Part shown: positions 1 through 64,000 of the stretch, piece after piece | Position numbering within the stretch: position 1 is the stretch's first letter | Layout of the letters: every line of letters starts with the position of its first letter | Assembly (NCBI RefSeq): GCF_000026185.1 | Contig: NC_010694.1 | Coordinates: 2,232,001-2,296,000 of the forward strand | Origin: Erwinia tasmaniensis Et1/99 | GTDB lineage: Bacteria; Pseudomonadota; Gammaproteobacteria; Enterobacterales; Enterobacteriaceae | Length of the DNA stretch: 64,000 bases | Reading direction: 5' to 3' | Translations under genes and position numbers: made by a program | Notes under the pieces: generated by a model | What the model saw: only the letters and a program-made list of their open reading frames with translations | What the model was told of the DNA's origin: nothing | Databases searched by the model: none

Positions 1-372
1 ACCAAGCCGTTTCATATTGAGGAAGTGGTCGCACGTCTGCAGGCATTAATGCGCCGTAACTGCGGGCTGGCCTCACAAATTATTACCCTGCAACCTTTTC
101 AGATAGATCTGTCGCGTCGTGAAGTGACTATTCACGAGCGCCTGTTAAAGCTGACGGCGTTTGAATACACCATTCTTGAAACGTTGATCCGCAATGCCGG
201 TAAAGTGGTCAGCAAGGATTCACTGATGCTGCAACTCTATCCCGACGCTGAACTGCGTGAGAGCCATACCATTGACGTGTTGATGGGGCGGCTGCGCAAA
301 AAGATTCAGGCTGAATACGCACAGGAAGTGATTACCACGGTGCGCGGTCTGGGCTACCGCTTCGATCTCTGA
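1..372 (+). CDS. phoP: Response regulator PhoP, C-terminal part (5' truncated by window edge)
   Basis: PhoP is the DNA-binding response regulator of the PhoPQ system, which reacts to low Mg2+, acid pH and cationic peptides. The reading frame is open from base 1 ([13 protein letters not shown]), which is the end of the receiver domain with the conserved K-P of the last switch region. It continues into an OmpR/PhoB-type winged helix ending [11 protein letters not shown]. About 123 of the usual ~223 residues are present; the start lies outside the window. The stop is only 4 bases before phoQ, so the two are co-transcribed. The identity rests on this C-terminus plus the PhoQ neighbour. Confidence 0.96.
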
Positions 373-376
373 AAAT

Positions 377-1822
377 ATGTTTAATTTTAGCCTGCGCCGT
401 AAAAAACCGTTCTCTTTACGCATTCGCTTTATCCTTGCCACCGCAGCCGTTGTCCTGACCATGTCACTCTCTTACGGTATGGTTGCGGTGGTCGGTTATG
501 TGGTGAGCTTCGACAAAAACACCTATCGCGTACTGCGCAGTGAAAGCAATCTTTTTTTCACGCTGGCGAAATGGAAGGACGATAAGCTCACTATCGTACA
601 ACCCGAACGCGTGACGCTTAACTTTCCAGCCCTGGTGTTTATTTATGACGATCACGGCAATTTGCTGTGGCAACAGCGAGATGTGCCGGATATCCGCTCA
701 AAAATTCAGCGCAATTGGCTAAACAAATCTGATTTCTACGAGATTGACACCAATAATCATACCAGTCGCGAAGTGCTGGGCGATGACCATAACGCACAGC
801 AAAAATTGACCGACTACGACGATGACGGTAATGAAACGCTCACGCACTCGGTCGCGGTCAATCGCTACGATGCCACGCTGACTTTGCCAAAGCTAACCAT
901 CGTGGTAGTGGACTCTATCCCGCAGGAGTTACAACATTCCGACGTAGTGTGGTCATGGTTCAGCTACGTACTGCTGGCCAATCTGCTGCTGATCATTCCG
1001 CTCTTATGGCTTGCCGCACACTGGAGCTTGCGCCCCATCGGCGCGCTGGCGGCACAGGTACGTGAGCTTGAGGGTGGCAGTCGTGAAACTCTCGACCCGT
1101 CAACGCCGCAAGAGCTGAAGGGGCTGGTGCGCAATCTCAACCTGCTGCTGGACAATGAACGCCAGCGCTATACCCGCTACCGAACCACCTTAAGCGATTT
1201 AGCACACAGCCTGAAAACGCCGCTGGCGGTATTGCAGAGCACGCTACGTTCGCTGCGCGGCGGGCGTAACCTCTCTATACAACAGGCTGAACCGATAATG
1301 CTGGAGCAGATCAGTCGTATTTCCCAGCAGATCGGCTATTACCTGCATCGCGCCAGCATGCAGGCGGATCACAATGCGCTCAAACGCGACATGCACTCCG
1401 TCCCTGCCCTGCTTGATAGCCTGATCTCGGCGCTGAACAAAGTTTATCAGCGCAAAGGCGTAGTATTGACGCTTGATATCTCGCCTGAGGTTATCTTTGT
1501 CGGCGAGCAAAACGATTTTATGGAAGTCATGGGTAACGTGCTGGATAACGCCTGTAAATACTGCCTGGAGTTTGTTGAAGTCAGCGTGCAGCAGACGGAA
1601 AACACGTTACGCATCTATGTTGAAGATGACGGGCCGGGCATCCCGGAAAACAAGCGCGACCTGGTATTTATTCGCGGCCAACGTGCGGATACCATGCGCC
1701 CCGGTCAAGGACTTGGACTGTCGCTGGCGCGTGATATTCTTGAGCAGTATGCCGGGGATATCAACGCCAGCACCAGTAAGCTTGGCGGCGCACGCATGGA
1801 AGTCATTTTTCAGCGCCAGTAG
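377..1822 (+). CDS. phoQ: Sensor histidine kinase PhoQ
   Basis: PhoQ is the inner-membrane sensor kinase/phosphatase partner of PhoP. Of 481 residues, TM1 lies at about 17-44, a periplasmic sensor domain at 45-190 and TM2 at about 193-214, followed by a HAMP linker. The H-box [15 protein letters not shown] puts the phospho-acceptor at His277, the same number as in E. coli. The N-box [11 protein letters not shown]1 DDGPGIP and G2 GQGLGLSLA follow. The membrane-facing acidic patch is DYDDD (146-150), somewhat weaker than the E. coli cluster. The ATG lies 4 bases after the phoP stop. Confidence 0.97.
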
Positions 1823-2070
1823 CCTACCCGCTTAAGGTTTCAGCTTAATTTATTTCGTTGCAGTCGGGTAGCAGAACAAAATTTCAGCCCATTTCTGAAC
1901 AGCGCGGGGGAAACTCTGCCCCGAAGGGCGCGGGGCCCACAACAGGGCAGGCTGAAACGGCAACTCTCCTCGGCCAGTACATCGCACTGCCTGAAGTATG
2001 ACCGCGATAGTACCCAGCAGCAGCTCGACACTGTTATAATCGATCCACTTTGGCGTTTCAGGAAACCATT

Positions 2071-3198
2071 ATGGATTATCAACTCGATCTTAACTGGCCA
2101 GACTTTATTCAGCGCTACTGGCAGAAACGCCCGGTGGTGCTTAAACGCGGCTTTAAAAACTTTATCGACCCCATTTCGCCCGACGAACTGGCTGGGCTGG
2201 CGATGGAAAACGAAGTCGACAGCCGCCTGGTCAGCCATCAGGACGGCAAGTGGCAGGTTGGACACGGGCCTTTTGAGAGCTATGACCATCTTGGTGAAAA
2301 TAACTGGTCGCTGCTGGTACAGGCGGTCGATCACTGGCACGAGCCGTCAGCCGCGCTGATGCAGCCTTTCCGGGCTATCCCGGACTGGCGCGTTGACGAT
2401 CTGATGGTGTCCTTCTCTGTTCCCGGCGGCGGAGTAGGTCCACACTTCGACCAGTATGACGTCTTTATTATCCAGGGAACCGGTCGCCGTCGCTGGCGGG
2501 TCGGTGAAAAGCTGGAGATGAAACAGCACTGCCCGCATCCAGACCTGCTCCAGGTCGACCCTTTCGATGCCATTATTGACGAAGAAATGGAGCCAGGCGA
2601 CATCCTCTATATTCCGCCGGGCTTCCCCCATGAAGGCTACTCGCTGGAAAATGCCATCAATTACTCGGTTGGTTTCCGCGCGCCGAGCGGACGTGAGTTG
2701 ATTAGCGGCTTCGCCGACTATGTCCTGGCACGCGAACTCGGTAGCCACCGCTTCAGCGACCCGGATGTTGAAATGCGCGAAAACAATGCGGAGATACTCT
2801 CCGCAGAGCTGAACGGCATTCGCGCCATGATGCTGGAGGTGATCGAACAGCCCCAGCATTTCAATCAGTGGTTTGGCGAGTTTATTTCGCAATCACGTCA
2901 CGAGCTGGATATTGCACCGCCGGAACCGCCGTATCAGCCGGACGAGATTTACGATGCGTTGCAGCAAGGCGGCCAGCTGTCGCGTCTGGGGGGCCTGCGG
3001 GTCGTCTCTATTGGCGAGGCGATTTTCATAAACGGCGAACAGCTGGAGTCTACGCACCGTTCCGCCCTGACCGTACTGGCTAACCAACTGACGCTGGGCC
3101 ATGAAGCGCTGGGTGAAGCGCTGGACGATCCTGCATTTCTTGCACAGCTGGCAGCGCTGGTAAACAGCGGCTACTGGTATTTTTCTGACGAAGAATAA
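2071..3198 (+). CDS. roxA: Ribosomal protein uL16 3-hydroxylase RoxA (YcfD)
   Basis: This is a 2-oxoglutarate/Fe(II) oxygenase that hydroxylates an arginine of ribosomal protein uL16. The 375-residue protein (E. coli: 373) opens MDYQLDLNWPDF. The JmjC-like iron triad is visible as His125-x-Asp127 (VGPHFDQYD) and His187 (PGFPHEGY). The C-terminal winged-helix part ends LAALVNSGYWYFS. An upstream in-frame ATG at 2050 exists, but the family start at 2071 fits by alignment. phoQ-ycfD adjacency is the E. coli arrangement; a 248-base gap separates them here, so roxA probably has its own promoter. Confidence 0.95.
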   Translation: MDYQLDLNWPDFIQRYWQKRPVVLKRGFKNFIDPISPDELAGLAMENEVDSRLVSHQDGKWQVGHGPFESYDHLGENNWSLLVQAVDHWHEPSAALMQPFRAIPDWRVDDLMVSFSVPGGGVGPHFDQYDVFIIQGTGRRRWRVGEKLEMKQHCPHPDLLQVDPFDAIIDEEMEPGDILYIPPGFPHEGYSLENAINYSVGFRAPSGRELISGFADYVLARELGSHRFSDPDVEMRENNAEILSAELNGIRAMMLEVIEQPQHFNQWFGEFISQSRHELDIAPPEPPYQPDEIYDALQQGGQLSRLGGLRVVSIGEAIFINGEQLESTHRSALTVLANQLTLGHEALGEALDDPAFLAQLAALVNSGYWYFSDEE

Positions 3199-3209
3199 AC
3201 GTGGTTATC

Positions 3210-3238
3210 GCGAACGGCCGTTACCGATGGTCGTTCGC
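3210..3238 (+). terminator. Possible hairpin after roxA
   Basis: A 10-bp stem with one G-T pair (GCGAACGGCC at 3210-3219, GGTCGTTCGC at 3229-3238) and a 9-base loop lies 12 bases past the roxA stop. No T tract follows on the plus strand, so it may end transcription poorly or serve as a 3' end stabiliser. Confidence 0.35.
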
Positions 3239-3323
3239 CTGCAATCGCCCCACGCCCAGCTCCTTTATTTTGTACACCGCTCCACGGCCGATCACGTTAA
3301 TTTCAGGCGAGATAAACACGCGA

Positions 3324-3884
3324 TTAGCGGCGAGGATAATGAATGATATTGTGAAAACAGAGCAGATTTTTGCCGGGGTTACGATAGCCGTGTGGTCTGT
3401 CTGCATAAAAGCGCAACGCCTCCCCTTCTTTCAGCCGCTGCCTGCCTCCATCGACCGCAATGTCCAGCTCTCCGGCAACAACAATCACGTGTTCAATTAC
3501 TCCCGGCTCATGCGCGCTGGACTCGCTACAAGCTCCCGACACCATCTCAATGACCAGCACTTCACAGCCTGTTTCTGCATCGAAGGGGAATAAAGGCACG
3601 ACCTGCATGGCGTTATTCTCCTGATGATAGCCCTGCAAATGCCGGTGGCAGCGCGGCGTGCCGGGTTCGGCAACTTCCGGTGCGATAAAGAAAGTTAATG
3701 GCAAATTAAAGCCGCTGGCGATTTTCCAAAGGGTTGCCACCGTTGGGCAGGACTCCGCGCGTTCAACCTGCCCAAGCATGGCCTTGCTGACCCCGGTGAT
3801 TTGTGCAGCCTGGGTAAGACTCCAGCCGCGGGCCGCGCGTTGCGCTTTTAGCGTTTTTGCCAAATGATCTTGCAGCCTGTTCAC
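3324..3884 (-). CDS. XRE-family regulator with C-terminal cupin domain, SutR (YdcN)-like
   Basis: A 186-residue transcription factor. Residues ~8-62 form an HTH-XRE domain (LKAQRAARGWSLTQAAQ, TGVSKAMLGQVERAE, PTVATLWKIASGFNLPL). Residues ~108-178 form a small cupin fold (ACSESSAHEPGVIEHV, GELDIAVDGGRQRL, PHGYRN). It is transcribed divergently from a BenE/YdcO-type transporter, the same pairing as E. coli ydcN (sutR)-ydcO. E. coli SutR is linked to sulfur utilisation genes; whether this orthologue controls the same targets is an inference. It probably binds the repeat-rich 106-base region between the two starts. Confidence 0.85.
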   Translation of the reverse strand: MNRLQDHLAKTLKAQRAARGWSLTQAAQITGVSKAMLGQVERAESCPTVATLWKIASGFNLPLTFFIAPEVAEPGTPRCHRHLQGYHQENNAMQVVPLFPFDAETGCEVLVIEMVSGACSESSAHEPGVIEHVIVVAGELDIAVDGGRQRLKEGEALRFYADRPHGYRNPGKNLLCFHNIIHYPRR

Positions 3885-3925
3885 GTTGGTTTCTCCATGC
3901 GATTTGCCACGAGTATAACCGCTTG

Positions 3926-3957
3926 TACGTTATAACGCACGATGCTACGTTGTACGC
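3926..3957. promoter_or_regulatory. Candidate operator pair in the sutR-like/benE divergent promoter
   Basis: Two related sequences occur 20 bases apart, which is two helical turns: TACGTTATAACGC at 3926-3938 and TACGTTGTACGC at 3946-3957. The first contains the perfect 10-bp palindrome CGTTATAACG (3928-3937). They sit in the middle of the only region between the divergent genes, where an XRE dimer pair would be expected to bind. The binding protein is inferred, not shown. Confidence 0.5.
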
Positions 3958-3990
3958 TATTGCGTCCAAGAGCCATCTGAGGAACCGTCC

Positions 3991-5163
3991 ATGCGCTCAC
4001 CCCAGCCTTTGTGCCCCCCCACCTTCCCGGCCATTGTCGCGGGACTGGTTGCGGTGCTGGTTAGCTACACCAGCTCTGCGGCGATTATCTTTCAGGCGGC
4101 GGCGGCGGCCGGAGCCAGCGCAGCACAGACCGGAGGCTGGATAACGATACTCGGACTGGCTATGGGTGCCACCACGCTAGGCCTGTCGCTGTGGTATCGC
4201 GCCCCGGTTCTCACCGCATGGTCTACGCCGGGAGCGGCTCTACTGGTCACCAGTTTGCCAGGCATCCCTCTCAATGAGGCAATTGGCATTTTTGTCTTCG
4301 CCTCCGCTCTGATCCTGATTTGCGGCATTACCGGGCTTTTCGCCCGTATGATGAACGCTATCCCACAGGCCGTTACCAGCGCAATGCTGGCCGGTATTTT
4401 GCTGCATTTCGGCATCAATGCCTTTACGGCTTTGCAGGTCAACTTTGTTCTCAGTGGCACCATGTGCCTGGTCTGGATGCTGGCACGCCGCTGGCTGCCG
4501 CGCTATGCCATCGTGTATAGCCTGCTGGCCGGATTGGCGGTGGCTGCCTTTCAGGGCAATGTGAACCCTGTCCATACGCCAGCCATGCTGACCCCGGAGT
4601 TCATTGCCCCCCACTTTAGCCTGTCTTCGCTGTTGGGGATTGGCGTGCCGTTCTTCGTCGTGACCATGGCGTCGCAAAACGCGCCGGGCATAGCCGCCCT
4701 GAGGGCGCACGGCTATACGCTGCCCGTGTCACCACTGATTGCATGGACAGGACTGACCGCCCTGCTGCTAGCCCCGTTCGGCGGATTCAGCGTCTGCATT
4801 GCCGCCATCACGGCGGCTATCTGCATGGGGGAGGATGTGCACAAAGACCCCCAGCGGCGCTATTGGGCAACCGCTTCGGCCGGGGTCTTTTATCTGCTGG
4901 CGGGGATATTTGGTGGGGCCATTGTTGGCCTGTTTGATGCGCTTCCCACGGCGTTGATCCAGACCATTGCTGGCCTGGCATTGCTCGGCACGATTTCCGC
5001 CAGCCTCCAGCGAGCGCTGAGTGACGAGCGCCAGCGTGACGCCGCGGCGATCGCTTTTCTGATCACCGCGTCGGGCGTCAACCTGTTGGGAATAGGCTCT
5101 GCATTCTGGGGATTAGTCGGCGGCGTTATCGCCCACCTGATCCTCACGCTGCGCAAGCGCTGA
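3991..5163 (+). CDS. ydcO: BenE/YdcO-family benzoate/H+ symporter-like inner-membrane transporter
   Basis: A 390-residue polytopic membrane protein with about 11-12 hydrophobic segments. BenE-family features are [18 protein letters not shown] near residues 10-27, the segment around [11 protein letters not shown] (~70-80) and [18 protein letters not shown] (~260-277). It aligns over its whole length with E. coli YdcO. BenE-type members import benzoate with protons; the substrate of the YdcO branch is not established. It is divergent from the cupin regulator at 3324-3884 and presumably under its control. Its last 51 bases overlap the 3' end of cobB on the other strand. Confidence 0.85.
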
Positions 5164-6027
5164 CGAGTGCTCGCCGTCGCTCAGGGTAATCGGCCGGGCA
5201 ATCATTTTCAGCACGTTATGCACCCATTCCGGCACCACCTGAGTCGCCAGTCCGTACTGCTTCTGCTCGAATTCGCTGCCAACCTGGCTGGGTTCAAGAT
5301 TAAGCTCTACGGTATGTGCACCCTGCAGGCGAGCCTCGTGCACAAAGCCCGCTGCCGGATAGACGTGCCCTGAGGTGCCGATGGCCACGAAATAATCTGC
5401 GGCGGCAATCGCCGTGTAAATTTCGTCCATCTGCAATGGCATTTCGCCGAACCACACAATATGTGGGCGCAGCGTCGACGGGAACTGGCAGCAGTGACAG
5501 CGATCGTCGGGTTTAACATCTTCGTTCCAATGCAGGATCTGGCCGCTGCTGGCACAACGTACCTTCAGCAATTCCCCGTGCATATGGATAACGTTGCGGC
5601 TACCTGCACGTTCGTGAAGATTATCGATATTCTGCGTCACCAGGAGAAAACGATCGCCCAGCGCCGCTTCAAGTTCCGCCAGCGCCTTGTGCGCGGCGTT
5701 CGGCTGTATCTCCGGCTGTTGTAGCTGACGGCGGCGCTGGTTATAGAACGCCTGCACCTGCTGCGGATTGCGGGCAAAGCCCTCCGGGGTGGCAACATCT
5801 TCTACCCTGTGGTCCTCCCACAGTCCGTCTTCAGCGCGAAACGTTTTGATACCCGACTCGGCGGAAATACCCGCCCCGGTCAGCACCACGATGCGCGGTA
5901 GCGGGTGCCGGGCAATCTCAATATTACGGTCGCGTTCAAAAATGCGCTGACGGAAACGCTGGTGTACCTGACGTCGGGTCTTTTTGTAGCGTGCCAGTCT
6001 TAAGCGACGGCGTGGTGTGCGCATCAT
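5113..6027 (-). CDS. cobB: NAD-dependent protein deacylase CobB (sirtuin) with extended C-terminus
   Basis: CobB is the main sirtuin deacetylase/desuccinylase. Its 304 residues carry the basic N-terminal helix of the long isoform (~1-33), the NAD-binding [10 protein letters not shown] (51-60), [12 protein letters not shown], and the catalytic HMHGE (His150). A cysteine cluster (C158, C177, C179, C180) sits in the zinc module, and Y95/R98 match the E. coli Tyr92/Arg95 acyl-pocket residues. E. coli CobB has 279 residues; here about 25 extra polar residues follow VPEWVHNVL and are read antisense to the end of ydcO. It is the last gene of lolCDE-nagK-cobB, 8 bases after nagK. Met1 and Met2 are both possible starts. 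Confidence 0.95.
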
Positions 6028-6035
6028 TAAATCCT

Positions 6036-6947
6036 CTAAAACTTTAGGTGCAGGAATGCGGCACCGCGCATTCCTCCTGCATCGCCATGACGTGCCCTTT
6101 CAAAGCGCGGCGGCCGGGCAACCGGTAACAGATGAGAACTCACTCGCTCTGACAGGCCGTCATACAGCGCATCAAAATTGGACAAACCGCCGCCCAACAC
6201 CACCAGGTGCGGGTCCAGCAGCGTAAGAATATTGCCCAAACAGACGGCTAACAGCTCACGATAGCGTTCAGTGTGTGCCAGCGCATCGGTATCTCCCTCA
6301 TAATAACGACGGATGATCTCCGGCGCACTGTGTGTCTTCTGATAAAAATAGTGCCACAGCCAGGAAAACCCGTTTCCTGAAAGATAGCCTTCAATACAGC
6401 CATACTTGCCGCAACCGCAGGGCAACAGCGGAATATCACGGCCAAGTACACGCAATGCGTCTACCGGCAGGCGCATGTGCCCCAGCTCGCCGACCACGTA
6501 ATTGCGCCCGGTAACCGGTTTACCGTCAACAATCAGCCCGCCCCCCACGCCCGTGCCGAGGATCATCCCCAACACCACCGGATATTGCATAAATTCGTCA
6601 TCCCAGGCTTCGGACAAGGCAAAACAGTTGGCGTCATTATCAATGCGCACTTCCCGGCCAAGCCGGGCGCTGAGATCGGCCCGCAGCGTGCGGCCCCGTG
6701 CCGCCGGAATATTGGCGCTAAAAATCGTGCCGTCATCCGCTATCGGTAGCCCCGGCACGCCAATGCCCACGCTGCCCCGTACGCCGCAAAATCCATCCGC
6801 CTGCTGCGTCAGCGTGTCGATCGCCGCCAGCAGCTGCGCGTAGTCATCCTTAGGGGTGGCAACCCGCCGTTGCCAGATAAGCTGGCGATGCGCGTTATAC
6901 ACGCCCAACGCGATCTTACTGCCGCCAATATCAAAACCGTAAAACAT
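6036..6947 (-). CDS. nagK: N-acetyl-D-glucosamine kinase NagK
   Basis: A ROK-family sugar kinase that phosphorylates GlcNAc released during peptidoglycan recycling. At 303 residues it equals E. coli NagK. The phosphate loop is [11 protein letters not shown] (residues 6-16), where E. coli has DIGGTK. Also seen are the sugar-binding [32 protein letters not shown] and the zinc site CGCGKYGC. It lies 14 bases after lolE and 8 bases before cobB, all on the minus strand. Confidence 0.96.
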
Positions 6948-6961
6948 CCAGCCCCCTGGCG

Positions 6962-8206
6962 CTACTGGCCGCTAAGTACCCGTGCCGGGTCGATACGGCT
7001 GGCGCGCCGGGCCGGATACCAGCTGGCTAACAGGCTGAGCAGCAGCGACGTTAGCAGTACAATAGCGACATCACTCCAGTGCAGCTCTGAGGGAAGAAAA
7101 TCGATAAAATAGATATCCCCCGACAGGAAATGATAACCGGTTACCGCTTCAATTGCGTGAATGACTGACGTCAGGTTGAGGGCGGCCAGCACCCCCACCA
7201 CTACGCCACTCACGCTGCCCACCAGCCCGGCAAGCAGTCCGTACCAGACAAAAATAGCGCGTATCAGACCATCTTTGGCCCCCAGAGTGCGCAGCACCGC
7301 GATATCACTGCTCTTGTCTTTGACCGCCATCACCAGCGTGGAGACGATATTAAAGCAGGCAACACCGATCACCAGCACCATCGCCAGATACATGATGGCG
7401 CGGATCATCTGAATATCGCGATACATGTAACCATATGTCCCCATCCAGCTGCGGATATAGACGTATGAATGGGTGACTTCGCCTGCCTGGCGGACCAGCG
7501 CCGCCGCGTTAAACGGGTCGTTCGCTTTGATGGCAATGCCCGTGACGTTATCCCCCATGCCCAACAGCCGTTGGGCATCATCCAGCGGCACCAGTGCCAG
7601 GCTGTGATCGAGCATGCCGCTGAGCTTAAGTACTCCGGCCACCTGTAGACGCACCCGCTTCGGCTGCAACAGTTTATGCCCGGCATCGCTGTTAGGGATC
7701 ATAATGGTCAGCCAGTCCCCCTGTTTGAGCTTCAGGCTGTCTGCCACTCCCTGGCCCAGCAGGATCTGCTGCTTACCCGGCGCAAAATTTTGCCAGGCAT
7801 CTCCCTGCACATAGGATGGCAGCGCGCTAAGACGGCTCTCCTGCTGCGGATCGACGCCTTTCACCTGAACGGCCTGTAGCTTACTGCCACTCTCAATCAG
7901 TCCGGTAAAGTTGATATAGGGGGCCGCTGCCGCAACGCCCGGAACCTGCGCGATCTTTGGCAGCAGCGCCTGCCAACCGCTAAATGGCTGATTAACCGGC
8001 TCGATTTCGCCGTGAGGAACCACCGCCAGAATGCGATGATTGAGTTCACGCTCAAAGCCGTTCATTGCGCTAAGACCAATAATTAATACGGCAACGCCCA
8101 GCGCAATCCCCACGGTGGAGATCGCCGATATCAGCGAGACCATCCCCCCGCGCCTGCGTCCACGGCTGAAGCGCAGGCCCAGCAATAGTGAAAGAGCCCC
8201 CGCCAT
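6962..8206 (-). CDS. lolE: Lipoprotein-releasing ABC transporter permease LolE
   Basis: LolE and LolC form the inner-membrane heterodimer that, driven by LolD, extracts outer-membrane lipoproteins and passes them to LolA. At 414 residues it has the E. coli LolE length. It has one N-terminal TM (~25-47), a large periplasmic domain (~50-265), and three C-terminal TM segments in the FtsX-like domain (~270-405), ending [16 protein letters not shown]. The start ATG overlaps the lolD stop by one base (TGATG), indicating translational coupling. Confidence 0.96.
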
Positions 8207-8910
8207 CAGACACGACCCGCCAGGCTCATTTGTTCGTTTAGCTGGCCGTCACGCATTTCCATCTGACGGCGCAGACGTTTCGCCAGATGCAGATCGTGAG
8301 TCACCACCAGAAAAGCCGTGCCCTGCTTTTGATTCAGTTCATTTAACAGCTCGAATATCGCATCGGCATTGCGGGCATCCAGATTGCCGGTCGGTTCATC
8401 GGCCAGTACCAGGCGCGGATTATTGACCAGCGCACGGGCTATCGCCACGCGCTGGCGTTCGCCACCGGAAAGTTCAGACGGGCGATGCGCCGCGCGGTGC
8501 TCAAGACCGACCGCTTTCAGCATTTGCGCCGCCCTCTCCTGCGCCTGTGTCTTGGCCGTTTTGGCGATCAGCAGCGGCATCGCCACATTTTCCAATGCGC
8601 TGAAGTCCGGCAGCAGATGGTGGAACTGATAGATAAAGCCCAGCTCGCGGTTGCGCAATGCGGCTTTCGCCGCGGATGACATGGCATTCAGCGAGTTGCC
8701 GTCGAACAGGACATCGCCAGAGGTCGGCGTATCCAGACCACCCAACAAATGCATCAGGGTGCTTTTCCCTGAGCCGGAACTTCCGACGATGGCCGCCATC
8801 TCGCCCGGCCGTACGCTGAAAGTCACGTTGCGGAGCACATCGGTGTGCACGCTGCCTTCCTGATAGCGCTTACACAGGTTGTCGCACTGCAACAGGATTT
8901 TGTTACTCAT
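8206..8910 (-). CDS. lolD: Lipoprotein-releasing ABC transporter ATPase LolD
   Basis: The cytoplasmic ATPase of LolCDE. Its 234 residues carry Walker [10 protein letters not shown] (~43-51), the signature LSGGERQR (~147-154), Walker [13 protein letters not shown] (~166-177) and the switch histidine in VVTHD. The LolD-typical stretch [18 protein letters not shown] follows the Q-loop. It overlaps lolC by 8 bases and lolE by 1 base, so the three subunits are made from one tight transcript. Confidence 0.97.
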
Positions 8911-10102
8911 AACGTAAAGCCTCAGCGGGTTGAACGGCGGCCGCGCGCCAGGATGGATAAAGTGTCGAAAGCAGTGCCACCACGATGGCGGTAGCGGTAA
9001 TGGTGGCGACCTGGGTCAAAGAGATGTCAACCGGCAGCGCGCCCCCGTCGAGGAAAGCGCCCAACACCGGCATTAAATTATCGAGCTGGCTGGCAAGCAG
9101 CACGCCAAGCAGCGCGCCGAGCAGCGAGCCAACGATGCCCGCCGTTGCGCCTTGTACCATAAACAGCGCGACGATTTGCCGACGCGTCAGCCCCTGGGTT
9201 TGCAGGATCGCCACCTCTCCCTGCTTCTCCATAATCAGCAGGCCAAGAGAAGTCACAATATTGAAGGCTGCCACGGCAATAATCAGGCTGAGCAACAGCC
9301 CCATCATGTTTTTTTCCATTTTAACCGCCTGGAACAGCTCGCCCTTGCGCTCGCGCCAGTCTTTCCACACCAGAGATGTTGGCAACGTCTGTTGGCTAGT
9401 GCTGTCAACCTGCAACGGTTTATCCAGCCACAGCCGCCAGCCGGTAATATGACCCGACGGGTAGCGCATCAGACGTGAAGCGTCCTGCTGATTCACGAGA
9501 ACCTGATAGCCATCAACGTCGCTGTTGGCAGAGAAAGTTCCGATCACGTTAAACAGGCGCTGGCTGGGAATGCGCCCCATTGGCGTAAACTGGCTGGCGG
9601 ACGGCACCATCAGGCGCACCTGCTCACCGATCTTCAGCCCGAGCTGGCCAGCCAGCTGTTCACCAACGATCACATTATACTGGCCGGACTGCAGCTGTTG
9701 CTGCTTCACGTTGACTAAAAAAGGCGTGAGCGGGTCGGCCTCATCCGGATTGATGCCCAGCATAACGCCGACGCCCACGCTGCCAGCGCTCTGCAGCACC
9801 ACTTCGCCGGTAGATAATGGCGTAATACGGCTCACGCCGGACAAATGCAGGCTGCTGGCAGGCGTCTGCCGGGGATCAATGGAGCCTGATTCGCTGGTGA
9901 TTAAAGCCTGAGGCATCAGGCCAAGCGTATTTTTCTCCAGCTGATGCTCCAGGCCATTCATGACGGACAGTACGGTTATCAACGCCATGACGCCCAGCGT
10001 AATGCCGATGGCCGAAAGCCAGGAAACAAACCGACCGAAGCGGTCTGAGCCACGCCCGCGCATGTAGCGCAGACCAATAAATAAGGCGACAGGTTGATAC
10101 AT
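8903..10102 (-). CDS. lolC: Lipoprotein-releasing ABC transporter permease LolC
   Basis: The 399-residue partner of LolE and first gene of the minus-strand operon lolC-lolD-lolE-nagK-cobB. It has an N-terminal TM (~24-46, [25 protein letters not shown]), a periplasmic domain that in E. coli docks LolA, and three C-terminal TMs (from ~268), ending PAEALRYE. The order lolC-lolD-lolE and the relative lengths (399/234/414) separate LolC from LolE. In E. coli mfd lies close by in the other orientation; here it is more than 24 kb away. Confidence 0.96.
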
Positions 10103-10684
10103 GGCATCCGTCTTTTGTAATAGCGGTAAACAGTTGCAGGAATGATAAAGGTTAGCACCGCGTTATGGAACCACTAAGCCCCTGACTCTGCACATTGTTT
10201 CGCCAGTGGCCTGAAAATTTGATGTGAAACTGTAAAAATCCTTCCTGCCGCGCTCAATATGACTTCGCCAGAGATCGTGCAGCGATATGTTCCTCCCATC
10301 GCAGTACAAACTGACGACAAGGCACCCCATGAAAAAGCAGCGGTCACAATAAGGATAATCTGGAAGTATCATAAATCGGCTGATAACGAGCTCTTTTATT
10401 CGCTCGCCTGGATTTTTTGCGTTATATGTTGCTGCACCTCAAGATCCTGACCGCATAACGGATGAGGCAGAGCCCCCTGAATGACTATTCGTTAAGAGAA
10501 CGCGTAAATGAAACCGCCTGTGATTATAAAAAATCGATAAACTGCATGCAGCCGGGCACCATGCGTCTTTATAAAGGGATAAATTTCCTCCGTTTTACTG
10601 ATATCGTTCTTTGGCCAGGCACGCAACCAGCTTGAGACCCGACCGTCACGTGAGCGACTCGTTTTCACCGTCATGAGCTGAAAG
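10103..10684. other. 582-base spacer between divergent lolC and the GGDEF gene
   Basis: No convincing gene here; short ORFs on either strand lack recognisable domains or good ribosome sites. It must hold the lolC promoter (minus) and the GGDEF promoter (plus). One RcsAB-box-like string, TAAGGATAATCTGG, lies at 10350-10363. The region coincides with the breakpoint relative to the E. coli lolC-mfd neighbourhood. Confidence 0.5.
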
Positions 10685-12079
10685 ATGCCAAAGAAAACTT
10701 ATAACCTGAATCAGGCCATCATTTTATTCATTCTTGCCATGATGCTGTCGACTATCGGCCTTGCATCACGTGACATTGCCTCGCTGTCGCTATTCTGGCC
10801 CTGTAATGCCGTATTTCTGGGATTACTAATCCGCTTTACCTCGCTGGATAAACCCGGCAACCTGCTGGTGCTCTTTTTCGGCATGTTATTTGCGGACCTC
10901 TGCTACGGCACCGAAATTGGAGTCGCTATTGGCCTCAACGTCGCCAATATCGTTTTTATTGCCACCGCGCGCTGGGTACTGCTCACCAGGCACTTCAACC
11001 GCACCCGCCCACGACGACTACAGGCTTTGCTGCACCTGTTTCCGGCATCGCTGTGCGGGGCGGCAGCCTGCGCGCTGGTTGGTGCCTTTATCAGTCGACA
11101 TTATTTTGATGACCAGCTGTTAAATGCCTGGTCCTCGTGGTTTTCAGAACAGATGTCGACCTCGATTCTGCTGCTGCCGCTGGTCATCAGCCTGCCGCGC
11201 CGCGACCAGCTCCCCCAGCTCATCGCGGTGCTGCGCGACAGCAGTATTCTTCCTCTGCTGACGCTACTCGTGACTATCGCCGGCGCGATCTGGCTCGGAG
11301 GAGGCGGTAGCCTGCTCTTTCCCCTGCCGGCATTACTCTGGTGCGCCATCAGTTATCCGCTGTTTATCACCTGCCTTCTGACCATGATGACCGGCATCAG
11401 TGAAATTATTTTGGTTGCCGGCAATGTACTCAGCATTCAGGGCAAAGGTTACCTGTTTCGCATCGACAGCCTGTCATCGGCCCGACTTGGCGTGGCGGCC
11501 ATGCTAATCAGCCCGCTGATTGTCAGCCTAAGTACCATCTCAAATAAAAAGCTGGTGGCGCGCATTACCCGACGTGCTGACTATGACTTTTTAACCGGCG
11601 CACTGACCCGCAGCGGTCTTTCAGCGAAACTGGATCTGCTGGTCACCGGACGCAACAGGCCGCCGTGTTTTTCTGGCGCAGCGCTGGTGATAGACATCGA
11701 CCGTTTTAAAGACATCAATGACACATGGGGTCACGCGGCAGGAGACTATGTACTGGCTAAAACCGCAGAATGTTTACGTGCGGCGTTACCGCAGTCGGCG
11801 TTGGTTTGTCGTATGGGCGGAGAAGAGTTTTTGATTTTGATCGAGGGGATTGCACAGCCACGCTCGTTGCTGCTGGCCAATCGATTACGACGACACGTTG
11901 AAAGAAACAAAGTTTTATTTAATGGCAATGACCTGAGCGTCACGGTCAGTATCGGCATTAGTGCACTGAACATCAGTAACGTGAATAGCCTTGACGAGTC
12001 GATTATGCGCGCCGATGAACAGCTCTACATCGCTAAAAGCAGCGGCCGTAATCAGGTAAGGCCGGAATTTGTCTTATAA
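10685..12079 (+). CDS. MASE1-domain diguanylate cyclase (GGDEF, active GGEEF site)
   Basis: A 464-residue membrane protein predicted to make the biofilm/motility messenger c-di-GMP. Residues ~8-285 form a MASE1 sensory domain with about eight hydrophobic helices. Residues ~298-455 form a GGDEF domain: DFLTGALTRSG, the metal/substrate segment VIDIDRFKDIND, and RMGGEEF with the catalytic GGEEF at 378-382. The allosteric RxxD I-site expected just upstream is absent (PQSA instead), so product inhibition at this site is not expected. The C-terminal ADEQLYIAKSSGRNQV is conserved. It resembles the Edc cyclases of Erwinia, but I cannot assign which one. It stands alone, convergent with the tailspike gene. 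Confidence 0.9.
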   Translation: MPKKTYNLNQAIILFILAMMLSTIGLASRDIASLSLFWPCNAVFLGLLIRFTSLDKPGNLLVLFFGMLFADLCYGTEIGVAIGLNVANIVFIATARWVLLTRHFNRTRPRRLQALLHLFPASLCGAAACALVGAFISRHYFDDQLLNAWSSWFSEQMSTSILLLPLVISLPRRDQLPQLIAVLRDSSILPLLTLLVTIAGAIWLGGGGSLLFPLPALLWCAISYPLFITCLLTMMTGISEIILVAGNVLSIQGKGYLFRIDSLSSARLGVAAMLISPLIVSLSTISNKKLVARITRRADYDFLTGALTRSGLSAKLDLLVTGRNRPPCFSGAALVIDIDRFKDINDTWGHAAGDYVLAKTAECLRAALPQSALVCRMGGEEFLILIEGIAQPRSLLLANRLRRHVERNKVLFNGNDLSVTVSIGISALNISNVNSLDESIMRADEQLYIAKSSGRNQVRPEFVL

Positions 12080-12325
12080 TAACGCCACTTCGTCGGCGTA
12101 CTGATGACCCTGCAGTGGATTGGCCCCGTATCCCGGCAGGCTGACTTCGACGAGTAAATTATAGCGGGGCCAGGACGCCCCGTAGAATGTCGAAAATACT
12201 GTGTATACCTCGACAGCGTTGCCCAAAATCAACGGGTGTTGTATTGAGTCGATCCTGAATCGATCCCAGACCTTCCATGCGCCTACTACGAGGCTTAAGC
12301 ATCGAGGTAGATTGAGCGTCTTCAA
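12074..12325 (-). CDS. Small ORF just downstream of the tailspike gene, function unknown
   Basis: An 83-residue frame starting at a TTG 35 bases past the tailspike stop, overlapping the last 6 bases of the GGDEF gene on the other strand. The sequence is mixed and not low-complexity (VVGAWKVWDRF, VEVYTVFSTFYGASWPRYN, LPGYGANPLQGHQY). The frame stays open upstream of the TTG for about 20 more codons, in a different phase from the tailspike. It could be a small companion gene, the shifted remains of a longer tailspike C-terminus, or chance. I do not recognise the family and saw no strong ribosome site. Confidence 0.3.
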   Translation of the reverse strand: MKTLNLPRCLSLVVGAWKVWDRFRIDSIQHPLILGNAVEVYTVFSTFYGASWPRYNLLVEVSLPGYGANPLQGHQYADEVALL

Positions 12326-12360
12326 ATCACCAATGATCGAACCACAACCTTGAATTTGCT

Positions 12361-14109
12361 TTAATAATAGGCAATTTTCCTGTCTGTTCCGTTAATATTC
12401 ACCGTCATATAGCCGCTGGGCGTCAGATCGGTCGGCACATTTGCCGTAGCGGTGGCTATTGTCAATACCCCTTCCTCATTCGCCCCTACCCCTGCCAGGC
12501 CATTATGAAAACTTATACGCGCGGCCGGAGATACCGTTCCAATGGTGTTAAGATCCTCAACCTCATCCAGATCGGGGGTAAATAATGAACAGACGCCAGA
12601 CTCAAAGCGTGTTGGCCCGGTGGATGACAGGTTAAACAAGGTATCGCCACTATTGGCCTTCAATTTTATCCAAATTTCAGATGTGGTCGTTCCAATACGG
12701 TTGTATTTAATGTCGAGTACCGCCGGTAATCCGTAATGGCGGATGTCGCCGTAAATCGCCTTAGCGCAGCGTGAAATCGCGAGAAAGCTGGTGCCTGAAG
12801 AGATTGCCGTGACCGGATTGCCGGCAATTCCGCTTATTTCTTCATTGGTCAGTTTGCCTGTCATCTCAACAATCCACTGCTGATTTTCTTTCGGCATAAA
12901 AACTTTGCCCAGTTTGTACCACTTATCGCTGGCAGAACTGTTGGTTATTCTGTAGCCGCTGTGCCAGCCCACCCGTAAGGTGCCCGTCATCTGCGTGCCA
13001 AAACTTTCATCCCGACGCCAGCCGGTTTCAAAGCCGGACAGCCAGCGATCGGCGGTGCTGTTCACGCTGACCGAACCGCCCGATTGAAGATTGAGTTGAC
13101 GGATCTGTACGCGTGCATTGTCGAGGATCAGCGGATTATCACAATCTTCCAGACTCAGCGCTTCCATCAGCCACTGGCCATTATTCAGGTCGCCGGGAAA
13201 ACGGGTGTGTTCTATCCAGACATTACGCAGAATCCCCTGAGTGACACGCGGCATCATCAAGGTCGCATCTGCGTAGCCATGCTGAAAGTTTGCATTCGAC
13301 AATTCTATCGCCGTTGAATGATCCCATACGCCGTTTGCGCTGCCAGACCAGCCGACGTCGAAAATCCGCCCGTAGGTGTTATTGGTATAAATCCGGTCAA
13401 AGCAGGTATCAAAAGTATCAAGTAATTTAAATACCGTGCCACCGTTGTTCTGTGCACGAAAACAGCTGACCTGAACGACCTCTCCTGCAGTGGTGATATT
13501 TTCAAAAAAAGGTTGTTGGTTGCTGCACATTTCGGCCGATATTGCCCCCTGGTGAGTGACAACATCGGCACTGGCGCGGCCGTCCCAGCTCATTCCTTTA
13601 ATGACCACGCGTCTGGCCTGAACCTTGAATACGGGTTTGGTCGACATGTCGGAGACAATGGTCGTACGCGGTATCACGCCCTGTGGATCGTCGTCACCGT
13701 AAAGATAGAACAGCCGCATTTCACTGGCAGAGACATCGACGGGGTGAATTAGAAAATGACCGGCGGGGAATCGGACCCCGATACTTTTATCCTTAGCATT
13801 GACGCCTAACGCCCAGTCCAACATTAATTTACATGCCGGACTGTCATCGGTGAGGGCGTCACCTCTCGCGCCAAAGTGGAAGATGTTCAGTTCTTCTACG
13901 CTATGACTCACGCGCTTCCAGTAAAATCCCTCCCCCACGGCCAGCGTACCGCCGTCATCTACCGGCAGCACGGTTGCGGTAAATCCAACAAAATCACCCC
14001 CGCCACGAAGGCCGGGATCCTCTTCGTAATAACTTGCTAAACGCGCTATTTCACCAGACTTAGTCGGTTCGGTGAGGCGCAGTTCAGCAAAAGAGTTAAC
14101 TTGGATCAT
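12361..14109 (-). CDS. Phage-tailspike-like beta-helix protein, putative exopolysaccharide depolymerase (AmsF/WceF-like)
   Basis: A 582-residue protein with the layout of a podovirus-type tailspike. It has a short N-terminal module (SFAELRLTEPTKSGEIARLASY...GGGDFVGF, ~6-45) of the kind on Enterobacteria tailspikes, then a pectate-lyase-like opening FHFGARGDALTDDSPACKLML (~78-98). A long right-handed beta-helix follows (~100-400), then a beta-rich C-terminal part. Similar proteins occur in Erwinia/Pantoea EPS clusters (AmsF, WceF); WceF is reported to cleave stewartan. There is no signal peptide, as in true tailspikes, and no other tail genes nearby. GGAGG precedes the ATG by 6 bases. Substrate and export are inferred or unknown. 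Confidence 0.75.
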   Translation of the reverse strand: MIQVNSFAELRLTEPTKSGEIARLASYYEEDPGLRGGGDFVGFTATVLPVDDGGTLAVGEGFYWKRVSHSVEELNIFHFGARGDALTDDSPACKLMLDWALGVNAKDKSIGVRFPAGHFLIHPVDVSASEMRLFYLYGDDDPQGVIPRTTIVSDMSTKPVFKVQARRVVIKGMSWDGRASADVVTHQGAISAEMCSNQQPFFENITTAGEVVQVSCFRAQNNGGTVFKLLDTFDTCFDRIYTNNTYGRIFDVGWSGSANGVWDHSTAIELSNANFQHGYADATLMMPRVTQGILRNVWIEHTRFPGDLNNGQWLMEALSLEDCDNPLILDNARVQIRQLNLQSGGSVSVNSTADRWLSGFETGWRRDESFGTQMTGTLRVGWHSGYRITNSSASDKWYKLGKVFMPKENQQWIVEMTGKLTNEEISGIAGNPVTAISSGTSFLAISRCAKAIYGDIRHYGLPAVLDIKYNRIGTTTSEIWIKLKANSGDTLFNLSSTGPTRFESGVCSLFTPDLDEVEDLNTIGTVSPAARISFHNGLAGVGANEEGVLTIATATANVPTDLTPSGYMTVNINGTDRKIAYY

Positions 14110-14558
14110 AATAACCTCCAGGACATTGCACGGCTGTGCAGCGCCTTATTCAGGATAAACGAGAAGAGTTAGGTTAATTGAGCTTTAAAGAGTGGTATGG
14201 CAGTTTATGCTGTGCACTTATCCATGAAGCCTCTCTATAACCAAACAAGACGTTGTAATTCCACGGCACCGCACGCACATCAAAAAAATCGACATCTATC
14301 TACCACTCCAAATAACCTGCGTAATTTCTAATACAAATACGACGTCTTACTATTGCGTACGTTTGCATCGATACCCCGACGAACTCCTTTTCTTACCGTA
14401 AGGCTGTGAGCACCCTAAAAAATAATTAATAAAATTAAGGCACGCGCCGGGATGTTAGAAATCGATACTAATAGCGTATAACGGAAATTGCGTACGCAAC
14501 GGTCAACGAAACGAATAATCGATAAATTAACGTATGATATGTTGATAAGAAGAATTAA
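14110..14558 (-). promoter_or_regulatory. 449-base leader between antiterminator Q gene and tailspike gene
   Basis: No ORF of note. On the minus strand a TTGACC -35-like hexamer is followed after 19 bases by TTATAC, and the spacer contains the perfect 12-bp palindrome TTGCGTACGCAA (14488-14499). The core ATTGCGTACG recurs at 14352-14361. A 19-base spacer with an embedded palindrome is typical of promoters needing an activator that twists DNA. In lambdoid phages the stretch after Q holds the late promoter and Q-utilisation site, so this may be a relic of one. Confidence 0.4.
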
Positions 14559-14930
14559 CTACGCAAGGTTTTCACATTCAAGCTCACTCTCCAAAGCGGT
14601 CAACACTCCGCAGATAAAGCCTTCCGCCGTCTGGATCTTTCTGCGAATACTCCCGTCCGCGCAGCGTCGTCGCCGGGCTATGGAGCGCAGAGAAATCTGA
14701 TAGAGATAGTGAGCAACCAAAATATCATGCTGCTCTTTAGATACTTTCGCCAACCGGCTAATGCAGCTATCAATGATAATGCCATCATCATCACTGCACT
14801 GAAGCCTGCTGCTGGCATGGTGGGTAATTAATCCTCTGAAACCTGACGCCACGGGGGCATATCCCAGCCTGCGTTCACCCAATGCAGCCCATCCCCCCCA
14901 TCGTCTTAATAATAGTTTGATGTCTCGCAT
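14559..14930 (-). CDS. Orphan phage antitermination protein Q-like
   Basis: A 123-residue protein matching the short Q class of lambdoid phage antiterminators (Phage_antitermQ). It begins MRDIKLLLRRWGGWAA, has the mid-segment GFRGLITHHASSRLQCSDDDGIIIDSCISRL, then a C-terminal HTH-like part (LRSIARRRRCADGSIRRKIQTAEGFICGVLTALE). Such proteins let RNA polymerase read through terminators at the phage late promoter. No holin, lysozyme, terminase or integrase lies next to it; the next gene downstream on the same strand is the tailspike, 449 bases on. It has AAGGAG about 7 bases before the ATG and looks intact. Confidence 0.8.
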   Translation of the reverse strand: MRDIKLLLRRWGGWAALGERRLGYAPVASGFRGLITHHASSRLQCSDDDGIIIDSCISRLAKVSKEQHDILVAHYLYQISLRSIARRRRCADGSIRRKIQTAEGFICGVLTALESELECENLA

Positions 14931-15625
14931 AGGTAGCTCCTTGCTAAATTTAGATGCAACGCCAACGCCGCTGGCAGGCCAAAGACGAAGTCGTTGCCGT
15001 AGGCCGTACGATCTCCAGTGAATAACTGGATCTACTGATAGCTGGCAGAATAAAAAGGATTACTCTTTGCCAGTAAGCGTCAGATCGGTGCTTAAAAAGG
15101 CTGACTGGTATCTGAATCTATTATTATATGTCCATCCCTCATGACGCCGGATATTTCATCTGCGCACGCGCTTTAATTTTCCCTGTATAACACCACGCAA
15201 TAGTTAAATCTATAGATACTATTACTTATAGCAAAAAGTATTATTTATTTTTTAATAGCGAGATCATAAAAATGACTGATATTGAGAAAGGCATAAATCA
15301 TTCCCTTATTGATAGCCGGGAAATCTCATCTGGACATCAGACAGATACTACTAAGAAAAATTAAGGAGCACTTGCATTTAGACTTTTATAGCGAAAAAGA
15401 CGCACCGATAGAGGGATGAGTGGACGAGTTCAGTCAAAATGCGCTGAAGAGTACGGCAAGACTGAAGAAGATCCTGTAGGTTCGATGATCAATAATAATT
15501 AAATGGTCAATACATGCCGAGATGTCACGAGGGGATCAATATAATTGATTGTATTTAGAGGCTAATTTGATTCATATCATGGTATGGAAGCGTTAAAACA
15601 GGCCACGATGTGCGGCCTGTCGGGT
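14931..15625. other. 695-base AT-rich accessory spacer
   Basis: AT-rich DNA upstream of the Q gene with only very short frames; one of 30 codons starts at 15272. No recognisable protein, tRNA or repeat was found. The composition differs visibly from the flanking core genes, as expected for decayed phage or other acquired DNA. Confidence 0.5.
15594..15620 (-). terminator. Terminator for the 90-residue ORF
   Basis: Read on the minus strand, a 7-bp stem ACAGGCC/GGCCTGT (15598-15604 and 15614-15620) with a 9-base loop is followed by TTTT. It starts 6 bases after the stop of the small gene at 15626, which supports that gene being expressed. Confidence 0.65.
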
Positions 15626-15898
15626 TTAACAATCACTTTTGCTGTCAAGCTCATCACTTTGCATAGACTCAATAAACTCACGTTGTTCGGTAGTCAGATC
15701 CCAGTCATCCAGATTGGGCACTTCCACCCTTCTGTCTTCCTCGACATCTTTTTGAGAAGATGAGGGGTTGTCGGTCATATTGTTAGCAAATTTTATTTTT
15801 TTATCCATAAACTCTGTTAATGAACATGAGTCAGAAAGAGAGTTCAACTCGCGCGCACATTCCCGGTACAACTCTCTGAACGTTTCTCTCGCTGACAC
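15626..15898 (-). CDS. Small acidic hypothetical protein
   Basis: A 90-residue frame with a GTG start preceded by AGGGAG at a good distance and followed by a hairpin terminator, so it looks like a real transcription unit. The protein is acidic and hydrophilic with no membrane segment; the second half is rich in Asp/Glu (KDVEEDRRVEVPNLDDWDL, EQREFIESMQSDELD). An internal Met31 is an alternative start. No family is recognised. Its setting between cheV and phage remnants suggests acquired DNA. Confidence 0.5.
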   Translation of the reverse strand: MSARETFRELYRECARELNSLSDSCSLTEFMDKKIKFANNMTDNPSSSQKDVEEDRRVEVPNLDDWDLTTEQREFIESMQSDELDSKSDC

Positions 15899-16066
15899 GT
15901 TCCAGTCTCCCTGTTAGAAATGACAAATTATATTTTAGGTTTTTTTTGCACAGAAATAAGTTAATTATTCTAATATTTAATAAACTAATGAAACAGAGCG
16001 CTCTTTATAAGACTCTGATAGTAAAAAATGCAGCAAAGCGCCTGAGGGATCGTCGCGCAGCGGCTT

Positions 16067-17023
16067 TTATAGCTCTGCGTCTTCCAGAACCTTAGAAATG
16101 ACCGCAGAGAGCTGCTTTATTTCAAACTTTGCCACATAGCCGTTGGCTCCAACTTTACGCACGTGGTCTTCGTTGGCACTGCCGGAGAGTGAAGAGTGGA
16201 TCACTACTGGAATATTTTTAAGATTCGGGTCGCTTTTAATATTACGCGTCAGGGTGAAACCATCCATTTCTGGCATTTCAAGATCGGTTAATATTAAGCC
16301 GATTTTGTCATGGATAGAAACCCCTTCGGCCTGCGCTTCCTGATACATCTGCTTGATTTTCACCCATGCTTCCAGACCCGTGTTATACATCATCGCTGGG
16401 ATGCCCATCGCTTTCAGCCCTTGCTCAAGCATCTGGCGAGCGACTTTAGAATCCTCAGCAACAATCGCTACTGCATTAGCACGCAGTCTGAACGACTTCG
16501 CATCAATGTCGCCCTCCTTCACTTCCCGCACTGAAGGAATGATGTCGTGCAGGATCTGCTCAACATCCAGCACCATTGCCATTTTATTCTGATTATCCAG
16601 GCAGGCAATGCTGGTGATATTACGCGTACTGACACCCGATTCAGCGGCTCGCACCTGGTTCCAGTCCAGCCTGACAATGTCTTCTACCGACTCAACGGCA
16701 AACGCCTGGGTACTGCGCGCGTATTCGGTGACCAGTAACAAGTTTAGCCCGGTCTCTGGGGTACAACCCGCAACGGCCGGCAGGTCGATGACGGGGATCA
16801 GCTGACCGCGAATATTAGCCATGCCGAGCAAAGGAGACTTCATTCCGGCAGCGCGGGTTATGTTTGTCATCGGCACGATTTCGCGCAGTTTAAACACGTT
16901 TATGCCGAATAATTCAGGCTGTTCATCCTGATAAGCGGCCCCCAGACGGAACAACAATAGTTCAAATTTGTTCGATAATGCGAGATTCGCTCTCTCATCA
17001 ATCTCTTTCTGAAAGTTATCCAT
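16067..17023 (-). CDS. cheV: Chemotaxis coupling/response-regulator protein CheV
   Basis: CheV couples chemoreceptors to CheA and carries its own receiver domain, probably a phosphate sink for adaptation. Its 318 residues contain a CheW-like domain (~17-165: LLLFRLG, YGIN-type FGINVFKLREIV, NIRGQLIPVIDL) and a receiver (~185-312) with acidic ED (190-191), phospho-acceptor Asp247 in LILTDLEMPEMDGF and Lys299. The frame is open upstream to 17104, but MDNFQKEIDER at 17023 matches the family start. It is present in Salmonella and Erwinia but absent from E. coli K-12. A sigma-28 promoter lies just upstream. Confidence 0.95.
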   Translation of the reverse strand: MDNFQKEIDERANLALSNKFELLLFRLGAAYQDEQPELFGINVFKLREIVPMTNITRAAGMKSPLLGMANIRGQLIPVIDLPAVAGCTPETGLNLLLVTEYARSTQAFAVESVEDIVRLDWNQVRAAESGVSTRNITSIACLDNQNKMAMVLDVEQILHDIIPSVREVKEGDIDAKSFRLRANAVAIVAEDSKVARQMLEQGLKAMGIPAMMYNTGLEAWVKIKQMYQEAQAEGVSIHDKIGLILTDLEMPEMDGFTLTRNIKSDPNLKNIPVVIHSSLSGSANEDHVRKVGANGYVAKFEIKQLSAVISKVLEDAEL

Positions 17024-17094
17024 GTCTACCCCAAGTCTATTGTTCATTATTGTCCACTGACGCGGCGCAACGCTATCAGGCATCGTTTTCGTTG

Positions 17095-17121
17095 TTATCG
17101 GCAATAGTGAGAAAAAATACA
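17095..17121 (-). promoter_or_regulatory. Sigma-28 (FliA) promoter of cheV
   Basis: On the minus strand a perfect -10 GCCGATAA (17095-17102) is preceded by 11 bases and the -35-like TGTATTTT (17114-17121; consensus TAAAGTTT, 5 of 8). It is 72 bases upstream of the cheV start. Class 3 control by FliA fits a chemotaxis gene. Confidence 0.7.
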
Positions 17122-17386
17122 GGGGGGATTTGACAGGATCGGTTAATCAGGCAGAGATAAAACCAGAGAAAAGCTCTCTCCTTCTGGCTTTCAAACTCCG
17201 GCAGTCAAAATGTTATCACTGTTCGAAACAGAAGATCTCTCCTGCGAGGCAGGCAATAGAAACAGATGGTGATTCGCTCACTCTTTTATACGGACCCATC
17301 CGGGTGGCAACAAGGCCCTGTCCAGACGGCGAGCAATTATGTTATGGCTTATTGTGATGTTAGTTTCCCAGGCGTTGGTCATTCGC

Positions 17387-17524
17387 TTACCGCTGTGGTT
17401 GTGGCCAACTGTGATCCCAACCAAAGGCTGACAGCACCCCGGAGCTGACTAAATAAACGCCAGCGGCCAGAATGAGTAAAACGACAAATAATTCAATATA
17501 ATTAATAACTTTAGGGTTTATCAT
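17387..17524 (-). CDS. Small single-pass membrane protein (45 residues), unknown
   Basis: A frame too short for usual gene finders: ATG at 17522-17524, TAA at 17387-17389, with GAGGTG 6 bases before the ATG. The peptide opens MINPKVINYIE, continues with one strongly hydrophobic segment (LFVVLLILAAGVYLVSSGVL, ~12-31) and ends in a short polar tail rich in Trp, Pro and Gln (WDHSWPQPQR). That architecture and ribosome site suggest a genuine small membrane protein. No family recognised. Confidence 0.55.
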   Translation of the reverse strand: MINPKVINYIELFVVLLILAAGVYLVSSGVLSAFGWDHSWPQPQR

Positions 17525-17650
17525 AGGTGACACCTCGCATCTTGTTTTGGTAATAACCTAATGAAAACTTAGAACGTTACCGGTAAACTTGCAATATAAA
17601 CCGTGAAGAAACCCCATAAAAAATATTAATCAACATTACGGACATGCATC

Positions 17651-17914
17651 ATGCACCTGTTTAAAAACTATACCCCCCCTTCACCTGATGACCTGACCTT
17701 GCTTAAGGAGTCGCTAAAGCACACCGGACGCGAAATGGCGGATTTAGCCGGAGTGGCCAGCAATTCACAATAGCGCAAATATACCGGAGGGGTATCACCC
17801 CGCGCTATGTCTCCCCATATGCTGTTTTTTATCGCGGCTCAACTCGCGCTTAATGAGGATGATCTACGGCGCGTGATCGCCAAAATGATGGAAATTGGCG
17901 CGGTCGTGGCGTGA
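17651..17914 (+). pseudogene. XRE-like small DNA-binding protein, interrupted by one amber codon
   Basis: An 87-codon frame opening MHLFKNYTPPSPDD, then an HTH-like stretch LLKESLKHTGREMADLAGVA. Codon 41 (17771-17773) is TAG; the same frame resumes at once with RKYTGG and runs to MLFFIAAQLALNEDDLRRV and a TGA. Intact relatives, common on mobile DNA in gamma-proteobacteria, have W at this place (QWRKYTGG), so the lesion is TGG to TAG. The rest shows no frameshift, so inactivation is recent or the stop is read through. No strong ribosome site is visible. Family assignment is from memory of the motif. Confidence 0.65.
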
Positions 17915-18403
17915 TATTGCTGAGTGCGATGCGCACAGCAGGGTGAGTCTGTCTGAATACCTGTCGATGAGGATGGAACGATTATGCGGGATACGGGATG
18001 CCCTTACCCTCTTCTTCTTCCTGTGGTTAGCGCCTTAAGGTTGTAGGAAACGGCCAGAGAGGTCGCGCAAAAACTCGCCGTGGTAGCGAGCAGAAACTGG
18101 GGTAGCGGCATACCATCCCTTGCGCCACCCCGTATTATGGTTTTCTGTGCAACCTGGCGAAAAATAACAGCAGAAGTTCCGTCATTAGTGTGCAAAGGGA
18201 TAGGTCTCGCTGCGTGATAGTTAACTCACGGGGCAAAGATATCCATCATGCTCGACCGGATAGAAATCACAAGATGACAGAGGTCAGGATGGAGCGCCAT
18301 AGAGCAGAGAGGAGGATAAAGTGTTAAGCCGCTTTGCCCCGCTGATGCCCCACAACGGAAGCGTGCAGGGTAAGGTTAATCTTAACTTATAATATTAAAA
18401 AAA
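17915..18403. other. 489-base spacer before fliE
   Basis: No gene supported. A 63-codon minus frame (18004-18195) has no recognisable motif. It lies between the amber-broken XRE gene and the 3' end of fliE and probably represents decayed accessory DNA. Confidence 0.4.
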
Positions 18404-18715
18404 TTAAACCTGCATATTCATGATGTCGCTATACGCACTGACCAGCTTGTTACGTACCTGGATGCCCATCTGCATAGAGACACTGGATTTCTGAAGGTCG
18501 ACCATCACATCATTCAGTGAGACCCCCTCCTTCCCCATTTCAAACGCCTGCGCCTGACTGCGGGCGGCAGTTTGCGTTTCGCTTATCTTATTCAACGCCG
18601 CCTTCATTTCTGCGCCGAAATCAGCCGAAGAGGCATCGTCAGTTTTGCTGCCGCTTGCCTGAAGAGCCGCCGTCTGCATTGCCTGCATCACACTCTCAAT
18701 ACCCTGAATAGCCAT
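18404..18715 (-). CDS. fliE: Flagellar hook-basal body protein FliE
   Basis: FliE joins the MS ring to the proximal rod and is an early substrate of the flagellar export gate. It has 103 residues with the family C-terminus SVSMQMGIQVRNKLVSAYSDIMNMQV and the motif FEMGKEGVSLNDVMVDLQKSS. It is a single-gene unit divergent from fliF across 240 bases, the arrangement in E. coli and Salmonella. The shared spacer should hold the FlhDC-dependent class 2 promoters; I could not pick the boxes with confidence. Confidence 0.96.
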   Translation of the reverse strand: MAIQGIESVMQAMQTAALQASGSKTDDASSADFGAEMKAALNKISETQTAARSQAQAFEMGKEGVSLNDVMVDLQKSSVSMQMGIQVRNKLVSAYSDIMNMQV

Positions 18716-18955
18716 GATTACTCCCGGATAGATGCCAAAATTATGGTAAGTGACGACAAGCTTAGCACAGCGTCAATAAGACAAAGCCGCTAAATAGATA
18801 CAAAAATCACAGCTTATTAAGCCATCGATTTTTAGGTTTCAGAAAATAATGGCAGTCCATTCAGGTGGAATTTTTTTAAGCCAGCGCATCAGGGAGTCAG
18901 TTTTGTTACGACACTACACGCAGCAGTCCAGTCAAATGTCAGACAGGAACGAGTC

Positions 18956-20671
18956 ATGAATGCAACTGCCACGCAGGATAATCCAGCGAAGAAAGGCGTA
19001 AATGACCTGCTCGCTCGCCTACGCGCCAATCCACGGGTGCCGCTTATCGTTGCCGCTGCCGCCGTCGTCGCCGTTGTCATCGCGATGGTTCTTTGGGCGA
19101 AACAGCCAGATTATCGCGTACTGTATAACAATCTCAGCAATGAGGATGGCGGTGCTATCGTCACCCAGCTCACGCAGATGAACGTGCCCTACAAGTTTGA
19201 CGACCGCGGTGGCGCACTGCTGGTGCCTGCAGCACAGGTGCACGAGCTGCGTCTGCGCCTCGCTTCACAGGGTTTACCTAAAGGCGGAGCCGTTGGCTTT
19301 GAACTTCTGGACAAAGAAAAGTTTGGCATCAGTCAGTTTAGCGAGCAGATTAATTATCAGCGCGCGCTGGAAGGCGAACTGGCGCGCACCATCGCCACGC
19401 TCGGCCCGGTAAAGGATGCACGCGTGCATCTGGCAATGCCAAAACCAACCCTGTTCGTCCGTGAACAAAAATCACCGTCCGCCTCCGTCACACTTGCCCT
19501 GCAACCAGGGCGAGCGCTGGATGAAGGTCAGATTAACGCCGTGGTGCATATGGTCTCCAGCAGCGTTGCGGGAATGCCGCAGGGTAATGTTACCGTGGTG
19601 GATCAATCCGGACGCCTGCTCACCCAAAACGATACGACCGGCCGCGATCTCAATGACGCTCAACTGAAATACGCCAGCGACGTTGAAACGCGTTATCAGC
19701 AGCGAATCGAAGCCATACTCGGTCCAATCGTCGGTAACAGCAATGTGCACGCGCAGGTTACCGCGCAGATAGATTTCAATAAGCGGGAAAAAACCGACGA
19801 GCAGTACGCACCGAACAGCAATCCTGAGCAGCAGGCCGTTCGCTCACGCCAGACCAGCAATAGCGAACAGCTGGGTGGGCAGTCTGCTGGCGGCGTGCCG
19901 GGCGCACTGTCCAATCAGCCTGCGCCAGCCAATGCAGGCCCGGTAACCACGCCGAATAATACTAATGCTAACGGCGCAAACGGCGCGAATGCCAACAATG
20001 GCCAGCCGGCCAATAACGCAGCCAGCGGCGCGCAAAAAACGTCTCCGTCCAACACTCGCAGTGATAATACGACCAACTACGAAGTCAACCGAACCATTCT
20101 GCATACCAAAATGAACGTCGGCGAAGTCCAGCGCCTGTCCGTGGCGGTGGTCGTTAACTATCGCAGTGATGCTGCCGGGAAACCTATCGCCCTGAATGAG
20201 GCGCAGATCAAACAGATAGAAGACCTGACTCGTGAAGCAATGGGCTACTCAGAGAAGCGAGGCGACAGCCTGAACGTGGTCAACTCGCCGTTTACGCAGA
20301 ACAGCGATCTCGGAGACGAGCTGCCGTTCTGGAAACAGCCCGCGTTTATTGACCAGATGTTTGAAGCAGGTCGCTGGTTACTGGTGCTGATTGTCGCCTT
20401 TATCCTCTACCGTAAACTGCTGCGGCCGCAGTTGCTGCGTAAGGCAGCGCTGGAGAAATCCACGCGGGAAGCCGCAACATCCGCCGCGCGCAACAGCACG
20501 CAACAGGAAGGCGTTTCCGTCAAGCTGTCCAAAGACGAGCTGGATCAGGAACGTAAATCAGAGCACCGCATGAGTGCTGAAGTGATGAGCCAGCGTATTC
20601 GCGAAATGTCAGAAAATGACCCGCGCGTCGTGGCTCTGGTTATTCGCCAGTGGATGAAGGACGAACTATGA
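18956..20671 (+). CDS. fliF: Flagellar MS-ring protein FliF
   Basis: Builds the MS ring in the inner membrane, the platform for the switch and export gate. Of 571 residues, TM1 is at ~30-47, ring-building motifs follow ([44 protein letters not shown]), TM2 is at ~465-485, and a cytoplasmic tail ends [17 protein letters not shown], which binds FliG. Residues ~310-375 are a long Asn/Ala/Gly/Pro-rich insert ([18 protein letters not shown]), which explains the excess over ~552 residues in E. coli. First gene of fliFGHIJK. Confidence 0.97.
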
Positions 20672-21660
20672 GTCTCACCGGTACAGAAAAAAGCGCCATC
20701 ATGATGATGACCATTGGCGAGGATCGTGCGGCGGAAGTGTTTAAACACCTGGACGCGCGTGAGGTACAGCACCTCAGCTCTGCCATTTCTAATATGCGGC
20801 AGGTTTCCCATAAACAGCTGACCGACGTGCTGCGCGAATTTGAAACCGATGCAGAACAGTTTGCCGCTCTGAGCCTGAACTCCAACGACTACCTGCGTAC
20901 AGTGCTGATCAAGGCGCTGGGCGAAGAGCGCGCGTCGACGCTGCTGGAAGATATCCTGGAAACCCGCGAAACCACCAGCGGTATGGACACGCTCAACTTT
21001 ATGGAGCCACAGGCGGCTGCCGATCTGATCCGCGACGAACATCCGCAGATCATCGCCACCATCCTGGTTCACCTGAAACGTGGTCAGGCTGCGGATATCC
21101 TCGCGCAGTTTGACGAGCGTCTGCGTCACGACGTCATGCTACGCATCGCCACCTTCGGCGGCGTACAGCCAGCAGCGCTGGCTGAATTGACCGAAGTGCT
21201 CAACGGCCTGCTGGATGGTCAAAACCTCAAACGTGCGAAGATGGGCGGCGTACGTACCGCGGCAGAAATCATCAACCTGATGAAAACGCAGCAGGAAGAG
21301 GCCGTTATGGAAGCGGTGCGCGAATTCGATGGCGAACTGGCACAAAAAATCATCGACGAAATGTTCCTGTTCGAAAATCTCGTCGAAGTGGACGATCGCA
21401 GCATTCAACGCCTGTTGCAGGAAGTGGAATCCGAGTCGCTGCTGGTCGCCCTGAAAGGTTCAGAGCAGCCGCTGCGCGAGAAGTTCCTGAGCAATATGTC
21501 ACAACGTGCTGCCGACATTCTGCGCGATGATTTGGCCAACCGTGGTCCGATGCGAATGTCTGCGGTGGAAACCGAGCAGAAAGCGATCCTGTTGATTGTT
21601 CGTCGTCTGGCCGAAAGTGGCGAGATGGTGATTGGCGGTGGCGAGGAAACCTATGTCTGA
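20668..21660 (+). CDS. fliG: Flagellar motor switch protein FliG
   Basis: FliG is the rotor torque ring that contacts MotA. It has 330 residues from [14 protein letters not shown]; the ATG overlaps the fliF TGA (ATGA). The EHPQ hinge-region motif ([14 protein letters not shown]), the middle domain and the C-terminal charged torque helix ([20 protein letters not shown]) are intact. An upstream in-frame ATG at 20650 lies inside fliF and is less likely. Confidence 0.97.
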
Positions 21661-22342
21661 TAATGCCTCCCTGCCTTGGCAGCGCTGGCAGCCAAATGAC
21701 CTGGCGCAGCCGAAACCACAGCCGACCGAAGAGCCCGTGCAGCCTGAAGTGAGCGAAGAACCGCTTGAACAGCAGCAGTTTCAGCTAGAGGAGTGGCAGA
21801 CCCAGGTGCGCAACGAGGCCCAGGGACAGGGGTATGCCGAAGGCCAGCAGCGCGGTTTTTCCGAAGGCCAGAAGGCCGGTTACGATGCAGGTTTTCAGCA
21901 GGGTCTGGCGGAATCCCAGCAGCAGCAGGCGCCTGTACAGGCGCGCATGCAGCAGCTGGTTTCGGAATTCCATAATGCGCTGGAAGGTCTGGACAGCGTG
22001 ATCGCATCACGTCTGATGCAGCTGGCGCTGGAGGCGGCCCGGCGCGTTATCGGCCAGGCCCCGCACGTTGACGGAACGGCCCTGCTGCGTCAGATCCAGG
22101 AAATGTTGCAGCAGGAACCGATGTTTAGCGGCAAACCGACGCTGCGCGTCCATCCGGATGATTTACCCCGCGTGGAAAGCACGCTGGGCGCTACGCTCAG
22201 CCTGCACGGCTGGCGGCTGCTTGGTGACAGTACTCTACATCCGGGTGGCTGCAAGGTGAGCGCGGAAGACGGCGACCTGGATGCCAGTATCGCAACCCGT
22301 TGGCACGAGTTGTGCCGTCTGGCCGCACCGGGAGAATTGTAA
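21653..22342 (+). CDS. fliH: Flagellar export ATPase regulator FliH
   Basis: FliH binds the FliI ATPase and anchors it at the C ring. It has 229 residues: a Pro/Glu/Gln-rich N-terminus with the aromatic/tryptophan segment that docks FliN/FlhA ([10 protein letters not shown]), the GxxxG-type repeats of a helical region ([20 protein letters not shown], ~65-84), then the V-ATPase-like peripheral-stalk domain (residues ~110-229). Its start overlaps fliG by 8 bases and its TAA overlaps the fliI ATG. Confidence 0.95.
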
Positions 22343-23703
22343 TGATGACTCGCCTGTCACGCTGGCTCGGCGCGCTCGACAACCTTGAACAGCGCATGGA
22401 GCAGCTGCCGGAAGCCCGCCGTTATGGCCGCCTGGTACGCGCTACGGGCCTGGTGCTGGAAGCCACCGGCCTTCAGCTTCCGCTCGGCGCGACCTGCGTG
22501 ATCGAACGGCACGATAATCAGGGTATCGGCGAGGTAGACAGTGAAGTGGTCGGTTTTAACGGTCAGAAGCTGCTGTTGATGCCGCTGGAAGAGGTGGAGG
22601 GCATTGTCCCCGGAGCGCGCGTTTACGCTCGCGTTTCTGGCGACAGCCAGCACAGCGGTAAACAGTTAATGCTCGGCCCAGAACTGCTGGGGCGCGTGCT
22701 GGATGGAAGCGGCCGCCCGCTCGACGGCCTGCCAGCCCCCGAAACCGGCTATCGTGCTCCGCTGATCACCCCGCCGTTTAACCCTTTGCAGCGCACGCCA
22801 ATCACTGACGTACTCGACACCGGCGTCCGCGCGATCAATGCCCTTCTTACCGTGGGGCGTGGCCAGCGTATGGGGCTGTTTGCCGGTTCTGGGGTGGGTA
22901 AAAGCGTCCTGCTGGGCATGATGGCGCGCTACACGCAGGCTGACGTTATCGTCGTCGGCCTGATTGGCGAACGCGGGCGCGAAGTGAAAGATTTTATCGA
23001 GAATATTCTTGGCAGCGAGGGCCGCGCCCGCTCGGTGGTCATTGCCGCCCCGGCGGATGTTTCTCCCCTGCTGCGCATGCAGGGCGCTTCCTACGCCACC
23101 CGCATCGCGGAAGATTTTCGTGACCGTGGTCAACATGTGCTGCTGATCATGGACTCCCTGACGCGTTACGCCATGGCGCAGCGTGAAATCGCCCTTGCTA
23201 TCGGTGAGCCGCCGGCGACAAAAGGCTATCCACCTTCGGTATTCGCCAAGCTGCCTGCGCTGGTGGAACGTGCCGGTAACGGAATTGACGGGGGAGGTTC
23301 AATTACCGCCTTCTATACCGTGTTGACCGAGGGGGACGACCAGCAGGACCCGATTGCCGACTCGGCGCGCGCCATCCTTGATGGTCATATTGTCCTCTCC
23401 CGTCGGCTGGCCGAGTCCGGCCACTATCCGGCGATTGATATTGAAGCGTCAATCAGCCGCGTGATGGCACATCTGATTGACGACACCCATTACGCGCGCG
23501 TCCGTCAGTTCAAACAGCTGTTGTCCAGTTACCAGCGCAACCGCGACCTGGTCAGCGTTGGTGCTTACGCAGCGGGTACCGATCCGACGCTGGATAAAGC
23601 AATAAAACTTTATCCCGAGCTTGAGGCGTTCCTGCAACAGGGAATGTTTGAACGCAGCACGTTTGATGACGCCAGCCTGCATCTGCAGGCAATTTTTGGT
23701 TAA
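22342..23703 (+). CDS. fliI: Flagellum-specific ATP synthase FliI
   Basis: The F1-beta-like ATPase that helps energise flagellar protein export. It has 453 residues from [10 protein letters not shown] (E. coli 457), Walker A AGSGVGKS (~181-188), [12 protein letters not shown], Walker [13 protein letters not shown], and [23 protein letters not shown]. The start overlaps the fliH stop (TAATG); either of two adjacent ATGs may serve. Confidence 0.97.
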
Positions 23704-23729
23704 GTTCCTGACCTGTCACCGGAGGATCG

Positions 23730-24176
23730 ATGACTAAAGCAGCTTCCGCCATCGACACATTGCGCTCGCTGGCACACAAAGATGTTGAGAAAGCGGCCAT
23801 TCAGTTAGGCGATGCGCGCCGCGCCTATAAACAGGCTGATGAGCAGCTGACGATGCTGCTCAACTATCAGGACGAATACCGTAAAAACCTGAATAACACC
23901 ATGAGTGAGGGCATCGCCAGCACCCGTTGGTACAACTACCACCAGTTTATTCAGACGCTGGAAAAAGCGATTGAGCAGCACCGTGCTCAGTTAACAAACT
24001 GGGGAACCCGGGTAGAAAACGCGCTGCGCCTGTGGCGCGACAAACAGCAACGCCTGCATGCATATGAAACGCTACAGGCACGCGCACATGCCAGCGCTCT
24101 GTTACAAGAAAACCGTCTGGATCAGAAACGAATGGATGAATTTGCCCAACGGGCATCATTGAGGAAAGGCGAATGA
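23730..24176 (+). CDS. fliJ: Flagellar export chaperone FliJ
   Basis: A coiled-coil protein that sits in the FliI hexamer centre and carries export chaperones to FlhA. It has 148 residues that are almost entirely helical, with heptad-like charge spacing ([42 protein letters not shown]). A good GGAGGA precedes the ATG. It ends overlapping fliK by 4 bases (ATGA). Confidence 0.95.
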
Positions 24177-25471
24177 TTACCTTACCAACCGCTGCAACCA
24201 GCACCAGCAGCAAGACCACCGCCAGCCTGAACAGCGATAACGTGCAGGACAGCCGCGTCGACGGCGATCCGCTCTCCGGCGCGGAAAACCTGCCACAGGG
24301 TTTTGTCACGCTGTTAGGTAACCGCCTGTTATCGCTGGCGCAGCAGGGAGCGACCCATGCTCAGACCGGTGAAGTCGGCAGCGGCGCGGCGGCTGAAACC
24401 GGCGGCAAAAGCAAGGCAACAAGCGCCGTCAATGCGCTGCTGGCCACGTTGGATAACCCTGACACTCTGAGCAATCTGTTACAGACGGCGGCAGAGGTCA
24501 CCGGCAAAAAGGGGGATGAACAAACCGACGATCCCGCCACTCCGGTTACTGCCCTGAGCGCAAACGATCTACAGGCTTTACAGGCGTTGTACGCCATGTT
24601 GCCTAATCAGGCCATCACGCCCGTGAACACCACTCAGGCCCACGAACTGACGGAAGCCGCGCTGAATAAAAGCGACAAGCAGTCGATGCTGGACGCTTTA
24701 AGTACGGCCGCAGGCAAAACGCACGGCGAGAACGATGAGCCCAGCGATACGCTGACGGGAAAAAACAGTGACGGTGGAGGGCAGACAAAGGCAGCGGACA
24801 AACCCGGCGTCAGGCCTGAGGCCGGAGTCAGTTCAGCTGCACAAGGCGGTGATCCGGCGTTTCAGTCGTTAATCAGCGGCGCGGGTAAAGAGAATGTTCA
24901 GGACAAACACCAGCCTGAATCTAGCCTGAACGCGCCGACAACGCATGGCTCGCTGATGACCGCCACCGCGGCGCTCGTTCCAACGACAACCTCCGCGGTC
25001 AGCGCGCCGGCGACGCCATTTTTGAATGCACAGCTCGGCAGCCCGGAATGGCAACAGGCCCTGGGGCAACAGATCCTGATGTTCAGCCGCAATGGGCTAC
25101 AGACCGCCGAACTGCGCCTGCATCCGCAGGATCTGGGCAGTATCCAGATCAGCCTGAAGTTGGATAACGACCATGCGCAGCTGAGCCTGGTCTCCAATCA
25201 CAGCCAGGTCAGGGATGCGCTGGAGGCGGCCTTACCGCAATTGCGCGCCTCAATGGCTGAAAGCGGCATTAACCTGGGCCAAAGTAACGTCAGTAGCGAT
25301 AACTTCCAGCAGGGGAAATCTTTTAACGGCCAGCAGGAACAGCGGCGTGACAATACCGACACCCCCTTCAGTCTTGGAAGCGAAGGTGACGGCGATACCA
25401 CGCCAATCGCCGTTCCCGTCAGCCTGCAGGCACGCGCAACGGGTGCTAACGCGGTTGATATCTTCGCCTGA
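24173..25471 (+). CDS. fliK: Flagellar hook-length control protein FliK
   Basis: FliK is the secreted molecular ruler that ends hook export. It has 432 residues, longer than E. coli (375): an unordered Ser/Thr/Ala/Gly-rich N-terminal two-thirds and the conserved C-terminal substrate-switch domain (~285-395; [52 protein letters not shown]). Ruler length should scale with hook length, so the extra residues could mean a somewhat longer hook. Last gene of the fliF operon. Confidence 0.95.
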
Positions 25472-25501
25472 CGCTCACAAACGCGCAAGCTGATGGCAAA
25501 A

Positions 25502-25541
25502 CTCGTGTCTTTTCTGCCCATTGTTTACGGCAAGACACGAG
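25502..25541 (+). terminator. Hairpin between fliK and fliL
   Basis: A perfect 10-bp stem CTCGTGTCTT/AAGACACGAG (25502-25511, 25532-25541) with a 20-base loop lies in the 151-base fliK-fliL gap. Only a weak AT stretch follows. It may partly separate the fliFGHIJK and fliLMNOPQR transcripts. Confidence 0.45.
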
Positions 25542-25622
25542 ATAATTTGCACATTACGGCGTGAGGCAGCGAATTGAGTTGTACCGCTCTACTGAAAATA
25601 ATCACAGGAAGTCACAGCAAAT

Positions 25623-26105
25623 ATGACCGATAGCGCTAAATCCAGAAGCGGAAAACGTAAGCTCCTGATACTGATGGTAGTGATTGTGGCTCTGATCGGC
25701 TGCGGCGTAGCGGGTTATACCGTGTGGAAACGGATGAAGGCGCCGGCCGATCCCACAGCGGTCGCCAAACATCAGCCGCCGGCCATACCGGTATTTTTCG
25801 CTCTGGATACCTTCACCGTAAACCTGATCAATCCAGATAATGACCCGGATCGCGTTTTGTACGTCGGTTTTACCCTGCGCCTGCCGGACGAAGAAACGCG
25901 TCGTCGTATGAGCGATTATTTACCCGAGATCCGTAGCCGTCTTCTGCTGCTGCTTTCTCGTCAGACTGCCGCCTCGCTGGCCAGTGAGCATGGCAAGGAG
26001 CAGTTAGTGACCCAGATTAAGCAGACATTGGCCCCTCAGCTGGTACAGGGACAACCACAGCAGGCCGTGACGGATGTCCTTTTCACAGCCTTTATCCTGC
26101 GGTGA
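25623..26105 (+). CDS. fliL: Flagellar basal-body protein FliL
   Basis: FliL is an inner-membrane protein around the stator that supports torque. It has 160 residues with a single N-terminal TM (~14-33, LLILMVVIVALIGCGVAGYTVW) and a periplasmic SPFH-like domain (FFALDTFTVNLINPDNDPDRVLYVGFTLRL), ending TDVLFTAFILR. First gene of fliLMNOPQR, 9 bases before fliM. Confidence 0.95.
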   Translation: MTDSAKSRSGKRKLLILMVVIVALIGCGVAGYTVWKRMKAPADPTAVAKHQPPAIPVFFALDTFTVNLINPDNDPDRVLYVGFTLRLPDEETRRRMSDYLPEIRSRLLLLLSRQTAASLASEHGKEQLVTQIKQTLAPQLVQGQPQQAVTDVLFTAFILR

Positions 26106-26114
26106 TGAAAAAAA

Positions 26115-27125
26115 ATGGGCGATAACATTCTTTCTCAGGCCGAAATTGACGCACTGTTGAATGGCGACAGCGACAGCGCAACGGAAGATAAGGCCAATAA
26201 AAAAGAGGGCGAGGATCATATTCGCCCTTATGATCCCAATACCCAGCGCCGCGTGGTGCGCGAGCGCCTGCAGGCGCTTGAGATCATCAATGAACGCTTT
26301 GCCCGTGCTTATCGCATGGCGCTGTTTAATCTGCTGCGCCGCAGCCCGGATATTACCGTCGGCGCGATTAAGATCCAGCCATATCATGAGTTTGCCCGTA
26401 ATCTTCCGGTGCCAACCAATCTTAATCTGATCCACCTCAAGCCGTTGCGCGGCACGGCGCTGGTGGTGTTTTCACCCAGTCTGGTATTCATTGCAGTGGA
26501 TAACCTTTTCGGTGGGGATGGCCGCTTTCCGACGAAAGTCGAAGGGCGTGAATTTACCCATACCGAACAGCGGGTTATCGGCCGAATGCTGAAGCTGGCG
26601 CTGGAGGGCTACAGTGAAGCCTGGAAACCTATCTATCCGCTGGACGTGGAGTATGTCCGTTCCGAGATGCAGGTGAAGTTTACCAACATCACCACTTCTC
26701 CTAACGATATCGTGGTCACCACGCCGTTCCAGGTTGAGATTGGTAACCTGACGGGCGAGTTCAATATCTGCATCCCTTTCAGCATGATCGAACCGCTGCG
26801 TGAAACCCTGGTCAATCCGCCGCTGGAGAACTCCCTCAGTCAAGATGAGACCTGGCGTGACACGCTGGTTAAACAGGTTCAGCACTCTGAACTTGAGCTG
26901 GTTGCCAACTTTGCCGATGTCTCGATGAGGATCTCACGCCTGCTGGCGTTGAAACCTGGCGACGTGCTCCCTATTGACAAACCGGACCGCATAATTGCCC
27001 ATGTGGATGGCGTGCCGGTGTTGACCAGCCAGTACGGAACGTTGAATAAACAGTTCGCGCTGCGCGTGGAACACCTGATTAACCCGATTTTGAATTCGAT
27101 GAACGAGGAACAGCCCGATGAGTGA
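26115..27125 (+). CDS. fliM: Flagellar motor switch protein FliM
   Basis: FliM binds CheY-P and, with FliG and FliN, forms the switch complex. It has 336 residues. The N-terminal CheY-P-binding peptide ILSQAEIDALLNGD is intact, then the CheC-like middle domain (~45-230) and a C-terminal SpoA/FliN-like domain (~250-325, RISRLLALKPGDVLPI). It overlaps fliN by 8 bases. Confidence 0.97.
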   Translation: MGDNILSQAEIDALLNGDSDSATEDKANKKEGEDHIRPYDPNTQRRVVRERLQALEIINERFARAYRMALFNLLRRSPDITVGAIKIQPYHEFARNLPVPTNLNLIHLKPLRGTALVVFSPSLVFIAVDNLFGGDGRFPTKVEGREFTHTEQRVIGRMLKLALEGYSEAWKPIYPLDVEYVRSEMQVKFTNITTSPNDIVVTTPFQVEIGNLTGEFNICIPFSMIEPLRETLVNPPLENSLSQDETWRDTLVKQVQHSELELVANFADVSMRISRLLALKPGDVLPIDKPDRIIAHVDGVPVLTSQYGTLNKQFALRVEHLINPILNSMNEEQPDE

Positions 27126-27519
27126 TACCAATAAGCCGTCCGATGACGATATCTCTGCGGACGACATGTGGGCTGACGCCATGAATGAACAGACGAAATC
27201 CCCGTCCACCGATGGCGTATTCAACACGTTCGAAGGCGGTGAGAATAACGCCTCGCTTCAGGATATCGATATGATTATGGATATCCCGGTCAAGCTGACC
27301 GTCGAGCTGGGTCGCACCAAAATGACCATCAAAGAGCTACTGCGCCTGTCGCAGGGCTCGGTGGTCGCACTCGACGGCCTGGCTGGGGAGCCGCTGGATA
27401 TTCTGATCAACGGTTATCTGATTGCCCAGGGCGAAGTGGTCGTGGTGGCCGATAAGTATGGCGTCCGCATTACCGATATCATCACGCCATCTGAACGTAT
27501 GCGTCGCCTGAGCCGCTAA
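27118..27519 (+). CDS. fliN: Flagellar motor switch protein FliN
   Basis: C-ring base protein that also docks FliH. It has 133 residues with a variable acidic N-terminus and a C-terminal SpoA domain (~55-130; IPVKLTVELGRTKMTIKELLRLSQGSVVALD, ITDIITPSERMRRL). It directly abuts fliO without a gap. Confidence 0.97.
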   Translation: MSDTNKPSDDDISADDMWADAMNEQTKSPSTDGVFNTFEGGENNASLQDIDMIMDIPVKLTVELGRTKMTIKELLRLSQGSVVALDGLAGEPLDILINGYLIAQGEVVVVADKYGVRITDIITPSERMRRLSR

Positions 27520-27909
27520 ATGAACAGCACCCAGCAGCAGTCCGTCACGCCGCAGCCGGCGATCTCCACCGGCTCTATGCTGACCCAGGTCAGCGGGGTT
27601 TTGACGGCCATTATTATTCTTATCCTGGCGATTGCCTGGCTGGCAAAACGCTTTGGTTTTACCGCCAGGCGCGGCGGTAGCCAGCAGCTTAATATCAGCG
27701 CCAGCTGCCAGCTGGGCCAGCGCGAACGCGTGGTCATCGTCGATGTCGACGATGCACGACTGGTGCTGGGCATTACCGCCCAACAGATTACCCATTTGCA
27801 TACGCTGCCGGCAAAGCCCGCCCAGGGATCCACGGATTTACCGGCCGCCCCGACAGATTTTCGTCAGATCTTACACTCGTTACGTAAAGGACAGGGGAAG
27901 AAATCATGA
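27520..27909 (+). CDS. fliO: Flagellar export-gate assembly protein FliO
   Basis: FliO is a bitopic membrane protein that helps FliP assemble into the export gate. It has 129 residues with one TM (~24-45, [21 protein letters not shown]) and a small cytoplasmic beta domain ([22 protein letters not shown]). The C-terminal ATGA overlaps fliP. Confidence 0.93.
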
Positions 27910-28643
27910 AACGTCTTTTTCCTCTGCTTTTGCCCGGCCTGCTGATGCTGGCACCCAACGTTTATGCTCAGCTGCCGGGGCTGATCAGCCAGCCGATGGC
28001 AAACGGTGGCCAAAGCTGGTCACTGCCGGTGCAAACGCTGGTATTTATTACCTCGTTGACCTTCCTGCCCGCTATTCTGCTGATGATGACCAGCTTCACG
28101 CGCATTATTATTGTGTTTGGCCTGCTGCGTAATGCTCTCGGCACGCCTTCAGCACCGCCGAATCAGGTCTTGTTGGGCCTGTCGCTGTTCCTGACCTTCT
28201 TTATTATGGGCCCGGTGTTCGACAAAATTTATACTGATGCCTACCAGCCGTTCAGTGAAGACAAAATCAGCATGCAGGAGGCGATTGATAAAGGTGCTCA
28301 GCCGCTGCGCGAGTTTATGCTGCGCCAGACGCGTGAGGCTGACCTTGCGCTGTTTGCCCGGCTGGCGAATACCGCGCCGATTGCCGGGCCAGAAGCCGTT
28401 CCAATGCGCATCCTGCTCCCTGCCTATGTCACCAGCGAACTGAAAACGGCGTTTCAGATTGGCTTTACGGTATTTATTCCATTTTTAATTATCGACCTGG
28501 TGGTTGCCAGCGTGCTGATGGCGCTGGGGATGATGATGGTGCCGCCCGCAACCATTGCGCTGCCTTTCAAGCTGATGCTGTTTGTACTGGTCGACGGCTG
28601 GCAGCTGCTGGTTGGTTCGCTGGCCCAGAGCTTTTATTCCTGA
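27906..28643 (+). CDS. fliP: Flagellar type III export-gate protein FliP
   Basis: Core pentamer of the export gate. It has 245 residues: a cleavable signal peptide (~1-21, [15 protein letters not shown]), four TMs, and the family strings [28 protein letters not shown] and [23 protein letters not shown]. It overlaps fliO by 4 bases and is followed 15 bases later by fliQ. Confidence 0.97.
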
Positions 28644-28658
28644 CCCGGAGCCTGAAAA

Positions 28659-28928
28659 ATGACACCTGAATCGGTAATGGTCATCGGGCACGATGCCATG
28701 CAAGTTGCGTTAGCCCTTGCCGCCCCACTGCTGTTGGCAGCGCTGGTCAGCGGCCTGCTGATCAGCCTGTTACAGGCCGCAACGCAGATTAATGAACAAA
28801 CGCTCTCCTTTATTCCTAAGATCCTTGCGGTCGTCACAACCATGGTTGTTGCCGGCCCCTGGATGTTAAATCTGGTACTCGACTATATGCGTACCCTGTT
28901 TAACAACCTGCCTTATATGATCGGATAA
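28659..28928 (+). CDS. fliQ: Flagellar type III export-gate protein FliQ
   Basis: An 89-residue two-helix gate subunit: [42 protein letters not shown], then a second hydrophobic segment. Its TAA overlaps the fliR ATG by one base, indicating coupled translation. Confidence 0.96.
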
Positions 28929-29719
28929 TGATCCTTTTTGACAGCAATCAGCTTCTGTTCTGGATAAGCCAACTCTTCTGGCCCCTGGCGCGCGTGCTTG
29001 CCCTAATTATGACCGCGCCGCTGCTTAGCGAAAAAGCAATCAGTCGCAAGGTGAAAATTGGGCTGGGCGTGATGATCACATGGGTGCTGGTTCCCTCACT
29101 GCCACCCACCCACGTGACGCTCTTTTCCGTTGGCGGTTTCTGGCTGCTTATTCAGCAAATTCTGATTGGCGTGGCGATTGGTTTCACCATGCAGTTTGCC
29201 TTTGCAGCGGTGCGCACCGCGGGCGAAGTGATTGGTTTGCAGATGGGACTCTCATTTGCCACCTTTTTTGACCCCGGTAGCCGTCTCAATATGCCGGTAC
29301 TGGCACGTTTTCTCGACATGCTGGCCATGCTGCTGTTTCTCTCCTTCAACGGCCATTTGTGGCTCATTTCGATGGTGGCGGACAGTTTTCATACCCTTCC
29401 CATCGGTGCAGAACCGCTCAACGGCAATGCTTTCATGGCGCTAACCAAAGCGGCCAATTTAATATTTCTTAACGGTATGAGATTGGCGTTACCGCTAATC
29501 ACTTTGCTGCTCACTTTAAACCTGGCCCTGGGGTTATTGAATCGCGTTTCACCCCAACTATCAGTTTTTGCCATCGGTTTTCCGGTGACATTATCAATAG
29601 GTATGATCTTTATCATCCTGATGATGCCTTTATTGGCCCCCTTCTGTGAACATTTATTCAGCGAAATTTTCGATCTACTGGCCACGCTGCTTGCCGAACT
29701 ACCCATTAACAAAACTTAA
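28928..29719 (+). CDS. fliR: Flagellar type III export-gate protein FliR
   Basis: Single-copy gate subunit completing the FliPQR channel. It has 263 residues with about six TMs; family strings include [54 protein letters not shown] and [20 protein letters not shown]. End of the fli operon; rcsA follows 640 bases downstream, as in E. coli gene order. Confidence 0.97.
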
Positions 29720-30360
29720 TACTTGCATCGTAAAATCAATAGGATTGTTTAAGCTAGCTAATGAGTTGGCGCTAACCCCCCACCCTTTTCACTCCGCGAA
29801 TGCTAAGGAAAATCTGATAATTCGCTGGCGGTGTTTAAAATCATTCTTATTAAATGGCGGTTAGCGTATTTTACTATCTCAAATCGTTGATTTGTAGCGA
29901 ATGAGTCTATGCCTGAAAGATACACAACCTCATATTTTTATTGGAAAGTCAGCTGTAGGCTGTTTCAGCCCTTGAAGCTTACTTGCCTGTATTGCTTATG
30001 TTTCTCACAACATTATGTATTCAGACCATGATATGAATTAATGTCATGAACAACTTTAAGAATAGTCCTATCATGATTTTTAGGATTTTACGCGATAGTG
30101 TCGATCAAAATGAATTGCTGCATCAAATGCCGTGTTAAGTCAGATAGTTACGCACGTTGATTGATAAATTGCTGATATGGGTATTATGGCGTTTATTGCC
30201 CTGTCAAAACGCTAATTATCAGCTGGCAAAAGTCAGGTTGTCCACCACGCTTAGATGACAATGTTATAGATGACCACGCTTAGCTAACCTCTGGTAATTA
30301 GCGTAAATGCGTAATTCATCGTTGAATTTAACCTATAACAAATTGGTGAGGGTCGCTGTT
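29720..30360 (+). promoter_or_regulatory. 641-base AT-rich upstream region of rcsA
   Basis: No gene supported. The region is AT-rich, which suits H-NS silencing known for rcsA in E. coli, and holds an RcsAB box about 290 bases before the rcsA ATG. An intrinsic terminator for the fli operon was not seen. Confidence 0.6.
30057..30070 (+). promoter_or_regulatory. RcsAB box upstream of rcsA
   Basis: TAAGAATAGTCCTA matches the RcsAB consensus TAAGAATATTCCTA at 13 of 14 positions. RcsA-RcsB heterodimers activate capsule and EPS operons and rcsA itself through this box, so this is the autoregulatory site. Confidence 0.85.
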
Positions 30361-30996
30361 ATGCCGACGATTATAATGGATTCATGCAACTATACACGGC
30401 TGGGTTTGACTGAATATATGACTGTGAAGGGAGTTAAAAAGAAAAATATATCCCTAATCAATGATATAGAGCAGCTATATACCAAGTGTCAGCAGTTACA
30501 GCCCGGCGTTGTGTTTATTAATGAAGATTGTTTTATTCATGAGCCGGACGCCAGTGATCGCATTAGAAAAATCATTCTCCAGCACCCAGACACTCTGTTT
30601 TTCATCTTTATGGCCATCTCCAACATCCATTTTGAAGAATACCTCTACGTTCGTAACAATTTGGTCATTACATCAAAAGCGATTAAGATCTCTACGCTCG
30701 ACTCTCTGCTAATCGGCTATTTTCAGAAAAGATTAAGCCTGTCCCCTCGTCAGGCGATAAACGCCGAAGTCCATCCGTTGACCCTTAGCCAGACCGAGTC
30801 CAACATGCTCAAAATGTGGATGTCTGGCCACGATACCATTCAGATATCAGACAAAATGCAAATTAAGGCTAAGACAGTGTCTTCGCATAAGGGCAATATT
30901 AAACGCAAAATAAAAACTCACAATAAGCAGGTTATCTATCACGTAGTCCGCCTGACGGATAATGTTACCAGCGGCATTTACGTTAATATTAGATAG
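30361..30996 (+). CDS. rcsA: Capsule/exopolysaccharide co-regulator RcsA
   Basis: RcsA pairs with RcsB to activate exopolysaccharide synthesis (colanic acid in E. coli, amylovoran in Erwinia). It has 211 residues from [20 protein letters not shown]; the open frame extends upstream to 30307, but the family start is here. The C-terminal LuxR-type HTH (~140-200) is nearly invariant: [20 protein letters not shown]. It lies downstream of fliR as in E. coli. Lon-sensitive instability is known for the family. An RcsAB box and a clear terminator flank it. Confidence 0.96.
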
Positions 30997-31002
30997 ATTA
31001 AG

Positions 31003-31037
31003 AGATGAAACCGGCTACCGTCGGTTTCATCTTTATT
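31003..31037 (+). terminator. Rho-independent terminator of rcsA
   Basis: An 11-bp perfect stem AGATGAAACCG (31003-31013)/CGGTTTCATCT (31022-31032) with an 8-base loop is followed by TTATTT, 6 bases after the rcsA stop. Confidence 0.85.
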
Positions 31038-31103
31038 TCCGTTACCGGCCGTCTTCACTCACCTTGAGCGACCGCTATCGTTGGCACTATTATCGAACTC
31101 GGT

Positions 31104-31262
31104 TTAACGGCGAGCAATGACCCACACAGCATGAATGATCCCCGGAATATAGCCCAGGAGTGTCAGCAGTATATTTAGCCAGAAAGCCCCTGCAAATCCG
31201 ACCTGTAAAAATACACCCAGCGGGGGTAACAGAATCGCGATAATAATACGTAAAAGATCCAT
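31104..31262 (-). CDS. Pmp3/YqaE-family small membrane protein
   Basis: A 52-residue protein below usual ORF cut-offs: ATG at 31260-31262 with GGAGA 5 bases upstream, stop at 31104. It opens MDLLRIIIAILLPPLGVFLQV, followed by FWLNILLTLLGYIPGIIHAVWVI, the two-helix Pmp3 (UPF0057) signature. Relatives such as E. coli YqaE and yeast Pmp3 are stress-linked membrane proteolipids affecting ion balance. Single gene, convergent with rcsA. Confidence 0.9.
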   Translation of the reverse strand: MDLLRIIIAILLPPLGVFLQVGFAGAFWLNILLTLLGYIPGIIHAVWVIARR

Positions 31263-31406
31263 ACATTCTCCATTGGTAATTTTTCGGTATTAACCGAGAA
31301 GATATTATAGCAAACTTAACGTCACGCGTAGTCGACTTCTTCCATCAGCCCCTCTTTTTACGAACATTAAATGTATCTGCACAGTTTTCCCGGATGAGCA
31401 GGAGCA

Positions 31407-31796
31407 TCAGGGATAGATACCTTTGGCCAGTTCGAAATGTGGTCCATCTTTTAGCGTCTTCCAGTCTCCTCCCCATACTATAGGTGTCGACAGCTGAGCG
31501 GCCGCCTGTTTCATGGCTTTCGCCAGCAGGGCGAAGGCATTCCAGTCCTCCCACGGAATGGTGTGATTAATCCAGGGGGCAAGATCGATTGCGTGCCCCG
31601 TAAGATGGCGGCTTTGCAGTGTGTGACTTTTTCCGCTGCTGACAAGCTGGCGCTGTCTTGCCATATTGCGTACGCCTTCAATCACCCGGAAATCAATTTC
31701 CGATTTTCGCAGCGCCAGACGCACTACTTTTATCAAATCGCCATGCACGCCGCGCAAATTCTGTTCGCTGATATGACTGAATTGATAATGAGCCAT
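31407..31796 (-). CDS. M15-family peptidoglycan peptidase (orphan phage-type endolysin)
   Basis: A 129-residue zinc peptidase of the M15C/VanY type used as L-Ala-D-Glu endolysin by several phages. Zinc ligands are visible as His64 and Asp71 in SRHLTGHAIDLAPW and His120 in GPHFEL. There is no signal peptide, so export would need a holin-like partner; none is adjacent, nor any other phage gene. GGAGAAT lies just before the ATG. Possible roles: prophage relic, or a domesticated lysin for protein release or wall remodelling near flagellar genes. The role is inferred. Confidence 0.85.
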   Translation of the reverse strand: MAHYQFSHISEQNLRGVHGDLIKVVRLALRKSEIDFRVIEGVRNMARQRQLVSSGKSHTLQSRHLTGHAIDLAPWINHTIPWEDWNAFALLAKAMKQAAAQLSTPIVWGGDWKTLKDGPHFELAKGIYP

Positions 31797-32264
31797 ATTA
31801 TTCTCCTTAATATGTTCAGGTTAATCCCAATCACTGCCTGATAAATAAAAATACGCAGGGCCTCATTGAGACGGGGAAGACATTGGGCACGCTATCTTTA
31901 TTTACACCGACAGGTTCATTGAAATTTCTTATATAAAAAATATAAAACGATTAACTTCTTGTGGCTGACAACAGAAAATTCCGTCACGTTTATGAGAGGG
32001 GACACGATATCCACCCCTGCTTACAGCGACGAAAAGAGTCGCTGCGAAGGGCAGCACAATCCTGTGAGGACTTGTTTGATGCCGATCGCTGCACTCAATG
32101 AAAAAAAACCTGGCCCGCGTGTTGGGAAGCTTATCGAATCATGATGGGCGTGCTGCTGGTCGATGATGCTCACGGTGAGTGCGACTGCGCCGCCTGTATC
32201 CTGGGCTATACTTCATGATTACACTGCGATTTTTCCTATAGTGGATCATCAAGAGGAATTGCCT
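31797..32264. other. 468-base spacer upstream of gpgP
   Basis: Nothing gene-like is supported; a 61-codon plus frame at 31959-32144 has no recognisable motif. It should contain divergent promoters for the M15 peptidase gene (minus) and gpgP-gpgS (plus). Confidence 0.4.
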
Positions 32265-33065
32265 ATGCCCACATTGCAAGCCCCCTTAATCATCGTCACT
32301 GACCTTGACGGATCGCTGCTCGACCACCATACCTACAGCTGGCAACCCGCGGCGGAATGGCTACAGCGGCTGCAGGAACATCAGGTGCCGCTGGTCATTT
32401 GCTCAAGTAAAACCGCGGCAGAAATTGCCCCTCTTCAGCAGGCTCTTGGGATCGGCCACCAGCCGTTTATTGCGGAAAACGGTGCGGTCATCCAGTGGCA
32501 AAACCCGGACGCTTCTACGGCAATAAAGGCGCTGGGTAACATTGACTATGGCACGTTGTGCCACCGGCTACTGCATCTGAAACGGCAGTTTGGCTTTAAA
32601 TTCATCGGATTTTCTGACGCCAGCCCACAACAGGTTGCCGACTGGACCGGGCTGACGACGCAAAATGCGGCCCTCGCCAAATTGCGTGAGGCCTCCGAGA
32701 GCCTTATCTGGCGCGACACTACTGAAAATTTTGAACTTTTTCGCCAGCAGCTGGAAGAACAGGGGCTAACGCTGGTGCAGGGCGGGCGTTTCTGGCACGT
32801 CATGCGTAAAGGTAGCGGCAAAGCTGAGGCGCTGGATGACCTGTTACAGCACTACGTGCAGGGTGATCGCCCCGTCACTATTGGCTTGGGTGACGGCCCT
32901 AATGATGCCGCCATGCTTGACGCCGTCGACTATGCCGTGGTGATTAAAGGCTACAGTAAAAATCCCGTCATTCTGCAAAGGCAGGATAAACATCATATCT
33001 ATCATACGACGCATTACGGTCCAGAAGGCTGGCGCGACGGGCTGGATCATTTTATCACTCGGTAA
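32265..33065 (+). CDS. gpgP: Glucosyl/mannosyl-3-phosphoglycerate phosphatase (YedP/GpgP-like)
   Basis: A HAD-superfamily phosphatase of the MPGP type (E. coli YedP). It has 266 residues; the nucleophile motif TDLDGSLLD (Asp13, Asp15) has the DGS variant usual in this family, followed by VICSSKTAAEI and the acidic motif GLGDGPNDAAML. GAGGAA lies 7 bases before the chosen ATG; an in-frame extension to 32163 is unlikely. The next gene, 28 bases on, is the matching synthase, so the physiological substrate is most likely glucosyl-3-phosphoglycerate, giving the compatible solute glucosylglycerate. E. coli keeps yedP without a synthase. Confidence 0.88.
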   Translation: MPTLQAPLIIVTDLDGSLLDHHTYSWQPAAEWLQRLQEHQVPLVICSSKTAAEIAPLQQALGIGHQPFIAENGAVIQWQNPDASTAIKALGNIDYGTLCHRLLHLKRQFGFKFIGFSDASPQQVADWTGLTTQNAALAKLREASESLIWRDTTENFELFRQQLEEQGLTLVQGGRFWHVMRKGSGKAEALDDLLQHYVQGDRPVTIGLGDGPNDAAMLDAVDYAVVIKGYSKNPVILQRQDKHHIYHTTHYGPEGWRDGLDHFITR

Positions 33066-33093
33066 GATGAAATGACCTTATTAGGGGAAGACG

Positions 33094-34314
33094 ATGAGCG
33101 ATTTCTATCAGAATGGCGTTATTACTAATTTTCATAATCTCACCGGGCGTTCCGTGGAGGCACTGGAAAAAGACCTGGTCCGCTTCTCGCGCAAGCGCAA
33201 GATGGGATTAATACTGCCGTCACTGTTTTCAGAACTGGAGGGCCCAGCGCTGAGCCATATCGTCGACGAATTGGCAAAAGTCCCTTATCTGGCTGAAATT
33301 GTTATCGGGCTGGATCGCGCCGACCGCAGCCAGTTCCTGCACGCGCGCGAGTTTTTTTCCCGTCTGCCGCAGCGCCACCGTATTTTGTGGAATGACGGCC
33401 CACGCCTGAAAGCGCTGGATGCCGAACTCGATAAAGAGGGATTATCCCCCGCCCAGCCCGGCAAGGGCCGCAACGTGTGGTTCTGTACCGGCTATACCCT
33501 TGCCTCCGACAAGTCGAGCTGTGTCGCCCTGCACGATTGTGACATCGTCACCTATGAACGAGGCATGCTGGCCAGACTACTCTATCCGCTGGCTAACCCT
33601 GGATTTCAATATGAATTCTGCAAAGGCTTCTATGCGCGCGTGGCGGATAATAAGTTAAACGGGCGAGTCGGACGGCTGCTGGTCGGGCCGTTGCTGCGCT
33701 CGTTGCAGCAGGTTTACGGCCACTCTGACTATCTTGAATACCTCTCCAGCTTCCGCTATCCGCTGTCGGGGGAGTTTGCCATGCGCACTCACGTCCTTAA
33801 CGGGATCAAGATCCCGGGCGACTGGGGTCTTGAAATTGGCGTACTGTCTGAAATTTACCGTAACTACACCACGCGCCAGAGCTGCCAGGTAGAAATAGCC
33901 GATAACTATGATCATAAGCACCAGCCGCTGGCAGAAGAAGATGGTACCGGCGGATTGCTGCGTATGAGCAACGACATCGTGCAGTCGCTGCTGCGCAAAA
34001 TGGCCACGATGGGGGTGAATATCACCAGCGACTCATTCCGCGTCCTTAAGGCCACCTACTATCGTAATGCGCTGGATATGATGGAAATTTATAATCATGA
34101 GGCGACAATGAACGGCTTGAAATTCGACCAGCACACCGAGGAAGCGGCGGTCGAAATGTTTACCCAGGCCATTCTTGATGCCGGGCAGTCATTTATCGAG
34201 CGGCCAAATGAAAAACCTTTTATACCGAGCTGGAGCCGGGTGCAGTCGGCATTTCCCGACATTTTACAACGTATCTATCAGGCGGTGGAAGACGATAACA
34301 GCGGCGACGTCTGA
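33094..34314 (+). CDS. gpgS: Glucosyl-3-phosphoglycerate synthase (GT81-like)
   Basis: A 406-residue GT-A glycosyltransferase that joins glucose from a nucleotide sugar to 3-phosphoglycerate. Family signs are MGLILPSLFSELEGPAL (~37-53), IVIGLDRAD, GKGRNVWFCTGYTLA, the metal-binding D-C-D in ALHDCDIVTY (148-150) and FPLSGE-type RYPLSGEFAMR with GDWGLEIGVLSEI. Paired with the phosphatase 28 bases upstream it forms the two-step glucosylglycerate pathway, an osmolyte known from Dickeya/Erwinia under salt stress with nitrogen limitation. The sugar donor is assumed from the family. Confidence 0.88.
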   Translation: MSDFYQNGVITNFHNLTGRSVEALEKDLVRFSRKRKMGLILPSLFSELEGPALSHIVDELAKVPYLAEIVIGLDRADRSQFLHAREFFSRLPQRHRILWNDGPRLKALDAELDKEGLSPAQPGKGRNVWFCTGYTLASDKSSCVALHDCDIVTYERGMLARLLYPLANPGFQYEFCKGFYARVADNKLNGRVGRLLVGPLLRSLQQVYGHSDYLEYLSSFRYPLSGEFAMRTHVLNGIKIPGDWGLEIGVLSEIYRNYTTRQSCQVEIADNYDHKHQPLAEEDGTGGLLRMSNDIVQSLLRKMATMGVNITSDSFRVLKATYYRNALDMMEIYNHEATMNGLKFDQHTEEAAVEMFTQAILDAGQSFIERPNEKPFIPSWSRVQSAFPDILQRIYQAVEDDNSGDV

Positions 34315-34498
34315 CGTGCCGCCGCCTGCTGCCGAAGATGAACGATCGTCACGCCGTGCCGACCTGATTTTGCAGGTTAAGGCAGGCCGCAATACCCCGG
34401 AACCCGAAAAATACGGGTATACTTCCCTTAGCTGAATCGGAACCTCGGCACGCCGGGGTCTCCGATACCCTTTTTTCGAAGAGACCGTTTAACTGACT

Positions 34499-37400
34499 AT
34501 GCCAGAAATCTACCGTTATGACCTGCCGTCCAGAGCAGGTGACCAGCGCCAGCTGGGGCAACTGACCGGCGCGGCCTGCGCCGTTGAATGTGCCGAAATA
34601 GCTGAACGACATCAGGGCCCGGTTATGCTGATTGCGCAAGATATGCAAAATGCGCTGCGCCTTCAGGATGAAATTAAACAGTTTACCGACCAGCCGGTCA
34701 TGGCGTTGGCAGATTGGGAGACCCTGCCCTTCGACAGTTTCTCACCGCACCAGGAGATCATCTCCTCCCGGCTTTCTACCCTTTATCAACTGCCCACGCT
34801 GGCTTCAGGCATTTTGATCCTTCCGGTCAACACCCTGATGCAGCGCGTTTGCCCTCACAATTTCCTGCACGGCCACGCGCTTGTAATGCAGAAAGGGCAA
34901 AGGCTGTCGCGTGACACGCTGCGCGCCCAGCTTGAACAGGCGGGCTACCGCAGCGTCGATCAGGTGATGGAACACGGCGAGTTTGCCACCCGTGGCGCGC
35001 TGCTCGATCTTTACCCGATGGGCAGTGAACGTCCTTACCGTATCGACTTTTTCGATGATGAGATAGACAGCCTGCGCCTGTTTGATATTGACAGCCAGCG
35101 CACGCTGGAAGAGGTGGCGGCGATTAACCTGCTGCCGGCTCATGAGTTCCCGACCGATAAAAACGCCATTGAGTTGTTCCGCAGCCAGTGGCGTGAACAT
35201 TTTGACGTGCGGCGTGAGGCGGAACATATCTATCAGCAGGTCAGCAAAGGCACGCTGCCCGCCGGGATAGAGTACTGGCAGCCGCTGTTTTTCGAGCAAC
35301 CTTTACTGCCGCTGTTCAGCTACCTGCCCGCCAACACCCTGCTGGTCATTTCTGGCGATGTGGAATCCAGCGCCGGGCGCTTCTGGCAGGATGTTAACGC
35401 GCGTTATGAAAACCGCCGCGTCGATCCGATGCGCCCGCTATTGCCGCCCGCATCCCTGTGGCTGCGCAGCGACGAGCTGTTCGGTGAATTGAAGCAGTGG
35501 CCACGCATCCAGCTCAAAACCGAGCTGCTGCCAGAGAAGAGCGGTAATACCAATCTGGATTATGCCGCGTTGCCGAGCCTGGCCGTACAGGCACAGGCGA
35601 AGGCCCCGCTGGATGCGCTGCGCCACTTTCTCGAATCCTTCAGCGGTCCGGTGGTGTTTTCGGTGGAGAGTGAAGGTCGCCGCGAGGCTTTACAGGAACT
35701 GCTGGCGCGCATCAAGCTCAAGCCGGGCGCGATCCGTTCACTGCCGGAGGCGCACGGGCCGGGGCACTATCTGTTAATCGGCGCCAGCGAACATGGTTTT
35801 ATTGATGGCTTGCGCAATCGCGCACTCATCTGTGAAAGCGATCTGCTGGGCGAGCGTGTAAGCCGTCGACGCCAGGACAGTCGCCGCACCATCAATCCGG
35901 ATGTGTTGATCCGTAACCTCGCCGAGCTGCACCCCGGCCAGCCGGTGGTGCATCTGGAGCATGGCGTTGGGCGCTACATTGGCCTGACCACGCTGGAAAC
36001 CGGCGGTATTCAGGCAGAGTATCTGATGCTGGCCTACGCCGGAGATGCAAAACTGTACGTGCCGGTATCGTCACTGCATCTCATCAGCCGCTATGCGGGA
36101 GGGGCTGAGGAGAACGCTCCGCTGCATAAGCTGGGCAGCGACGCCTGGTCCCGCGCCAGGCAGAAGGCCGCCGAAAAGGTGCGCGACGTGGCGGCAGAGC
36201 TGCTGGATATTTATGCGCAGCGTGCGGCAAAAACCGGCTTTGCCTTTAAGCATGATAAGCAGCAGTACCAGCTGTTCTGTGAAAGTTTCCCCTTTGAAAC
36301 CACCATCGACCAGGCACAGGCAATCAATGCGGTTTTGAGCGATATGTGCCAACCGCTGGCCATGGACCGTCTGGTCTGCGGCGACGTCGGTTTTGGTAAA
36401 ACCGAGGTCGCCATGCGCGCCGCCTTCCTCGCGGTGGAAAACCATAAGCAGGTAGCGGTGCTGGTGCCAACCACCCTTCTGGCCCAGCAACATTACGATA
36501 ATTTCCGCGATCGCTTTGCCAACTGGCCGATCCGTATTGAGATGATGTCACGCTTCCGTACGGCCAAAGAGCAGGCACAGGTGCTGGCAGACGCCCAGGA
36601 AGGCAAGGTCGATATTTTGATCGGCACCCATAAGCTGTTACAAAATGAGATTAAATGGCGCGATCTTGGCCTGCTGATCGTCGATGAAGAGCATCGTTTT
36701 GGCGTGCGCCATAAAGAGCGCATCAAAGCAATGCGCGCCGACGTGGATATTTTAACCCTGACCGCTACCCCTATCCCGCGCACGTTGAATATGGCGATGA
36801 GCGGGATGCGCGATCTGTCGATCATTGCCACACCTCCGGCGCGCCGACTGGCGGTAAAGACCTTCGTACGCGAATACGATGACCTGTCGGTACGCGAGGC
36901 GATACTGCGAGAGGTACTGCGCGGCGGTCAGGTTTACTATCTGTATAACGATGTGGAAAATATTGAGAAAGCGGCAACACGGCTATCTGAACTGGTGCCT
37001 GAGGCCCGGGTGGCGATCGGTCATGGCCAGATGCGCGAGCGTGAGCTGGAACGGGTGATGAATGATTTCCACCATCAGCGTTTCAACGTGCTGGTGTGCA
37101 CCACCATCATTGAAACCGGGATTGATATTCCAACGGCTAACACCATCATTATTGAGCGCGCCGATCGCTTCGGCCTCGCCCAGCTGCATCAGCTGCGTGG
37201 CCGCGTCGGGCGCTCTCACCATCAGGCCTATGCCTGGCTGCTGACCCCACATCCTAAATCCATGACGACCGATGCGCATAAGCGCCTGGAGGCGATAGCC
37301 TCGCTGGAAGATCTGGGCGCCGGATTTGCCCTCGCCACGCACGATCTGGAGATCCGTGGTGCCGGTGAATTACTTGGGGAAGGTCAGAGCGGTCAGATGG

Positions 37401-37945
37401 AAACCATCGGATTTTCGCTGTATATGGATCTGCTGGAAAATGCCGTTGATGCCCTGAAAGAGGGACGTGAGCCTTCTCTGGAGGATCTGACCAACAGTCA
37501 GACCGACATCGAGCTGCGTATGCCGGCGCTGTTGCCGGATGATTACATCCCGGACGTCAATACCCGCCTGTCGTTTTATAAACGTATTGCCAGCGCTCAG
37601 CACAACGACGATTTGGACGACATCAAAGTGGAGCTAATTGACCGCTTCGGCCTGCTGCCGGACGCGGCGCGTAACCTGCTGGATATCGCCGCGCTGCGTC
37701 TGGCGGCGATAAAGCTGGGCGTGCGCAAAGTCGAAGCCAGTGAGAAAGGCGGTTTCATCGAATTCTCTGAAAAGAATAAGGTTGACCCCGCGTGGCTGAT
37801 CGGCCTGTTACAGCAGGAACCGCAGCACTGGCGTCTGGATGGGCCAACGCGTATCCGATTTATTCGCGATCTCTCCGAGCGTAAAGTACGCATAACGTGG
37901 GTGAGTGAGTTTATTAACAAGATGGTGGATAACGCCAGCGTATAA
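34499..37945 (+). CDS. mfd: Transcription-repair coupling factor Mfd
   Basis: An ATP-driven translocase that pushes stalled RNA polymerase off DNA lesions and recruits UvrA. Its 1148 residues equal E. coli Mfd. In order: UvrB-homology modules (~1-340), RNA-polymerase-interacting domain (~470-545, HLEHGVGRYIGL), SF2/RecG-like motors with Walker A CGDVGFGKTEVA, DEEH box LLIVDEEHRFGV and VCTTIIETGIDIP, and the C-terminal autoinhibitory D7 domain. Single gene with a 184-base leader. Confidence 0.98.
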   Translation: MPEIYRYDLPSRAGDQRQLGQLTGAACAVECAEIAERHQGPVMLIAQDMQNALRLQDEIKQFTDQPVMALADWETLPFDSFSPHQEIISSRLSTLYQLPTLASGILILPVNTLMQRVCPHNFLHGHALVMQKGQRLSRDTLRAQLEQAGYRSVDQVMEHGEFATRGALLDLYPMGSERPYRIDFFDDEIDSLRLFDIDSQRTLEEVAAINLLPAHEFPTDKNAIELFRSQWREHFDVRREAEHIYQQVSKGTLPAGIEYWQPLFFEQPLLPLFSYLPANTLLVISGDVESSAGRFWQDVNARYENRRVDPMRPLLPPASLWLRSDELFGELKQWPRIQLKTELLPEKSGNTNLDYAALPSLAVQAQAKAPLDALRHFLESFSGPVVFSVESEGRREALQELLARIKLKPGAIRSLPEAHGPGHYLLIGASEHGFIDGLRNRALICESDLLGERVSRRRQDSRRTINPDVLIRNLAELHPGQPVVHLEHGVGRYIGLTTLETGGIQAEYLMLAYAGDAKLYVPVSSLHLISRYAGGAEENAPLHKLGSDAWSRARQKAAEKVRDVAAELLDIYAQRAAKTGFAFKHDKQQYQLFCESFPFETTIDQAQAINAVLSDMCQPLAMDRLVCGDVGFGKTEVAMRAAFLAVENHKQVAVLVPTTLLAQQHYDNFRDRFANWPIRIEMMSRFRTAKEQAQVLADAQEGKVDILIGTHKLLQNEIKWRDLGLLIVDEEHRFGVRHKERIKAMRADVDILTLTATPIPRTLNMAMSGMRDLSIIATPPARRLAVKTFVREYDDLSVREAILREVLRGGQVYYLYNDVENIEKAATRLSELVPEARVAIGHGQMRERELERVMNDFHHQRFNVLVCTTIIETGIDIPTANTIIIERADRFGLAQLHQLRGRVGRSHHQAYAWLLTPHPKSMTTDAHKRLEAIASLEDLGAGFALATHDLEIRGAGELLGEGQSGQMETIGFSLYMDLLENAVDALKEGREPSLEDLTNSQTDIELRMPALLPDDYIPDVNTRLSFYKRIASAQHNDDLDDIKVELIDRFGLLPDAARNLLDIAALRLAAIKLGVRKVEASEKGGFIEFSEKNKVDPAWLIGLLQQEPQHWRLDGPTRIRFIRDLSERKVRITWVSEFINKMVDNASV

Positions 37946-38086
37946 CGCTCGACCGTGGGGCCGCGGCTTTAAGGCGGCCTCCTGTTCTGGATGTACGCGA
38001 TAACAGATTGGACGGTGGCATTTGCGGGCAATCATTTTGCCCTCAATGCCGCCCTACAGGGTTGCCCCACTGCGGTGACGGATGTC

Positions 38087-38119
38087 AAAAGGGTTCATGT
38101 TCGCCACATGAACCCTTTT
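38087..38119. terminator. Bidirectional terminator between mfd and ycfJ
   Basis: A perfect 14-bp stem AAAAGGGTTCATGT/ACATGAACCCTTTT (38087-38100, 38106-38119) with a TCGCC loop. It is flanked by A and T tracts, so it can end both mfd (plus) and ycfJ (minus). Confidence 0.85.
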
Positions 38120-38216
38120 TATCAGATAAGCAATAGCGCCCGCCGTTTTTACACTCTGTTCATGGCGACAAGGTTCACAACCAGGTCGACACGCTATTCT
38201 CCCGTTGATTAGGCGT

Positions 38217-38756
38217 TCAGGCTTTATCGCCCAACATCAGGTGACCGTTATTATCAAGGGGGATACGCGTGCCGGGATCGTTATCCATACGAATTTTTCC
38301 CTGCCGATCGCCGATTTTATAGGTGACATCATAACCCAGCAGCTTTTCATGCTTGTCATACACGGTTTTACAACGCTGTTCGGTCGTGGTGTAAGTATCT
38401 CGCTGTTGCAAAGCGCCCTGCGCCTGGTTACCACCATAGCCGCCGGCCAGCGCACCCGCTACCGTGGCGACATCTCGACCGCGTCCTCCGCCAAACTGAT
38501 GACCCAGCACGCCCCCCGCCACCGCACCTAATACCGAGCCTGCAATACGATTTTCATCCTGTACCGGGCGACGATGAGTGAGCGTCACGTTGCGGCACTC
38601 CTGCCGCGGGTCCTTCAACGTTTGCTTAATTTCAGTTGCCGAAAGCACCTGCGCATATTGCGGTGTACTGCTGAAAACGTTCATGCTGGCAACGGCGGCA
38701 ACGCCTAATGCTGCCGCCACACCGATGCCTATACCCGCTAACATTGATTTATTCAC
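38217..38756 (-). CDS. ycfJ: Glycine-zipper protein YcfJ
   Basis: A 179-residue envelope protein identical in length to E. coli YcfJ. It has a GTG start with a near-perfect CAGGAGG 7 bases upstream; longer in-frame starts are ignored. An N-terminal hydrophobic signal/anchor (~5-28) is followed by THRRPVQDENRIAGSVLGAVAGGVLGHQFGGG-type glycine zipper (~60-110), then CKTVYDKHEKLLGYDVTYKIG. YcfJ is associated with biofilm and surface phenotypes in E. coli; the mechanism is unknown. Confidence 0.94.
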   Translation of the reverse strand: MNKSMLAGIGIGVAAALGVAAVASMNVFSSTPQYAQVLSATEIKQTLKDPRQECRNVTLTHRRPVQDENRIAGSVLGAVAGGVLGHQFGGGRGRDVATVAGALAGGYGGNQAQGALQQRDTYTTTEQRCKTVYDKHEKLLGYDVTYKIGDRQGKIRMDNDPGTRIPLDNNGHLMLGDKA

Positions 38757-38975
38757 AGGAAAACCTCCTGACAGATTTACCGCGCATTCTTGCCTGCTGC
38801 CATCCGGTGGCAGCTGTGGCATACCAGGTGTGCGCGCCGCGCCGTGGTATTTAAGTAAATTTTGCGTCAGGTAAGGGAATGTGACTATAAGAATTTGGGA
38901 GTAAAAGCGTTTACGCGCTATTAAGACAGGTTATTTAAGAGTGTTCTTATCAACGCAGGGGGACGATGAAAGAAA

Positions 38976-39010
38976 GAACGGCCTGTTGCTTTAGGCAACA
39001 GGCCGTTCTG
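38976..39010 (-). terminator. Rho-independent terminator of ndh
   Basis: A perfect 15-bp stem AGAACGGCCTGTTGC/GCAACAGGCCGTTCT (38976-38990, 38996-39010) with a 5-base loop. On the minus strand it follows ndh by 33 bases and leads into TTCTTTCTTT. Confidence 0.85.
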
Positions 39011-39043
39011 ACCGTGATGACGGATGCCGCAGGCGGCAAAAAA

Positions 39044-40348
39044 TTAATGTAGCTTCAGGCGCGGGCGGATCACCCGGTTAATACTGCCAACCAGCATCAT
39101 CAATCCGGTCTTGAAATAGCCGTGTAACGCAACCTGGTGCATGCGGTACAGCGAGATATAGACCATACGCGCAATGCGGCCTTCGACCATCATTGAACCG
39201 CGCATCAGGTTGCCCATCAGGCTTCCCACGGTACTGAAACGAGACAGTGAAACCAGCGAGCCGTGATCTTTATAAACATACGGCTTTTGGGGCTGCCCTT
39301 TTATCTCAGCCAAAATGTTGGCCAATACGCGTGATGCCATCTGATGCGCAGACTGCGCGCGCGGTGGCACAAAACCGCCTGACGGCAGCGCACAGGCCGC
39401 GCAGTCGCCTATGGCATAAATATTCGGGTCACGTGTGGTCTGTAACGTGGGTTCAACCACCAGCTGATTGATACGGTTTGTTTCCAGACCGCCTATCTCT
39501 TTCATAAAGTCCGGCGCCTTGATGCCCGCGGCCCAGACCATCAGATCGGCATCGATAAACTCACCGGACTTGGTGTGCAGGCCTTTTTTTTCCGCGCTGG
39601 TCACCATCGTCTGCGTCAAGACGCGCACGCCGATTTTAGTCAGTTCACTGTGCGCCGCGCTGGAGATGCGCGCCGGTAGTGCGGGAAGAATACGTTCACC
39701 GGCTTCTACCAGCGTCACGTTCAGGGCCTGACTATCCAGCCCCTTGTAACCATAGCTGTGCAGCTGTTTCACCGCGTTATGCAGTTCTGCCGACAGCTCA
39801 ACGCCGGTTGCCCCACCGCCCACGATGGCGATATTGACCTTTTCCTGCTTACCTTCGCTGGCGGAGAATTTCAGGAACAGGTTAAGCATTTCATTACGGA
39901 AGCGGCGCGCCTGATGCGGGTTATCGAGGAAAATACAGTTATCCTTCACTCCCGGCGTACCGAAGTCGTTGGAAGTGCTGCCCAGCGCCATGACCAGAGT
40001 GTCGTACTCCAGCTCACGTTGAGGAACCAGTACTTCGCCCTGTTCATCGAGAATTTCTGCCAGCTGAAGTCGGTTATTCTCACGATCGAGTTGGGTCAGT
40101 GCACCAAGCTGGAAGCTGAATCCGTGCTTGTGGGCATGCGCCAGATAACTCAGACCATCAATACCCTCATCCAGTGAACCCGTTGCCACTTCGTGAAGTA
40201 ATGGCTTCCACAGATGGCTGTGGTTACGATCTACCAGCGTAATCTGGGCTTTCTTCTTACGCCCCAGCTTGTGCCCAAGTTGGGTTGCCAGCTCCAGACC
40301 TCCGGCTCCCCCGCCGACAATAACAATTTTTTTCATAGGTGTTGTCAA
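39044..40348 (-). CDS. ndh: Type II NADH:quinone oxidoreductase Ndh
   Basis: A non-proton-pumping respiratory NADH dehydrogenase with FAD. It has 434 residues (E. coli 434). The FAD dinucleotide fold is [17 protein letters not shown] (~9-25), the NADH fold is [17 protein letters not shown] (~175-191), and the second FAD-binding segment is [11 protein letters not shown]. The C-terminal membrane-binding part is [19 protein letters not shown]. The start is TTG, encoding the conserved MTTPMKK opening as in E. coli ndh; the ATG four codons later is an alternative. An FNR box lies upstream, consistent with anaerobic repression. Confidence 0.97.
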
Positions 40349-40480
40349 ACGACCCCCTCAAAAGTAAACCAATCGTTAATAAAAAGTTAATAAAATAACC
40401 TTAATTAACATAGGGTTGGCGATGTTAATTCGCAAGCTGAAGCCAGAATAGCACGGCGGAAAACATCTGTTCTACGAAAA

Positions 40481-40494
40481 TTGATCCTGGTCAA
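40481..40494. promoter_or_regulatory. FNR box upstream of ndh
   Basis: TTGATCCTGGTCAA matches the FNR consensus TTGAT-N4-ATCAA with one mismatch. It lies 133-146 bases before the ndh start. E. coli ndh is repressed by FNR under anaerobiosis through upstream sites, so the same control is inferred. Confidence 0.75.
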
Positions 40495-40705
40495 TTTAAT
40501 CGTTCTGACCGTATGCTTTCAGAGCGAAATTGTGCCTTAGTTCAGTCGTGCCAAACACAGGGGCAATATCAATGCGTTCGCAGAAACTGCACGCCACACT
40601 GTCAAGGCTGAATCAGGAGAGGGAAACCATTTTGAGTATCGGGCAGGCGTCATTTGAGATGAGAATAATCAGACGTGGGTGACAAATCAGGAGGTTACGC
40701 TGGGA

Positions 40706-40737
40706 GACTGGCGAACATTTTGCAGCATTCGCCAGTC
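40706..40737 (-). terminator. Hairpin downstream of nagZ
   Basis: A 10-bp perfect stem GACTGGCGAA/TTCGCCAGTC (40706-40715, 40728-40737) with a 12-base loop, 27 bases past the nagZ stop. No strong U tract follows, so it is a likely but weak terminator. Confidence 0.45.
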
Positions 40738-40763
40738 GTAGCGGGTTGACGGATATTAAGCGA

Positions 40764-41795
40764 TCATCTGCCCGCCGCGGCTTTATGATTCAGCCAACGC
40801 CCCTGTAAACGATCGAGGGCAACGCTGGTCTCTTTCCAGCGTGAAGAATCGATAAGCTGCTGACGGGTAAAGTCTCCCCGGTGATAAAGCCTGGCTACCC
40901 TGTCCGCCTCCATCGCGGGCAGGTTGTCCAGTACGCTGACCGCTCCTTCCCGGTTGTTGCACACCAGAATCATATCGCATCCGGCGTCCAGCGCCGCCTG
41001 GCCGCGCTCGGCGTAGCTGCCCATGATCGCCGCGCCTTCCATCGACAAATCGTCGGAGAAAATCACGCCGTCAAAACCCAGCTCCTGACGCAGTACGGTT
41101 TTTAACCAGTGCGATGAGCCGCTAGCGGGACGCGGGTCGACCTCTGTATAAATGACGTGGGCTGGCATAATGGCGTCCAGCGCCCGCTCGGCGATAAGTT
41201 GCTGAAAAATGGGCATATCATGTCGGCGAATTTCCGCCTCGCTGCGCGTGTCACGCGGCGTTTCTTTGTGCGAGTCGGCACTGACGGCACCATGCCCCGG
41301 AAAATGCTTGCCGGTGGTTTTCATGCCGGCCTCACGCATCCCGCGGATAAAGCAGCGCGCCATCTGCAACGCAATGGCCGGATCTTCATGGAATGAACGC
41401 TCGCCGATAGCCGCGCTGCCGTAACCAATGTCCAGTACCGGAGCAAAACTGATATCAATATCCATGGCGATCATCTCTGACGCCATCAGCCACCCTGCCT
41501 GCTGCGCCAGCGTTTCGGCCTCTGCCGATGGGTTTAGCGCGGAAAATGCCTGCATCGCCGGCAGCCGGGTAAAACCTTCCCGAAAGCGCTGCACGCGCCC
41601 GCCTTCCTGATCCACCGCCACCACCAACCGATGACGCGATGCGGCGCGGATCTGGCGCACCAGCTCACGCAGCTGCGCCGGGTCGTGATAGTTGCGGCTG
41701 AACAGGATCAGCCCCCCCGTGAGCGGATGCTGTAAAATTTCACGTTCTTCCGCATCCAGCTCACAGCCGAGCACATCTAACATTACCGGTCCCAC
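40764..41795 (-). CDS. nagZ: Beta-N-acetylhexosaminidase NagZ
   Basis: A cytoplasmic GH3 enzyme that removes GlcNAc from anhydro-muropeptides in peptidoglycan recycling and so shapes AmpR signalling. It has 343 residues (E. coli 341). Strings: [40 protein letters not shown] with the NagZ-specific His/Asp pair, and [15 protein letters not shown] containing the nucleophile Asp. The start is GTG (MGPVML); an ATG lies four codons later. It works with NagK, which is encoded 34 kb away in this window. Confidence 0.97.
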
Positions 41796-41805
41796 AATTT
41801 ACCCC

Positions 41806-42648
41806 TTAGCCAGTGACACGCTGCCAGCCTTCCGCCGCCAGCGTATGAAAATGTTGTTCGCCGCTCTGCTGCCAGCGCAGTTCGTACCAGCTGGCTGCCA
41901 ATAGCTCAAGCCACGGTTGCCAGCGTGCCACCTGGTGGCGCAGTCGTTCTTCATCGATATGCTGCAAGCGCCCGTAGGTGGCTATCAGCAGCTGTTGCTG
42001 TGAGCTATCCAGCCCGTTACCGCCGATTATCGCCGCCAGCTCCAGCGCCACATCACCATCTCCGGCATATTCCCAGTCAATAAACCTGAGCCGTTCACCG
42101 TCGGCCAGCAGATTGGCGCTGTGAATATCCATGTGCAGCACGCCAAGACGTAATGGGCGGGGTTCACGCAGACGCTGACAGCGCTGTAATGCTCGCAGCC
42201 AGTGCGTATTCCGCCGCCGCGCATCGCTACGCTGCCAGTAACTCATTAGCAGCGGCAGAAGCTGCAGACGATAGCCGGTTAACGGCAGACGGTGCAGTTT
42301 GACCACTTCACCGATCAATGGCTCTAAATATCCCACCAGCTGCGGCGGCGTAAGAGGCTCGCCGGGTTGCCAGCTGAGCAATAACCAGTCCCGACTGCAT
42401 CCATAAACCTGCGGCACCCGTCCGCTGCTGGCCAGCTTGCGCAGCAGCCGATATTCACGTTGACGGTCAACGCCGGGCATCATCGCCCCGCGCGCCACCC
42501 TCCGGGCCAGCAACGTCCTGCCCGCCAGCTTAACCTTCAGGCTGAAGCCGCTTAATCCGTCAAGCGGCAAAAAAGAAGCGGCAGCGGATGCTGCCGGGAA
42601 GTGTTGCTTAAGCAACCGCTGAAGCTCGGGATCAGTGAACGACGTCAC
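41806..42648 (-). CDS. thiK: Thiamine kinase ThiK
   Basis: Phosphorylates thiamine in salvage; aminoglycoside-phosphotransferase/choline-kinase fold. It has 280 residues (E. coli 274). Catalytic loop LGVLHMDIHSANLLADG (~168-184) and metal-binding RFIDWEYAGDGDVALELA are clear. It overlaps lpoB by 17 bases and precedes nagZ by 10, matching the E. coli order ycfL-lpoB-thiK-nagZ. Confidence 0.94.
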   Translation of the reverse strand: MTSFTDPELQRLLKQHFPAASAAASFLPLDGLSGFSLKVKLAGRTLLARRVARGAMMPGVDRQREYRLLRKLASSGRVPQVYGCSRDWLLLSWQPGEPLTPPQLVGYLEPLIGEVVKLHRLPLTGYRLQLLPLLMSYWQRSDARRRNTHWLRALQRCQRLREPRPLRLGVLHMDIHSANLLADGERLRFIDWEYAGDGDVALELAAIIGGNGLDSSQQQLLIATYGRLQHIDEERLRHQVARWQPWLELLAASWYELRWQQSGEQHFHTLAAEGWQRVTG

Positions 42649-43228
42649 CGCTACCTGACCAGATTATCTCGCCGGTCTGGACCAGCATCAGCTGCATTTG
42701 CAGAGAAGGCGACTTGATATCCCCTTCAGCATTGCTGTACAGCACATACTGCGCGCCGACATAGCGCGCCAGGCCGATAGCCTTACTGCGCGAAACCAGA
42801 CTGTCGTCAGCCGATAAGCCCAGAGTTTGCCTGGCGACCGACAGCTGCTGTGGAGTCACCAGGGTAAAGCGACCATTGTTCGCCAGCGCGTTTTGCAGGG
42901 CTGCGGTCGCTTTGGCGCTTTGCAGACTGCCGTTGGTGCTATTTTTGACGTTATCGACCAGCAGTACGTTACCCGCGGTGATACCGTCCGCTTTCAGCAT
43001 CTGCCCAACCAGTGGCGACACGGTTGCTGACCAGTCCAGAGTCTGTAGTTTCGGCGGCGGCGGCACGTTTTGACCCGGTTCCGGCTTTGGCTGTTCCGGC
43101 ACGATAACAGGCGGCGGCACGGGTTCAACCGGTGCGGGCGTCTGCGGCTGTTGCGGCTGATGAATACAACCACTCAGGATCAGTGCCACCATCAGCACAC
43201 CTGAACGCTTTATGATGGTCCAGTTCAT
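42632..43228 (-). CDS. lpoB: Penicillin-binding protein activator LpoB
   Basis: An outer-membrane lipoprotein that stimulates PBP1B. It has 198 residues: signal peptide with lipobox LILSGC (Cys ~21), a Pro-rich linker reaching through the periplasm (~24-62, PVEPVPPPVIVPEQPKPEPG), then the globular domain (LKADGITAGNVLLVDNVKNSTNGSL, QMQLMLVQTGEIIWSGSG). The linker is a little shorter than in E. coli (213 residues in total). The start overlaps the ycfL stop (ATGA). Confidence 0.95.
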   Translation of the reverse strand: MNWTIIKRSGVLMVALILSGCIHQPQQPQTPAPVEPVPPPVIVPEQPKPEPGQNVPPPPKLQTLDWSATVSPLVGQMLKADGITAGNVLLVDNVKNSTNGSLQSAKATAALQNALANNGRFTLVTPQQLSVARQTLGLSADDSLVSRSKAIGLARYVGAQYVLYSNAEGDIKSPSLQMQLMLVQTGEIIWSGSGDVVH

Positions 43229-43608
43229 TTGACTACTCCTTGCAAATACAGGTAAAGACGAACTTTGCTCGCCGTTAGATTACCGGTTTGAGATGAGATT
43301 TCGGCCTTACCCTGCGCAGGGACAACCAGGGTATTTGGCCGCTCAAAAGGCAGAATTTCCAACCCTTTATCATCATACCAGTAAAAACGATAGCTGACCT
43401 GAACCGGTTTTTCCTGCTGGTTGAACAGCACGGTTGACGCCCGCTGCTGCCCTTGCGACTCATCAATCGTCGGCGCTGCGGTAGTGATACCGGCCGACAA
43501 GACGGCTGATTCCATAATCAGCGACTGTGAAGTGTTGATGGTGGTGGGATCGCTGCTACAACCGCTTAGCGCGGCCAGTAACGTAATGGCGATGATGCCT
43601 GCCCGCAT
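43225..43608 (-). CDS. ycfL: YcfL-family lipoprotein
   Basis: A 127-residue predicted lipoprotein: signal peptide and lipobox LLAALSGCSS (Cys ~17), then a small beta domain with QQEKPVQVSYRFYWYDDKGLEI. The E. coli orthologue YcfL is uncharacterised. It is translationally coupled to lpoB (4-base overlap), hinting at a role beside peptidoglycan synthesis control. Confidence 0.92.
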   Translation of the reverse strand: MRAGIIAITLLAALSGCSSDPTTINTSQSLIMESAVLSAGITTAAPTIDESQGQQRASTVLFNQQEKPVQVSYRFYWYDDKGLEILPFERPNTLVVPAQGKAEISSQTGNLTASKVRLYLYLQGVVK

Positions 43609-43634
43609 AGAGTTGTATCCGTTTTGGTTAACGT

Positions 43635-43985
43635 TCAGGATGCCAGCATCGGCCCTAGTGGATGCCCGCCAACAAGGTGCAGATGAATATGGTAAACCTC
43701 CTGCCCACCGTGCTTATTACAGTTTATGATCAGGCGGTAACCATCTTCAGCAATGCCCTCATCTTTGGCAATTTTCGCCGCCACGGTGATCATTCTGCCC
43801 AGGGCGGCCTCATGGCCGGGCACCACATCGTTTGCCGTCGGGATCAACAGATTGGGTACGACCAGAATATGGGTCGGAGCCTGTGGGGAGATATCGCGAA
43901 ATGCGGTGACCAGCTCATCCTGATAAACAATATCGGCCGGAATTTCACGACGAATGATTTTACTGAAAATAGTTTCTTCAGCCAT
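43635..43985 (-). CDS. hinT: Purine nucleoside phosphoramidase HinT
   Basis: A HIT-family hydrolase of AMP-lysine and similar phosphoramidates. It has 116 residues (E. coli 119). The histidine triad is [10 protein letters not shown] (His99, 101, 103) with catalytic His101 at the E. coli position. First gene of hinT-ycfL-lpoB-thiK-nagZ on the minus strand. Confidence 0.96.
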
Positions 43986-44166
43986 GCCTGTTATCCTTTC
44001 AGCTGTGAGTTAAGTTCTCGCAGTATGAGCGAGAAAATCGTCTTCTTTCAACCTGCGCGTGAATTTCTTTTTATCATGGCTTGAGCTTTTCTCCGGATTT
44101 TCAACATGAAATGGCCCATCGTGCAATTCTTTGCCCCGGCACGTCTCCGTTTTACGCCATTTTAGG

Positions 44167-44194
44167 CAAAAAAAAGGGGAGCTTACGCTCCCCT
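44167..44194 (-). terminator. Rho-independent terminator of ptsG
   Basis: An 8-bp stem AGGGGAGC/GCTCCCCT (44175-44182, 44187-44194), TTAC loop, followed on the minus strand by eight T residues. It lies 22 bases after the ptsG stop. Confidence 0.9.
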
Positions 44195-44215
44195 CTGATG
44201 GTCTTATACGCCGGC

Positions 44216-45649
44216 TTAATGGCTGCGCATATAGTCGTCCATATCGGTTTTCAGGTTATCGGATTTGGTACCGAAGATAGCCTGAACGCCGGAACCAGCA
44301 ACCACAACGCCAGCAGCGCCAAGATGCTTCAGGCCCGCCTGATCGACCTTCGCCACGTCTGCCACGCTAACGCGCAGACGGGTGATGCAGGCATCAAGAT
44401 TGGTAATGTTTTCCTTGCCGCCAAACGCAGCCACCAGGCTGGCGGCCATTTCGCTGGCTGTACCTGCCGCCTGTTCACTGGTGCTATCTTCACGGCCCGG
44501 CGTTTTCAGATTCAGCTTAGCGATTAGCACGCGGAAGATGGTGTAGTAAACCAGACCGTAGATCAGGCCCACGACCGGGAACAGCCAGATCTTGCTGCTG
44601 TTACCGCTCAATACCACAAAATCAATCAGACCATGTGAGAAGCTGGTTCCGTCACGCATACCCAGCAGAATACAGATTGGGAATGCCAGACCAGCCAGAA
44701 TGGCGTGAATAGCGTACAGGATCGGTGCCACGAACATGAACGAGAATTCAATCGGTTCGGTGATACCGGTCAGGAAAGCGGTCAGTGCGGCAGAGATCAT
44801 GATCCCGCCCACTTTGGCACGATTTTCAGGTTTAGCTGAATGCCAGATAGCAATCGCCGCAGCCGGAAGACCGTACATTTTGAACAGGAAGCCGCCGGAC
44901 AGTTTACCAGCAGTAGGGTCGCCCGCCATATAGCGTGGGATATCGCCGTGGAATACCTGGCCTGCCGCATTGGTGTACTCACCGATCTGCATCTGGAAAG
45001 GCACGTTCCAGATATGGTGCAGGCCGAATGGCACCAGCGCACGCTCAACTACACCGTAAATGCCGAATGCCACGACCGGATTTTGATACGCCGCCCACTG
45101 GGAGAACGTCTGGATCGCCGTACCTACCGGAGGCCAGATAAACGACAGCACGACGCCGAAGAAAATCGCGGCCAGACCGGAGATAATCGGTACGAAACGT
45201 TTACCGGCGAAGAAACCAAGATACTCCGGCAGTTTGATACGGTAGAAGCGGTTAAACATGTAGGCGGCAATCGAGCCGGCGATAATGCCTCCCAGAACCC
45301 CGGTATCCGCCAGATGGTGAGCGGCGATATCTTCGGCAGACTGATGCAGTACCAGTGGCGCGACCACGGCCATGGTTTTCACCATAATGCCGTAGGCCAC
45401 GACCGCAGCCAGTGCTGAAACCCCGTCATTGTTGGTGAAGCCTAACGCTACGCCGATAGCGAAAATGAGCGGCATATTGGCAAACACCGATCCACCCGCC
45501 TCTGCCATCACATGAGATACGACCGCAGGCAACCAGGTGAAATTGGCCGATCCAACGCCCAGCAGAATGCCCGCAATCGGCAGTACCGATACGGGCAGCA
45601 TCAGCGATTTACCGACCTTTTGCAGGTTTGCAAATGCATTTTTGAACAT
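44216..45649 (-). CDS. ptsG: Glucose PTS transporter EIICB(Glc), PtsG
   Basis: The main glucose permease: imports and phosphorylates glucose using phosphate from EIIA(Glc). It has 477 residues (E. coli 477): an EIIC domain with about ten TMs (~1-385, [19 protein letters not shown] containing the GITEP glucose motif), a linker, then EIIB with phospho-acceptor Cys421 in [11 protein letters not shown]. Upstream signals for Mlc, CRP and the sRNA SgrS are conserved, so regulation should follow the E. coli scheme. Confidence 0.98.
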
Positions 45650-45670
45650 AATGTGAAGCTCCTGAGTATG
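45650..45670 (-). promoter_or_regulatory. SgrS sRNA target at the ptsG ribosome-binding site
   Basis: ATACTCAGGAGC, just before the ptsG ATG, is identical to the E. coli segment that pairs with SgrS during glucose-phosphate stress. It includes the AGGAG ribosome site, so pairing would block translation. The sgrS gene itself is not in this window. Confidence 0.8.
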
Positions 45671-45760
45671 TGTGCTTTTTTTACGCGTAATGAAATAAAA
45701 AACGCTACGCGTGGCAAAGGGGGGAGGACCCTTCGCCGATGGAGCGCTTTGCGCTCTCGG

Positions 45761-45784
45761 TATTTATTACGAAGCGTAAAATAA
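45761..45784. promoter_or_regulatory. Mlc operator of ptsG
   Basis: On the minus strand TTATTTTACG, a 4-base centre and CGTAATAAATA closely match the Mlc/NagC-type operator of E. coli ptsG. Mlc is released when PtsG is busy transporting, so the gene is induced by its own substrate. Confidence 0.8.
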
Positions 45785-45799
45785 TTACGCCAAGATTTG

Positions 45800-45815
45800 T
45801 TTGATGGCTATCACG
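45800..45815. promoter_or_regulatory. CRP site of ptsG
   Basis: TTTGA-N6-TCACG matches the CRP half-sites TGTGA/TCACA with one mismatch each. Its centre is 35 bases from the Mlc operator centre, the same spacing as the proximal CRP site and Mlc operator at E. coli ptsG. Confidence 0.65.
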
Positions 45816-45965
45816 TTTCGTTGAACGCGCGCTATTTTATTATTGCTCGTCGGCTGTAAGTGCGAGTTTTTAACACAAAAAAAAGGGCAGAGCCACGTTT
45901 AAGGCGCTGCACTTTACGACTTTTGTCGGTTAATTACGAGATAAAATATTAATTGTGCACCGCGA

Positions 45966-46757
45966 TCAGCTCGTCAGGCGCGACATCGGTACGTGGAAAA
46001 GACGCGAGAAGTTTTCCGTGGTCGCACGCGCCATTTCTTCAATCGTCACCCCTTTAACCACCGCCATATATTCCGCCACGTCACGAGTATAGGCAGGCTG
46101 ATTTTCTTTGCCCCGATGGGGAACTGGCGCGAGATACGGCGAATCAGTTTCCACCAGCATACGGTCAAGCGGCACATAGCGCGCGGCTTCACGGATCTGT
46201 TCAGCATTACGGAAGGTAGCAATGCCGGAAAACGAGATATAAAAGCCCATATCCAGCAGCTTCTCCGCCGTCTGGCGATCTTCAGTGAAGCAGTGCAGCA
46301 CCCCACCGCAGCCTTCAACCTGTTCTTCTTTTAAAATTGCCAGCGTATCCTCACGCGCATCCCGCGTGTGCACTATCACCGGTTTGTTGAGATCGCGGCC
46401 AACGCGGATATGCTCGCGGAATGAGGCCTGCTGGCGCAATTTGGTTTCCTTCTGATAGAAGTAGTCCAGCCCGGTTTCCCCCATCGCCACCACGCGGGGA
46501 TCGGCGGCCAGCTGGCGCAGCTCGGCGAAGTCATACTCCTCCTGCTGTTCAAGCGGATGCACGCCGCAAGAGTAAGCCACGTTCGGCCGGTCGCCAATCA
46601 GCTCGACCATCGCCCTATAGCCCGGCAAGGTGGTGGCAACTGCCAGCATAAATTTCACATCGCGCGCCGCCGCTTTCGCCAGCACGTCAGACACATCCTG
46701 ATGAAGGGTTTCATAATTCAAACCGTCGAGATGACAATGGGAATCAACTAAAAACAT
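45966..46757 (-). CDS. ycfH: TatD-family metal-dependent hydrolase YcfH
   Basis: A TIM-barrel metal hydrolase related to TatD DNase; E. coli YcfH has 265 residues, this one 263. Metal ligands: VDSHCHLDG (residues ~4-12), GETGLDYFYQ, VIVHTRDA, VLHCFTE, and LLVETD-type MLVETDSPYLAP. It sits between holB and ptsG as in E. coli. Exact substrate unproven; 3'-5' exonuclease activity is known for relatives. Confidence 0.93.
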   Translation of the reverse strand: MFLVDSHCHLDGLNYETLHQDVSDVLAKAAARDVKFMLAVATTLPGYRAMVELIGDRPNVAYSCGVHPLEQQEEYDFAELRQLAADPRVVAMGETGLDYFYQKETKLRQQASFREHIRVGRDLNKPVIVHTRDAREDTLAILKEEQVEGCGGVLHCFTEDRQTAEKLLDMGFYISFSGIATFRNAEQIREAARYVPLDRMLVETDSPYLAPVPHRGKENQPAYTRDVAEYMAVVKGVTIEEMARATTENFSRLFHVPMSRLTS

Positions 46758-46762
46758 AATAT

Positions 46763-47767
46763 TTACTCTTTAAGCTCTGAACCGGAAAATACCGGTTTAA
46801 TAATGGTTTCCCAGCTTAACAACTGTTCCGTCAGCAACAGCTCGCGGTTGACGGCTACCACCGTTAGCAGTCGATCGCGGCAGACGACCCACTGACGCAA
46901 ACTGGCATCAAGCGCGCTGGTTGGTAACAGGCTGGCAAGATGGATAACCAATGCCTGCTGGTCAATATTGCCGATAAACTGCCCGCCGCCCTGCTGCCAT
47001 TTCGCCGCATCCACCAGCAGTGAGCACAACCAGCCGATGCGCCGCGCCACGTCATCATAGTTAAACACCGCCAATAGGCTCATGATATCGCCGGACAGCG
47101 CAGCGGGAAGCGCCTGACAGACGCGCAGCCGCTGCTGCCAGTTTTTCTCTTCCAGCAGCGCTAAAGCCGCCGCGGGCGCGCCGGCAGACAGGCGCAGCGC
47201 CGCGCTGCGCTCGTTGAGGCTGGCTGAGCAGTGCTTCTGAAGCCACTGCAGGCTTTGCGCCTCGTCGGGCGGGGGCAGGTGCCACAGCAGACAGCGACTG
47301 CGTAGCGTGGGCAGCAAACGAGAAGGTTCGCGGCTGCTCAGTAAAAACCAGGTGTTTTTCGGCGGCTCTTCCAGGGTTTTCAACAGTGCATTAGCGGCCG
47401 CTTCCGTTAACTGCTGCGCATCCGGCAGCCACACCACCTTCGCGCCGCCCTGCTGCGCATGATGGTAAAGCTTTTCGGTTACGCTCCGTACCGCATCAAT
47501 ACCCAACGCATTTTTGCCCTTTTCCGCTTCCAGCCGATACCAGTCAGGGTGGGTTCCGGCCTGCATCAGCTCACAGGCATGGCACTTTCCGCAGCTTTTC
47601 AGCCCTTCAGGTTGGCGGCACATCAGCCAGCGTCCGATACCCCAGATCAGCGCATCATCACCCATACCGGGCAGCGCCTGTATCAGTAACGCATGGTGGC
47701 CGCGCTGCGCAACGTGCTGCGCGATAATTTGCTTATAGCTGTGGTTGAGCCACGGATACCAGTTCAT
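46763..47767 (-). CDS. holB: DNA polymerase III delta' subunit HolB
   Basis: Clamp-loader subunit. It has 334 residues from [12 protein letters not shown] (E. coli MRWYPWL, 334 residues); an in-frame start 6 codons upstream is rejected. The zinc module [10 protein letters not shown] (~50-62) and the [12 protein letters not shown] sensor-like segment are present. A true Walker A is missing, as in all delta' subunits ([11 protein letters not shown]). It overlaps tmk by 4 bases and precedes ycfH by 5. Confidence 0.96.
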
Positions 47768-48396
47768 CTCTGTTCCTGTAACCACTGGGTCAGGGTTTGT
47801 TGCAGAGCCGCCGTCACCTGCTCCAGCGGCCGCGTGGCATCAACGGTTTTGATACGACTGTCGGCCGATGCCAGGGCCAGATAACGTTCGCGCGTGCGGG
47901 TGAAGAAGTTGAGCGACTCCTGCTCAATGCGGTCAAGCTCCCCGCGTGCGCGTGCGCGCTGTAAACCTATTTGCGGGGTAACGTCAAGGTACAGCGTCAG
48001 ATCAGGAGCGAAATCACCCAGTACCGCCTGTTTCAGGCTGTTCATCAGGCCAGCATCCATACCTCGCCCCCCGCCCTGATAGGCCTGTGAAGAGAGATCG
48101 TGACGATCTCCGACTACCCATGCGCCACGTGCCAGCGCCGGTTTAATCACGTTTTCCACCAGCTGGACGCGAGCGGCATACAGCATCAACAGCTCAGCGC
48201 TGTCCGTGACGCGCTCACCTTCAACGCCCTGCTTGATCAACTCTCGCAGCTTCTCCGCCAGCGGCGTACCGCCCGGCTCGCGGGTAAAAATAATATCGTT
48301 AATACCATGGCGCTGTAGTTCACTCACTACCGCTTCTCGCGCGGTGGTTTTCCCTGCCCCTTCCAGGCCCTCGATAACGATAAATTTACTGTTCAT
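47764..48396 (-). CDS. tmk: Thymidylate kinase Tmk
   Basis: Makes dTDP from dTMP. It has 210 residues (E. coli 213) from [20 protein letters not shown], with the P-loop at 9-17; [34 protein letters not shown] and a lid region with [20 protein letters not shown] follow. The longer open frame upstream is inside mltG. It overlaps mltG by 11 bases and holB by 4. Confidence 0.97.
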
Positions 48397-49414
48397 GCTT
48401 TTCCTTCTGCGCCAGGCGGTAAACCTGTACGGCTTTATTGTGGCTGGCCAAATTCGTGGTAAAGGTATGCCCGCCCTTACCATCGGCGACAAAATAGAGG
48501 AAGTCAGTCTTCTCCGGGTGTGCGGCCGCCTGGAGCGATGCCTTGCCCGGCATCGCGATCGGCGCGGGCGGCAGGCCCCCGATGGTATAGGTATTGTAGG
48601 CCGAGGGAGTTTCCAGATTTTTACGCGTCAGAACGCCCTGATAGCTGTCCCCCATGCCATAAATCACCGTTGGATCGGTTTGCAGGCGCATCCCCAGCCG
48701 TAAACGATTGATAAAGACCGAGGCCACTTTGCCGCGTTCGGTGGCGATCGCAGTCTCTTTCTCAATAATCGACGCCATCGTTAACATATCATTTTTGCTT
48801 TTGTACGGCAGATTATCCGTTTTCCCCTGCCATTCGCCGTCAACCTGCTTTTCCATACGATCAAAAGCGCGCTTCAGCAGCGCCACGTCGCTGGTGTTGG
48901 CCGTGTAAAGATAGGTGTCTGGATAGAACCAGCCCTCCACACCCTGCTGTTCACCGGTCAGTTTCAGGGCAGCGGCCACGGTAGCCAGTTTGTCATCTGC
49001 CAGAGTGTGCTTCAGATAGGGCGCGCTGCGAAGCTGGCTTAGCCACTCCTGCATGCGCGAGCCCTCTACAAAGCGCAGCGGGAACTGGGCTTCTTTGCCG
49101 CTCGCCAGCAGCGCCAGCATCTCACGCACGTGCATTTTCGGCGTAAAGCGGTAGGTTCCTGCCTTGAAATTTGCCAGCTCTGGCTCCAGCTTCAGCAGCA
49201 TACCGAACCACGGGGTACTTCTGATAACATGCTGCGACTCCAGCTCCTTCTCCAGCGCGACACGCCCCGCCCCTGCAGGCAGCGTGAAAATAGTCTCACG
49301 ATCGATCGTCAAAGGAGACACGGCGAACTGCCGCGTTTGCCAGTAGCCGTAGGCGACAATCAATACCACCGCCGCCAGCAGTGCCAGCACAATCTTTTTA
49401 CTTTTAGTCATCAA
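48386..49414 (-). CDS. mltG: Endolytic murein transglycosylase MltG (YceG)
   Basis: An inner-membrane lytic transglycosylase that sets glycan strand length. It has 342 residues (E. coli 340): one N-terminal TM (~7-26), LysM-like region, catalytic Glu in [25 protein letters not shown], and [20 protein letters not shown] with [18 protein letters not shown]. It overlaps pabC by 11 bases: pabC-mltG-tmk-holB-ycfH is one tightly packed operon. Confidence 0.97.
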
Positions 49415-50222
49415 TTTTCCCGTCCTTCACCATCGGGTTGAGCAGGTCAAACAGCTGGCGCGAAGCGTAGTGCCACTGTTCAATCTGATTAACCGATAAA
49501 ACCGGCATCAGCGCATTGGTGATCAGCACTTCTTCTGCCGCTGCTAACGCGTCTATACCGGCACGTACCTCGCTCAGGGTATAACCGAGTTGCGCGACCA
49601 GCCGCATCACCTGCTGACGCTGAATACCGTTTACGCCGCTAGCGCTTAAATCTGGGGTAAACACCTGTTTATCCACGCGCCAGAATAAATTAGCCGCACA
49701 GCATTCCACCAGCATGCCGTCACTGTCAAGCACCAGCGCCTCATCGGCATCGGTCTGCTCAAGCTCCGTGCGGATCAACACCTGCTCAAGGCGATTAAGA
49801 TGTTTAATGCCCGCCAGATGTGGGTTTTTCCCCAGCCGCACCGAACTTAATGCCAGCCGGACACCGCTCCGGCGCAGCTGATGATAGTGGGCCGGGTAGG
49901 TGGACAAAGAGATGATACGAGTGGGCTTTTCACATCCCTGTGCGCTGTAACCACGCCCGCCGCTGCCGCGGGTGAGAATGACTTTTAACACACCTTCGTA
50001 GCCGTTGGATGCGGCCAGGATCATCTCTGCTTCCAGCGCAGGCCAGTCGACTCCCTTTATCATCAGCCGTTCACAGCCCTGCTGCAAACGCTGTAAATGT
50101 GCCGCCAGACGCTGAATAAAACCCTGCTGGACACGCGCCGTTGTAAAGCAGCCGTCACCGAACTGGACGGCGCGATCGCGGACTTCGACAGTGTCCCGCA
50201 CTTCACCGTTGACCCATATCAT
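49404..50222 (-). CDS. pabC: Aminodeoxychorismate lyase PabC
   Basis: A PLP enzyme that makes p-aminobenzoate for folate. It has 272 residues (E. coli 269), class IV aminotransferase fold. The PLP lysine is Lys140 in [13 protein letters not shown]; the opening MIWVNGE and [11 protein letters not shown] are conserved. First gene after the fabF terminator and head of the pabC-mltG-tmk-holB-ycfH run. Confidence 0.95.
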
Positions 50223-50336
50223 GCTGACTCTCCGTTAGCTTATACCTTGTCAGATTACCCACCTGGCGCGCTGGCAGCATCTGATTTTGTCGCATAACGT
50301 TCGGCGCTGGTGATACGAACGCCTCCCGACTAGCCT

Positions 50337-50364
50337 AAAAAAAAGGCCCGCATCTGCGGGCCTT
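50337..50364 (-). terminator. Rho-independent terminator of fabF
   Basis: A 9-bp stem AAGGCCCGC/GCGGGCCTT (50343-50351, 50356-50364), ATCT loop, then eight T on the minus strand. It lies 20 bases after fabF and separates the fab cluster from pabC. Confidence 0.9.
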
Positions 50365-50384
50365 ACAATCAGGCAGGACAATAC

Positions 50385-51626
50385 TCAGACTTTTCGGAAG
50401 ATCAGTGAACCGTTAGTTCCACCGAAACCGAAGGAGTTACAGAGTACGTACTCCAGGCCCTTTGTCTGGCGTGCGGTGTGCGGCACAAAGTCCAGATCAC
50501 AACCTTCATCCGGATTATCCAGATTGATGGTCGGTGGGACCACCTGGTCGCGAAGCGCGAGGATGCTGAAGATCGACTCAACCGCGCCCGCCGCCCCTAA
50601 CAGGTGACCGGTCATAGATTTGGTCGAACTCACCATCACGCGGCGTGCATCAGCGCCAAACACGGATTTCACCGCCTGCGCTTCGGCTTTATCTCCGGCA
50701 GGCGTTGAGGTGCCGTGCGCGTTGATATAGCCAATTTTCTCTGCGGATAGCTGCGCATCTTTCAATGCGTTAACGACCGCGAGCGCCGCTCCGGCACCGT
50801 TTTCCGGTGGAGAAGTCATGTGATAGGCATCGCTGCTCATACCGAAGCCGACAACTTCGGCATAGATTTTCGCACCACGCTTTTTCGCATGCTCATACTC
50901 TTCCAACACCACGACGCCCGCACCGTCACCCAGCACGAAGCCGTCACGATCTTTATCCCACGGACGGCTGGCCGCCTGCGGATTGTCGTTACGGGTAGAA
51001 AGTGCACGGGCTGCGCCGAAACCGCCAACGCCTAGCGGCGTACTGCCTTTTTCTGCACCGCCTGCCAGCATGACGTCAGCATCGTTATAGGCGATAATGC
51101 GTGCCGCATGGCCTATATTGTGAACGCCAGAGGTACAGGCAGTCGCAATGGAAATACTCGGACCTTTCATGCCAAACATGATGGTCAGATGCCCGGCAAC
51201 CATATTAACAATGGTTGAGGGAACGAAGAACGGACTAATTTTACGCGGGCCACCGTTCACCAGCGAGGTGTGGTTTTCTTCGATCAGGCCAAGACCGCCG
51301 ATACCAGAGCCAATAGCGGCACCAATACGGCTAGCGTTCTCTTCGGTAATTTCCAGGCCGGAATCCTGCATGGCCTGAATGCCAGCGACAATTCCATATT
51401 GAATGAAGGCATCCATCTTGCGCTGATCTTTGCGCGAGATGAAGTCATCACAATTAAAATCCTTTACTAAGCCAGCAAAACGCGTTGCGTAGGCACTAGT
51501 ATCAAAATGGTCGATCGGGCTGATGCCACTCTGACCGGCAACAAGAGCATTCCAGGTAGACTCTACGGTATTGCCGACAGGAGACAACATGCCAAGACCA
51601 GTCACAACTACACGACGCTTAGACAC
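50385..51626 (-). CDS. fabF: 3-oxoacyl-ACP synthase II FabF
   Basis: Fatty-acid chain elongation, including the temperature-regulated 16:1 to 18:1 step. It has 413 residues; catalytic Cys164 in [13 protein letters not shown], with His in [11 protein letters not shown] and [10 protein letters not shown]. 88 bases after acpP on the same strand. Confidence 0.98.
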
Positions 51627-51714
51627 GTTCGTCCTCCAGGGAGGGAAAGATTGACACTATGTGGGACTTTCAGATAAAACTCAGGCGGTCGAATGACCGC
51701 CTGGAGATGCTCAC

Positions 51715-51951
51715 TTATGCCTGGTGACCATTGATGTAATCAATAGCAGCCTGAACGGTAGTGATTTTCTCAGCTTCTTCATCCGGAATCTCGGTATCGA
51801 ACTCTTCTTCCAGAGCCATTACCAGCTCAACGGTATCAAGAGAATCAGCGCCCAGATCTTCCACAAAAGAGGCAGTATTAACAACTTCTTCCTGCTTAAC
51901 GCCCAGCTGCTCGCCAATGATTTTCTTAACGCGTTCTTCGATAGTGCTCAT
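51715..51951 (-). CDS. acpP: Acyl carrier protein AcpP
   Basis: A 78-residue acidic carrier, nearly identical to E. coli [21 protein letters not shown], with the 4'-phosphopantetheine serine in [11 protein letters not shown] (Ser37 counting without Met) and the end DYINGHQA. The long open frame upstream is spurious. A 154-base gap separates it from fabG, allowing a strong own promoter. Confidence 0.99.
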
Positions 51952-52105
51952 ACTATTAAATTTCCTATCAAAACTCGCTTTCGCGATGGTTTTCGTAGTG
52001 TATAAAATGTTGAAAAAGATGCAACTCAATCCCGGTCGGTCCAACCACGATTTTACGCTATTTTGCGGCTTTTGCCCTAAACAACGCAAATCATTTTCGT
52101 GATTA

Positions 52106-52840
52106 TCAGACCATATACATTCCGCCATTGACGTGCAGCGTTTCACCAGTGATGTACGCTGCCTCGTCAGAGGCTAAAAATGCAACAGCATTGGCGATTT
52201 CCTGCGCGCCGCCGAGGCGACCTGCAGGAACTTCCGCCAGAATGCCCGCACGCTGATCTTCGCTCAACGCACGCGTCATGTCGGTTTCAATAAAACCAGG
52301 TGCCACAACGTTAACGGTAATGCCACGGGACGCAATTTCACGTGCCAGTGACTTGCTGAAGCCAATCAAACCCGCTTTTGCTGCCGCGTAATTTGCCTGA
52401 CCCGCATTACCCATTGTTCCAACTACGGAGCCAATGGTAATAATTCGACCCGCGCGTTTTTTCATCATTGCTCGCATTACCGCTTTAGACAAGCGGAATA
52501 CGGAAGTCAGATTGGTGTCCAGAATATCCAGCCACTCATCATCCTTCATACGCATCAGAAGATTATCACGCGTGATGCCTGCATTATTGACTAAAATGTC
52601 CACTTCGCCAAACTCGCTGCGAATATTTTCCAACACGCTCTCAATAGAAGCAGCGTCGGTGACGTTCAGCAGCAGGCCTTTACCGTTATCACCCAGATAA
52701 CTGCTGATGGCATCAGCGCCGCTTTGGCTGGTCGCGGTGCCCACCACTTTCGCACCGCGCGCGACCAGGGTTTCTGCTATTGCACGCCCAATGCCGCGAC
52801 TTGCACCGGTAACCAGCGCGATTTTTCCTTCGAAGCTCAT
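52106..52840 (-). CDS. fabG: 3-oxoacyl-ACP reductase FabG
   Basis: NADPH-dependent reductase of the elongation cycle. It has 244 residues, SDR fold: cofactor [13 protein letters not shown] (~11-23), NNAG in [13 protein letters not shown], active-site Tyr/Lys in NYAAAKAG, and C-terminal [15 protein letters not shown]. 14 bases after fabD. Confidence 0.98.
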
Positions 52841-52854
52841 GTTATCTCTCCGTG

Positions 52855-53784
52855 TTACTGTTCAAGCGCTGCTGACAGGCTGGCCTGGTCATTTACCGCC
52901 GCCGCCGTCAGAGTGTCAACAATACGCTTAGTCAGTCCGGTCAACACTTTCCCCGGACCTGCTTCCAACAGGGAAGTGACGCCCTGCTGTGCAATAAATT
53001 CGACGCTTTCCGTCCAGCGCACCGGACTATAAAGCTGGCGTACTAAGGCGCTGCGAATGGCTTCAGGCGCGCTTTCAACCTTCACGTCAACATTGTTGAC
53101 TACCGGGAAGGTCGGCGCACTGAACGTCAGCTGTTCCAGGGCAATCGCCAGTTTATCCGCAGCGGGCTTCATCAGCGCGCAGTGGGACGGCACGCTGACC
53201 GGCAGCGGTAACGCACGCTTGGCACCGGCAGCTTTACAGGCCGCACCCGCACGCTCAACGGCTTCTTTGTTACCGGCAATCACCACCTGACCCGGCGAGT
53301 TGAAATTGACCGGCGACACCACCTGCCCCTGAGCAGATTCTTCACAGGCTTTGGCAATTGACACATCATCCAGACCAATAATCGCCTGCATAGCGCCAGT
53401 ACCTTCTGGTACAGCCTCCTGCATCAGCTTGCCGCGCAGCTCAACCAGTTTGATCGCATCCGTAAACGCAATGACTCCGGCACAAACCAGCGCACTGTAC
53501 TCACCCAGGCTATGGCCTGCAAGCATTGAAGGCGCTTTTCCGCCTTTTTCCTGCCAAACGCGGAAAATGGCAACAGATGCAGCCAGTAATGCAGGCTGCG
53601 TTTGCCAGGTTTTGTTTAATTCTTCAGCAGGACCTTGCTGCACCAGCTGCCAGAGGTCATAGCCCAGGGCATCGGAGGCTTCGCGGAAGGTTTTCTCCAC
53701 CAGGGGATTCGCGGCTGCCAAATCGGCCAGCATACCCAACGTTTGCGAGCCCTGTCCGGGGAATACCATTGCAAATTGCGTCAT
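52855..53784 (-). CDS. fabD: Malonyl-CoA:ACP transacylase FabD
   Basis: Loads malonyl onto ACP. It has 309 residues; nucleophile Ser92 in AGHSLGEYSALV, opening FVFPGQGSQ-type FAMVFPGQGSQTLGML, and catalytic His in SVPSHCALM. 33 bases after fabH. Confidence 0.98.
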   Translation of the reverse strand: MTQFAMVFPGQGSQTLGMLADLAAANPLVEKTFREASDALGYDLWQLVQQGPAEELNKTWQTQPALLAASVAIFRVWQEKGGKAPSMLAGHSLGEYSALVCAGVIAFTDAIKLVELRGKLMQEAVPEGTGAMQAIIGLDDVSIAKACEESAQGQVVSPVNFNSPGQVVIAGNKEAVERAGAACKAAGAKRALPLPVSVPSHCALMKPAADKLAIALEQLTFSAPTFPVVNNVDVKVESAPEAIRSALVRQLYSPVRWTESVEFIAQQGVTSLLEAGPGKVLTGLTKRIVDTLTAAAVNDQASLSAALEQ

Positions 53785-53817
53785 TGTTATTTCCTGTTAA
53801 TCGCCATTACTTTTTCA

Positions 53818-54771
53818 TCAAAAGCGAACCAGTGCTGAACCCCAGGTAAATCCGCCACCAAAGGCTTCCAGCAGAACCAGCTGACCGCGTTGGATACGAC
53901 CATCGCGTACTGCCTCATCCAGCGCCGTGGGAACCGACGCCGCAGACGTATTACCGTGGCGGTCAAGCGTCACGACAACTTTGTCCATATCCATACCCAA
54001 CTTGCGGGCGGTAGCGTTGATAATGCGCAGATTAGCCTGATGAGGCACGAGCCAGTCAATGGCGGCGCGATCAAGATTATTCGCCTGAAGGGTTTCTTCG
54101 ACGATATGGGCCAGTTCGGTCACGGCAACTTTGAACACTTCGTTACCGGCCATCGTGACGTAGGAAGGATTTTCCTGATTCTCGCGATCCTGGTTAGGCA
54201 GGGTCAGCAGCTGGCCATAGCGACCGTCCGCATGCAGGTGGGTAGAAATAATGCCCTGCTCTTCGCTGGCTTCCAGCACCACGGCGCCGGCACCATCGCC
54301 AAACAGGATAATCGTGCCGCGATCGTTTGGATCGAGCATACGTGCCAGCACGTCAGCACCTATCACCAACGCATTTTTCACCACACCATTTTTGATGTAC
54401 TGATCGGCCACGCTTAACGCATATGTAAAGCCAGCACAGGCTGCTGCCAGGTCGAAAGAAGCCGCGTCATCAATTTCCAGCATCTGCTGGATCATGCAGG
54501 CTGAGCTTGGAAAAGCGTGACTGGATGAGGTCGTGGCAACAACGATAAGACCTATATCGTTTTTATCGATACCGGACATTTCCAGCGCACGGCTGGCCGC
54601 CTGAAAGCCCATGGTTGCCACGGTTTCATCCGGGCCGGCGATGCGACGTTCACGAATACCGGTACGAGTTACGATCCACTCGTCCGACGTATCCACCATT
54701 TTTTCCAGATCGGCGTTACTCCGCACCTGTTCGGGCAAATAGCTGCCCGTACCGATAATCTTCGAATACAT
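53818..54771 (-). CDS. fabH: 3-oxoacyl-ACP synthase III FabH
   Basis: Starts fatty-acid synthesis from acetyl-CoA and malonyl-ACP. It has 317 residues; Cys112 in [12 protein letters not shown], His in VPHQANLRI and Asn in [11 protein letters not shown]. 6 bases after plsX, so part of rpmF-plsX-fabHDG. Confidence 0.98.
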
Positions 54772-54777
54772 GTTCGC

Positions 54778-55812
54778 TCAGTCACTCTTAGGTAATACAG
54801 CTTCAAGGCGCGCAGCAATTCGCTGAGGAATTTGCCGCTGCACCGCCTGCTCTGCCTGTTGGATCGCCACGGTAAATGCGCGTTGATTAGCCGCACCATG
54901 GCTTTTAATCACGGTGCCGCGCAATCCTAACAGACAAGCGCCATTATACTGGTCAGGGTTGAGATGACCGAATTTCTTTGCCAGACGCTTCTGTAAAATA
55001 CGCCCCAGCAATCTCAGCCACCAGGCCTTCTTTTTACCTTCGCCCTGTGATTTCAACAGCGAAAGAAACATTCTCACCACGCCTTCCATGGTTTTCAGCG
55101 TGACGTTACCCACAAAACCATCGCAAACCAAGACATCAGTTTTACCGGTAAGAAGATCGTTGCCCTCAAGATAGCCAATAAAGTTAATTTCCGCTGCAGC
55201 ACGCAGTATCGCGGCAGCATCACGGATTGACGTTAACCCTTTGCTATCCTCCTGACCAATGTTGATCAGTGCAACGCGGGGGCGGCTGATGGCCAGCACT
55301 TCTTCGGCCACCACGGCTCCCATCACCGCAAACTGCACCAGCATGGCACTGTCTGAGTCCACGTTAGCGCCTAAATCCAGCACCACGGTTTTCCCGTGCT
55401 GCTGATGCGGCAAAACGGTCATCAACGCCGGGCGGTCGATGCCGTCCAGCGGTTTTAGTAATAATTTTGCCAGCCCCATTAGCGCACCGGTATTACCCGC
55501 GCTGATGCAGGCCTGCGCATGGCCTTCTTTTACCTGTTCCAGCGCGATGCGCATGGAGGTTCCGCGACTGGCGCGGATCGCTTGTGAAGGCCTGGCATCA
55601 CTGGCAATAACTGACTCTGCTGCAATGATCTGCAGTCGTGCCCTTAGGGCTGAATCCGCTGTGGCGAGTGATGACGTGATGATGTCGGGATCGCCGACCA
55701 GAAGAAGATGCAGATGCGGGTTGGATTCCAGTGCCTGCAATGATGCAGGCACCGTCACACAGGGACCGAAGTCCCCGCCCATGGCATCTATCGCCAGGGT
55801 CAAACGTGTCAA
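54778..55812 (-). CDS. plsX: Phosphate acyltransferase PlsX
   Basis: Converts acyl-ACP to acyl-phosphate for phospholipid synthesis. It has 344 residues. The start chosen is TTG at 55812, encoding (M)[16 protein letters not shown], with GGAGC 4 bases upstream; the open frame runs further but overlaps rpmF. Strings: [29 protein letters not shown] [15 protein letters not shown], and VLDLGANVD. 22 bases after rpmF. Confidence 0.96.
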
Positions 55813-55834
55813 AATAGCTCCGCGAACCGCGAAA

Positions 55835-56005
55835 TTACTTAACGATGACCTTGCGACCGCGGTAGTAACCATCCGCAGTGATGTGGTGACGCAGATGAGT
55901 TTCGCCAGAAACTTTATCTACGGAAAGAGCTGCAGTGGTCAGAGAGTCGTGTGAACGACGCATGCCACGCTTGGAACGGGTTGGTTTATTCTGTTGTACG
56001 GCCAT
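55835..56005 (-). CDS. rpmF: 50S ribosomal protein bL32
   Basis: A 56-residue ribosomal protein, below usual ORF cut-offs: [19 protein letters not shown], then [20 protein letters not shown] and [10 protein letters not shown]. One residue shorter than E. coli (TTAALSV against TAVTSLSV). It lies 14 bases after yceD and 22 before plsX, the classic yceD-rpmF-plsX-fabH order. Confidence 0.98.
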
Positions 56006-56019
56006 GGACCTTACTCCTA

Positions 56020-56541
56020 TTACTTATGCTTTAAACTGGCTAATACGGCAAATGGATTTGGCTTTTCTGCCTCTGCAGGCAGTTTGCCAAAGACCATGTC
56101 CGCCTCGGACACTTCACAGTGTTCAGAATCATGCACCGGAACGACAGGCAGGGCGAGGATGATTTCATCTTCCACCATAGCCAGCAGATCGGTTTCGCCA
56201 AACTCGTTGACGTCGATCGGCTCGTACGCTTCCGGCAGTGCTTCGGCCTGCTCGTCGGTGACGACCGGGCTGAAACAGTACGATACGTGGACGTGTTGCG
56301 GAAAGTTCTTGTTGCAGCGCTGGCAGCACAACGTCAAAGAAACTTCGGCCGTACCTTTCAGTACTGCCAGACGCTGTTCGTCAATCGCGAACGACATGAC
56401 ACATTCTACATCACTGTCCACACTCACTACCGATTCGGCAATCCGCTCAACCTGTTCAGGGGTGTAGACACCCTGGTAGTCCAGGCGTTTTTGAGCGGTA
56501 CGAACCGCATCGAGAGTCAGGGGTAATTTTACCTTTTGCAT
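56020..56541 (-). CDS. yceD: DUF177 protein YceD, 23S rRNA accumulation factor
   Basis: A 173-residue protein (E. coli 173) needed for normal 23S rRNA levels in its family. A Cys pair [12 protein letters not shown] (~98-109) may bind metal; an acidic central part ([22 protein letters not shown]) follows. First gene of the rpmF-plsX-fab operon and divergent from yceF. Confidence 0.94.
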
Positions 56542-56683
56542 AGGGCGCGCATATTAACTTTGTAACGACATAGAGTCAAAGAAAAAGGCCGTAATACGAC
56601 ATCTTTCACCCATTATTCGCATCCAGTGCGGCGCATAGTTTAAGATGCCTGACACTGATTCGCTATCTATTCCGAAAAAAAAT

Positions 56684-57268
56684 ATGCGACAACTGGTCTT
56701 AGCCTCCACATCAAGCTATCGCAAAAACCTGTTAAGCAAACTGCAGCTGCCTTTTATCAGCGCCGCGCCCAACGCTGACGAAACGCCCAGGGAGGGGGAG
56801 TCTGCTACCGAGCTGGTCATGCGTCTGGCAGCTGCTAAAGCAGAGGCGCTGGCAACGGACTTCCCGAACCACCTTATTATCGGTGCCGATCAGGTATGTG
56901 TCCTCGATGGTAAGATTTGCGGTAAGCCGCACTCTGACGCTAACGCCCGTGCCCAGCTGCGCGCTGCAAGCGGCCACAGCGTGGTGTTTTACACTGGTCT
57001 GGCGCTGTTTGACAGTAGCAACGCCAGTTTGCAGGTATTATGTGAGCCATTCAGCGTCCACTTCCGCACGTTGAGCGACGAAGAAATAGCAGAATACGTG
57101 CGTCAAGAGCAGCCGCTGGACTGCGCGGGCAGTTTTAAAAGTGAGGGGTTGGGCATTGCGCTGTTCGACCGTCTGTCGGGGCGGGACCCGAATACGCTGG
57201 TCGGGCTGCCGCTGATCGCGCTGGCTGAGATGCTCAGGAACGCCGGAGTCAATCCGCTGGCAGTCTGA
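56684..57268 (+). CDS. yceF: Maf-family nucleotide pyrophosphatase YceF (m7GTP-specific in E. coli)
   Basis: House-cleaning pyrophosphatase for modified nucleotides. It has 194 residues from [17 protein letters not shown], matching the E. coli length; an in-frame ATG at 56645 would add 13 residues and cannot be excluded, since neither start has a strong ribosome site. Family motifs: [27 protein letters not shown], and [31 protein letters not shown]. Confidence 0.93.
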
Positions 57269-57273
57269 CTGGG

Positions 57274-57299
57274 CGGGACGACAGCGCGACGTCCCGTTT
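57274..57299 (+). terminator. Hairpin between convergent yceF and rluC
   Basis: Stem CGGGACG/CGTCCCG (57274-57280, 57290-57296), 9-base loop, then TTT on the plus strand. It fills the 35-base gap between the two stops; strength is moderate. Confidence 0.5.
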
Positions 57300-57303
57300 A
57301 GCG

Positions 57304-58266
57304 TTAGCCGGTGAGAGTGGTTTTGCGCAGTAGTGTAAGGCACCGCTTCAGCTGCTCGTCAAGCGGCGCTTCTACGCGCATGACCTCTCCGGTGTTTGGG
57401 TGGGTAAAACGCAGCGCGGCGGCGTGTAGAAACAGGCGCTTGAGCCCGGTGCCGCTAAGCTGCTGGTCAAACTCCGCCTCGCCGTAACGATCGTCAAAGG
57501 CTATCGGATGTCCGGCATGCAGTGTGTGCACACGGATTTGATGCGTGCGTCCGGTTACCGGGCTGGCTTTGACCAACGTAGCGATAGCGTAGCGCTCCTC
57601 CACTTTAAACAGCGTTTCAGACGGCTTGCCTTCGCTACTGACCTTCACTACGCGCTCGCCGCTTTGTAAAATATTTTTCAGCAGCGGCGCACGTACGGCC
57701 TTCACATGCGAGGGCCACTGGCCGCGCACCAGCGCCAAATAGTCTTTCTGCATTCCCTTTTCGCGCAATTGCTCATGGAGCGAACGCAACGCGGAACGTT
57801 TCTTTGCCACCAGCAAAATGCCCGAGGTATCACGATCGAGACGGTGCACCAGTTCAAGAAAACGTGCGTCAGGACGCAGGGCTCGAAGCCCTTCAATTAC
57901 CCCAAAGCTCAGTCCACTGCCGCCGTGAACCGCCGTGCCGGAAGGCTTATTCATCACCAGAAGATAATCATCCTCATAGATGATGGCGGCTTCCAGCGCG
58001 GCAACTTTGGCCAGCTTAGGCGAAACGTTGTCGTCTTCGCGCTCAGCCACGCGCACCGGAGGGATGCGGATTTCATCCCCGGCTTCCAGTTTATATTCTG
58101 GCTTAATTCGCTTTTTGTTCACCCGCACTTCGCCCTTACGCAAAATGCGATAAATCATACTTTTCGGCACCCCTTTTAACTGGGTGCGTAAAAAGTTATC
58201 GATACGTTGCCCCGCTTCATCGGCGGAGATGGCTATAAAATGTACGGCTGGAGTATTGGTTTTCAT
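57304..58266 (-). CDS. rluC: 23S rRNA pseudouridine synthase RluC
   Basis: Makes pseudouridine at 23S rRNA positions 955, 2504 and 2580 (E. coli numbering). It has 320 residues: an S4 RNA-binding domain (~20-80), catalytic Asp in LVHRLDRDTSGILLVAKK, and GRTHQIRVH. Divergent from rne as in E. coli. Confidence 0.97.
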   Translation of the reverse strand: MKTNTPAVHFIAISADEAGQRIDNFLRTQLKGVPKSMIYRILRKGEVRVNKKRIKPEYKLEAGDEIRIPPVRVAEREDDNVSPKLAKVAALEAAIIYEDDYLLVMNKPSGTAVHGGSGLSFGVIEGLRALRPDARFLELVHRLDRDTSGILLVAKKRSALRSLHEQLREKGMQKDYLALVRGQWPSHVKAVRAPLLKNILQSGERVVKVSSEGKPSETLFKVEERYAIATLVKASPVTGRTHQIRVHTLHAGHPIAFDDRYGEAEFDQQLSGTGLKRLFLHAAALRFTHPNTGEVMRVEAPLDEQLKRCLTLLRKTTLTG

Positions 58267-58887
58267 GGTTGGCGATTCTAAATAGTGCGCTGTGATAGCG
58301 CCACCTCTTTTTATGTGCTTAACTGACTAAGACGGTTATCGCCATCTGGCTATGAGCGGTTTTTAGACGATTTGCTGAAAAGCACTGCAGTTCGCTCTGA
58401 AAGCCGCAATAAACTTGGATGAGCGTATAAAGTCACCTTGCGATTACCTACTTAGCGGTGGGATAATGTTTGCGTTTTTTGACGCTAAACTTGTTAACGC
58501 AAGGGAATAAATAGCGTAAGCCCCAAGACTTTCGTCGAGCTGCAAAACGGCAGACGAAAACGACAGGGTGTAATAAGAAATTTTGCCGGATAGCCCATAC
58601 ACGCAGCAATGGCGTAAGACGTATTGTGCAATCAGGCATTTAGCGGGCTGCGGGTTGCAGCCTGGACGATAAAGCGGGATTGGTTCAGCGGTAGGTTACT
58701 GGCGGTCCCCCTCCAAAGCGCTGTTTTTCCATATGTAAAACAGGCTACCGAGTATTTGCACCCCTTGAGCTGGCGACAACCGGGAGGTTGACGGCTTGCG
58801 ATGAGACACGGGGTCATCGGTTTTTCACGTCCAGCGTTACTTTGCCCGTAGCTTTGTCAATAATGTAAGAATAATGAGTAAGTTACG
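58267..58887 (+). promoter_or_regulatory. rne promoter and long autoregulatory 5' leader / rluC promoter
   Basis: A 621-base gap without supported genes. In E. coli rne has a 361-base structured leader through which RNase E controls its own mRNA. Here the proximal half contains several short inverted repeats (e.g. GATGAGACACGGGGTCATCGG near 58800), consistent with the same kind of leader. Individual hairpins were not matched to hp2/hp3. Confidence 0.6.
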
Positions 58888-61800
58888 ATGAAAAGAATGT
58901 TAATAAACGCAACTCAGCAAGAAGAGTTGCGTGTTGCCCTTGTCGATGGACAGCGCCTGTACGACCTGGATATAGAAAGTCCCGGGCACGAGCAGAAAAA
59001 AGCCAACATCTATAAAGGTAAGATCACCCGTATTGAACCCAGCCTTGAAGCCGCATTCGTTGACTACGGTGCTGAAAGACACGGTTTCCTGCCTCTGAAA
59101 GAGATTTCCCGCGAATACTTCCCCTCTAATTATAATTCTCACGGTCGTCCAAACATTAAAGACGTTCTGCGTGAAGGCCAGGAAGTCATTGTTCAGATCG
59201 ATAAAGAAGAACGCGGCAATAAAGGCGCTGCGCTGACCACCTTTATCAGCCTGGCGGGAAGTTATCTGGTTCTGATGCCAAACAACCCGCGTGCTGGCGG
59301 TATTTCTCGCCGCATTGAGGGCGATGACCGTACCGAACTGAAAGAAGCGCTCTCTTCACTTGAACTGCCGGACGGCATGGGCCTAATCGTCCGCACCGCT
59401 GGCGTGGGCAAATCTGCGGAAGCGCTGCAGTGGGATTTAGGTTTTCGTATCAAGCACTGGGAAGCGATCAAGAAAGCCGCTGACAGCCGCCCTGCTCCAT
59501 TCCTGATCCACCAGGAAAGTAACGTCATTGTGCGTGCCTTCCGCGACTATCTACGTCAGGACATCGGCGAAATTCTCATCGATAACCCGAAAGTACTGGA
59601 GCTGGCTCGCCAGCATATCGCCGCATTGGGTCGTCCGGATTTCAGCAGCAAAATTAAGCTCTACACCGGTGAAATTCCGCTGTTCAGCCATTATCAAATC
59701 GAATCACAGATCGAATCCGCCTTCCAGCGCGAAGTGCGCCTGCCTTCAGGCGGGTCAATCGTTATCGACACGACCGAAGCGCTGACGGCTATTGATATCA
59801 ACTCCGCCCGCGCGACTCGCGGCGGCGACATCGAAGAGACGGCATTCAACACGAACCTTGAAGCCGCCGATGAGATAGCCCGCCAGCTGCGTTTGCGTGA
59901 CCTCGGCGGCCTGATTGTTATCGACTTTATCGACATGACTCCGGTTCGTCACCAGCGTGCGGTTGAAAATCGTCTGCGCGAAGCGGTACGTCAGGATCGC
60001 GCACGCATCCAGATCAGCCATATTTCGCGCTTCGGCCTGCTGGAAATGTCGCGCCAGCGTCTTAGCCCGTCACTGGGTGAGTCCAGCCATCACGTCTGCC
60101 CGCGCTGTAGCGGCACAGGCACTATCCGTGATAACGAATCGCTGTCGCTCTCTATTCTGCGTCTGATTGAAGAAGAAGCGCTGAAGGAGAACACCAAAGA
60201 GGTTCATGCCATCGTACCGGTTCAGGTTGCTTCCTACCTGCTGAACGAGAAGCGTGATGCGGTTAGCGCGATTGAAAAACGCCAGGGCGGCGTGCGTGCA
60301 ATTATCGTACCCAACGATAACATGCAAACTCCGCACTACTCGGTACTGCGCGTACGCAGCGGTGAAGAGACCCAGACGTTAAGCTACCACCTGCCGAAAC
60401 TGCACGAAGCCGAAATGGCGCTGCCCTCCGAAGAGGAACACGCCGAGCGCAAACGTCCAGAGCAGCCTGCTCTTGCCGCGTTCGTGATGCCGGAAGCACC
60501 GCCTGCGCCGCAGGAAGCCGCGCCTGAAAAAACCGCACCGAAAGCTGTGGTCAAATCGCAGGCTCCTGCTGCTGCCCAGCCGGGACTGATTAGTCGTCTT
60601 GTTAGCGGATTGAAGAAGCTTTTCGCCGCGCCGGAAAAATCAGCCGAACAGCCTGAGCAGCTGGTAGTTGAAGAGAAGATCGCTGCATCCTCTGCCCCGC
60701 GCGGAGAGCGCCGCAACAATCGCCGTCAGAATAACCGCCGTGACCGTAACGGTGAACGCACCGAGCGAAACGCTGACCGCGGTGAACGTAATGACCGCAA
60801 TGCGGATCGTAACGAGCGAGGTGCCGAACGCAACACCGATCGTAACGAGCGAAGCGCCGAGCGCAACACCGATCGTAACGAGCGGAGTAACGAACGTAAC
60901 GAACGCGCGCCGCGTGAACGTAACAATGAAGCACGCGAAGGTCGTGACGACAATCGTCGTAACAACAACCGCCGCAACGGTCAGCAGACGGATGCGCGTA
61001 GTGAGCGCATGGTGCCGGACGAGTTTGAGCGCAGCGAAACCGCCCAGACACGCCAGCCGCGTCAGGAGCGTCAGCGCCGTCGCCCTGGTCAAAACCAGGA
61101 AGAAAAAAGCACGCAACTTCAGGAACAAAAGGTTGCTGAGCCGGTCATCGAAAGCGTACAGACTACGGAAGAGCAGGAAGACAGCCAGCAGGTCATGCCG
61201 CGCCGTAAACAGCGCCAGCTGAACCAGAAAGTGCGTATCGAAACGGCTGAACAAACCGCAGCGCGTTCATTCGAACCACAAGAGAGCGCACCCGTTGCCG
61301 CTCCTGTGGTTGCCCAGCCTGCGGTTGAAACGGATGAGCAGGATGAGCGCGATGGCAACAATATGCCTCGTCGTTCACGCCGCTCTCCACGTCACCTGCG
61401 CGTGAGTGGCCAACGCCGCCGCCGTTACCGTGACGAGCGTTATCCGACACAGTCACCCATGCCGCTGGCTCACGCCGCCGCATCGCCGGAATCGGCGTCA
61501 GGTAAAGTGTGGATATCCTATCCGGTATCACAGGTTAGCGATCATGAAACGCATGAAGATCCGCCGCACTCAGTAGTGCCTGCCTACGGTCATGCTGATA
61601 TCGCCCCGTCAGGAGCGATTGAATCCGCCCCCGCGGTGGCCAGCGTCGCTGAACGTGCTGCCGCGCCGTCTGTGGCTGCGGATGTTGCCCCTGCCCCTGA
61701 GATTCAGGCTGCTCCGGCCGCTGCTGTGCAGGCGGAGTCGGTACAAATTGCCGAACCACAGCCAGAAAATCAGCCGGAAATCACCCCGGTAGAGACTGAA

Positions 61801-62298
61801 GAAACCGCCGCTATTGATGCCCCCGTAGACCAGCAGCCCGCGGTGATCTCCGCAGCTGATGATGCGGTAGCGGCAGAAACGGCAGCCCAAGCCGTTCCGG
61901 CTCAGGAAGTTCAGCCGGAAGCCGCCGAAGCTCAGGTCGATGAAGTGCAGGACGTTTCCGCACCGCTGGTGGCTGAAGCCAGTGCCGAGGTTAAGCAGCA
62001 TCACGCCTTAACGGACGAGCCGGTAGTCTCTGCGGAACACCCTTCCGTGGCTGACGATGCGCCTGCTCCGGTTGCGGCTCGCGCCGAGACTGTTACCGTT
62101 GCAGAGGCCCCAGAACAGGCCGGCCGCTATAAGCATCATGCTACGGCACCGATGACGAAAGCGCCTGCTCCGGATTACCAGCCGGAAGCATCGCGCCAAA
62201 GCGACTGGGTACGCCCGGACTTCAATTTTGAGGGTAAAGGTTCGGCAGGCGGTCACGCCGCAACACAACAGGCGACGGCTCCGGCAACCCGCCCGTAA
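58888..62298 (+). CDS. rne: Ribonuclease E
   Basis: Endonuclease that starts mRNA decay and scaffolds the degradosome. It has 1136 residues. The catalytic half is conserved: S1 domain (~35-125), metal-binding Asp303 and Asp346, Zn-link Cys404/Cys407 in [14 protein letters not shown]. The C-terminal half (~530 on) is disordered. A membrane-targeting amphipathic helix ([19 protein letters not shown], ~567-585) precedes a very Arg/Asn/Glu-rich RNA-binding stretch with 11-residue repeats ([11 protein letters not shown]). [19 protein letters not shown] follows, then an Ala/Pro/Glu-rich tail. The C-terminus [19 protein letters not shown] resembles the PNPase-binding end. Confidence 0.98.
60823..60888 (+). 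repeat. 33-bp tandem repeat inside rne
   Basis: Two adjacent 33-base units (60823-60855, 60856-60888) encode [11 protein letters not shown] twice. A diverged unit (NADRNERG) precedes and NERNERA follows. Length variation between strains is likely here. Confidence 0.8.
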
Positions 62299-62319
62299 AA
62301 ACCTGAGTGAACGTTATGC

Positions 62320-62351
62320 AAGCCCCGGCCTTCTGGTCGGGGCTTTTTTTA
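62320..62351 (+). terminator. Rho-independent terminator of rne
   Basis: Stem AAGCCCCG/CGGGGCTT (62320-62327, 62338-62345) extended inside by CC/GG, followed by a run of seven or more T. 22 bases after the rne stop. Confidence 0.9.
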
Positions 62352-62460
62352 TGCCTTTGATGCGCCGGACCGTACCGACATAAGCATCATGACAGCTTCC
62401 AGCGCTACGTTTAGGGCTTGATGATCCGATCGCAGCATATCGTCGTCGCAGAAAAACGAT

Positions 62461-62499
62461 CAAAAAAAACCGCTGCCGTCAAAGAACTGACGGCAGCGG
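62461..62499 (-). terminator. Rho-independent terminator of flgL
   Basis: A perfect 12-bp stem CCGCTGCCGTCA/TGACGGCAGCGG (62470-62481, 62488-62499), 6-base loop, then eight T on the minus strand. It is 40 bases after flgL. In E. coli the flgL 3' end yields the sRNA FlgO; a similar 3' fragment could form here. Confidence 0.9.
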
Positions 62500-62538
62500 C
62501 TGAAATAAACGCCCGGGTACAGGGCGCGTTCAAAGCAA

Positions 62539-63504
62539 TTAAGAATTGAGGCTAAACAGCGACAGTTTCGACATTTGCTGGAATACGGTATAGGAAGCCT
62601 TCAGGGCCGCCTGCTGCATGGTATAGCTGGAGATAGCCTCAGCCGTATCCACTCCGATCAGTGAGTTCATCTGCGTTTTTAGATTAAGCGTAGTGTCACC
62701 GCTTTTCGAATCGAGGTTGCTCAATTCCTGAAGGTTAGTACCGATTTCGGAACGTACGCTGGAAACATTGTTTAGAGCGTTGCTCAGCCCACGGTTCGTT
62801 TTAGCAATATTGGCGCTTTCCAGATCGATTTTGCTCTGATCCGCACCGGACAGAGGCTCTTTGAGTGATTTTATCGCCGTATCCAGAATTGAAAAGATAT
62901 TGCTCTCTCCATCTTTGCCATCAGGCTCCTTAGTCGCACTGCTGGTCAGGTTATCAAAGACCTGCTTTCCGGTGTGGTTAGTGACCAGCGTTCGGCTGGA
63001 ATCCACTTTCTGCGTGATCGGTACAGTACCGCCAGTGTAAGTGGTGTTCCCTGATGCATCGGTGGTAAACGGCGCTTTATCACTCTGATAACCGGCGAAG
63101 GTATAACGGCCATTGCCGTCGGTGCTGTTGGCCAGGTTCAGCAGCTGGGCACGGACCCCTTCCAGCTGAGTCGCATAAGAAGAGCGATCGGCGTCGGAAA
63201 GCGTACCATTCGCGGCGGCCACGATCGTGGTCTGCGCGCTGATAATGACATCCGCCACCTGTTTCAGCGTGGTCTCTTCGGTCGACTGACTTTGGGTGGC
63301 GAAAATACGCGCGGTATCATACTGCGATGTCTCCGCCTGAGCCTGCGAGACCACCACGGCCTGAGCCGCAGCGACCGGATCGTCAGAAGGCTTGTTAACG
63401 CGGTTTCCGGTTGTCATCTCATTGCCTGCCTTCAACCAGCTGCTGTTAGCACTCTGGATGCCCTGCATCTGCTGGTCATAGATCATGCCGGTACTAAGTC
63501 GCAT
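62539..63504 (-). CDS. flgL: Flagellar hook-filament junction protein FlgL (HAP3)
   Basis: Joins hook to filament above FlgK. It has 321 residues (E. coli 317): N-terminal flagellin-like helix MRLSTGMIYDQQMQGIQSANSSW, GNRVNKPSDDPVAAAQAV, and a C-terminal coiled-coil half ending SYTVFQQMSKLSLFSLNS. 21 bases after flgK; convergent with rne as in E. coli. Confidence 0.97.
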   Translation of the reverse strand: MRLSTGMIYDQQMQGIQSANSSWLKAGNEMTTGNRVNKPSDDPVAAAQAVVVSQAQAETSQYDTARIFATQSQSTEETTLKQVADVIISAQTTIVAAANGTLSDADRSSYATQLEGVRAQLLNLANSTDGNGRYTFAGYQSDKAPFTTDASGNTTYTGGTVPITQKVDSSRTLVTNHTGKQVFDNLTSSATKEPDGKDGESNIFSILDTAIKSLKEPLSGADQSKIDLESANIAKTNRGLSNALNNVSSVRSEIGTNLQELSNLDSKSGDTTLNLKTQMNSLIGVDTAEAISSYTMQQAALKASYTVFQQMSKLSLFSLNS

Positions 63505-63525
63505 GGGTTAATTCCTCTTCAAAAA

Positions 63526-64000
63526 TCAGCCAACCGCCGTCAGCAGCGACTGGAAAATGGTGGAAGCCGTCTGCAATACCTTAGCATTCGCCATGTAGTA
63601 CTGCTGATAGCGTGCCAGGTTGGAATACTCTTCGTCAAGGTTGACGCCGGAAACCGACTGCTGCTGCTTGGTAAGCTGTGTCACCACCGCCGTTTGCGTT
63701 GTGCTGGTGGTTTCCAGCGTGCTGGTTTTATTTCCCACGTCCGCGACCAGGCCGGCATAAGCCTGGGTCAGGGTGCTGGTCCCGTTAATCAGACTTTTCG
63801 TTTGCAGAGCCAACAGTGATTTGACGTTTTCATTGTTGCTGGCGCCACCGGTTGAACCGGCCGTGGCCAGCTTGGCCTCATCGGTAATATTTACGCTCAT
63901 ACCGGAGATCACGTTGGTCACCGGTTTGATGGTGTAGCTGTCATCGTTTTGCAAGGTGCCGCTGGCACCTACGGTTATCGTCAGGCCGTCAAACTTCACG
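63526..64000 (-). CDS. flgK: Flagellar hook-associated protein FlgK (HAP1), C-terminal part (cut by window end)
   Basis: The frame is open to the window edge; about 158 residues of the C-terminus are present. The D0/D1 coiled-coil end is typical: TQLTKQQQSVSGVNLDEEYSNLARYQQYYMANAKVLQTASTIFQSLLTAVG. It sits directly upstream of flgL. The start lies outside the window. Confidence 0.96.
   Translation of the reverse strand, partial: VKFDGLTITVGASGTLQNDDSYTIKPVTNVISGMSVNITDEAKLATAGSTGGASNNENVKSLLALQTKSLINGTSTLTQAYAGLVADVGNKTSTLETTSTTQTAVVTQLTKQQQSVSGVNLDEEYSNLARYQQYYMANAKVLQTASTIFQSLLTAVG

Follow-up and report, generated by a model that had tools for sequence, protein, structure and literature searches.

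A gene for a phage antiterminator Q and a gene for an exopolysaccharide (EPS) depolymerase of the tailspike type lie next to each other in a 64,000-nucleotide stretch of the Erwinia tasmaniensis Et1/99 genome, here termed the window (Table 1). Host genes flank the pair, with a GGDEF gene and lolCDE-like genes to one side and flagellar genes together with a CheV-like gene to the other; several of these neighbour-gene names were read from the sequence. An earlier note on this DNA had described both genes as intact, on the same strand and 449 bases apart, and the coordinates and profile matches confirm this description.

Table 1. Positions of the Q–depolymerase pair, its associated motifs and its host flanks in the window
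Feature	Position	Strand	Remarks
Host GGDEF gene, flanks the pair and marks the site	10685..12079	+	
EPS depolymerase/tailspike-like gene	12361..14109	-	582 aa; lacks the N-terminal part found in phage homologues
Q–depolymerase spacer	14110..14558	-	449 b
Candidate Q-dependent late promoter	14469..14498	-	palindrome TGCGTACGCA (14489-14498), then -10-like TATTA
Gene for antiterminator Q (PF06530), a relative of Q21	14559..14930	-	123 aa; profile matches, dN/dS
Conserved block ahead of Q; candidate promoter/operator of Q	15182..15238	-	CTTTTTGCTATAA and TATACAGG boxes; four-species alignment
Host CheV-like gene, other flank	16067..17104	-	

The Q protein belongs to the Pfam family Phage_antitermQ (PF06530), with a full-length match (positions 1-118 of 118) that is well above the gathering score (E 7e-43, 145.8 bits, cut-off 26). 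It also matches the PHROG family 'anti-termination protein Q-like' (E 8.8e-36). Among solved structures, the profile search detects just two relatives, both of them Q proteins of 162 residues (6P18 and 6JNX groups, E 7e-9), which we take to be Q21.

The depolymerase matches PHROG 4250 (phrog_4250), 'EPS depolymerase', with an E value of 2.7e-160. The match covers profile positions 149-725 of 786, and thus the N-terminal part of the family is missing. The catalytic beta-helix part of the phrog_4250 tailspikes appears to be present, as judged by sequence and by homology to WceF. The N-terminal particle-binding part of a phage tailspike is absent, and the genes directly next to the pair are host genes, not virion genes. 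The best phage relatives are proteins of Erwinia phages, with at most 45% identity over the whole length; the window protein differs from these tailspikes and EPS depolymerases in lacking the N-terminal part and in being flanked by host genes. WceF (6TGF) is the sole strong match among solved structures (E 2.1e-98). Excerpts of the report on WceF describe an EPS glycosidase of Pantoea stewartii that is encoded in the EPS cluster and carries a Tat signal (PMC7949094). Residues 4-581 of the window protein are homologous to WceF/AmsF and align with WceF residues 170-731; the alignment begins only at WceF residue 170, and the gene is situated beside Q at a lol/flagellar site, between lolCDE/GGDEF and cheV/fliE, and not in an EPS cluster. 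No signal peptide or Tat export signal was seen by eye at the N-terminus. By these homologies, the protein would be an active depolymerase. A second, longer homologue (36%) is encoded elsewhere in the same genome (G000:C2:1502523).

The earlier note had seen no holin or lysozyme genes by the pair. This stands: tblastn searches at E 0.01, with queries from related loci, detected no endolysin, holin, spanin, repressor or N-like relatives anywhere in the window, and no relatives of the endolysin and of the repressor of this locus (locus-1) were detected in the whole genome. The window therefore has neither the repressor and lysis genes of a lambdoid prophage nor the holin, endolysin and spanin genes that accompany a cargo gene in type 10 secretion.

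Conserved Q–tailspike pairs outside prophages, for which the earlier note had suggested a search of Erwiniaceae genomes, do exist. In 21 of 37 genus genomes, Q and depolymerase genes share a strand and are next to the same GGDEF gene. The genomes compared include E. persicina, E. rhapontici, E. aphidicola, E. oleae and E. phyllosphaerae. The second flank (CheV-like or fliE/fliF) is within the stretch fetched in 19 of these 21 loci, the exceptions being L072 and L080. Ten other genus genomes have fliE/fliF with no pair in the adjacent approximately 14-16 kb; L101 represents an empty site, with the GGDEF and CheV matches 88 bases apart. The site could not be judged in the remaining six genomes, for want of a matching fliF or because the contig ends there; five of these have no depolymerase relative and one has only the 36% kind and below. 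With the longer 36% homologues included, depolymerase relatives were found in 28 of 98 relatives searched, and 26 of these are among the 37 genus genomes. PF06530 is present in 30 of the 37.

The pair belongs to a larger module in 17 of the 21 loci, which have a CI-like repressor, Q, an endolysin and the depolymerase. The endolysin gene is located between Q and the depolymerase in all 17, and holin and Rz/Rz1-like (spanin) genes are also present in 16; in these 16 sister loci, the counterpart of the window spacer is thus a set of endolysin, holin and Rz/Rz1-like genes. Since lysis genes lie in between in most sister loci, a new pairing of a tailspike with Q can be rejected. In the E. persicina copy (L067), the endolysin belongs to PF00959, the holin to phrog_1356, and the Rz-like spanins to phrog_1026 and phrog_1275. 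A Glu-8-Asp-5-Thr spacing, presumably that of T4 lysozyme, is kept in the five endolysin copies read. The repressor gene is divergent from Q in 17/17 larger loci, with at least 77% identity to the query copy.

An N-like gene is found behind the repressor, with its arginine-rich stretch intact, in 13 of 16 loci scanned. Its product matches phage 21 N at 50% over the first 46 residues (E 3e-4) and has a weak match to phrog_271 (E 0.0078). The leader between repressor and Q contains a boxA and a boxB-like hairpin in 17 of 18 loci, namely the Izhakiella locus and 16 of the 17 genus loci. The hairpin loop is CTAATC or CTAACC, i.e. of the phage 21 type CTAA[CT]C; the annotated phage 21 nut sites have boxA GCTCTTTA and loop CTAACC. 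Both full loci scanned (2/2) have a terminator-like hairpin downstream of the candidate late promoter and ahead of the endolysin gene; the total number of terminator-like sites in L064 is 7, no higher than the 6.2 of shuffled sequences. On sequence grounds, the larger modules look like the N/nut, CI, Q and late promoter anatomy of the phage 21 type. They resemble the phage 21 control region in the N-like gene, the repressor, the order of these, the boxA and the boxB loop (CTAACC/CTAATC), and in a Q related to the solved 162-aa protein. They differ from phage 21 in that cro, cII and genes for replication, integration, packaging and virion were not seen at the Erwinia site. The window differs further, as it keeps only Q and the candidate late promoter.

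The locus-1 repressor retains the S24-like serine and has Tyr at the position of Lys in two other repressor families, in 17/17 genus copies. SOS induction by repressor self-cleavage is unlikely with Tyr in place of Lys. An outside trigger is then plausible, and the full module might be pictured as an anti-phage suicide device: an infecting phage would relieve the repressor or supply N or Q, early lysis would follow, and the depolymerase would strip nearby slime, with the window clade keeping a fragment. We give this proposal little credence, as it would leave selection on Q after lysis-gene loss unexplained.

Four loci are reduced. These are the window and the loci of G009 (E. piriflorinigrans, the nearest reduced relative), G016 and G020, with one genome per species. 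Q and the depolymerase are kept, and the repressor, the N-like gene and the lysis genes are absent at the site. The boxA of the larger modules is absent in 4/4. No relative of the locus-1 repressor was found in the window genome (G000), G009 or G016, and G020 has only a 38% one. The four loci are monophyletic, with support of 100/100 in the depolymerase and GGDEF trees and 100/99 in the Q tree (midpoint-rooted, for drawing only), and group with six full-module loci. This clade is most naturally read as having lost parts of a full module, the direction of change being our interpretation.

Pairwise identities of the depolymerase and of Q each track the host GGDEF identities (r 0.82 for each), as expected of vertical descent. 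The correlation between Q and depolymerase identities is 0.62, and that between the repressor and the other genes is 0.23-0.35, in a set that includes one repressor copy cut to ten residues. The r of only 0.62 might suggest that a mobile satellite carrying Q, lysis genes and depolymerase was acquired repeatedly and independently, as opposed to descent at one site. Related modules with other repressors do occur elsewhere; two of these (L091 and L083) are beside a proA-like gene, L091 also with an integrase. The locus-1 copies nevertheless share the GGDEF flank in 21/21 cases and the other flank in 19/21, and both genes follow the host GGDEF identities, which makes repeated acquisition most improbable.

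Q in the reduced clade is under strong purifying selection. Its dN/dS values (Nei-Gojobori) are 0.023-0.081 for the six pairs of the four reduced genomes, where some pairs are near synonymous saturation (dS up to 2) and their ratios are therefore rough. The depolymerase has values of 0.093-0.132 for the same six pairs. For comparison, six-pair values of host genes are 0.034-0.083 (CheV-like), 0.095-0.151 (GGDEF) and 0.048-0.057 (lolC). The argument of the earlier note that full-length frames speak against simple decay is thus upheld by the selection on Q.

Over its full length, the spacer is 42-45% invariant among the four species, and the late-promoter block is invariant in 29 of its 30 columns. 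The longest invariant run in the spacer is 22 nt (14498-14477); it starts with the palindrome TGCGTACGCA, and together with the next seven invariant bases it ends in the -10-like TATTA. A run of this length was reached in 0 of 100,000 column shuffles (ribosome-site end excluded), a figure that serves as a guide only, since spacer columns are not independent. There is no good -35 box at the motif, and a simple promoter scan does not report it. Analysis of spacer RNA folding gave nothing clear (z -1.84 and -0.05 for the window, 0.87 for L061). The extended motif is found exactly once in the E. tasmaniensis genome, in this spacer; with two mismatches there are six occurrences of the extended pattern, and six of a reversed control.

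These data bear on whether the pair is a decaying prophage remnant, in which Q and the depolymerase would have survived by chance and would not act together. The absence of the repressor, N and lysis genes from the window clade would fit such a remnant, as would the decay of module parts in several relatives: the depolymerase gene has stops in G026, is fragmented in L114 and is in pieces in L159, L162 and L165; the endolysin gene is broken in the second locus of G028 and in pieces in L138; and the reading of the L164 repressor stops after 10 residues. A chance leftover is rejected, however, on the low dN/dS of Q (at most 0.081, at dS of up to 2), on the invariance of the motif block in a spacer that is less than half invariant, and on the retention of both genes in four species of one clade. 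We regard the remnant explanation as improbable.

The exact 10-mer palindrome is present within 2.6 kb downstream of Q in 21 of 34 Q genes examined: 4/4 in the reduced loci, 15/17 in the larger genus loci (the exceptions are L073 and L082), 0/1 in Izhakiella (L164) and 2/12 elsewhere. In the prophages L116 and L118, which have related Qs at other places, it is located upstream of a holin gene and further late genes. The ten Qs at other places that have no motif include three with little flank. Motif-bearing Qs have in common a helix SLR-x-[IV]AR[RK]R-x-C. The helix is present and the motif absent in L082, and ten Qs with other helices are all without the motif; most Qs of the motif-bearing set are related, and are not independent cases. 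This palindrome was not found after Q in the stretches fetched from phages mEp460, PhiR5_1 and APSE-8. Away from any listed Q, the 10-mer occurs twice (L094, L100), about the number expected by chance. From the association with this Q type we infer that Q binds the motif and that the block is an active promoter.

Other assignments of the motif were considered. It is not a repressor operator, as the 10-mer is found once in each locus-1 copy, after Q and never between repressor and Q. Second genomic targets of Q were also sought; a one-mismatch site (L182) is by eye a small repeat without a -10 box, and the 10-mer of L100/L183 falls inside a holin-like gene.

The earlier note had proposed that Q would control the tailspike gene if the late promoter had survived in the spacer. 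This idea is well supported, and the conserved palindrome and -10 element provide a candidate for that promoter, but literal antitermination is not supported, since the interval from the candidate promoter to the depolymerase gene in the window gave no terminator-like site. Antitermination proper may thus be gone. With no terminator for Q to pass, Q might instead have been retained for some other target or purpose (a different promoter, or a resident prophage), with the depolymerase under its own Q-independent promoter; the dN/dS of Q is also lower than that of the depolymerase. We consider this unlikely, given that the only exact copy of the extended motif in the genome is in this spacer and that the motif block has been conserved despite loss of the lysis genes.

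A scan with the depolymerase profile places the pair in a broader context. Among 50 named loci, 27 (mostly Pantoea) combine a different CI-like repressor with endolysin, holin and spanins, ten are of the repressor–Q–lysis type, three have a third repressor with endolysin and holin, and two have another Q with lysis genes. Eight lack one or more parts, including the reduced E. piriflorinigrans locus. The Pantoea type has an N-like gene and a boxA-hairpin leader between repressor and lysis genes, and PF06530-like Q is absent from these loci. The Pantoea-type N-like protein matches phrog_271 (E 4.6e-12) and P22 gene 24 (36%, E 1e-5). The combination of a depolymerase with lysis genes and a phage repressor is therefore a recurrent arrangement, in which Q or N is likely the positive regulator.

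Phage lysis genes under host use have been described before. In Escherichia coli K-12, the Q of the defective prophage DLP12 has been reported to control a kept SRRz/Rz1 lysis operon, with an effect on biofilm (Rueggeberg 2013, as cited in part of PMC7918800). As presented there, the DLP12 cargo is the lysis operon only; here the target would be a polysaccharide depolymerase, and the window has no lysis genes. The assertion in the earlier note that no system of this kind had been described must accordingly be narrowed, and holds at most for a depolymerase as the target. In type 10 secretion of Yersinia entomophaga, as outlined in portions of two reports, a lysis cassette releases cargo (PMC10847048, PMC10101115). 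The larger modules are similar in that a cargo gene accompanies holin, endolysin and spanin genes, and the window is without the cassette. The regulator in that account is the PhoB-like RoeA, whereas here it would be a phage repressor, N and Q. In the open-licence literature searched, no Q–depolymerase pair or module, no Q cascade with a depolymerase and no Q kept after lysis-gene loss was found.

Taken together, the pair is probably what selection has preserved of an old control-and-release module of the phage 21 type that had become fixed in the chromosome. What is read from the sequences themselves comprises the homologies, the gene order, the shared site, the single reduced clade, the purifying selection, the conservation of the motif and its occurrence with this Q type. 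The domesticated two-gene unit envisaged in the earlier note is retained as a selected pair among host genes, not as a fresh pairing but as the reduction of a larger, likely release module.

In most of the sister loci, the CI-like repressor would hold the module off. Upon relief of repression, N would act at the nut-like site and Q would be made, and Q at the late promoter would lead to joint production of the lysis proteins (endolysin, holin and spanins) and a cytoplasmic EPS depolymerase. Some cells would then lyse and release the depolymerase into the slime. The window clade would have lost the repressor, N, the nut site and the lysis genes and kept Q, the late promoter and the depolymerase. 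Here the most likely remaining role of Q is at the 14469-14498 block, where it would switch on the depolymerase alone. As there is no terminator-like site in the window, Q may relieve a promoter-proximal pause instead of passing a terminator. With no lysis cassette or visible signal peptide, the enzyme might reach the slime by spontaneous cell death or by way of other prophages, or it might act inside the cell. A stronger form of this proposal is that a whole phage-21-type circuit was captured by Erwinia and its relatives for programmed-lysis release of a slime-degrading enzyme, and was stripped in the window clade to a two-gene, non-lytic Q switch over a host exopolysaccharide enzyme; we put the chances of this at about even.

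Domestication of lysis cassettes is known. Here hosts across a genus seem to have retained the regulatory cascade of a phage without the phage, and with a polysaccharide depolymerase as its late gene. The reduced four-species clade represents a natural experiment on Q as a possible stand-alone regulator of the host, and makes the link from Q to the depolymerase directly testable. The finding would also bear on how plant-associated bacteria may thin or leave their own slime.

A partial copy of the palindromic motif (table) lies about 130 b deeper in the spacer between Q and the depolymerase gene than the main motif. Comparison of the spacers of the reduced loci, those with Q and depolymerase genes and without lysis genes, shows that this copy is mostly retained in E. 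piriflorinigrans (locus L061) and is not retained in genomes G020 or G016. The 10-mer is also found as an exact copy with a -10-like box at L094:5238; approximately 3.9 kb downstream of this copy lies a second depolymerase locus, which has no Q nearby.

Additional features of the window and of the E. tasmaniensis Et1/99 genome
Feature	Location	Strand	Remarks
Second motif copy, partial, AAACGTACGCAATAG	window 14350-14364	(-)	in Q-depolymerase spacer
Small ORF, 90 aa	window 15626-15898	(-)	adjoins CheV-like gene
Two holin-like genes	L183:5266-6420 = G000:C2:2195265-2196419 (own genome)		adjoin DinI-like gene
Second Q gene, fragment	L183:9014-9103 (own genome)		30 residues, 47%

The two holin-like genes match their L092 counterparts at 58% and 62%; the adjoining DinI-like gene was identified by eye. 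In other species, this site is occupied by a second locus comprising repressor, endolysin, holin and depolymerase genes.

The module of L071 / L124 carries repressor, Q, endolysin and depolymerase, with no holin or spanin match among these genes. The repressor reading of the Izhakiella module (L164:5028-5663) ends after ten residues. Three stretches (L086, L087 and L088) have a separate locus with another Q, a lambda-type holin, endolysin and depolymerase, followed by an Rz-like gene. In L140:7787-8694 and other Pantoea loci, the lysis-depolymerase genes are preceded by a P22-type N-like gene and by a long, conserved boxA-hairpin leader. At a Mixta locus (L135:7362-8575), genes that appear by eye to be transposase-like separate the N-like gene from the endolysin gene.

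Relatives of the 90-aa ORF are found in the same position in several sister loci.
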